Assembly (NCBI GenBank): GCA_030655055.1
Contig: JAURWH010000122.1
Location: 1-35,490, forward strand
Source: a bacterium
GTDB taxonomy: Bacteria; Edwardsbacteria; AC1; EtOH8
Reading direction: 5' to 3'
Length of the DNA: 35,490 nucleotides
Translations under genes and position numbers: made by a program
Shown here: piece after piece, positions 1 to 35,490 of the stretch
Numbering within the stretch: the first letter of the stretch is position 1
How the letters are laid out: each line of letters starts with the position of its first letter
Notes under the pieces: generated by a model
What the model saw: the letters and a program-made list of their open reading frames with translations, nothing else
Told to the model about the DNA's origin: nothing
The model's database searches: none

Positions 1-100
1 CAACTATGTGAATAATCCCCAAGCCTTGATTTTCCGCACTTTATAAACGCCACCCTTTAACTACCCTTAAATATCAGCCATTTAGCGCTGTGGATATCTT
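1..100. other. Upstream part of oriC with DnaA boxes
   Basis: The gap before dnaA holds a DnaA box on consensus (TGTGAATAA, 7-15) and a one-mismatch box (TGTGGATAT, 89-97) that ends three bases before the dnaA start codon. The proximal box could let DnaA repress its own gene. The region is fairly AT-rich. No Shine-Dalgarno precedes the dnaA ATG. The window starts here, so the full extent of the origin cannot be seen. Confidence 0.6.
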
Positions 101-1438
101 ATGAGCCAACAAGCACAAGCCCTTTGGGCACAGGCCCAGGAAAAAATCAAAGAACGGATAGGCTCCGGCAGCTATGACACCTGGCTAAGGCCTGTCAAAG
201 CGGCTTCCATGGGGGATACGTCCATAACCCTCAGGGTTCCCAACCAGTTTTTCATACAATGGCTGGAACAACATTACCTGCCATTCATAAAAGAAGCCAT
301 AAAAGAAACAGCCCTAAGGGAATTGGATGTGATCTTTTCGGCGCCCACCGAACAACCCAAGCCTTCTTTGTCCGAAAAACAGCTTCCCCCTCCCCTGCCC
401 ATCGCCATTGACAGCGACAGCCAGTTAAGAGAACGCTATACCTTTGATAAATTTGTGATCGGGAAAAGCAACGAGTTTGCCCACGCCGCGGCCCGGGCCG
501 TGGCCGAAGCACCGGGCAAGGTCTATAACCCCTTTTTCATATACGGCGGCGTAGGATTGGGTAAGACCCATCTGACCCACGCCATCGGCAATTATGTCCG
601 GGCCAAAAAACCCAAGGCCAAGATCTTCTACACCCCGGCCGAAAACTTCATGAACGAAATGGTGGCCGCCATCCAGAACCGCAAGATCCTTGATTTCAAG
701 AACCATTACCGCAACCTTGACGTCCTGCTGATAGACGACATCCAGTTCCTCTCGGAAAAGACCGGGATGCAGGAGGAGATCTTCCATACCTTCAACACCC
801 TTTATGACTCCCGCAAGCAGATCGTGCTGACCTCGGACCGGCCGCCCAAGGACATCTCCCAGCTGGAGGAACGTCTGGTCTCCCGCTTTCAAAGCGGTTT
901 GGTGGCCGACATCCAGTCCCCCGACCTGGAGACCAGGATCGCCATCTTAAAGAAGAAGGCCGAGATCGACAACCTGAAGGTCCCCGATGAGGTCATCTTT
1001 TTCATGGCCGAGGCGGTCAAGTCCAACATCCGGGAACTGGAAGGATCTTTGGTCCGGGTCACCGCCTTTGCCTCGGTGGCCGACCGGGAACTGACCCTGG
1101 AGCTGGCCCAGGAGGCCCTGAAACACATCATCTCCCAAAAATCCAAAAGCATTTCCATCGATTCCATCCAGCGGACGGTGGCCAATCATTTTTCCATCAG
1201 CGACGAGGCTTTACGGTCCAGCAAGCGCACCAAGGAACTGGTGCTGCCCCGCCACATAGCCATGTACCTGTCCCGGACCCTTACCACCTCCTCTTTGAAC
1301 GATATCGGCAAGCGTTTTGGTGGCAAGGACCATTCCACCGTTCATCATGCCATAGACAAAATGAACAAAGATATCTTAAAAGACCAGGATACTGCCAGGC
1401 AGGTTGAGTTGATAACCAAGACTATAAAGGGTGAATAA
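101..1438 (+). CDS. dnaA: Chromosomal replication initiator DnaA
   Basis: DnaA binds DnaA boxes at oriC, melts the origin and loads the replicative helicase. At 445 residues it is of normal family length. Domain I spans about residues 1-80, followed by a short proline-rich linker (about 81-108). The AAA+ domain carries Walker A GGVGLGKTH at 149-157 and a Walker B of the form LLIDDIQFL. The C-terminal DNA-binding domain contains the signature GGKDHSTVHHA. There is no ribosome binding site before the ATG. DnaA boxes lie on both sides of the gene and dnaN follows, the usual origin arrangement. The identification is secure. Confidence 0.98.
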   Translation: MSQQAQALWAQAQEKIKERIGSGSYDTWLRPVKAASMGDTSITLRVPNQFFIQWLEQHYLPFIKEAIKETALRELDVIFSAPTEQPKPSLSEKQLPPPLPIAIDSDSQLRERYTFDKFVIGKSNEFAHAAARAVAEAPGKVYNPFFIYGGVGLGKTHLTHAIGNYVRAKKPKAKIFYTPAENFMNEMVAAIQNRKILDFKNHYRNLDVLLIDDIQFLSEKTGMQEEIFHTFNTLYDSRKQIVLTSDRPPKDISQLEERLVSRFQSGLVADIQSPDLETRIAILKKKAEIDNLKVPDEVIFFMAEAVKSNIRELEGSLVRVTAFASVADRELTLELAQEALKHIISQKSKSISIDSIQRTVANHFSISDEALRSSKRTKELVLPRHIAMYLSRTLTTSSLNDIGKRFGGKDHSTVHHAIDKMNKDILKDQDTARQVELITKTIKGE

Positions 1439-1681
1439 CCTGGGGATAAGTTTTTTTGTTTTTTTTCTTTGTGGATTACTGTGGATAAAACCTCCTGTTG
1501 TCAACACCTTTTCCAACCCTGTCAAAACAGCAAATAATCGTTGACAGCTTGTGGCCACGCAGATAATTTGACTTATCCCAAGATTTACCAACTTTACTAT
1601 TGACTTTTACTGTTAATTAGATATATCATAATAAACTAATCATCTAAAGAAACATTCTCATTTACAGAGAGATATCTTAAA
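1439..1681. other. Probable oriC (dnaA-dnaN intergenic region)
   Basis: This 243-base gap has a perfect DnaA box TGTGGATAA at 1480-1488, near-boxes TGTGGATTA at 1470-1478 and TGGGGATAA at 1441-1449, and a weaker one (TTATCCCAA, 1573-1581). From about 1585 to 1680 the sequence is strongly AT-rich and could be the DNA unwinding element. This is the classic bipartite layout of boxes next to dnaA plus an AT-rich stretch. The dnaN promoter overlaps the AT-rich part. Confidence 0.8.
1600..1629 (+). promoter_or_regulatory. Likely dnaN promoter
   Basis: TTGACT at 1600-1605 and TATCAT at 1624-1629 with an 18-base spacer (or TATATC at 1622-1627 with 16). The start point would fall near 1636, giving a leader of about 45 bases before the dnaN ATG. 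It lies inside the proposed unwinding element. Confidence 0.5.
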
Positions 1682-2791
1682 ATGAAAATTTCCATCTCCC
1701 AGGACAAGATCCTTTCCAGCCTTCAAAGCATAATCGGAGTGGTTCCCACCAAAAGCACCTTTCCGGTACTGGCCAACGTGCTTTTAGAGGCCACCAAGGA
1801 CAAGATAAAGTTCTCGGCCACCGACCTGGAAGTGGCCATAGTCACCGAGACCGAGGCCAAGGTCACCAATCCCGGCGCCATCACCATCCCGGCCCGACAG
1901 TTCTTTGAGATCATCAAACAGCTTCCTTCTCTGCCGCTGGATATCGAGGTCAACGAGAACAAGATAGCCATCAAGTGCGACAAGAGCCGCTTTAACCTGA
2001 TAGGTATCCCCAAGGAAGAATTTCCCAAGATACCTGAGATCAAAAAAGACAAGCAGATAAAACTTCCGGCCTCCCTGCTGCAGAGCGCCATCAAAAAGAC
2101 ACTTTTCGCCGCCGCCAACGACAGTTCCCGGCCGGCTCTGTGCGGGGTGCTGTTCCAGGTCAACGGCGACAAACTGCGGGTGGTGACCACCGACGGGCGG
2201 CGCCTGGCCCTGATGGAAAGTCTGATAGCACCGGTCTCGCAGAAAAGCGAACTGCTGATCCCGCCCAAGGGCCTGAACCTGGTCAACAAGATGATAGGTT
2301 CCAGCGACCAGGAAATTACCCTGAAGTTCGACGAGAACTATTCCCAGTTCATCCTGGGCAGCACCCAGCTGTTCGCCCGTCACATCGAAGGGGTTTATCC
2401 GGAATACGACAAGTTCATACCCTGGAGCAACGACAAGATCGTCACCGTCAACACCGAGATATTTGCGGCCGGGGTGCGCCGGGTATCGGTGTTTTCCGAC
2501 ACTTTCACCAGCATGATCAAGCTGAACATCAAGGCCGATTCCCTGGACCTTTCCAGCCGCACCGCCGACATCGGCGAGGCCTTTGAAAGCCTGGCGGCCA
2601 AATACAGCGGAGAGGAAATGGAGATAGGGTACAACGCCAACTATCTGCTGGACATCATCAAGAATGTTGAATCGGATGAATTGAACATCTATCTCAGCGC
2701 ACCGTTGGCGGCGGCCATCGTCAGGCCCAGCCAGGAGAAGGATGACAACAAACTGGTCTATCTGATCATGCCCATCCGCCTGCCGGAATAA
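1682..2791 (+). CDS. dnaN: DNA polymerase III beta subunit (sliding clamp)
   Basis: DnaN dimerises into a ring that tethers DNA polymerase III to the template. At 369 residues it has the normal length and three tandem clamp folds. The N terminus, MKISISQDKILSSLQ, is typical of the family, and the C-terminal segment LVYLIMPIRLPE matches the usual conserved end (MPMRL-type). The ribosome binding site is weak (an AGAGAGA stretch about 7 bases before the ATG). It follows dnaA and the origin gap. recF and gyrB, common next neighbours, are not present; a Dabb-domain gene and transporters follow instead. A good terminator follows the stop codon. Confidence 0.97.
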   Translation: MKISISQDKILSSLQSIIGVVPTKSTFPVLANVLLEATKDKIKFSATDLEVAIVTETEAKVTNPGAITIPARQFFEIIKQLPSLPLDIEVNENKIAIKCDKSRFNLIGIPKEEFPKIPEIKKDKQIKLPASLLQSAIKKTLFAAANDSSRPALCGVLFQVNGDKLRVVTTDGRRLALMESLIAPVSQKSELLIPPKGLNLVNKMIGSSDQEITLKFDENYSQFILGSTQLFARHIEGVYPEYDKFIPWSNDKIVTVNTEIFAAGVRRVSVFSDTFTSMIKLNIKADSLDLSSRTADIGEAFESLAAKYSGEEMEIGYNANYLLDIIKNVESDELNIYLSAPLAAAIVRPSQEKDDNKLVYLIMPIRLPE

Positions 2792-2808
2792 AGAACAGCA
2801 GGCAGAAT

Positions 2809-2846
2809 AAAAGGATGTAGCAAAAAAATGTTACGTCCTTTTTTAT
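2809..2846 (+). terminator. Rho-independent terminator after dnaN
   Basis: Arms 2809-2819 and 2832-2842 form an 11-pair stem with one G-U pair, extendable by three inner pairs around an A6 loop. It is followed by a T-rich tract (TTTTTTATTTT). It sits 18 bases after the dnaN stop. Confidence 0.85.
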
Positions 2847-2867
2847 TTTCACCAGCAAAGGAGAGCC

Positions 2868-3176
2868 GTGATAAAGCACATTGTCCTGTGGAGTTTTAGG
2901 CCCCAGGCCGAAGGCCGCAGCAAACAGGAGAACATAGATCTGGCCCGGGAAAAACTGCTGGGGCTAAAAAAAAGCATTCCCGAAGTACGGTCCCTGGAGA
3001 TCGGAATAAACATCAATACCGGGCAGGATGCCTTTGACCTGGCCCTCTATTCCGAGTTCGAGAACGAGAAAGACCTGGACACCTACCAGAAACATCCCGA
3101 GCACCTTAAGGCCGTGGACTTTCTGCGGAAGGTCAGGGACCGGCGGGTGGTGGCTGATTATCTGGCCGAAACATAG
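2868..3176 (+). CDS. Stress-responsive alpha/beta barrel (Dabb) domain protein
   Basis: This 102-residue protein begins MIKHIVLWSFRP and has the pattern of a Dabb (dimeric alpha-beta barrel) domain: an initial beta strand with K-H-x-V-L-W, a helix ending in LLGLKKSIPEVRSLEIG, and a late DLDTYQKHPEHL helix near residues 66-77. Family members are small dimeric proteins, mostly of unknown biochemical role, sometimes stress-induced. The start is GTG at 2868, supported by an AAAGGAG ribosome binding site at 2857-2863. It stands alone after the dnaN terminator. The domain assignment is firm; the cellular role is unknown. Confidence 0.85.
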   Translation: MIKHIVLWSFRPQAEGRSKQENIDLAREKLLGLKKSIPEVRSLEIGININTGQDAFDLALYSEFENEKDLDTYQKHPEHLKAVDFLRKVRDRRVVADYLAET

Positions 3177-3215
3177 AAGAACACCAGAGCCGGAAGAAAC
3201 CGCCGGGGGTTAACA

Positions 3216-3238
3216 CCGCGGCGGTTTTATGTTATAAT
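3216..3238 (+). promoter_or_regulatory. Promoter of the first EamA gene; leaderless type
   Basis: TTAACA lies 17 bases before a perfect TATAAT at 3233-3238. The ATG at 3248 is only nine bases beyond the -10, so transcription should start within about three bases of the start codon. There is no room for a Shine-Dalgarno. Confidence 0.7.
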
Positions 3239-3247
3239 GGATGCCCT

Positions 3248-4102
3248 ATGATCAACCGACACCTTAAAGCCGATCTCTGGCTGTTGCTGGCCACTTTTTT
3301 CTGGGGCGTCACCTTTGTGGCGGTCAAGGATGCCATGCTCCACGCCACCCCCCTGGCCTTTATGGGGGTGCGCTTTGCCCTGGCCGGGATTATTCTGCTG
3401 CCCTTTTGTTACCGGGGGATTAAAACGCTTTCATTCACGGGCTGGCGGGACGGGATCCTGCTGGGGTCTTTCCTGTTCGGCGGGTTCGCCCTGCAGACCG
3501 CGGGATTGGTTCACACCACCGCCACCCGCTCAGCCTTCATCACCGGGCTGTCGGTGATCCTGGTGCCGCCGCTCTCGATCATGATGCTCAAGAAAAAAGT
3601 GGGGCCGTGGATCTGGACCGGGGTGGCCCTGGCGGCGGTGGGCCTGTATTTCCTGTCCCGGCCGGCCTCCGGGGGCTTCAACCGGGGAGATCTTTTGACC
3701 GCCCTCTGCGCGGCCTGTTTTGCGGTGGAGATAATTCTGGTCCAGACCTACACCCAAAAGCACGGGGCCATGAACATGGTGATGGTCCAGATAATCACCA
3801 CCGTCGTCCTGAGCCTGCTGTTCATGTGGCGGATGGAGAAACCGGCCATCCATTTCGTCCCTTCGTTATGGCTGGACCTGCTGTTGACCAGCGGCCTGGC
3901 CACGGCCGGTTCCCTGGTGATACAGTCCCACTTCCAGAAACAGACCTCGGCCGCCCGGGCTGCCGTCATCTACACGTTGGAGCCATTGTTTGCGGCCGTC
4001 TTCGCCTTTCTGCTCTTCGGGGAAAAGATGCCCTGGCTGGGATGGCTGGGAGCCGGGCTGATCCTGGTAGGAATGCTGTCCTCGGAGCTGGGGAAGGAAT
4101 AG
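3248..4102 (+). CDS. EamA/DMT-family transporter (first copy)
   Basis: A 284-residue, very hydrophobic inner-membrane protein with about ten predicted transmembrane segments in two EamA repeats. Typical drug/metabolite-transporter features include the N-terminal LLLATFFWGVTFVAVKDA, a conserved TRSAFITGLSVILVPPLS loop near residue 95-112, and a second-half AAVIYTLEPLFAAVFAFLLFGE motif. Substrates of this superfamily are diverse metabolites and cannot be predicted here. A second EamA gene follows 84 bases later on the same strand, so they may be co-transcribed. The ATG is placed right after a strong -10, suggesting a leaderless message. Confidence 0.92.
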   Translation: MINRHLKADLWLLLATFFWGVTFVAVKDAMLHATPLAFMGVRFALAGIILLPFCYRGIKTLSFTGWRDGILLGSFLFGGFALQTAGLVHTTATRSAFITGLSVILVPPLSIMMLKKKVGPWIWTGVALAAVGLYFLSRPASGGFNRGDLLTALCAACFAVEIILVQTYTQKHGAMNMVMVQIITTVVLSLLFMWRMEKPAIHFVPSLWLDLLLTSGLATAGSLVIQSHFQKQTSAARAAVIYTLEPLFAAVFAFLLFGEKMPWLGWLGAGLILVGMLSSELGKE

Positions 4103-4186
4103 GAACCCGATGATCCGATATTTATAAGGAACCCAAGAAAATAGGAAATCAACCAGTTCATAGGTAAAAGGACAAAGCAAGGGAAA

Positions 4187-5062
4187 ATGAAAAAGGTTAT
4201 CTTTGTAACGCTGCTGGCCCTGGTGGTGGTCTTCTGGGGCAACGCTTTTGTGGCCATCAAATACCTGCTGGACGTGGAAGGCCTGGACCCCATGCAGCTG
4301 ACGGTCCTGAGGTACCTGCCGGCGGCGGCGTTGGTGCTGGTGCTGATGTTCGTGCTCTACAAACCGCAGAAGATATTTTCGGTATGGCGCCAGGAATGGC
4401 TGGGAATTTCCCTTTACGGCATCACCGGGGTTCTTGGTTACAACCTGGCCCTGAACTACGGGGAGAGCCGGATCGCGGCCGGGACCGCCAGCCTGATAGT
4501 GGGCCTCTCCCCCATTTTTACCCTGATAGCCTCCAACCTGGCGCTTAAGGAAAAGATCACCGCCAGAAAACTGGGCGGGATCATCGCGGCCTTCATCGGG
4601 CTGTTCATAGTGGTCCGCTGGGGGGCCGGGGAGGCCATCAACTTCAACTATCTTTTGGGCGTGCTGATCACCTTCGGGGCCCCGGTCTCCTGGGCCCTCT
4701 ACACCATAGTGGGAAAACCCATGGTCCACCGCCATGACCCCAACCTGATCACCATGTCGGCCATCGTCTGGGGCAGCCTGCCGCTGGCCTTCTTCATGCC
4801 ATCCATTAAAACCATGGCGGCCATAACAACCAAAGGCTGGGGAGCCCTGATATTCCTCAGCCTGGTCTGCACCATCTTCGGCTTTCTGATCTGGTCCTGG
4901 GCCTTAAAGAAGACCGAGGCAGCCCGGCTGGGGGCCCTGGTCTATCTGATCCCGCTGGTGACCATTATCTCCGGGCTGGTTTTCATCCGGGAAGCCCCCA
5001 CGGTGGGGCTGATAGCCGGGGGCATTGTCCTGATAGCCGGAGTGGTGGCGGCCGAAACCTAG
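4187..5062 (+). CDS. EamA/DMT-family transporter (second copy)
   Basis: A 291-residue polytopic membrane protein with two EamA repeats and about ten transmembrane helices. It has the N-terminal motif VFWGNAFVAIKYLL, a first-repeat end of the type AAGTASLIVGLSPIFTLIAS, and a second-repeat segment EAARLGALVYLIPLVTIISG. It belongs to the same superfamily as the upstream gene but the two are clearly diverged, so this is not a recent duplication. A weak AAGGGA ribosome binding site sits just before the ATG. The substrate is unknown. The stop is followed by an inverted-repeat element rather than an obvious terminator. Confidence 0.92.
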   Translation: MKKVIFVTLLALVVVFWGNAFVAIKYLLDVEGLDPMQLTVLRYLPAAALVLVLMFVLYKPQKIFSVWRQEWLGISLYGITGVLGYNLALNYGESRIAAGTASLIVGLSPIFTLIASNLALKEKITARKLGGIIAAFIGLFIVVRWGAGEAINFNYLLGVLITFGAPVSWALYTIVGKPMVHRHDPNLITMSAIVWGSLPLAFFMPSIKTMAAITTKGWGALIFLSLVCTIFGFLIWSWALKKTEAARLGALVYLIPLVTIISGLVFIREAPTVGLIAGGIVLIAGVVAAET

Positions 5063-5089
5063 GTTGTAAGAGACAAAGCGTAACCATGT

Positions 5090-5197
5090 CGCCACAAAGG
5101 CACGAAGACTCGAAAGAAAGAAAAACAAATATTTTCAGCAGGTTTCATGAGGGTTGCGGAAGAAGATACCATTTTGTGTCTTTGTGTCTTTGTGGCC
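5090..5197. repeat. Dispersed inverted repeat, copy 1 (GCCACAAAG family)
   Basis: The left arm begins GCCACAAAGGCACGAAGAC at 5091. The right arm, ending at 5197, reads on the other strand GCCACAAAGACACAAAGAC. The 25-base arms match at 21 positions and enclose about 57 bases. It lies between the second EamA gene and cheC. Related copies are at 11174-11300 and 29866-29951. Confidence 0.7.
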
Positions 5198-5215
5198 AGC
5201 ACCTAAAAATAACAG

Positions 5216-5244
5216 TTGATATTTCCTTTATTTTAGGCTAAACT
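5216..5244 (+). promoter_or_regulatory. cheC promoter; leaderless type
   Basis: TTGATA (5216-5221), a 17-base spacer, then TAAACT (5239-5244). The ATG at 5252 follows after seven bases, exactly where transcription would be expected to start. No Shine-Dalgarno is present. Confidence 0.65.
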
Positions 5245-5251
5245 ATCAGAC

Positions 5252-5869
5252 ATGGACATTAAAAATTTAGACCCCCTGCACCTGGACGCCCTTAAAGAGG
5301 TGTCCAACATCGGGGCCGGACACGCCGCCACCGCCCTCTCGGAGCTGGCCCACCAGATCATCCTGATAGACGTGCCGGTGATCGAGGTCAAACCGCTGGG
5401 CGAAGTGCTGACGGCATTGGCCGCACCCGGGCAGAAGATCGCCTGCGTGGCGGTGGGACTTTCCGGGGACATCAAGGGGGAATCCCTGCTGCTGTTCACC
5501 GAACAGGATGCGGTGGAATTTTCCAACCGGGTGCTGGGCCGGGAAGAATCGATAAAGCCCACGTCCCTGGGCCAGCTGGAGGAATCGGCCCTTAAGGAGA
5601 CCTCCAACATTTTGACCTGCGCCTACATGAATGCCCTGGGAATTCTGCTGGGGGTGATGGTGATACCCACCGCCCCGGCCCTGGAGATCCGCGACCCGCG
5701 GGAGGCCGGCGGCCAGTCGTTCTCCTCGCACAAGGAGCACGGGGACATGGTGATCTCCATCAAGAACGAGTTCCGGTTCATGGACAAGAAGATCAATCTG
5801 CAGGGGTATTTTCTGCTGATCCCGGATGGGGAGTCGCTGAAGGCGATATTCACGAAAATGAATATGTGA
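5252..5869 (+). CDS. cheC: CheC-family CheY-P phosphatase
   Basis: CheC removes phosphate from CheY-P and in some species also binds the receptor deamidase CheD. The 205-residue protein has both conserved active-site motifs intact: D12-x3-E16-x2-N19 with P42, and S112-x3-E116-x2-N119 with P142, each with the family N-x22-P spacing. This two-site form is CheC-like rather than CheX-like. No other chemotaxis or flagellar gene lies in the window and CheD is not adjacent, so its partner response regulator must be elsewhere. It is expected to be cytoplasmic. Its promoter puts the transcription start at the ATG. Confidence 0.88.
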   Translation: MDIKNLDPLHLDALKEVSNIGAGHAATALSELAHQIILIDVPVIEVKPLGEVLTALAAPGQKIACVAVGLSGDIKGESLLLFTEQDAVEFSNRVLGREESIKPTSLGQLEESALKETSNILTCAYMNALGILLGVMVIPTAPALEIRDPREAGGQSFSSHKEHGDMVISIKNEFRFMDKKINLQGYFLLIPDGESLKAIFTKMNM

Positions 5870-5944
5870 CCGGGAGCCCGGTTAAGTCAGATCCTTCGGC
5901 CGGCCATGCAAGGTGCCTGTCTCAGGATGACTTCTGTGCAAGAA

Positions 5945-5977
5945 AAAGAGGGGTTCGTATTTTACGAACCCCTCTTT
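5945..5977. terminator. Bidirectional terminator between cheC and the radical SAM gene
   Basis: A perfect 15-pair stem (5945-5959 with 5963-5977) around a TTT loop. It is A-rich on the left and T-rich on the right, so it can work in both directions. It lies between two convergent genes. Confidence 0.88.
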
Positions 5978-5988
5978 GCTTTTCAGGC

Positions 5989-7242
5989 TTACTGCACCGG
6001 GATGTTGAAATAATCTATCCTGGTTTTGGGCAGTTCCTTCTTGAACAAGGCCAGCAGGTTTGTGATCCCGATGCTTTTCCCCTTGGGCCTTGGTACGGTG
6101 CGGATGTACCACCAGGGATCGATGGACAGGTTTCTCATCTGCACCATGTCCACCTTGTGCTTCAGGAAAAGTTTTACCAGCCCCTCCGCCTCCCGCTCCC
6201 GGTCGGTGTAGCCGGGAAAGACCAGCAGGTTGATGCTGACATACAGCCCGTTCTGCTTGGCCACGGCGATGCTTTTCAGCACGTCCACATATTTGTAGTT
6301 GACCGGCCGGTAGTAGGCATCGTAGCTCTTTTTGATGGAGGAATTCAAACTGATCCGCACCGAGTTCAGGCCGGCCCCGGCCAGCCGCTTTATCTTTTCC
6401 GGGGAATAGCCGTTGGTGTTCAGGTTTATGGTCCCCCGGTCCGTCTGTTTCCGGACCAGCTTGATGGCGGCTTCCAGCGTCTTGTCCTGCAGCAGGGGCT
6501 CCCCCTCGCAGCCCTGACCGAAGCTGGCGATGGCCGATTCCGCCTTTTGCAGATGGGGCACGGCCAGCTCCGCGATCTCTTTTGGCGTGGGGACGAAGGT
6601 TATACGCTCCTGGCTGGCGCAGCACTCCCCCGGCTGCAGGGAAAGACAGCCCAGACATCGGGCATTGCAGGACGGCGAGGTCGGCAGGGGCAACTCCCAT
6701 CTTCTATAGAAAGTGTTCTTCCCGGCAAAGCAGTGGTACTCCAAAGCGCAGCGGGCCAGCTGGCGAAGAAGGCGATTGTCCGGTTCCTCCTTCAGCCGCT
6801 GAGTGACAAGTTTTACCAGCCGCACATCCTGCTTGGGGCTGTGCAGTTCGGGGTCGGCCTTGGGGTTCTTGGCCACCAGTTTGGCCGCTCCGCAGATCCT
6901 TCCCTTGTGCCAGGCCAAGGCGGTGTAAGACCAAAGAGGAAGATAAGGCTTTTCGGATTTCTCAACGTAGGCCGGCATCAAAGTCCTGGTGAACCCGGCC
7001 GGCATGAAAGCGGCCACGGGAAATATCTTCTTGCCACGGAGTTTTTCCAGGTAGACCGTGGCGCCGTTTTGGGCGGCTACAACGACACCCTTTTTGACCA
7101 CGAAGATCTCACTGCCCACCGGCAGTGGCACCATTTCGTTTTCCGGAATGGGCACAAAGTCCCCGCCGGAAAGGCCCAGGGGCTGGAATTCCGGGGTGTC
7201 GTAGATCTGGCCGGAGGTATCGGAGTATAATAAATTTGTCAT
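5989..7242 (-). CDS. Radical SAM enzyme of unknown substrate
   Basis: This 417-residue protein carries the radical SAM cluster motif C192-x3-C196-x2-C199 (CNARCLGC), followed by further cysteines at 207-208 and a FGQGCEGEPLL motif about 40 residues on, similar to the SAM-binding GGEP-type motif. The core continues with strands such as RGTINLNTNGY and LNSVRISLNSS, typical of the MoaA/PqqE-like fold. About 190 residues precede the core and have no motif I recognise; they contain a beta-rich start and a helical part with C164 and C171. The substrate is unknown. It stands alone, convergent with cheC, with a TATAAT six bases before its ATG and no ribosome binding site. Confidence 0.85.
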   Translation of the reverse strand: MTNLLYSDTSGQIYDTPEFQPLGLSGGDFVPIPENEMVPLPVGSEIFVVKKGVVVAAQNGATVYLEKLRGKKIFPVAAFMPAGFTRTLMPAYVEKSEKPYLPLWSYTALAWHKGRICGAAKLVAKNPKADPELHSPKQDVRLVKLVTQRLKEEPDNRLLRQLARCALEYHCFAGKNTFYRRWELPLPTSPSCNARCLGCLSLQPGECCASQERITFVPTPKEIAELAVPHLQKAESAIASFGQGCEGEPLLQDKTLEAAIKLVRKQTDRGTINLNTNGYSPEKIKRLAGAGLNSVRISLNSSIKKSYDAYYRPVNYKYVDVLKSIAVAKQNGLYVSINLLVFPGYTDREREAEGLVKLFLKHKVDMVQMRNLSIDPWWYIRTVPRPKGKSIGITNLLALFKKELPKTRIDYFNIPVQ

Positions 7243-7248
7243 GCGGGA

Positions 7249-7254
7249 ATTATA
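7249..7254 (-). promoter_or_regulatory. -10 element of the radical SAM gene
   Basis: A perfect TATAAT on the minus strand ends six bases before the ATG at 7242, so the message would begin at or next to the start codon. No good -35 is visible at the expected distance; the surrounding DNA is AT-rich. Confidence 0.5.
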
Positions 7255-7330
7255 TCATAAAATGACAATTATATGTAGGTGCAAATCACGATACGCCCAG
7301 AATAAAGTTGTAAATATAATAAAATATACA

Positions 7331-7359
7331 TTGACATTAGCCCCCCCTCGGTATAATAT
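7331..7359 (+). promoter_or_regulatory. Promoter of the 968-residue secreted protein gene
   Basis: Consensus TTGACA (7331-7336) and TATAAT (7352-7357) with a 15-base spacer, or TAATAT (7354-7359) with 17. The spacer includes a run of seven C. The expected leader is about 35 bases and contains a strong GGGAGG ribosome binding site just before the ATG at 7400. Confidence 0.65.
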
Positions 7360-7399
7360 TATGTAACAAACAATCCCCAAAATAACTTAGGGAGGCCAT

Positions 7400-10306
7400 A
7401 TGAATAAAGTTCGTACGGTAATCGTGCTGTTTGCAATGGTATTGTTTGCATTTAACGCATTTGCCATTTACGACTGGCAGCCATTACAGCAAAATAATTT
7501 AATATCTGCGATAACCAACTATGGCCAGCTGGGGCAGATTATGGGCGGTAGTGGTTCATATACCTTTTGGCCGGCCCCGGCCTTGGATATCTATGGGAAT
7601 ATTGCTCCCCCAGCCATGAATTATGTTTATGGCTGGGGTCTGTGGGTCGGCGCGCAAACTAAAGACGGAGACACCCTAGTAACCGTAGGTTATAATCCCA
7701 ACAATTCTACCGGCGAATTTACCGCTGGTGCGGTTATTGGCGGGGTAGCTCAGAACGTAACAGACCCGGGTGTAAAAATATATGTATCCACCGAGTCCGA
7801 CTGGCCGCTAAAGAAGACCAACGGCCAGGACAGTATAATATCCATGTGCGATACCAGATGCGTTTATAATGATTACCTGACATCAAACCACGCTGTTGGC
7901 GGAGTGCCGCTTAAGATCGAAGTAACGCAGACGACATATCAGTGGAGTACGCCGGGCCTTCAAGACATTATATACCTAATGTTCGAAGTAAATAACACCG
8001 GCACAGACACCCTGTATAATGTTTACCTAGCCCCCACTGCCGACTGCGACATCGGGAACGAATCCAGCGCGCCCAACGACATCTGCTATTATGACACTAC
8101 CACCAACATGGCTTACCAGTATCAAACATCTTCAACCGAAGTCGGTTGGACAAGGCAACCGGGCTGCGTGGGCCTCAACTTTCTGCAGGGCCCAATCGCC
8201 ACAAAAAACTACACATACCCTGACGCAAGGCAAATATTTGCCGGGGATACTTTGGGGTTAACACACTTTAAGATTTTTAGTCTGGCCATAGATCCGCCAA
8301 CAGATATTGATCAGTATAAGGAGCTGGCTGGATATGATTACACAACCGGAACATATGCAGCATTTGATCCGAAACCGGGCCAAGCCGACCAGCGCTTTAT
8401 GGAATCCACAGGTCCCATTGATATTGCACCGGGGCAAACTGCCAGGGTCATCGTCTGCCTGATCTGCGCCAATTATGATTATGGGTACATGTTCACAAAT
8501 GATACCCTGGCAATCAAGGAACTAAGGGAAAAGGCCAGGACGGCAAAAATTGTTTTTGAGAACAGCATAGTTTATAACCAAACCCAGATCACTCTGACCG
8601 CCCCGGCCGGCGGAGCCGTTCTTTCCGGAACCCAGAACATAACCTGGACCTACGGCGGCAATGCCCTTGCCACTGATACGGTTGATCTGTATTACAGCCC
8701 TAATGGGTACTCCTGGGATTCGCTGTCTTTCAACCGGCCCAATACTGGCAGCTACAGCTGGAACACAATCGGCCTTTCCGACGGCATAAAATATAAAATA
8801 GCCGCCATACTTCACGGGCCACAAAAACTGGCTTCATCGGTCAGCGATTCGTTCCTGGTAGTAAACAATGCCGGTAATGCGGCCCCGGAATTGCTGATGG
8901 CGGTGCCCGATACTGTGATCTGCGGAAACTATTCCTGGAAATGGATGGCCGGAGACGCTGACCAGGACGAATTGATCGTCAGCCATTATGTGATGCGGGA
9001 AGGCACCGGTGCTTGGCAGAAAGTGGCCGGGACCATCTCCTCCACCCCCAACAACACCCAACAGTGGCTGGAATACGACTATACCTGGAATACCGACACC
9101 ATGCTTAATGCCGATTATAAATTAAAAACAGTGTGCTATGACGGACAAGTAACAACGACGGATAGCTCAATTAATTATTATCAGTTGTTCAATCAGAGGG
9201 TTCAATACCCCGGGTCGGTGTCGGGCCACAGCACCCTGCCCGTTAATTGGTACACGTACAACCCATCTTTGATCAACGGCCACAGCTACGAAGCCCGCTT
9301 TAAAGGAATTGTTAGAGGGGCCTATAACAGCACTTACGGTAAATACGCCGCCAGCTATAAATATGACCTTTGGGACGTAACCGGAACAACCTTATGTTCG
9401 GCCGGCTGGATCATACCGGAAACTTACACCAGTTTATTCTATTACAAGGATGGTACGGGACAGCCCTGGTCTGGCTTTGCCATCCTTTGCGGCGACACCA
9501 CCTTTAAGCCAAGCCAGGGAACATTTGACTCGGTAATCCGGCCAGTTACAGATCTATCCACAGACACACTGTATTGGGCTTCAATAAACATTCCAGACCT
9601 TGGATGGGCCAAGCTTAATGGCAATTACGAGATCCGCTGGCATGTCACGGGCACAAATCCCACCGACACGTTATGGCCGGAAGTGTGGGATTTAACTTAT
9701 GGAGTCCAGGTTCCATACGATTCAACCATACTAAATAATATTACCACCCCCAGTTGGAATCTGGGGGGCACAAGTGCGGGGTTGGGTCGCAGGTATATCG
9801 TTAATGTTTCTAATCTTTATCGCAAGTTCATGAATGTATGTGGCATGCGGTTTTTCTTTAAAAATCCGACCCACACCGCAGTTGGTCTGGACATGACCTG
9901 GGCCACCCATCCCCAGGAAGGCGATGTATGGAACATCTATTCTTCCGGCCCCATTCCGCCGCGGGATGGTGATGTTTACAGCTTTACGCCCACCAGCGTA
10001 GAAGGTGCCCCAAGCGAGATATCCGCCGCCTCCTTCCTCCTGCAACAGAACGCACCGAATCCCTTTAAGCAAGCAACCACTATCAATTATCAATTGGCCC
10101 AGCCGGGGATGGTGAACCTGAAAGTCTACAACATCGCCGGGCAATTGGTGAAGACGCTGGTCAGCGGGAAGGCTGGCGCCGGGCCGCACTCGGTCAAATG
10201 GAACGGCCGGGATAACGCTGGCAACAAAGTGTCATCAGGCATATATATCTACCGGCTACAGGCAGAGAACAAGGAAATGACAAGGAAACTGGTAATCCTC
10301 AGGTAA
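7400..10306 (+). CDS. Large secreted protein with C-terminal FlgD-like/T9SS-type sorting domain
   Basis: A 968-residue exported protein. A Sec signal peptide covers about residues 1-22 (cleavage after FNAFA). The mature part is rich in Tyr, Thr, Asp and Asn. A middle region starting LTAPAGGAVLSGTQNITWTY (roughly 400-490) looks like an Ig-like repeat. The last 90-odd residues match the FlgD-type Ig/Por secretion C-terminal domain: QQNAPNPFKQATTINYQL, then VYNIAGQLVKTL, WNGRDNAGNKVSSGIYIYRL and a basic end. Such domains direct type IX export in Bacteroidota and are very common in FCB candidate phyla. No catalytic motif was recognised; a structural, adhesive or surface-layer role is possible. 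It is flanked by its own promoter and terminator. Confidence 0.85.
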   Translation: MNKVRTVIVLFAMVLFAFNAFAIYDWQPLQQNNLISAITNYGQLGQIMGGSGSYTFWPAPALDIYGNIAPPAMNYVYGWGLWVGAQTKDGDTLVTVGYNPNNSTGEFTAGAVIGGVAQNVTDPGVKIYVSTESDWPLKKTNGQDSIISMCDTRCVYNDYLTSNHAVGGVPLKIEVTQTTYQWSTPGLQDIIYLMFEVNNTGTDTLYNVYLAPTADCDIGNESSAPNDICYYDTTTNMAYQYQTSSTEVGWTRQPGCVGLNFLQGPIATKNYTYPDARQIFAGDTLGLTHFKIFSLAIDPPTDIDQYKELAGYDYTTGTYAAFDPKPGQADQRFMESTGPIDIAPGQTARVIVCLICANYDYGYMFTNDTLAIKELREKARTAKIVFENSIVYNQTQITLTAPAGGAVLSGTQNITWTYGGNALATDTVDLYYSPNGYSWDSLSFNRPNTGSYSWNTIGLSDGIKYKIAAILHGPQKLASSVSDSFLVVNNAGNAAPELLMAVPDTVICGNYSWKWMAGDADQDELIVSHYVMREGTGAWQKVAGTISSTPNNTQQWLEYDYTWNTDTMLNADYKLKTVCYDGQVTTTDSSINYYQLFNQRVQYPGSVSGHSTLPVNWYTYNPSLINGHSYEARFKGIVRGAYNSTYGKYAASYKYDLWDVTGTTLCSAGWIIPETYTSLFYYKDGTGQPWSGFAILCGDTTFKPSQGTFDSVIRPVTDLSTDTLYWASINIPDLGWAKLNGNYEIRWHVTGTNPTDTLWPEVWDLTYGVQVPYDSTILNNITTPSWNLGGTSAGLGRRYIVNVSNLYRKFMNVCGMRFFFKNPTHTAVGLDMTWATHPQEGDVWNIYSSGPIPPRDGDVYSFTPTSVEGAPSEISAASFLLQQNAPNPFKQATTINYQLAQPGMVNLKVYNIAGQLVKTLVSGKAGAGPHSVKWNGRDNAGNKVSSGIYIYRLQAENKEMTRKLVILR

Positions 10307-10331
10307 ATATTCTAAGCCGCCGGGGGAACCG

Positions 10332-10365
10332 AAAGAGGGACGCAGAAAATGCGTCCCTCTTTTTT
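10332..10365 (+). terminator. Terminator after the large secreted protein gene
   Basis: A 13-pair perfect stem (10332-10344 with 10350-10362), GAAAA loop, then a T tract. It lies 26 bases after the stop codon and just before the next gene's promoter. Confidence 0.9.
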
Positions 10366-10368
10366 AGG

Positions 10369-10397
10369 TTGCAAACACCATTTAAAAATGCTATCCT
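10369..10397 (+). promoter_or_regulatory. Promoter of the RluB-like gene; leaderless type
   Basis: TTGCAA (10369-10374), a 17-base spacer and TATCCT (10392-10397), followed by only six bases before the ATG at 10404. There is no Shine-Dalgarno. Confidence 0.55.
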
Positions 10398-10403
10398 TAG
10401 GCC

Positions 10404-11138
10404 ATGGAACAAAAAGTAAGGCTCAATAAATTCCTGGCCCAGTGCGGGGTGGCCTCGCGCCGCCAGGCCGACGAGATGATCGCGGCCGGACAGGTCACGG
10501 TCAACGGGAAAAAAGTGACCGAGCTGGGCACGGTGATCCTTCCCTCCCGCAGCACCGTCAAGGTGGGCGGAAAGCACATCAACCCGCCCAAGGTCCACCA
10601 GTACTGGGTCTTCAACAAGCCCAAGGGCTACCTTTGCAGCCGGGGCGACCCCTACGGTCGGCCCACCATCTACGACGTGGTGCCCTTCTACCTGAAGAAC
10701 ATGAAGTACGCCGGGCGGCTGGATCTGGACAGCGAGGGTCTGATGATCATGACCGACGACGGAGAATTCATAGAGCAGCTGACCCATCCCTCCAACCAGA
10801 TCAAGCGGACCTATGTGGTCTGGGTGCGGGGCCTGGTGCAGAAGGCCGAGCTGGACGAGTTGAAGCAGGGCGTGGAATACGAGGGCGAGCAGTACGCCCC
10901 GGCCCCGGCCAAGATACTGCGCTACGACCCCCGGGAGCAGAATTCCTTTATTGAGATCACCATCCGGGAGGGCAAGAAACGCGAGGTCAAGATGATGTTC
11001 CGGGCGCTGGGCCGACAGGTGCTGGAGCTGAAGAGAATCTCCTTCGGCCCGGTGAAGCTGGAATACCTGCCGGTGGGCGAGGCCCGGCGAATGACCGATG
11101 AAGAGCTGGCTCAAATAAAAAGAGGGCGGAAGAAATAA
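10404..11138 (+). CDS. Pseudouridine synthase with S4 domain (RluB/RsuA family)
   Basis: It isomerises a uridine in rRNA to pseudouridine. The 244-residue protein has an N-terminal S4 RNA-binding domain (about residues 4-50, LNKFLAQCGVASRRQADEMI) and a catalytic domain with the motif GRLDLDSEG, placing the catalytic aspartate at D107. The motif FNKPKGYLCSR (70-80) and the C-terminal GKKREVKMMFRALG are also typical. Length and architecture fit 23S rRNA synthase RluB or 16S synthase RsuA; RluB is more likely, but the exact target position cannot be fixed from sequence. The last codons form the left arm of the terminator stem. Confidence 0.9.
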   Translation: MEQKVRLNKFLAQCGVASRRQADEMIAAGQVTVNGKKVTELGTVILPSRSTVKVGGKHINPPKVHQYWVFNKPKGYLCSRGDPYGRPTIYDVVPFYLKNMKYAGRLDLDSEGLMIMTDDGEFIEQLTHPSNQIKRTYVVWVRGLVQKAELDELKQGVEYEGEQYAPAPAKILRYDPREQNSFIEITIREGKKREVKMMFRALGRQVLELKRISFGPVKLEYLPVGEARRMTDEELAQIKRGRKK

Positions 11139-11155
11139 CTTCCGCCCTCTTTTTA
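11121..11155 (+). terminator. Terminator overlapping the end of the RluB-like gene
   Basis: A perfect 12-pair GC-rich stem: the left arm (11121-11132) encodes Arg-Gly-Arg-Lys, the loop (11133-11138) holds the final Lys codon and the stop codon, and the right arm is 11139-11150, followed by TTTTT. Confidence 0.88.
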
Positions 11156-11173
11156 TGCCCACAAAAAAGCAAT

Positions 11174-11300
11174 CGCCACAAAAAGCACATAAATCACAAA
11201 TCAATTTCCGCTAAGCTGGGGCTATAGGTAAATACAGTAATAAGTGAATATTGGAATATTCCCGGTGGTGTAATTTGTGTCTTCTGTGCCTTTTGTGGTT
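11174..11300. repeat. Dispersed inverted repeat, copy 2 (GCCACAAAG family)
   Basis: The left arm begins CGCCACAAAAAGCACATAAA near 11175. The right arm ends at 11300 and reads on the other strand ACCACAAAAGGCACAGAAGA. The 27-base arms match at about 22 positions with roughly 72 bases between. It fills most of the gap between the RluB-like gene and ilvE. No ORF is seen inside it. Confidence 0.65.
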
Positions 11301-11330
11301 AAATAATGTCTAAATAGGACTAAAATAGTC

Positions 11331-12401
11331 TTATTTAACCTGGTGCACCCAGCCGTGCTTGTCTGGCAGTTTTCCGGTCTGGATGCCGGTCAAAGTGTCG
11401 AAGAATTTCTTGGACCAGGGGCCGGCCTTTTTGCCCACCACGTATTCCTGGCCCTTGTAACTGAGCTTGCCCACCGGGCTGACCACGGCCGCGGTGCCGG
11501 CCCCGAAGATCTCGGTCACTTTCTGAAACTTGATGCCGTCCACCAGCTCGTCAATCGTCAGCTGCCGCTGCTCGGCCCGGATGCCGATGTCCTCGGCCAG
11601 TTTCAGCACAGACTTGCGGGTGATGCCGCTTAAAATGCTGCCGGAAAGGGGAGGGGTGACCAGCACGTTCTCGATCACAAAGAATATGTTCATGGCTCCC
11701 ACTTCCTCAATATAGCGGTGGTCCTTGGCATCCAGCCAAAGAACCTGGCTGTAGCCCCGGTCCTTGGCCTGCTGGGAGGCCAGCATGCTGGCCGCGTAGT
11801 TGCCGCCGGTCTTGGCTTCGCCGGTGCCGCCCAGGGCCGCCCGGGTAAAGCTGTCCGAGACCCACAGTCCCACCGGGTTGAATCCCTCGGGGAAATAGGG
11901 ACCGACAGGGGAGAGGATGATGTAGAACAGGTATTCGTCGGAGGCCTTGACCCCCAGCGCCGCCTCGGTGCCGATTACGGTGGGGCGGATGTAAAGGGAG
12001 CAGCCTTCGGCGGTGGGTATCCAGCGCTGTTCCAGTTTCACCAGCTCGCTGACGGCTTGGATTATGTCCTCCACCGGGATCTCCGGCATGCAGATCCGGC
12101 GCATGGAATTGTTCAGCCGCTTGGCGTTCTCGTCGGGGCGGAAAAGCAGGATCCTACCGTCCGGCGATTTATAGGCCTTCTGCCCCTCAAACACCTCCTG
12201 GCTGTAATGCAGAACATTGGCCGCCGGGTCCAGGTTCAGGGACTGGTAGGGTTTGATCTCGGGGTTGTGCCAGCCCAGCTTCCGGTTGTAGGGCATGGTG
12301 AACATATAATCGGTGAAGGTCCGGCCGAACTGGAGCTTTAAGGGGTCGGCATAAAGGGCTTTCAGTTTTTCCTTGGGCAGCAGGGTGGTTTGAATGTTCA
12401 T
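11331..12401 (-). CDS. ilvE: Branched-chain amino acid aminotransferase
   Basis: A PLP-dependent fold-type IV transaminase interconverting Leu, Ile or Val with their 2-oxo acids using glutamate/2-oxoglutarate. The 356-residue length and the motifs match the longer BCAT-II type: LHYSQEVFEGQKAY near 64-77, SLYIRPTVIGTE near 135-145, and GTGEAKTGGNYAASM with the PLP lysine at K197. EVGAMNIFFV and the C-terminal EIFGAGTAAVVSPV segment are also characteristic. It is probably cytoplasmic. A consensus promoter lies upstream, with an AAGG ribosome binding site near the ATG. No other branched-chain pathway gene is nearby. Confidence 0.95.
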   Translation of the reverse strand: MNIQTTLLPKEKLKALYADPLKLQFGRTFTDYMFTMPYNRKLGWHNPEIKPYQSLNLDPAANVLHYSQEVFEGQKAYKSPDGRILLFRPDENAKRLNNSMRRICMPEIPVEDIIQAVSELVKLEQRWIPTAEGCSLYIRPTVIGTEAALGVKASDEYLFYIILSPVGPYFPEGFNPVGLWVSDSFTRAALGGTGEAKTGGNYAASMLASQQAKDRGYSQVLWLDAKDHRYIEEVGAMNIFFVIENVLVTPPLSGSILSGITRKSVLKLAEDIGIRAEQRQLTIDELVDGIKFQKVTEIFGAGTAAVVSPVGKLSYKGQEYVVGKKAGPWSKKFFDTLTGIQTGKLPDKHGWVHQVK

Positions 12402-12439
12402 TTTAATGCCTTAAAGATTATAGGTGAAATGATCGGTTA

Positions 12440-12468
12440 ATTATAAAACTTAATCCATTAAATGTCAA
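12440..12468 (-). promoter_or_regulatory. Consensus promoter of ilvE
   Basis: On the minus strand, perfect TTGACA (12463-12468), a 17-base spacer and perfect TATAAT (12440-12445). The start point would be near 12433, giving a leader of about 32 bases. A parS palindrome lies 15 bases upstream of the -35. Confidence 0.85.
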
Positions 12469-12483
12469 ACAAAAACGGGCGAT

Positions 12484-12499
12484 TGTTTCACGTGAAACA
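12484..12499. other. parS centromere site 1
   Basis: The 16-base palindrome TGTTTCACGTGAAACA is identical to the canonical bacterial parS bound by ParB (Spo0J). parS sites cluster near chromosomal origins, which agrees with dnaA and dnaN at the start of the window. parA and parB themselves are not in the window. Confidence 0.93.
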
Positions 12500-12514
12500 T
12501 TGCTTTAAAGGGAA

Positions 12515-12547
12515 ACAAAAAGGGCACCCCAATTTTTTGGGATGCCC
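12515..12547 (-). terminator. Terminator hairpin between the two parS sites
   Basis: The arms GGGCACCCCAA (12522-12532) and its near-complement (12537-12547) form 10 of 11 pairs around a TTTT loop. On the minus strand the stem is followed by TTTTTGTTT. It would end transcription arriving from the barrel-protein gene that stops at 12734, before the ilvE promoter. Confidence 0.7.
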
Positions 12548-12552
12548 AAAAT

Positions 12553-12568
12553 TGTTTCACGTGAAACA
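12553..12568. other. parS centromere site 2
   Basis: A second exact TGTTTCACGTGAAACA, embedded in a 20-base perfect palindrome (12551-12570). Its centre is 69 bases from that of site 1. Paired sites at this distance should both be occupied by ParB-CTP clamps. Confidence 0.93.
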
Positions 12569-12572
12569 ATAA

Positions 12573-12735
12573 GAGCTTATCCTCAAATAACAATTTGGGC
12601 ATAAACGGCTGCAAACCTGCCATACTGCGTTACACTCGTTCACCGTATCTCTGCGGATACGCTTCATTCGCGTTCCTTGTCTGGCAGATTTTCGCACGTT
12701 TACGCTAACCCAAAGCTTATTTGAGGATAAACTCT
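12573..12735. repeat. Long imperfect inverted repeat (about 160 bases)
   Basis: The left arm starts at 12573 (GAGCTTATCCTCAAATAA, TTTGGG, ATAAACG, CTGCCA). The right arm, read on the other strand from 12735, has GAGTTTATCCTCAAATAA, TTTGGG, GTAAACG and CTGCCA in the same order. The central part contains a smaller palindrome CGTATC/GATACG (12644-12661). The outer arm abuts the stop codon of the barrel-protein gene. No ORF is visible inside it. It may be a MITE-like element or a structured 3' end. Confidence 0.75.
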
Positions 12736-13840
12736 AAAAACCGTATTCAAAGGTAGCCGAAAAAAGCAGCCGCGAAAAATCATAATAGGGGTCGTTGGAG
12801 GAATTGATCAGATAATTCCCGCCCAGAATCAGGCTGGAGTTCTTGTTTCCGGACCCATCCAAACCGAAGGTCAACTCTACCCCCACCTCGGTAATGGCAT
12901 CTTTCCTTAAAACGTCGCTTCTGGTCCGGCTGAAGGGACTGGATGTGTCAGATCCAGCCTTTTGGTAGGCATAAAGCGAGGAAAAGTCCTTTGTGTTATA
13001 GCGTCCATAAACCACGAACTTATTGTCGCCGGGCGTTAAAAAGGTCAATTGGGCCTCGGCCCGGGCTCCCGAATAGTCAAAATACTCGGCCACCTCCCGC
13101 AAAAGGGTGTCGGGCATGTAAAAACTGTCGGCAGTGACCTTGTTCTGCTGGGATCCAAAGGATAGAGCCAGTCCGGCATTTTGACCAAGGGATTGGGTCA
13201 ACTTGAACAGGGGGCTTAAAAAGAGGATATTCTGTGGCGCCAGGGTATCGTTGCCGGAAAGATAATTCTTCCGGCTATAATCAACCAGACCGATCAAAGC
13301 AGTTTTGGTAGGTAAAAAGAGGCTCAGCGAACCTGCAATCCCCGTACTATTGTAGGCATAATCCGTAAAATAGCTGAAAGATGTTTTTCCCACAGAGCCA
13401 TCAAGTTTTAACAGCAGGGGGGCAGCCAGGTATATTTTGGACTCCAGGATGACGGACGAAGAACTGTTGTCATAATACTTGCGATCGGTCGAATTCAACT
13501 GGGCCCCAAATGAGCCGCCCAGTCCGGCATAGCCGTCATTACCGATATCCAAAACCAGCAGGGCGTCGGCCAGGTGGTCGTTATGGCTTCTGCTCAGATA
13601 GCTTAAATAGGCGCTGTAACTACCCGAATAATCGGCGCTGATAGAAAGAGGGGAGCTTCCAAACGGCCAATCGGCCGCCAGATCTAAAAAGGCCCCTAGT
13701 GTCAGCGTCCCCCCGCCGGAAGCATCGGAAAATGCGTTGCTGTTGTAGTCGGTCCAAGCACCGGCCGTGCCGGAGATCTGAGCAAAGGCAAGGGTGGTTA
13801 CAAGTACCGATAAAAGAGCCAGGACCATGATCTTTTTCAT
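12734..13840 (-). CDS. Outer-membrane beta-barrel-like protein
   Basis: I chose the start at 13840 because MKKIMVLALLSVLVTTLAFA is a textbook signal peptide (cleavage after residue 20) and a GGAGA ribosome binding site lies 4-5 bases upstream; a longer frame to 13963 has no support. The 368-residue product is rich in Ser, Tyr, Leu and Gly with alternating polar/apolar stretches. It ends SATFEYGF, with the terminal Phe expected of barrels assembled by BamA. No specific family was recognised, so porin or structural roles are both possible. A 74-residue ORF stops 13 bases before this start, and the two are probably co-transcribed. Confidence 0.8.
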   Translation of the reverse strand: MKKIMVLALLSVLVTTLAFAQISGTAGAWTDYNSNAFSDASGGGTLTLGAFLDLAADWPFGSSPLSISADYSGSYSAYLSYLSRSHNDHLADALLVLDIGNDGYAGLGGSFGAQLNSTDRKYYDNSSSSVILESKIYLAAPLLLKLDGSVGKTSFSYFTDYAYNSTGIAGSLSLFLPTKTALIGLVDYSRKNYLSGNDTLAPQNILFLSPLFKLTQSLGQNAGLALSFGSQQNKVTADSFYMPDTLLREVAEYFDYSGARAEAQLTFLTPGDNKFVVYGRYNTKDFSSLYAYQKAGSDTSSPFSRTRSDVLRKDAITEVGVELTFGLDGSGNKNSSLILGGNYLINSSNDPYYDFSRLLFSATFEYGF

Positions 13841-13853
13841 ATTATCTCCGTAG

Positions 13854-14078
13854 TTAAACCTGTTTTTTACTTTCCTGCCATCTTTTTTTAAACAATTCCA
13901 AGCTATCCCGTTGCCCGGTGGCCACGCAGTGATAGAGGCGAAAAAGGCCCCGGGGGATGGCAACTATCTCCATCTGCACTCCGCAATCTCCGGCCAGATC
14001 CTTTAGGGGCCTGGACAAGTCTGTCCAACGGTGGCTATATGTCTTAAGTTCTAATTCGTGGGAGGGTATGGTCGTCAT
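13854..14078 (-). CDS. Small conserved-looking protein of unknown function
   Basis: A 74-residue reading frame starting MTTIPSHELELKTYSHRW. It is a plausible soluble protein with no signal peptide. Its composition (balanced charges, hydrophobic core segment MEIVAIPRGLFRLYHCV) looks coding. It stops 13 bases upstream of the barrel-protein gene on the same strand, which suggests an operon. No strong ribosome binding site precedes it. I do not recognise the family. It could instead be a chance frame. Confidence 0.5.
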   Translation of the reverse strand: MTTIPSHELELKTYSHRWTDLSRPLKDLAGDCGVQMEIVAIPRGLFRLYHCVATGQRDSLELFKKRWQESKKQV

Positions 14079-14117
14079 TGTATTTTCTTGTTTTCTTTAG
14101 AGAAGTTGAATCTGTAA

Positions 14118-14153
14118 AAACCGCAGGTTTAAATATTATTAAACCTGCGGTTT
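14118..14153. terminator. Terminator after the Gln/Lys-rich protein gene
   Basis: A perfect 15-pair stem (14118-14132 with 14139-14153) around a 6-base loop. On the minus strand it is followed by TTTTT. It ends the minus-strand gene that stops at 14177. Confidence 0.88.
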
Positions 14154-14176
14154 GCCAAATGTTTCAGGAGCTGGTT

Positions 14177-14620
14177 TTAGTTGTTTCCGTTGCCTGTCCC
14201 CGAGCCCGAGCCCTGTCCCTGCTTGTTGCCAGACCCGCCGCCCTGGGGAACCATGTTCCCGTTGCATTCGCCGTTCTGTTTCTTGGCCTTGGTGCGTGTT
14301 CTGGTCTTCTTCTGTTCTTTCTTCTGCAGCTTGTTCTGGTCGCCCACGCCGTTGCCGTCCTCATCCTTGTACTGAGCCTTGGTCTGGGTCTTGGTCTGTT
14401 CCTTGTTCTGTATCTGCTTCTTTTCACCCTGTCCGGAGTCGGCCGGGGTTCCCTTTTGGGTCTTCTGCTGGTGCTGGATCTGGAGTTGCTGTTCTTCGCC
14501 GGCATTCTGGATCGAGATCTTGTTCTGGATGGCCAAAGAGTCTTTGTTCTCGGCCGAGATGGCCGGTATCGCCATGGCCAAGATCGCCAGCACTAAAGCA
14601 ATGTTGAGTATGGTTTTCAT
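14177..14620 (-). CDS. Secreted Gln/Lys/Gly-rich low-complexity protein
   Basis: A 147-residue exported protein. The start at 14620 is supported by a strong AAAGGAGGA ribosome binding site and by a signal peptide, MKTILNIALVLAILAMAIPA, cleaved about residue 23 (AISA). The mature part has no predicted fold: a Gln/Lys-rich stretch (HQQKTQKGT, KKQIQNKEQTKTQTKAQ), one acidic motif KDEDGNGVGD around residues 83-92 that resembles a calcium-loop or dockerin/TSP3-like DxDxxG motif, a basic run KKTRTRTKAKK, and a Gly/Ser/Asn tail (GSGNKQGQGSGSGTGNGNN). It is likely periplasmic or extracellular; function unknown. It is divergent from mnmG. Confidence 0.75.
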   Translation of the reverse strand: MKTILNIALVLAILAMAIPAISAENKDSLAIQNKISIQNAGEEQQLQIQHQQKTQKGTPADSGQGEKKQIQNKEQTKTQTKAQYKDEDGNGVGDQNKLQKKEQKKTRTRTKAKKQNGECNGNMVPQGGGSGNKQGQGSGSGTGNGNN

Positions 14621-14731
14621 TTTTCCTCCTTTTATAATTTCCAAATTAATCTTTGTTATATAGGTTAGATGCAATAGCGGCGGCTTTGGTTCCCGGGCGC
14701 AGATAATTTTTACATAATCCCAAACCCTGCC

Positions 14732-14760
14732 TTGCTTTAAAGGTCGGAATATGGTATCAT
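14732..14760 (+). promoter_or_regulatory. Probable mnmG promoter with very short leader
   Basis: TTGCTT (14732-14737), a 17-base spacer and TATCAT (14755-14760); an alternative -10 is CATAAT (14758-14763). The ATG at 14773 follows after 12 (or 9) bases with no Shine-Dalgarno. Confidence 0.45.
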
Positions 14761-14772
14761 AATATCCCAAAT

Positions 14773-16725
14773 ATGTCAAACAATTACGATGTAATAATCA
14801 TTGGTGGCGGGCATGCCGGAATAGAAGCCGCTTTGGCCTGCGCTAAAATGGGCCTGAACACGGTTCTGTTCACCATGTCGTTGGACAGGATCGGATGGAT
14901 GTCCTGCAATCCCTCCATTGGCGGGCTGGCCAAAAGCCAGCTGGTGAAAGAGATAGACGCACTAGGCGGAGAGATGGGGCTGCTGGCCGATGCCGCCGGG
15001 ATTCAATTCCGGATGCTCAATTTAAGCAAGGGGCCGGCGGTGTGGTCGTTAAGGGCCCAGTGCGACCGGCAGATCTATTCCACCGAAGCCAAAAAAGCTT
15101 TGGAAAGTCAGGATGGTTTGGAGATCAAACAAGGCACGGCCATCAGTTTGCTGGTGGACGAGGGTGTTTCCAACAAGAAGATCCGGGGGATAGTGGCCGA
15201 CGGCGGCCGGGAGTTCTTGTGCCGGGCGGTGATAATTGCCACCGGAACATTTTTGAACGGGCTCATTTACATCGGCCCAAAAACTATTCCCGCCGGCAGG
15301 GCCGGGGAACCGGCAGCGACCGAACTATCTAAGTCGCTTTCTGACAACGGATTAAGACTCGGCCGATTAAAAACTGGAACACCGGCCAGGGTGAATTCAC
15401 GGTCTGTTGACTTTTCAAAGATGGCTTTGCACCCCGGTGATGATGATCCCCAGTGCTTTTCCAACCGGACCGAAATATACGAGACCATCAGTTCCCGCAC
15501 CGGACAAAAGAAACGGATATGGCCTAAGCTGGAACAGGTGCCCTGCCATCTGACCCAGACCAATGAGACCACTCATAAAATAATCTCCGAGAACATAGGA
15601 AGCTCTCCCCTGTACTCGGGAAAGATAAAAGGCATCGGCCCCCGATACTGTCCGTCAATAGAGGACAAGGTGGTTCGTTTCTCCGGGCGCAGCCACCATC
15701 AGGTGTTCATCGAACCGGAGGGGCTTGATACCGATGAATTGTATTTGAACGGCATGTCATCCTCTCTGCCAGAGGAGGTGCAGGAAAAATTCATCCACAG
15801 CATTGCCGGGCTGGAACAGGCCCAGATCATGCGTCCCGGCTATGCCATAGAATACGACTTTGTTTTTCCCACCCAGCTTTTTCCCACCCTGGAGGCCAAG
15901 CAGATCAGCGGTCTGTATCTGGCCGGGCAGATCAACGGGACCTCGGGCTACGAAGAGGCGGCCGCCCAAGGGCTTTTGGCCGGCATCAATGCGGCATTGA
16001 AGATCAAGGGTCTTGGGCCGCTGATATTGCGCCGCGATCAGGCATACATCGGGGTGCTGATTGATGACCTGGTGACCAAGGGCACGGAAGAGCCCTACCG
16101 GATGTTCACCTCCCGGGCCGAGCACCGGCTGCTGCTGCGTCAGGACAATGCCCCGGAAAGGCTGCTGCCGCTGGGGCGTCAACTGGGGCTGGTAGACGAT
16201 GATGTCTGGGGACGATTTCAAGGCAGACAGGATAAGATCAACAAGGAACTCGATCGCCTGGGCCGGGAAGCAGTTTTCCCGGAACAGGCCAACGACATTT
16301 TGCAGGATCTTCATACTGCGCCATTGTCAGAGGCTTGCCGGCTGGACGACCTGCTGAAGCGCCCGGGAATAAGCTATGCATCCCTTCTGCCGCTGGACCA
16401 GCACCGTCCGGAATTAGATCGGGAGATCACGGAGCGGGTGGAAATAGAAATAAAATATCAGGGCTATATCAAAAGGCAGCGGGAGATGGCGGACAAGACG
16501 GCGGAGCTGGAGTATAAGGCGGTTCCGGCTGGCCTGGACTATTCCGCCGTTTACGGGCTTTCGGGCGAGGCCCGGCAAAAGCTGGCGGCCATCAGGCCGC
16601 TTTCCATCGGGCAGGCCACCCGCATCTCGGGGATCACCCCGTCGGACATCGGAGTATTGCTGGTGCATCTGAAGAAAACAGGACCAGCGCAGGAGCGCAG
16701 CAATGGCCGGCCGGCGAAAACATAA
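14773..16725 (+). CDS. mnmG: tRNA uridine-5-carboxymethylaminomethyl modification enzyme MnmG (GidA)
   Basis: With MnmE (absent here) it adds the carboxymethylaminomethyl group to U34 of certain tRNAs, using FAD and methylene-tetrahydrofolate. The 650-residue protein has the FAD-binding motif [13 protein letters not shown] near its N terminus (residues 8-20). It also has family motifs [35 protein letters not shown], and [13 protein letters not shown] around residue 392-404, and ends with a helical C-terminal domain. Length is about normal (620-650). mnmG commonly sits near oriC with rsmG, parA and parB; here parS is nearby but none of those genes follows. Confidence 0.97.
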
Positions 16726-16735
16726 AACATTTTGC

Positions 16736-16764
16736 TTGATATTTAAAGGCGATTTTTGTATATT
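16736..16764 (+). promoter_or_regulatory. Promoter of the OmpA-FecR gene
   Basis: TTGATA (16736-16741), a 17-base spacer, TATATT (16759-16764). The start point would be near 16771, leaving a leader of about 90 bases that ends in an AAGGAG ribosome binding site before the ATG at 16861. Confidence 0.65.
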
Positions 16765-16860
16765 ATAGTCAGGGGCGCCTTTAATGAATCAGCGGGCTCA
16801 GGGAAGTTCTAAACAAAAGTAAAACCTTTGACATAACACAACCCTCAAGGAGTTTTCATC

Positions 16861-18834
16861 ATGCGGAAAAACACGCTGTTGTTGGCTTTGACTCTGCTGC
16901 CTTCACTGCTCTTTGCCCAGGCCATCAAGTTTGAGTTCTCCAACATCCGGTTCAAGTCCGGCTCGGCGGTGATAGAAACCGCCACCCTGTCTGCCCTGGA
17001 TACTCTGGGCCAGTTCCTGATGCGCTCCGGGGCCAGGGTGGAAGTGGCCGGACACACGGACAACGTGGGCGATAAAAGGAAAAACCAGAAGCTTTCCCAG
17101 CAGCGGGCTCAATCGGTCTGCAATTACCTGACCACCAAACACCGGATAGCGCCGTCCCAATTGACAGCCAAGGGCTACGGCGACCTGATCCCGCTGATGC
17201 CCAACCTGACCGATGAATACCGGGCCAAAAACCGCCGGGTGGAAATAACGGTGCTCTCCAAGATCCGCACCGCCAGGCTATCCTATCTCCAGGGCAATGT
17301 ATTTACCCGCAAACAAGGGATCAGCAGATTCCAGCCGGCCAGCCTGGGCCAGGTGCTGACCATCCTGGATGAAGTGGTAACCGATTCCACCGGCCGGGCC
17401 GAGGTAACGTTTGACAACGGTTCCCGGGTGAGGGTGAATCCCGGGTCGGACCTGGTGATTGAAGAACAGTCTTGGGAGACAGGGAACAAAAAGGCCCAGA
17501 TAGGCCTGAACTTGATCGCCGGAAAAGCCTACGCCAGGATCAGCAAGCTGGGGGACAAAAAAGAAAGCTTTACGCTGGCGACGCCAACTGCGGTATCCGG
17601 GAAGGGCACCGAATTTGTAGTGGAATCAAAACCTGACCGGACCGCTCTGTTATCGGTGTGGGAGGACAATGTCCTGTGGCGGGGGCGGGCCGCCAATTCG
17701 ATCGACAAATCTATCGCAGCCGCCCAGGGGAGCCGCTGCCTGTCAGGCCAGCATCCGGAACTGGCGGAAAACCTGCCCAAGCCGCCCATGCCTAAAGCCC
17801 CGGCGGCCAACGACACGTTCTTCTATAATCCCGACAAGCCCAAAAACATAAAGTTTACCTGGAGCCGGAGCGAAGGGGTCAAAACTCATCTGATCGTGGC
17901 CCGGGATTATGAGCTGAGGGAGGTGGTGGCCGACATCATCACCGAAAAAGAATCTTTCAGTCTTAAGCCGGGAAAGACCGACGACGTATTTTACTGGATG
18001 CTGACGGCCCTGGATGAAATCGGACTGGAAGGACAGCCCTGGCCAACCCGTACCTTAAGGCTGGTCCGGAAGGTCGAAGGGCCGAGATTGCGGATCGGGC
18101 GTCCCAAGATGGGAGAGAATGTAAAACAGCTTAAGCTGCTGGTGGATGGTTCCACCGACCTTAAAGCCGAATTAACCATCAACGGCAAGCCCGCCTTGCT
18201 TTCGGCCGCCGGGGATTTCAGCGAACTGATACTGCTGAAGGCAGGTGAGAATGTGATCACCGTGGCCGCCACCGACCAGGCCGGAAATGAAAGCACCTCC
18301 AGCCTCAAAATATTCTGCGCCCCCACGCCCGTGGTTGATGCTTCGCTGACCATTGGGGCAATAAAGCTTATGGGAGGCGAGGCGGACGCGGCCTCTCTGG
18401 GGTTATCGGGCACAGCCAGGCTGATCTACAATCTTAACCAGTACTGGGGGCTGGGAGTGGCCGGCGGTTATGGGCAGTCGGGGGTTGAGGCCGATGATTG
18501 GGAGCCTAGATCGGCAGATTTTACCACCACTGCTGTTCCGGCGTCAGCCATTGGCCGTTTCACGATCCTGCCCGAGGCCAAGATGTCTCCTTATGTTACC
18601 TTTGAGGCCGGTGCGGTGTTCTGGCAAAACAAGTTGTCGGGTGTGACCCAAACCAGCGGAACAGCTTTATTCGGAGCACTGGGATCGGGAGTAAGGTTTA
18701 CCGTAAACGAAAGGGTAAGCATTTTAGCCGACGTGTCAGCCGGGTACATGATGGCGGACACAGTCAATGCCGGTTCGATAGACAAGAACAATCTTATCAT
18801 CAGGGGCGGAGCGGGAGTGATGTTGGGGTTTTAA
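16861..18834 (+). CDS. OmpA-FecR-type fusion with C-terminal barrel-like domain
   Basis: An unusual 657-residue envelope protein. Signal peptide about 1-19 (SLLFA). Residues 23-134 are an OmpA-type peptidoglycan-binding domain (GHTDNVGDKRKNQKLSQQRAQ, D67 and the R125/R126 pair), at the N terminus instead of the usual C terminus. Residues about 140-265 resemble a FecR domain (GSRVRVNPGSDLVIEE, FTLATPTAVSGKGTEFVV). Next come a beta-rich stretch and a segment like a bacterial Ig-like fold (roughly 395-475, GENVITVAATDQAGNES). The last 160 residues look like an 8-stranded barrel ending in GVMLGF. It may tie the outer membrane to peptidoglycan while sensing or scaffolding. It has its own promoter and terminator. 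Confidence 0.82.
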   Translation: MRKNTLLLALTLLPSLLFAQAIKFEFSNIRFKSGSAVIETATLSALDTLGQFLMRSGARVEVAGHTDNVGDKRKNQKLSQQRAQSVCNYLTTKHRIAPSQLTAKGYGDLIPLMPNLTDEYRAKNRRVEITVLSKIRTARLSYLQGNVFTRKQGISRFQPASLGQVLTILDEVVTDSTGRAEVTFDNGSRVRVNPGSDLVIEEQSWETGNKKAQIGLNLIAGKAYARISKLGDKKESFTLATPTAVSGKGTEFVVESKPDRTALLSVWEDNVLWRGRAANSIDKSIAAAQGSRCLSGQHPELAENLPKPPMPKAPAANDTFFYNPDKPKNIKFTWSRSEGVKTHLIVARDYELREVVADIITEKESFSLKPGKTDDVFYWMLTALDEIGLEGQPWPTRTLRLVRKVEGPRLRIGRPKMGENVKQLKLLVDGSTDLKAELTINGKPALLSAAGDFSELILLKAGENVITVAATDQAGNESTSSLKIFCAPTPVVDASLTIGAIKLMGGEADAASLGLSGTARLIYNLNQYWGLGVAGGYGQSGVEADDWEPRSADFTTTAVPASAIGRFTILPEAKMSPYVTFEAGAVFWQNKLSGVTQTSGTALFGALGSGVRFTVNERVSILADVSAGYMMADTVNAGSIDKNNLIIRGGAGVMLGF

Positions 18835-18908
18835 CCGGCAGGCAAGAACCATGCTAAAATTGAACTGCGAAAAAAGTCCGCACCATAACAGTTTGATTTG
18901 AAAGCAAG

Positions 18909-18946
18909 AAAAAGAGGCCTCCTTTTAGGACGGCCTCTTTTTTATT
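18909..18946. terminator. Bidirectional terminator between the OmpA-FecR gene and the TonB receptor gene
   Basis: AAAGAGGCC (18911-18919) pairs with GGCCTCTTT (18932-18940), with an inner TCCT/AGGA stem and one bulged C. A T tract follows on the plus strand and, read on the minus strand, CTCTTTTTCTT. It sits between convergent genes. Confidence 0.85.
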
Positions 18947-19064
18947 TATTATAGCTGTGGTTTCATTCTTGGGATTGTCTGCCTGATTCCAGGGTCTCCA
19001 AAATTGTCCAAGACACAGCTTCCCTTTGTTTTCTGGGGGAAATCGTCCCGTCCCGGCAGGAAAA

Positions 19065-21434
19065 CTAAAATTCAATTATTATTCCGGCGGTCAGATTGAG
19101 CCCATACTGGTAGATCGGCTTTCGCTTTCCGTCCCAGGTGTACTGGTATTCCCAGATGTTGGGGTAGTTGGTGAGGTTGTCGATCTCAAAGTAAGACACC
19201 AGCCCCACCCTGTCCCAGAACCAGCGGCGCTGGGCGTGGAAATCCACCCGATTGTATGGGTCGGAGCGTTCCGTGTTCAACTGCACCTGCTCGTCAATCT
19301 GCCAGAGCCTTAGCTCGGGGTGCATGATCATCGGGGTGTAGGGCCGCCCTCCCAGATAGCGCCAGCGGATGGAATACTCGGTCTCATCCCCCGGGAAAAT
19401 GGGAATTACGGACAGGGGCAGGAACCACCATTTGTAACGCATGTCCACGTACCACAGTTTTTCCTTAAAGTCGTTGCGGTAGCCGGCGATGGCGGTAACG
19501 ATGTTCCGGTAATCATAATCCCAGTCGTAGTAGGTGCCGGGATAACGGGGATCTTCCATCTGCGAAGTGGTGTAGGAGTAGCTCAGGGTTCCCCAGAAAT
19601 TCTCCTTGACTTTCTTCTGCAGGAACAGCTCCACTCCCTGGGAATAGCCCCGGCCCTGGTTGACATAGACGTTGGACCGGTCCAAAGGATCGGATGTGGT
19701 CAGAACCCTCTGTATGGGGACATCGCGGAAGGTCTTGTAATAGGCCTCAACGGTGCCCTTGATGTCCTCGGCAAAAATATGTTCCAGCCCGGCCACAAAC
19801 TGATCGTTGTATTTGCTCTTCAGCCTGCGGTTGGCGGTGTCTATGCCCAGCTGATACCAGTCGGGCGGCTGATAGCAGCGGCCGTAGGAAAAGTTAAGGG
19901 CGGTGTTTTCAAATACCTGGAAACTGGTTCCGATCCGGGGCGAAATGTCCATCTGGGAGGTATAGTCAACATAGTCGAAACGAAGACCGCTGCGCAGGGT
20001 GAAAAATGACACCGGTGTCCAGTTGTGCTGCAGATACCCGGCATAGCGCCAGGGCCAAGGATATTTATTGATTTTAAGGTTGTAAATATAGCTGGTTGTG
20101 CCTGTCACTGCTCCGGTAGCGGGATCATATATCAGCAGAGTATCCGGCTTAAGCCAGATATCGTTGTTTACTTGGGTGTTTCTGACGGCAAACCCCAACC
20201 CCAGTTCGTTCTTTTTGTCGGAAGAAAGGTAGAACCCCATGTCCATCTTAAAGGCGGTCTCGCCCTCGTCAGCATAGGCCCGGTAGGTTTCAATCCCGCT
20301 GGTGTCGGCCTCGGTCTGGGTCCAGTGGTTAAAGTTGCGGGAAATGGTGTGAATGGTATAGCCCTGAGGATAGACAGTATGGACGCTTGCGCCCACTGTG
20401 TATTGCCAGGAACTGTAGTTGACGGAATTCTGATAATCCTCCTTAAGCGCGTTCTCGATATCCAGCCGGTAATCATCCTTTCCGTAAAGGGCCAGCACTG
20501 TCACTTTCTGGTGCGGGTTTATATCGTAGGCAAATTTGCCCTGAAGGTTGGAATAATGGGGAATTCCGGTGATGCCGAAACGAGAGCGGATGAACGATGG
20601 ATAACTTTTGTGATAGGAAAGCAGAAAAGAAGAGGAGGGAACAAAGGGTCCTTCCCAGGTAAGACCCAGTCCGGAGATGCCGCCCTCGGCCTTGAGTCGT
20701 TGTTCTTCGCGAACCCCGTCCCGGAGTTTGATATCCATTACCGAAGAAACCTTGTTGCCGTACTTGGCCGGAAAGGCCCCGGTGTAAAAATCCATCTGCC
20801 GGATGAAGTCGGTATTGATGATGCCTACCGCACCCCCGGAAGCCCCCTGCTTGGAAAAATGGTTGGGGTTGGGGATCTCGATATTGTCAACCAGGAAAAG
20901 ATTTTCGCCGGCGTTCCCGCCCCGGACTATGATCTCGTTGTTCTGGTCGGCCACCGAGGCTACTGAAGGCAGCGCCTGCACCGCCCGTTGGACGTCGAAA
21001 TATCCTCCGGGCTGGGCTGCGATCTCTTCAAAGTCCATTCGATGGGAAGAGGAGATGGCATCCTTAGTCTTTTCAAAAAAAGTGGATCGGACTACCATTC
21101 CGGACATGCTTAAAGGTTTTACCCCCATATCCACCTCCAGCGGAGTAGACATGACGGATCGTACCAGCACCCTGTTCTTTAGGATGACCTTGTAGCCCAT
21201 CCGGCTGAACCTCAGATTATAATATCCGGAGGGAATATTGGGAATGTTAAAATTGCCGTTGCTGTCGCTGATGGCCCCAAGCGAGGTGTTGACCACCGTG
21301 ACGGTGACTCCCATCACAGGCTCATGGTTGGCCTGGTCATAGATCTTGCCCTTGATGGAGCCGGGTAAGGCCAGGGCTCTTCCTCCCGCAAGCAGCAGGA
21401 TTAGGACTAATCCAAATATCCGGAAGAATTTCAT
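19065..21434 (-). CDS. TonB-dependent receptor with N-terminal carboxypeptidase-regulatory-like domain
   Basis: A 789-residue outer-membrane gated channel. Start at 21434: an AGGAGA ribosome binding site lies about 5 bases before, and MKFFRIFGLVLILLLAGGRA is a signal peptide. After cleavage near residue 22 there is a carboxypeptidase-regulatory-like beta-sandwich (about 24-105, SIKGKIYDQANHEPVMGVTV), as in SusC-type receptors. A plug domain follows (IIVRGGNAGENLFLVDNIEIPNPNHF is its core), then a long barrel ending in GIIIEF. It is the last gene of an apparent four-gene minus-strand operon and starts 19 bases after the upstream Kelch lipoprotein gene stops. The ligand is unknown. A classic N-terminal TonB box was not seen. 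Confidence 0.93.
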   Translation of the reverse strand: MKFFRIFGLVLILLLAGGRALALPGSIKGKIYDQANHEPVMGVTVTVVNTSLGAISDSNGNFNIPNIPSGYYNLRFSRMGYKVILKNRVLVRSVMSTPLEVDMGVKPLSMSGMVVRSTFFEKTKDAISSSHRMDFEEIAAQPGGYFDVQRAVQALPSVASVADQNNEIIVRGGNAGENLFLVDNIEIPNPNHFSKQGASGGAVGIINTDFIRQMDFYTGAFPAKYGNKVSSVMDIKLRDGVREEQRLKAEGGISGLGLTWEGPFVPSSSFLLSYHKSYPSFIRSRFGITGIPHYSNLQGKFAYDINPHQKVTVLALYGKDDYRLDIENALKEDYQNSVNYSSWQYTVGASVHTVYPQGYTIHTISRNFNHWTQTEADTSGIETYRAYADEGETAFKMDMGFYLSSDKKNELGLGFAVRNTQVNNDIWLKPDTLLIYDPATGAVTGTTSYIYNLKINKYPWPWRYAGYLQHNWTPVSFFTLRSGLRFDYVDYTSQMDISPRIGTSFQVFENTALNFSYGRCYQPPDWYQLGIDTANRRLKSKYNDQFVAGLEHIFAEDIKGTVEAYYKTFRDVPIQRVLTTSDPLDRSNVYVNQGRGYSQGVELFLQKKVKENFWGTLSYSYTTSQMEDPRYPGTYYDWDYDYRNIVTAIAGYRNDFKEKLWYVDMRYKWWFLPLSVIPIFPGDETEYSIRWRYLGGRPYTPMIMHPELRLWQIDEQVQLNTERSDPYNRVDFHAQRRWFWDRVGLVSYFEIDNLTNYPNIWEYQYTWDGKRKPIYQYGLNLTAGIIIEF

Positions 21435-21453
21435 TGCTTCTCCTGTCATTAAA

Positions 21454-23043
21454 TTACCTTTTAATATCTGACAACGGATGATATTCTTCAACCCAGCTTA
21501 TTACGTAGGGGTTGCTTCCCCCGATGGCGTAAATATAACCATTATTCTCGGCCGCTCCCAAACCCATTCTGGAATTCAGCATGTCTCCTTTATAAATCCA
21601 AGCATTAAGGGCAGGATTGAGCATCTCTACCCTTCTTATAATAGTGCCGGTAGTTCCCCCCATGACATAAACGCATCCATTGGCCACAGCTGCAGCCCCG
21701 TCGCTGCGTGCCTTTAATAGGTATGGCTTGCGAAGCCACCGGTTGGTAGAGGGTTCAAAAGCGTGAACGGTGTTTAGGGGTACGCTAGGACTGCCTAACG
21801 TGCCGACAGTTCTTCCCCCGATCACATATATTTGATTGCCCAAAATAGTTGTGAAAAAAGAACTTCTAACGCCGACCATGTCGCGTTTAGGTTTCGGGTT
21901 CCAACGGCCGGTAAGGGGATCGTATTCCAAAACGGATTTTGTATAATACTCATATACTTCGCCGATGGCGGTAGCTCCCCCAAAGATATATATTTTATTA
22001 TTGACTGTTCCTGCCCCCAGCCCAAAACGGTGTTTGTTCATGGTGTCTTTGACCGACCAGACATTAGAAACCGGATCGAAAACCTCTATTATATTGTACA
22101 CATAATCTTCAGACCGGCCACCGAAAACGTATATGCTGCCATTCCATACAGCCGCTGCCGCCTGGGTTCTGGCTGTCGGCATAGGGGTCCTGCCTATCCA
22201 AACATCTGAAGCTGGATCGTACTCTTCTACCACCGCCAACACCCTGCCGGAAGCCTGCTGGCCGCCTATGGTGTATATCTTGCCGTTAACAGCGGCCGTG
22301 CAAAAGTTGTAACGGGCCGTAGGCATAGAGGCCTTTATAAACCAGGGGCTAGTCCTGGTGGTAAAGGCAGAGAGAGGGCCGGTGGCAATTGCTCCGTGGT
22401 TGTCCGAGGCCGCTACTTTCCAATAATAGTCAGTGCTATAGTCAAGGCAGCAAGCTTCAAAAGAGGTATCTGAGGTGGAGCCTTTTGCCGGCGGACTAGA
22501 GGTGCCGCCGACATATATTATATAGGACACGGTGTCGCTGATGCCATCCGGGTCGTTGCAGTTCCAGCGCAGATCCAGAGTGGGGTAAACGTTTGTTGTG
22601 CCGTCCAATGGCGAGACATATCCCGGAACGGTCGGGGCAGCATTGGCATGCGGCAAGGTGGCGAAGCGCCAGACCGGTCCCGAGGTGGTTACTCCCTTGT
22701 CGTCGGTGACATATAGTTTCCAATAGTAAGTGGTATTATAGCTTAGCCCGGTCATAAAATAGCTGGGAGAGGACAATCCAGAAACTATTTTAGCCTCTGG
22801 CGGATCAAGGGTGTCAAGATAGACCTCATAGGTCATAACATCGCCAGAGTTTGGGTCGGTGGCGGTCCAGCGCAGGGTGACATCAAGGGTGGTGTGGTCG
22901 ATATTGGTGGCACTATCGGGGGGATAGGGGTTAAAGGGAGAATTGGGCGCGTTGTCTATCTCCTCCGGCTGGCGCTTTGTGCAGGAGAACAGACATGCAC
23001 CAATAACAAAAGCTATAAGCAAAAGTGGCAAAGATCTATTCAT
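21454..23043 (-). CDS. FN3-Kelch surface lipoprotein (copy nearer the receptor)
   Basis: A 529-residue predicted lipoprotein. The lipobox LFSC gives C21 (an alternative is C17). C21 is followed by TKRQPEEID, then a proline-rich linker, two fibronectin-III-like domains (about 40-130 and 135-232; the first contains YNTTYYWKLYVTDDKG), and five or six Kelch repeats (about 235-520) with repeated GG-x-x-Y/I-x-x-x-x-x-x-x-V-E-x-Y/F-D-P motifs, expected to form a beta-propeller. A vicinal CCLDYST motif sits in the second FN3 domain. It is paralogous to the next gene upstream. Start supported by an AAAGG site. It is likely a ligand-binding or scaffold partner of the TonB receptor. Confidence 0.9.
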   Translation of the reverse strand: MNRSLPLLLIAFVIGACLFSCTKRQPEEIDNAPNSPFNPYPPDSATNIDHTTLDVTLRWTATDPNSGDVMTYEVYLDTLDPPEAKIVSGLSSPSYFMTGLSYNTTYYWKLYVTDDKGVTTSGPVWRFATLPHANAAPTVPGYVSPLDGTTNVYPTLDLRWNCNDPDGISDTVSYIIYVGGTSSPPAKGSTSDTSFEACCLDYSTDYYWKVAASDNHGAIATGPLSAFTTRTSPWFIKASMPTARYNFCTAAVNGKIYTIGGQQASGRVLAVVEEYDPASDVWIGRTPMPTARTQAAAAVWNGSIYVFGGRSEDYVYNIIEVFDPVSNVWSVKDTMNKHRFGLGAGTVNNKIYIFGGATAIGEVYEYYTKSVLEYDPLTGRWNPKPKRDMVGVRSSFFTTILGNQIYVIGGRTVGTLGSPSVPLNTVHAFEPSTNRWLRKPYLLKARSDGAAAVANGCVYVMGGTTGTIIRRVEMLNPALNAWIYKGDMLNSRMGLGAAENNGYIYAIGGSNPYVISWVEEYHPLSDIKR

Positions 23044-23111
23044 TTAGTGCCTTTCTATTTATTCTGCAGATATTCTTGCGAAGGTCCTTTTTGCCAACAT
23101 CTGCCGAACGA

Positions 23112-24692
23112 TCACGGATCAAGACCGATCTGATATTCTTCGGTGATCAATACCGGGTAAGGGTCAACTCCGCCAACCACAAAGATACTATTGTTCAATG
23201 TGCCGCCGCCACAGCCGGACCGGGAATTCAGCATGTCCCCCCGCAAGGCCCAGGCATCCGTTGCCGGATCATATTTTTCAACCCGGCGCAAATATTCACC
23301 GTTATAGCCACCGATCAGATAAAAACAACCGTTAGCAACAATGCCCAGGCCTGCAGTACGAGGGCCGGAAAGTTCCATCCCGTAAGACCAACCTCCGGTT
23401 GAAGGATCAAAAATGTTAAGGGCATTGGAAAAAGTGTTATTCCACGGCTCGAAGCCCCCTGCAACATATATTTTTCCGGTTATCGCGCCCGACATGGTAT
23501 TGATTCTGGCATAAGGGGGCCACACCACTATGCCCCGGGGCTTTTTCAATTTGATCCATCGGTTTGTCGCCGGGGTGTATACTTCTACAACTGCATAAAT
23601 TCGGGAGATGGCAGGATAGAGGCCGCTGACGGCATAGATAAGGCCATTCACCGATTGGGCGGTAAGGCCGTACCTGGGCACGATCATTGGGCTTTTAGTG
23701 GTCCAGCTGTCGGTGGCCGGGTCATATACTTCGGTGGCCCCGACGATGGAGTCGGTGATGTTTTTCCCTCCTACGGCATAGATGAGACCATTGACCGTGG
23801 CGGCCGCCAGATTGTAACGGGGCGTAGGCATTGGATTCCTTATCGTCCAGCTGTTTAGCCCGGGATCATATTGCTGAACCGTTCCGGTGGCGGTGTTGTT
23901 TTCGTCGGTTCCTCCGATAACGAATATCTTATTGTTAGCGGTAGCTGTGGCAAACCCTTGCCGCGGCAGAGGCATTGGTTCTCGCAGAAACCAGGGGCTT
24001 TCGCGGGTGGTAAACCGGGCCAGCGGCCCGGCGCTTACCGCTCCGTGATTGTCGGTGGCGATCACCTGCCATCGGTAAAGGGTGCTGTAATCAAGGCAGC
24101 AGGCTAGGCAGCTAAAGCCCGGAGTGGATTTGATGAGCGAGGGGACAACGGTCGGACCGAGATATATGTCAAAATTCACAGTATCGCTTATCCCATTTGG
24201 TTCTGAACTGCTCCAGGCCAGCTGTAAGGTGGGGTAAGTGCCAATGGTATCATTTAACGGCTCCAGGTAAGTTGGAGTAACGGGTGCGGTATTGGCATGC
24301 GGCAAGGTGGTGAAACTCCAGACCGGTCCCGAGGTGGTTACGCTCTTGTCGTCGGTGATATATAGCTTCCAATAGTAAGTGGTATTATAGCTTAGCCCGG
24401 TCATGAAATGGCTCGGCGACGATAAGCCGGAAATCATCTGAGTTTCGGGTGGATTCAGGGTGTCAAAATATATGGCATAGGTCAGGACATCGCCGGAATT
24501 GGGGTCGGTGGCGGTCCAGCGTAAAGTAACATCCAGAGTGGTGTGGTCAACGTTTGTGGCGCAGTCCGGCGGGTAAGGGTTGAACGGAGAGTCGGGCGCG
24601 TAATCTATCTCCTCCGGCTTGCGTTTGGTGCAGGAGAGCAACGCCAGAGCCAGCCCGGCCAGAAGAACCGCAAAACAATATTTTCGCAACAT
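23112..24692 (-). CDS. FN3-Kelch surface lipoprotein (upstream paralogue)
   Basis: A 526-residue lipoprotein with the same layout as its neighbour: lipobox LLSC with C21, conserved CTKRKPEEID, two FN3-like domains, and a Kelch propeller of about six repeats (for example IYAVGGKNITDSIVGATEVY). The second FN3 has the same CCLDYST motif, here as CLACCLDYST. The start at 24692 is supported by GGAGG seven bases upstream. It lies 18 bases after the stop of the TPR-metallopeptidase gene and 68 bases before the paralogue. The first FN3 domain is nearly identical in the two paralogues even at DNA level, whereas the propellers differ clearly. Confidence 0.9.
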   Translation of the reverse strand: MLRKYCFAVLLAGLALALLSCTKRKPEEIDYAPDSPFNPYPPDCATNVDHTTLDVTLRWTATDPNSGDVLTYAIYFDTLNPPETQMISGLSSPSHFMTGLSYNTTYYWKLYITDDKSVTTSGPVWSFTTLPHANTAPVTPTYLEPLNDTIGTYPTLQLAWSSSEPNGISDTVNFDIYLGPTVVPSLIKSTPGFSCLACCLDYSTLYRWQVIATDNHGAVSAGPLARFTTRESPWFLREPMPLPRQGFATATANNKIFVIGGTDENNTATGTVQQYDPGLNSWTIRNPMPTPRYNLAAATVNGLIYAVGGKNITDSIVGATEVYDPATDSWTTKSPMIVPRYGLTAQSVNGLIYAVSGLYPAISRIYAVVEVYTPATNRWIKLKKPRGIVVWPPYARINTMSGAITGKIYVAGGFEPWNNTFSNALNIFDPSTGGWSYGMELSGPRTAGLGIVANGCFYLIGGYNGEYLRRVEKYDPATDAWALRGDMLNSRSGCGGGTLNNSIFVVGGVDPYPVLITEEYQIGLDP

Positions 24693-24710
24693 TGTACAAC
24701 CTCCGAGGTT

Positions 24711-25850
24711 TTATTTGTTAAGACTGTCTTTCCAACGCTGCTCAAATTCATCAACGCTTATTCCATAAGTTTCCCTGAAGGCCGGGGCGAAACCGGAACC
24801 CTGCTGTATTTTGGAAAAAAGCAAACGGACGAAGGCCCAGTCGTACTGGCTGGTCAAATAATAGGCGGCCGAGAGACTGGCCTTGTAGGCCTGCAGGGCC
24901 TGGTCTGGCTCCAATCCGGTAAAGGGCTTTTGCAGTTCCTGCAGGGGGAGATAAACCTGCGCCTTTGGCACCAGGCCTTCTAGCAGCATGGCCAGGCCCT
25001 CATTCAGCCAGGCGGGACATCGTCCGCCGGTCATGTCGTAGATGGCGGCGTGGGTGAATTCATGGGTCAGCACATTCTTAAGCAGCTGCCGGTCGTTCTG
25101 GTAATTGGCCACCGGGATCCGAATCCGGCCGTCGAAGGCGGCGCCGGCCCAGGAGGCCAGATGAGTGATGTCCCGGAACTGCTGGTCGCTGTAGAGGATG
25201 ACGCTGGTGTTGCCCCGGATGCGGTGACCCAGCTCGCTGCCCACCCGGTCCCGTATCTCCTCCAGCAGCATCAGCACCTGGCCGGACACTTCACGGTTCT
25301 CCGCCCCCTCGAACCGGATCTCAAAATAACCGCTGCGGTCCTGCTCAAAGCCCTGCTCGGTCTGGTTCTCCCTGGTTAACTGGGCTAGGCGCTGGACGAT
25401 GTCCGCGTTGTTGGGCAGGGCGCGGTTGGCCGTTTCCAGCAGGCAGATGGCCGAATCGTTCCGGTTGTCCAGGCAAAAGGCCTGGGCATTAAGATAATAT
25501 ATGACGGAGCTGATAAGAGAATCCTGCCTGGCGGCGGCCCCCAGTTCCAGCACTTTTTGGAAATCGCCCTGGCGGTAGTTCAAGACCATCTCATTGCCGT
25601 ATACCGTGGCCAGATTGGCCCGGATCCCGGAGTCTCCCGGTGCCAGGCCCAGGGCCTGTTTCAAGAGTCTGGCCGCCTGCGCAAACTCTCCTTTTTGGGA
25701 AAGTGCCACCGCCCGGTTGGAAAGCTCCACCGCCTGTTCCCGCCGGGCCGTCTGTTCCAATTTCAACCGGTGTTTTTGGTAAGCCTTGAACAGGAACATT
25801 GCGGCGGCGGCAACCAGCAAAACTGCGGCCACCCGGAATACAAATTTCAT
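24711..25850 (-). CDS. Membrane-anchored TPR protein with metallopeptidase (MA clan-like) domain
   Basis: A 379-residue protein. Residues about 5-24 form an uncleaved signal anchor, followed by a charged, coiled-coil-like stretch. TPR-like helices run about 40-155 (AVALSQKGEFAQAARLLKQALGLAPGD). From about 176 there is a gluzincin-type peptidase domain with HEFTH (H263, E264, H267) and a downstream glutamate in WLNEG (E284), the zinc ligands expected for peptidase MA-like proteins. The catalytic set appears intact. It is the first gene of the operon leading to the two Kelch lipoproteins and the TonB receptor. It could process an envelope protein of that system. No strong ribosome binding site is seen. 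Confidence 0.85.
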   Translation of the reverse strand: MKFVFRVAAVLLVAAAAMFLFKAYQKHRLKLEQTARREQAVELSNRAVALSQKGEFAQAARLLKQALGLAPGDSGIRANLATVYGNEMVLNYRQGDFQKVLELGAAARQDSLISSVIYYLNAQAFCLDNRNDSAICLLETANRALPNNADIVQRLAQLTRENQTEQGFEQDRSGYFEIRFEGAENREVSGQVLMLLEEIRDRVGSELGHRIRGNTSVILYSDQQFRDITHLASWAGAAFDGRIRIPVANYQNDRQLLKNVLTHEFTHAAIYDMTGGRCPAWLNEGLAMLLEGLVPKAQVYLPLQELQKPFTGLEPDQALQAYKASLSAAYYLTSQYDWAFVRLLFSKIQQGSGFAPAFRETYGISVDEFEQRWKDSLNK

Positions 25851-25943
25851 AGAATGATCCGTATTAGTTTTTTATCGACAGCCCGAAGGACTGCCCAGTC
25901 CCAACAGTAAGGGAGGCGGTGGTCTGCCGGGCAATTAAAAGGA

Positions 25944-26513
25944 TCACCGGCCGGCAAATATTTTTATCCTGGTCTTCTTGTCGATAGCCTTCCACTGGCC
26001 GGTCTTAAGGTCCCCCAGGGAATAATTGCCGATCTTCACCCGGATCAGACGCAGGGTGGGATGACCCACCGCCGCGGTCATCTTGCGCACCTGGCGGTTC
26101 TTCCCCTCGGTCAAGGTGATCTCCAGCCAGCAGTCGGGGATGTTCTTCCGGACCCTGATGGGCGGGATGCGGGCGGGGATCTCCGGCTGGGGGGACAGGA
26201 TCATCACCGAGCAGGGCAGGGTTTCCTGCTGCTCGACAACGATTCCGGCCTGGAGTATTTTTAGGGCCTGGTCCGAAGGGATGTTCTCCACCTGGGCCCA
26301 GTAGGTGCGGGAGTGTCCGCGCTCGGGGTTCAGTAAAAGAGCGTTAAGTTCCGGCTCATCGGACAAAAACAGCAGACCCTCGGAGTCGGCGTCCAGCCGG
26401 CCCAGGGAGTAGATGTTCTTGGGAAAGCGGAAATCGGCCAGGGTCGTGTTTTTGGAGCCGTCGGCAGTGAACTGCGACAGCACTCCGTAGGGCTTGTTGA
26501 AGGCTATGAGCAT
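25944..26513 (-). CDS. Pseudouridine synthase, RluE-like
   Basis: A short (189-residue) RsuA-family pseudouridine synthase without an S4 domain. It begins MLIAFNKPYGVLSQFT, matching the RluE-type start, and has GRLDADSEGLLFL with catalytic D41. It also contains GKNRQVRKMTAAVGHPTLRLIRVKIGNYSL, the typical C-terminal motif. RluE of E. coli modifies U2457 of 23S rRNA; the same target is plausible. It is probably a single gene: 93 bases separate it from the operon that follows on the minus strand. Confidence 0.9.
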   Translation of the reverse strand: MLIAFNKPYGVLSQFTADGSKNTTLADFRFPKNIYSLGRLDADSEGLLFLSDEPELNALLLNPERGHSRTYWAQVENIPSDQALKILQAGIVVEQQETLPCSVMILSPQPEIPARIPPIRVRKNIPDCWLEITLTEGKNRQVRKMTAAVGHPTLRLIRVKIGNYSLGDLKTGQWKAIDKKTRIKIFAGR

Positions 26514-26600
26514 GTTTAAGGGGTAATCTTTCTGATCCCCTTCCCCATAGAGAGAAAAGAAGAGGTCAAGTAATTTAGGGCCAGGGAAGGCCCGGTTCCG

Positions 26601-28364
26601 TCATTTGAATTTTAAGATGCCGTAATTCTGGGTGAGGTAATCCCAGTTGTATGTCCAAAAAACTAGTTGATTCTTGGATTGCTGCTTGCGCCGGAGGTTC
26701 ATCCGAAGCTGGCTGTCTTTGCCAAGTTTCGCCAAGCCGATGTCCTTTAACGGCAGCTTCATTTCCATGATCCATTCATTATCCTTGCGGGCGCACTGAA
26801 TCTGGTAATTGCCGTTCCAACCCTCATTTTTTACGTCGCGGACGTTGTCCACCATCTGGTCCCAGATTGTGCCCATCGGGTTGACATAGATCTGGTAAAC
26901 GGTGTCCTTGCCGGGCGCCAGGAAAAAGCCGACATAATCGTCCCTGTTGACCGGCTGGTCACGGACGGTCATGGTTGCTTTGATCCTGGCCATGGCCGTG
27001 TCGCGGCATACCGCCGCCACATAAAGGTATTCGGCATCGTGCAGGAAATAGAACTTTGTGGAATCAGTTTGAGCGGGGTCGGTATAGGCTTGGCAGAACT
27101 CCACCGCCTTGGCCGCCCCCCACCATTCACTGCCGTCTATGTTGCCGTCGATCTCCGGGGCCTTCTTGGTCTTGGGACATTCGATTATCTTGGCAATTTC
27201 CGGGGCGTATTTTTCTATGTTGAAAAACTTGTCCCGGCCGAAAGGATAGGATACTTTCATCAGGGGCAGGGGATATAAAATACCAGAGCCTTTGAATTTA
27301 AAGGATTTTTTCAAGGTATCTCCCGGGGCGATCTCCACTTCGGTCTCCGGATCAAGGGCTTGCCAATTCTTGCCTATTTCCCAAAGCACTTTGGTCTTGA
27401 TGTTCTTGTCGGTCATATTGAACAGTTTCAGGTCCGCTTGGAATTCCTTGGGGGTTTTCCCTTCAAGAAATGAAGGTCCCCGTAATTCAACGGCCGGCCA
27501 GATCCCATTATAGGCAAAAATCTCTTCCTTAAGGTTGACCCAGTCCGGATCAAAGGTGTTCCCGGCCCGCACCAGCGCCGGGCTGGCTTTCCCGTCCTTG
27601 ACGGTGACCCAAAGATACTGGTAAAAGACAGCCAGGCTGGGATTCTCTGACGGTCCGATCTCCGAACCGGAGCTGCCCATCACCACGTAGCGGATGCCGT
27701 CGTAAACTTCGGAAGCATATTGATGCCAGTGCCCGGTAAACACTGCGGTCACCTTGTATTTCTTAAAAAGGTCATGCAGCCGGTCAGGTTTGCCGGCCCC
27801 TATTCCAGCAGCCCAGAGGGGCTTGTGCATAAAGACGTAGATCCCCGCCTTGTTCTTGAGGGCTTTTAGGTCCTTCTCCAGCCATTTGAACTGGGCTTCA
27901 TCCAGCCTGTCGGCGGTTTCCACCAGGGAATTATCCATTATGATAAAATGGCTGTTCTGGTGGTCAACGGAGTAGTAGGGATTGCGGCCGGTCTTTTTAA
28001 TGAAAAGGTTGCGGACATCGGGGGTAGTAATGTCATGGTTGCCGGGGGTGAGATACACCGGGCAGGAAAGCAGTTTGAGCGCCGGCAGGGTCTGGTCCCA
28101 GTCCCTGACCGTTCCGGCCGAATCCTTGTAGCCCTCGATCAGATCGCCCACCGTCACCACAAAATCGGGACGCATCCGCTCAATATCCTTAAGCACCATT
28201 TCAAAGGCTTTTTGGTTGGGAGTGTTGGTGCGGTCTCCCAGCACCACAAACCGGAAATTGTCCCGGGGTGGTTCGGCAAAGGTTGTCTTCGCTTTTTTGG
28301 CAGCCCAACCAGCCTGGCTCAGGACCGTTGCGAGGAGCAAAAGGAACAGCAGGGATCTTTTCAT
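26601..28364 (-). CDS. Exported metallophosphoesterase with C-terminal CBM9-like domain
   Basis: A 587-residue exported protein. Signal peptide about 1-21 (SQAGWA). A calcineurin-like phosphoesterase domain covers about 36-230 with metal-binding residues D44 (GDR), D74 (GDL), N109-H110 (GNHD), H180, and H212/H214 (GHWH). The first motif has Arg where many relatives have His. Residues about 230-385 form a beta-rich linker domain. About 400-587 resembles a carbohydrate-binding family 9-like domain (PEIDGNIDGSEWWGA, then TDSTKFYFLHDAEYLYVAA, and a tryptophan-rich end). The substrate could be a phosphoester on a surface polymer; this is inference. A GGAGG ribosome binding site precedes the ATG. 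Confidence 0.88.
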   Translation of the reverse strand: MKRSLLFLLLLATVLSQAGWAAKKAKTTFAEPPRDNFRFVVLGDRTNTPNQKAFEMVLKDIERMRPDFVVTVGDLIEGYKDSAGTVRDWDQTLPALKLLSCPVYLTPGNHDITTPDVRNLFIKKTGRNPYYSVDHQNSHFIIMDNSLVETADRLDEAQFKWLEKDLKALKNKAGIYVFMHKPLWAAGIGAGKPDRLHDLFKKYKVTAVFTGHWHQYASEVYDGIRYVVMGSSGSEIGPSENPSLAVFYQYLWVTVKDGKASPALVRAGNTFDPDWVNLKEEIFAYNGIWPAVELRGPSFLEGKTPKEFQADLKLFNMTDKNIKTKVLWEIGKNWQALDPETEVEIAPGDTLKKSFKFKGSGILYPLPLMKVSYPFGRDKFFNIEKYAPEIAKIIECPKTKKAPEIDGNIDGSEWWGAAKAVEFCQAYTDPAQTDSTKFYFLHDAEYLYVAAVCRDTAMARIKATMTVRDQPVNRDDYVGFFLAPGKDTVYQIYVNPMGTIWDQMVDNVRDVKNEGWNGNYQIQCARKDNEWIMEMKLPLKDIGLAKLGKDSQLRMNLRRKQQSKNQLVFWTYNWDYLTQNYGILKFK

Positions 28365-28572
28365 AATGCCTCCGATGGAGTTTTAGGTGGTAATTATTTC
28401 TCGGTGAAGACGCAATTCGTCCTTATTCTAAAGCATTAGAGACTTAAATCCGTTCTCCGGTTTCATCTTTTTTGCCGGAAAACATATCAATAGGAAGGAA
28501 AATGCCCTCATGAAAATTAGCCCAAAAAGGTAAGCCCCCAAAGGGCTGACCAAAGATGGCAGTCTGGGGGTC
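28365..28572. other. Gap of about 200 bases with one imperfect hairpin
   Basis: No convincing gene is seen. The part 28365-28520 holds nothing I can name beyond AT-rich sequence. At 28535-28570 CCCCCA pairs with TGGGGG, with an inner CTG-CC/GG-CAG stem. On the minus strand a T5 run follows about six bases later, so it could terminate the 58-residue ORF. Confidence 0.4.
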
Positions 28573-28749
28573 TTAATGTTTTACCGATGATCTTTTATGG
28601 CAGGCCGGGGCAATATTCGACAGACAGGCGCAAATCAGGCAGATCTCGCCGTTGGTAATGATGGTCTCCAGCATGCCGGAGTTCATGGCAGCGTCCAAGG
28701 CATAAATGAAGCCCAAGGTAAAGCCGTTGAAGATCTGTTTTAAAGGCAT
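28573..28749 (-). CDS. Small Cys-containing protein of unknown function (58 aa)
   Basis: A short frame starting MPLKQIFNGFTLGFIYALDA and containing EICLICACLSN (CxxCxC) plus a later APACHKR. The N-terminal half is hydrophobic enough to be an amphipathic or membrane-contacting helix. It has a plausible promoter (TTGTAG-16-TATAAT, start near 28771, leader about 20 bases) and a hairpin just downstream. No clear Shine-Dalgarno. I do not recognise a family. The locus could equally be a small RNA of about 200 bases. Confidence 0.45.
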   Translation of the reverse strand: MPLKQIFNGFTLGFIYALDAAMNSGMLETIITNGEICLICACLSNIAPACHKRSSVKH

Positions 28750-28777
28750 AATGTATTTTGATAACAGGCCATCAACT

Positions 28778-28805
28778 ATTATATGAACAATTTATGTTAC
28801 TACAA
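28778..28805 (-). promoter_or_regulatory. Promoter upstream of the 58-residue ORF
   Basis: On the minus strand, TTGTAG (28800-28805), a 16-base spacer and perfect TATAAT (28778-28783). Confidence 0.5.
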
Positions 28806-28833
28806 TTAACAAGCGTATGCAAGATAAAAATAA

Positions 28834-28864
28834 AAAAAGCCGGAAATAATTTTTCCGGCTTTTT
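28834..28864. terminator. Terminator downstream of the third EamA gene
   Basis: A 13-pair stem (28834-28846 with 28852-28864), GC-rich in the middle, around a 5-base loop. On the minus strand it is followed by a long T-rich tract. It lies 106 bases after the EamA stop. The sequence between contains short palindromes (GTATG/CATAC, CCGC/GCGG) but no gene. Confidence 0.85.
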
Positions 28865-28970
28865 CTGGCATTAAGTTAGATCGCAATATTGGCCACAAAT
28901 CTGGTCGTTCCCATCGTATGCAAAACATACCGCACTACGCGGTCCATGCCTCGCGACAGGGTTCAAAAGA

Positions 28971-29849
28971 TCAGCCCTTCTCGGCCAGGAACACTCCTGC
29001 GATCACCACCGCCGCCCCGATGGCGAATCTCAAAGTGATGGGCTCGCTCAAAAAGGCCCAACCCAGCAATGCGGCTATTATCGGCTGAAGGTTGGAAAAA
29101 ACCGAAACTTTGGTGGCCTCCAGCTTGGAAAGTCCCCAGGACCAGACCAGGTATCCCAGCACCGAGGTCATCAGCGCCAGGTACAAAAGCGACAGTACGC
29201 CGGTCCTGGTTATCTGGCCGTAGTCCTGCCGGATCACCGCGGGCAGGCCAAAGGGAACGAACATCAGCGCGCCCAGGCCCAGGGCGTACCCGGTGACCAC
29301 CAGCGGGGGATACTTCTTCAACAGCTTTTTGCTGATGATGGTGTAAACCGCCCAGGTGATGACGGCCACGATCAGCAGCAGGTCGCCCTTGATGGTCCGG
29401 GCCGACAGGTGAATTCCCTGGTCGAACAGCACCAGGATGATGCCCAGAAATCCCAGGGCTATCCCGGTGATCTTAAGCGCGGTGGGCCGCTCGCCCAGGA
29501 ACAGTGATGACAGCAGCAGCACCATGATGGGCGTGGCGGCGTACATCAGGGCGCCGTGGGCGGCAAAGGTGTATTTCATCCCATACAGGAAAAGCCCCTG
29601 GTTCAAGGGCACGGCCAGAAAGGCCAGCAGCAGAAAGGTCTTCCGGTCCTCCTTTGCCGGCAGGATAAATTTTTTCTGCCACAGCAAAAGCCCGGCGAAC
29701 ACCGCCCCGGCCAGCAGGAAGCGGTAGACGCCCAGGGATAACGGCGAGAATTCCCGCAGGGCGAACTTGGCCATCATGTAGGTGGCGCTGATCACGACCT
29801 GGGTCAGGATCAGGACAGTGAATATTTGTTTTTTGGAAAAGTTGTTCAT
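28971..29849 (-). CDS. EamA/DMT-family transporter (third copy)
   Basis: A 292-residue polytopic inner-membrane protein with two EamA repeats and about ten transmembrane helices. Motifs include TYMMAKFALREFSPLSLGVYRFLLAG near the N terminus, YAATPIMVLLLSSLFLGE closing the first repeat, and KVSVFSNLQPIIAALLGWAFLSE in the second. It is a distant relative of the two EamA genes at 3248-5062. The substrate is unknown. No Shine-Dalgarno precedes the ATG at 29849. The DNA just upstream is the third copy of the GCCACAAAG inverted repeat. Confidence 0.92.
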   Translation of the reverse strand: MNNFSKKQIFTVLILTQVVISATYMMAKFALREFSPLSLGVYRFLLAGAVFAGLLLWQKKFILPAKEDRKTFLLLAFLAVPLNQGLFLYGMKYTFAAHGALMYAATPIMVLLLSSLFLGERPTALKITGIALGFLGIILVLFDQGIHLSARTIKGDLLLIVAVITWAVYTIISKKLLKKYPPLVVTGYALGLGALMFVPFGLPAVIRQDYGQITRTGVLSLLYLALMTSVLGYLVWSWGLSKLEATKVSVFSNLQPIIAALLGWAFLSEPITLRFAIGAAVVIAGVFLAEKG

Positions 29850-29865
29850 CTATCAGTTATTCTTT

Positions 29866-29951
29866 TGCCACAAAGACACTAAGGCACAAAGATTACCATT
29901 CACAAGTTACAATGCACGATGTAGCTTGGTGTCTTTGTGCCATGGTGGCGA
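29866..29951. repeat. Dispersed inverted repeat, copy 3 (GCCACAAAG family)
   Basis: The left arm starts GCCACAAAGACACTAAGGC near 29867. The right arm ends near 29949 and on the other strand reads GCCACCATGGCACAAAGAC. The arms match at about 19 of 25 positions and enclose roughly 33 bases. It is in the gap between the divergent EamA and ligA genes. Confidence 0.65.
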
Positions 29952-29966
29952 GGTGCATCTTGTGTC

Positions 29967-29995
29967 TTGACGAAATCATTATAATATAGTATGCT
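29967..29995 (+). promoter_or_regulatory. Possible ligA promoter
   Basis: TTGACG (29967-29972), a 17-base AT-rich spacer and TATGCT (29990-29995). This would give a leader of about 90 bases to the preferred ATG at 30092. Confidence 0.45.
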
Positions 29996-30022
29996 ATTGG
30001 TGTCAAGGAAAACCTGGGATGA

Positions 30023-32098
<2,076 letters not shown>

Positions 32099-32099
32099 G

Positions 32100-33341
32100 G
32101 TGGTCAAAAGATACCAGATAAACGCCGGGATACTCAACCCGGAAAGCCCCCAAAAGTGCAGGTTTATAAAGGACGGGGCCCTGATATTCAATGAAGACGG
32201 GCATATCCTGTACTGCGGACAGCGCCAGCAGGCGCCAATGCTGGGCGCAGCAATAATAAAGGTCCCACCCGGCGCCTTCATCATCCCGGGCTTGATAGAC
32301 TGCCACACCCACCTTTCCCAGTACTATGTGCGGGGCCGCAGCGGCGACACCCTGTTGGGCTGGCTAAAGAACCACATTTTTCCGGCCGAGCGCAAGTGCA
32401 AGGACCCCAAACACGCCGCCCTGGTCTCTAAAAAATTCTACCAACGGCTGTTGTCCAACGGGATCACCTGCGCCGCGCTGTACACCAATTACGGGGCCGG
32501 GGTCCGGGCGGCATTTGAGCAGGCCGAAAGGGCGGGGGTCAGGGCAATCATCGGGTACACCCTGATGGACCGAAACGTGCCCAAAGAACTTAAGCAAGAC
32601 CCTGAAACCGCAATGGAAGAATGCCGGAGGCTTTATGAAAGATATCATAAGGCATCCGGCCGTTTGTTTTTTTCGATCAACCCCAGGTTCGCGCCATCCT
32701 GCAGTCCAAAACTGCTGAAGGCGGCGGGCGATTTCGCCAATAAATACGATGTTCACATCCAGACCCATATTTCGGAGAACCTACAGGAACTGGCCGAGGT
32801 AAAAAGACTTTTCCCAAAAACCAAGAGCTATGCCGAGGTCTACGACCGGGCCGGCCTTTTGACCCCCCGGACGCTCCTGGCTCATGGTATTCATCTTTCC
32901 CGGAGCGAGAGACTGCTGGTCCAAAAGCGGGGCTGCGCAATGGTGCATTGCCCGTCCTCCAACCTGTTCCTGCATTCGGGCAGGTTTCCGGTGGAGCAGT
33001 GGGAGGATTATCCCCGGCTGGCTTTGGGCAGCGATGTGGGGGCCGGGCCGTCCTTCTCCATGTTCGACGTGATGCGCGACGCCTATTACATTAACATCAT
33101 GCCTTTGGCCCAGCTGTTCTATCTGGCAACATTGGGCGGTGCCAAAACTTTGGGACTAGAGAAAAACATCGGCAGCCTGAAGGCAGGCAAGCAGGCCGAC
33201 TTTTCGGTGATAAGGATGTCGGACATGCAGGCTCCCGGTTCCGAAGAGTTGTTGTATGACCTGATCTTTAAATGGGACCAGCGGGAGATAGTGCAGGTCT
33301 TTGTGGCCGGGCGGAGGGTTTGGCCCAAAACTGTCCAGTAA
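32100..33341 (+). CDS. guaD: Guanine deaminase
   Basis: It hydrolyses guanine to xanthine and ammonia. The 413-residue amidohydrolase has the zinc-binding HxH pair H69/H71 in PGLIDCHTHLSQYY, H223 in HIQTHISEN, H262 in AHGIHLS, and D312 in LGSDVGAG. The set WLKNHIFPAE, NPRFAPSCS, HISEN and HCPSSN closely fits known guanine deaminases rather than chlorohydrolases in general. The start is GTG at 32100, one base after the ligA stop, so translational coupling is likely; the ribosome binding site is weak. A strong terminator follows. It is probably cytoplasmic purine salvage. Confidence 0.93.
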   Translation: MVKRYQINAGILNPESPQKCRFIKDGALIFNEDGHILYCGQRQQAPMLGAAIIKVPPGAFIIPGLIDCHTHLSQYYVRGRSGDTLLGWLKNHIFPAERKCKDPKHAALVSKKFYQRLLSNGITCAALYTNYGAGVRAAFEQAERAGVRAIIGYTLMDRNVPKELKQDPETAMEECRRLYERYHKASGRLFFSINPRFAPSCSPKLLKAAGDFANKYDVHIQTHISENLQELAEVKRLFPKTKSYAEVYDRAGLLTPRTLLAHGIHLSRSERLLVQKRGCAMVHCPSSNLFLHSGRFPVEQWEDYPRLALGSDVGAGPSFSMFDVMRDAYYINIMPLAQLFYLATLGGAKTLGLEKNIGSLKAGKQADFSVIRMSDMQAPGSEELLYDLIFKWDQREIVQVFVAGRRVWPKTVQ

Positions 33342-33373
33342 TAGATTGATCAGGCATTACCAGCGAGGACAAT

Positions 33374-33410
33374 AAATAAGGCGGGAGAGCAAAGCTCTCC
33401 CGCCTTATTT
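33374..33410. terminator. Bidirectional terminator between guaD and the lipoprotein gene
   Basis: A perfect 17-pair stem (33374-33390 with 33394-33410), AAA loop, with A/T-rich outer pairs usable in both directions. It lies between convergent genes. Confidence 0.9.
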
Positions 33411-33430
33411 GATGCGCCATAGACGCAATA

Positions 33431-34246
33431 TTATTTTGATCCAAAACTGTGCTGGGTGGCCCAGCTTTCGGCCAGCAAGGTGTAATAGCCCCTGGTGGTG
33501 TCTGACATGGCGTAGAACACATAACGAACCACTTCGGTGCTATTTAGGGAGAGAGAGCCTGTGCCGGAACCATCAACAGTAAAGCGGTAGTCGCCGGTTA
33601 ATGTGCCCAGTTCATAGCCGCTGCCGGTGTAACAGGGCCAATTGCTGCAGGTAAGAGTATAATGTCCCTGATAATCGTTGGCGGCGATGCTGACGCTGTC
33701 GAAGGTAAATGACCAGGTGAAATCGTAGCTGGCCGGTGAATATACTCCCCAGGTCCAGAATCCCTTGATATGCAAGGCGTCATAGTCATGCATAACCTTG
33801 CCATGATACTCAAAGTAGGCGGTGGATGTATCGCTATATGTCCAGTACCACTCCACGGTATCTGGAGCTACGACCGTCGGGCTGAATTTGATCTTCCACA
33901 GCCAAGAATAGTTGGTTGTGTCGCTGCCGGCGCTGTCGGGGTAGATGATCCCGGAGGTGTTCCAATACAAGTAATACCATCCGCTGCCATCGGGCCCCCA
34001 CCAATAAGTGCTATCATAGTCTGCCTTGCCGGAGGTTTTCTTAAATCCGGAAAGATAACCGCTGAAATCACTGATGCCGGCATCGCAGGCCGTGGCCATG
34101 CCTTCCCCGGCGCTGGCGGCATAGGTTTGCTGGGTAACGGCGGGGTCCGCTGTTGGCGGGGGCGTCTCGGTCGGGGTGTCCTTGCTGCAACCGAAGGCCG
34201 CCAGAGCGATCATAACCAAGGCCAAATACAGTTTGATCTGTTTCAT
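33431..34246 (-). CDS. Putative lipoprotein, Trp/Tyr/Ser-rich beta protein
   Basis: A 271-residue lipoprotein with lipobox AAFGC (lipidated C20), followed by a short Thr/Pro linker. The mature part is rich in Trp, Tyr, Ser and Asp with many beta-strand-like segments (for example YLYWNTSGIIYPD, EWYWTYSDTSTAYFEYHG), so an all-beta fold is likely. No family was recognised. The start is backed by an AAAGGAG ribosome binding site and by a promoter inside the end of the aldolase gene. Two cysteines (SNWPCYTG and one near residue 54) might pair in the periplasm. Confidence 0.85.
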   Translation of the reverse strand: MKQIKLYLALVMIALAAFGCSKDTPTETPPPTADPAVTQQTYAASAGEGMATACDAGISDFSGYLSGFKKTSGKADYDSTYWWGPDGSGWYYLYWNTSGIIYPDSAGSDTTNYSWLWKIKFSPTVVAPDTVEWYWTYSDTSTAYFEYHGKVMHDYDALHIKGFWTWGVYSPASYDFTWSFTFDSVSIAANDYQGHYTLTCSNWPCYTGSGYELGTLTGDYRFTVDGSGTGSLSLNSTEVVRYVFYAMSDTTRGYYTLLAESWATQHSFGSK

Positions 34247-34295
34247 CCGTAGCTCCTTTTATTGAATTAGTGGTTCGTTATCATTACATGCTAAA

Positions 34296-34324
34296 AATAT
34301 ACTATATTTTTAATTACAAGTCAA
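34296..34324 (-). promoter_or_regulatory. Promoter of the lipoprotein gene
   Basis: On the minus strand TTGACT (34319-34324), a 17-base spacer and TATATT (34296-34301). The -35 overlaps the last codons of the aldolase gene. The leader would be about 45 bases. Confidence 0.65.
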
Positions 34325-34928
34325 GCAGTCCCTGCAATTGTTTTTTGTCTAAATATTTCGGCCGGCCCAGGGCTTGTGCCAAAAAGGATATTTTGGCCAG
34401 GTGCTCCACCCGCTCCATTCTTTGCAAGGCTTCCTCCAAACTCCGGCCCAGGGCCAAAACCCCGTGGTTGGCCAAAAGCAGGGCCTGATGTTCTTTGATC
34501 AATGGCGCCATTGACCGGGGCACTTCTTCCGTGGAGGGCGTGGCATACCGGGCCAGGGGAACTGGGCCAACGGTCAGAACCACCTCCGGCAGCAGGGGAG
34601 CCTTTAAGTCCAGCCCGGCGGCGGCAAAGGCGGTGGCAAAGGGCGGGTGGGCGTGGACCATGGCCTTGACGTCCGGCCGCATCTTGTAGGCATAAAGGTG
34701 CATTTTGATCTCCGAAGAGGGTTTCCCCCGTCCCGCCAGCACCTTTCCCTCCAGGTCGGTCACCAGCAGCTGGGATTCACGAATGTCCCCCTTGCGCAGC
34801 ATGGAAGGGGTGATCAGGATCCTCTGGCCATCCAGCCGGGCCGAGACGTTGCCGTCGGTGGCGGGCACGAAGCCCAGGGTGTCCAGCTTATGGCAAACGC
34901 GGATGATCTCTTTTCGAGGTTCAATCAT
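34314..34928 (-). CDS. Class II aldolase/adducin-family protein
   Basis: A 204-residue zinc-dependent class II aldolase-type protein, similar to L-fuculose-1-phosphate or rhamnulose aldolases and ribulose-5-phosphate 4-epimerases. Motifs: DGNVSAR near the N terminus, SSEIKMH (catalytic Glu), HAHPP (zinc ligands) and ANHGVLALG. The ATG at 34928 is preferred to the TTG three bases earlier because AAAGGA lies six bases before it. The exact sugar phosphate cannot be told. Upstream on the minus strand is the ABC exporter end, separated by a hairpin. Confidence 0.88.
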   Translation of the reverse strand: MIEPRKEIIRVCHKLDTLGFVPATDGNVSARLDGQRILITPSMLRKGDIRESQLLVTDLEGKVLAGRGKPSSEIKMHLYAYKMRPDVKAMVHAHPPFATAFAAAGLDLKAPLLPEVVLTVGPVPLARYATPSTEEVPRSMAPLIKEHQALLLANHGVLALGRSLEEALQRMERVEHLAKISFLAQALGRPKYLDKKQLQGLLDL

Positions 34929-34951
34929 CAATGGTCCTTTCTTAACTTATC

Positions 34952-34997
34952 AGGAAGCCATGAATGCAGGAATAATTTCATGATCTCCTGGCTTCCT
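34952..34997. repeat. Compound hairpin between the ABC exporter and aldolase genes
   Basis: AGGAAGCCA (34952-34960) and TGGCTTCCT (34989-34997) are perfect outer arms, and CATGAA/TTCATG (34959-34982) is an inner palindrome. There is no strong T tract, so it may be a repetitive element or weak terminator rather than a clear rho-independent terminator. Confidence 0.6.
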
Positions 34998-35012
34998 TAT
35001 AAAAAGCTCCGG

Positions 35013-35490
35013 TCATTCGGATTCTTTGCCGTGCTGCAGCTGGTAGAGGTTGTAGTAGACCCCGCGCTTCTTCAGCAGTTCCTGGTGGGTGCCCACTTCC
35101 TTGATCTGTCCCTTGTGCAGGACGTAGATCCGGTCCACGTGCTTGATGGTGGAGAGCCGGTGGGCGATGACTATGGAGGTGCGGCCCCGCATCAAAATAT
35201 CCAGGGCGTCCTGGATCAGCTTCTCGGTGGCCGAATCGATGTTGGCGGTGGCCTCGTCCAGCACCAGCACCGGCGGGTCAAAGGCCAGGGCCCGGGCAAA
35301 GGACAGCAGCTGACGCTCCCCGGAAGAAAGGGTCACCCCCCGCTCCTTGACCTCCTGGTCGTATTTCTGCGGCAGCCGTTCGATGAAGGTGTCGGCGTGG
35401 ACCTGGCGGGCGATCTCCCTCACCTTTTCATCGGACAGATCCTTGTTCAGCCGGATGTTGCCCTTGATGTCCCCGGAGAACAGGAACACG
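35013..35490 (-). CDS. ABC exporter, C-terminal ATPase part (cut by window end)
   Basis: The last 158 residues of an ATP-binding domain that continues past 35490. Visible are the Q-loop end ([14 protein letters not shown]), the ABC signature [15 protein letters not shown], Walker [13 protein letters not shown] and the H-loop [10 protein letters not shown]. The signature form and GVTLSSGE resemble the ATPase of MsbA/YheH/BmrD-type exporters, where a transmembrane domain precedes the ATPase in one chain. The permease part is outside the window. The substrate is unknown. Confidence 0.9.

Follow-up and report, generated by a model that had tools for sequence, protein, structure and literature searches.

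Beta-propeller lipoproteins acting on TonB-dependent transporters have been described in Bacteroides, where BtuG caps the transporter BtuB (PMC10404256) and XusB caps XusA, a transporter with an N-terminal carboxypeptidase-like domain (PMC13142918). Lipoprotein-capped transporters were considered seemingly exclusive to Bacteroidetes by the authors of the BtuBG study (PMC10404256). In a genome of Candidatus Edwardsbacteria (G000; 2.37 Mb, 98% complete), a gene for a lipoprotein with a predicted propeller likewise lies beside the gene for a TonB-dependent receptor, which is the arrangement of BtuBG and XusAB. The window, that is the whole stretch of 35,490 nucleotides that was analysed, contains the following features around this pair.

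18909-18942, no strand assigned: bidirectional intrinsic terminator closing the unit (-20.6 kcal/mol, z -4.0, T-run on both sides)
19065-21434, minus strand: TonB-dependent receptor with signal peptide, CarboxypepD_reg-like domain, plug and barrel
21454-23043, minus strand: Kelch B, FN3-FN3-Kelch lipoprotein (open reading frame, Pfam, structure model)
23112-24692, minus strand: Kelch A, FN3-FN3-Kelch lipoprotein (open reading frame, Pfam)
24711-25850, minus strand: TPRM, membrane-anchored TPR-gluzincin with HEFTH ... NEGLA (open reading frame, Pfam, motifs)
25944-26513, minus strand: RluE-like pseudouridine synthase, the upstream neighbour of TPRM in the genomes of groups g1 and g4 (see below)
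26601-28364, minus strand: MPE, calcineurin-like phosphoesterase with a CBM9-like domain, an upstream neighbour co-directional with the unit

The four packed minus-strand genes that a preceding sequence-only reading had reported are all present as open reading frames, and the gaps of 18 (TPRM/Kelch A), 68 (Kelch A/Kelch B) and 19 bases (Kelch B/receptor) are exact. The receptor gene starts with ATG at 21434 (an alternative in-frame start, TTG at 21491, would extend it into Kelch B), and AGGAG/GGAGG-like ribosome-binding sites were observed upstream of the receptor and Kelch A genes. No terminator-like site was found in the three intergenic gaps, folding of each gap was no better than that of shuffled sequences, and the strong terminator lies only after the receptor gene, so the internal terminators that the same reading had named as an objection to a common transcript were not found in the gaps. 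Judging from this layout, TPRM, Kelch A, Kelch B and the receptor gene would be read as a single transcript and form a probable operon. The convergent gene on the other side of the terminator (16861-18834, plus strand) encodes an unusual combination of OmpA, FecR, Glucodextran_B and OMP_b-brl domains, and it occurs in eight of ten genomes of the phylum. Elsewhere in the window, a plus-strand gene (7400-10306) encodes a 968-aa protein with a C-terminal FlgD_ig/Por_Secre_tail sorting domain, which hints that Edwardsbacteria have a type IX-like secretion signal.

The receptor matched the Pfam family CarbopepD_reg_2 and, above the cut-off, Plug (PF07715) and TonB_dep_Rec (barrel, PF00593), and with the plug and barrel (22-strand type) domains, and four TonB_C matches in the window genome, it is a TonB-dependent receptor. 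The SusC-like N-terminal domain of the sequence-only reading is there as a CarboxypepD_reg-like domain, but this domain is generic, and the receptor reached only 50.7 bits on the SusC/RagA model TIGR04056, whose cut-off is 368.25. The structure model of the receptor (pLDDT 72.5) was closest to receptors for siderophores and cobalamin, among them entries for E. coli BtuB and for BtuBG of Bacteroides, and no SusC entry was among its top 50 folds. The SusD family (PF07980) was found in none of the ten phylum genomes, while the Bacteroides control genome gave a match; the comparison with SusCD systems drawn in the earlier reading is thus given up. A PDB sequence search with the receptor gave no useful match, and no Rfam family was found in the window, so that no riboswitch gives a clue to the substrate.

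Both Kelch proteins contain Pfam Kelch_1 repeats (5-6 per protein; E-values of 1.8e-54 and 1.7e-48), an N-terminal FN3-like part and a lipobox-like motif (LLSC and LFSC), which agrees with the earlier description of two FN3-Kelch lipoproteins, and they are 52% identical to each other. In the model of Kelch B, which was based on an alignment of four sequences, the propeller is mostly confident and the FN3 part poor; its closest PDB folds are Kelch domains, e.g. NS1-BP (TM 0.90, normalised by target). The Kelch_1 scores and the NS1-BP match indicate that the Kelch repeats would form a beta-propeller. A Kelch mutarotase of the NanM/YjhT type (sialic acid) was considered and rejected, with 40.1 bits on TIGR03547 (cut-off 256) and 47.9 bits on NF010730 (cut-off 416).

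The first gene of the unit, TPRM, matched Peptidase_MA_2 and TPR in Pfam, in agreement with the TPR-gluzincin of the earlier reading, and the score for Peptidase MA (PF13485) was 43.9 bits against a cut-off of 32.4. With this family score, the HExxH motif and the glutamate of the downstream NEGLA motif, TPRM is a Peptidase MA gluzincin; HEFTH and NEGLA are invariant in seven TPRM orthologues, and no named NCBIfam family was reached. TPRM has no lipobox but a hydrophobic anchor at its N-terminus, so its probable location is the inner membrane.

To place the unit in the phylum, ten genomes were compared: the three of genus g1, namely G000, the near-complete second species G001 and the third species G002, and seven others (G003-G009). 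The full four-gene set was found in two of the ten, G000 and G001, which share the order mnmG, OmpA/FecR-like gene, receptor, Kelch, Kelch, TPRM, RluE (L045:15384-15953 in G001) and MPE. Co-directionality and gene order are kept in G001, and the gap between Kelch and receptor is 20 bases there. In the ten genomes, the receptor (E at most 1e-30) was present in G000, G001, G003, G004 and G006, and the TPR-peptidase in the three g1 genomes and four g4 genomes, which means that receptor and peptidase never occur together outside g1. The co-directional unit of a lipoprotein pair and a receptor is thus upheld by the second species, but co-occurrence of the four families is not general, and the conserved synteny in relatives that the sequence-only reading had proposed as a check was found in G001 only.

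In the four g4 sister genomes, the TPRM orthologues lie among ABC-transporter genes in the order MPE, RluE, a 297-aa protein (in most), LivG, TPRM and LivF (Liv names from sequence reading), with no Kelch gene or receptor nearby; in some of them LivG or LivF is not adjacent to TPRM. This bears on the possibility that the Kelch lipoproteins or the receptor are processed by the TPR-gluzincin, or that it joins in envelope signalling, for which its first place in the tight cluster and its retained catalytic motifs would speak. With orthologues in four sister genomes that have no such neighbours, and with a hydrophobic anchor and probable inner-membrane location in place of a lipobox, such a role is very unlikely. 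A dedicated four-gene system is rejected because TPRM and the receptor do not occur together in the family outside the genus, and TPRM is better seen as a passenger or a general envelope factor than as a dedicated subunit. The dedicated envelope protease drops out of the earlier hypothesis of a surface uptake, adhesion or signalling complex; what stands is a unit of two propeller lipoproteins and a receptor kept in two species, and the action of propeller lipoproteins with a TonB-dependent transporter is an established principle (BtuBG, XusAB).

The genes for MPE, the RluE-type pseudouridine synthase and the TPR-gluzincin remain near each other in both g1 and g4 (24711-28364 in the window; loci L083-L086). 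In G039, a genome of another family, the gene of an MPE homologue shares 4 bases with the start of a receptor gene of 45% identity (L047:7734-11830), and receptors in L060 are likewise followed by a gene with weaker likeness to MPE; an old link between receptor and phosphoesterase is possible. MPE as the partner of the receptor was set aside as a lead, since in Edwardsbacteria it travels with RluE and TPRM whether the receptor is present or not.

In G002, the gene order is MPE, RluE, an unknown gene, LivG, TPRM and Kelch. The frame of this Kelch gene (L082:3874-4300) is broken after about 100 codons, where a multicopy repeat of that genome starts, and a second contig (L156:97-781) carries a frameshifted Kelch remnant with a LivF-like gene directly after it; the Kelch gene of G002 is a split, decayed pseudogene. 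On the simplest reading of these contigs, Kelch would have entered between TPRM and LivF. No receptor was found in G002, and the DNA beyond its OmpA-like gene differs. At the place of the receptor (L130:7600-8800) lie tandem repeats of short units and, beside a small ORF, a stretch that looks to the eye like an integron attC site.

Receptor homologues in other phyla had no adjoining Kelch, TPR-peptidase or obvious lipoprotein partner; of the best matches that were inspected from an FN3-Kelch profile run over 386 genomes, none from another genus lay next to a receptor; and a receptor search of the GTDB contig collection found no relatives. Such a restricted set could be an accident of the neighbourhood, in which a rearrangement lined up unrelated genes that form no functional system, in a layout too young to have decayed. 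The separate histories of the three modules in the phylum and the limitation of the set to two species fit this reading, but the frames are intact and the short gaps are kept between two species whose genes flanking the Kelch pair show a dS of about 0.6-1.1, and we regard it as unlikely.

To display the divergence within the unit, G000 and G001 were compared along the segment. The modules of the Kelch proteins are as follows.

24288-24605, minus strand: first FN3-like module of Kelch A, homogenised with the module of Kelch B
22639-22956, minus strand: first FN3-like module of Kelch B, with the same within-genome homogenisation with the module of Kelch A
23115-23996, minus strand: propeller of Kelch A, 37% aa identity between species, codon identity at random level
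21457-22347, minus strand: propeller of Kelch B, 39% aa identity between species, codon identity at random level

In its mode of evolution the Kelch pair stands well apart from nearly all of its surroundings. The Kelch genes are 42-46% identical between the two species (range by alignment), and their neighbours reach 87% (receptor), 85% (TPRM), 88% (OmpA-like), 90% (MnmG), 94% (RluE) and 73-74% (MPE). Of 24 window ORFs compared with G001, all but the Kelch pair and 33431-34246 were at 65-99%; the latter (minus strand) is a small lipoprotein-like ORF with no Pfam match and 32% identity to its syntenic counterpart. Nucleotide identity is about 0.8 at the signal peptide of Kelch A, drops to 0.42-0.67 from codon 35 onwards, has a short peak of 0.80 at the lipobox of Kelch B and recovers at the start of the receptor. 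At propeller sites with the same amino acid, the codons are identical in 37-39% of cases between species, compared with a random expectation of 38% derived from codon usage and with 65% in neighbouring genes (p about 1e-7 to 1e-8). Since selection on amino acids alone would leave synonymous sites unrandomised, this suggests recombination with divergent donors, or very old alleles that were kept.

The FN3 modules group in the opposite way to the signal peptides. Within a genome, the first FN3 modules of the two Kelch proteins share 82% (G000) or 92-93% (G001; 93% at the nucleotide level, dS 0.21) of their amino acids, and between genomes only about 60%, whereas the signal peptide of Kelch A is 77% (aa) and 83% (nt) identical between genomes. 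Gene conversion between the two copies in tandem would fit these conflicting groupings, and the pattern as a whole indicates such conversion or a replacement of modules; an independent duplication of Kelch in each lineage is a possible explanation of the within-genome likeness. Silent Kelch copies as donors, as in a phase-variation store, were looked for and found neither in G000 nor in the near-complete G001.

The probable transcription unit is genus-specific and was assembled from modules that are found apart from one another in other genomes. Its starting point would have been an old gene for an envelope TPR-gluzincin in a branched-chain amino-acid-type ABC neighbourhood, behind which FN3-Kelch lipoproteins, in this lineage as two copies, and a receptor of the siderophore/cobalamin class may have been acquired. 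Both Kelch proteins would be lipid-anchored in the outer membrane, each with a six-bladed propeller on a stalk of two FN3 modules; at this tip the propellers would bind a ligand and concentrate it at the receptor or pass it on, and the receptor would import it with energy from TonB. Specificity would shift when a propeller is exchanged or diverges very rapidly, with anchor, stalk and receptor still recognisable, and gene conversion between the copies in tandem would preserve the likeness of their first FN3 modules. Layout, domain composition, the origin from modules and the mosaic divergence are read directly from the sequences; the single transcript, exposure at the surface, binding of a ligand and cooperation with the receptor are inferred.

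That the Kelch proteins are surface ligand-capture lipoproteins assisting the receptor, by analogy with BtuBG and XusAB, is our tentative preference, held at somewhat below an even chance. It is consistent with the tight layout, the closing terminator and their retention in G001, with the lipobox, the predicted propeller fold, TonB in the genome and the small-molecule class of the receptor, with the XusA-like carboxypeptidase-type N-terminus, with the mosaic divergence, and with the joint state of G002, in which Kelch is broken and the receptor was not found. Receptor homologues elsewhere without a Kelch partner, a full set in two genomes only and the lack of a riboswitch or any other hint of the substrate speak against it, and with a receptor 87% conserved and propellers about 39% identical it is difficult to imagine a lid with a large conserved interface.

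The divergence of the propellers, uncoupled from the receptor, also suits surface recognition or adhesion proteins (towards cells, surfaces or phage) under diversifying evolution, with the receptor as a co-transcribed neighbour that has a small-molecule substrate of its own. A propeller tip on an FN3 stalk, the receptors without Kelch partners in other genomes and the G002 Kelch remnant in a Liv context without a receptor point the same way, but the spacing of 19 and 20 bases between Kelch and receptor was kept despite strong synonymous divergence of the neighbouring genes. This explanation is rather doubtful, if nearly as likely as ligand capture. The most far-reaching form of the capture reading, in which six-bladed Kelch propellers on FN3 stalks are exchangeable capture heads over a constant receptor, outside Bacteroidota, and recombination between tandem copies and with divergent donors changes the specificity, seems improbable to us at present.

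If the lipoproteins serve the receptor, lipoprotein-assisted TonB transport extends to a distant, uncultured phylum that recruited its propeller family independently. Regardless of function, two Kelch genes with random synonymous sites in an otherwise well-conserved segment and with homogenised stalks offer a clear example from nature of how a candidate surface protein diversifies by modules, and this in a group that has no cultures. Among open-licence PMC papers, none was found that joins Kelch lipoproteins with TonB receptors.

Compared with the known systems, the locus resembles BtuB-BtuG in that a TonB-dependent transporter is encoded with a beta-propeller lipoprotein and the receptor model matches BtuB, with BtuBG among its best folds. 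BtuG, however, is seven-bladed and has no FN3 stalk, whereas the Kelch propeller has six repeats, two FN3-like modules and two copies, no cobalamin riboswitch was found here with Rfam, and the present system belongs to another phylum. XusA-XusB, a xenosiderophore system, shares the propeller lipoprotein and the transporter with an N-terminal carboxypeptidase-like domain, but XusB is a seven-bladed DUF4374 propeller and no XusC-like PepSY gene was seen here. The SusC-SusD glycan importers also have a lipoprotein gene beside a TonB-dependent receptor with a carboxypeptidase-like N-terminal domain, but the score of the present receptor falls well short of the SusC cut-off, and none of the ten genomes has SusD. 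TPRM has the HExxH and NEGLA motifs of Peptidase MA (PF13485) but differs in being TPR-fused and membrane-anchored. The locus of this genus is possibly a new form of a known principle, propeller-lipoprotein-assisted TonB transport.
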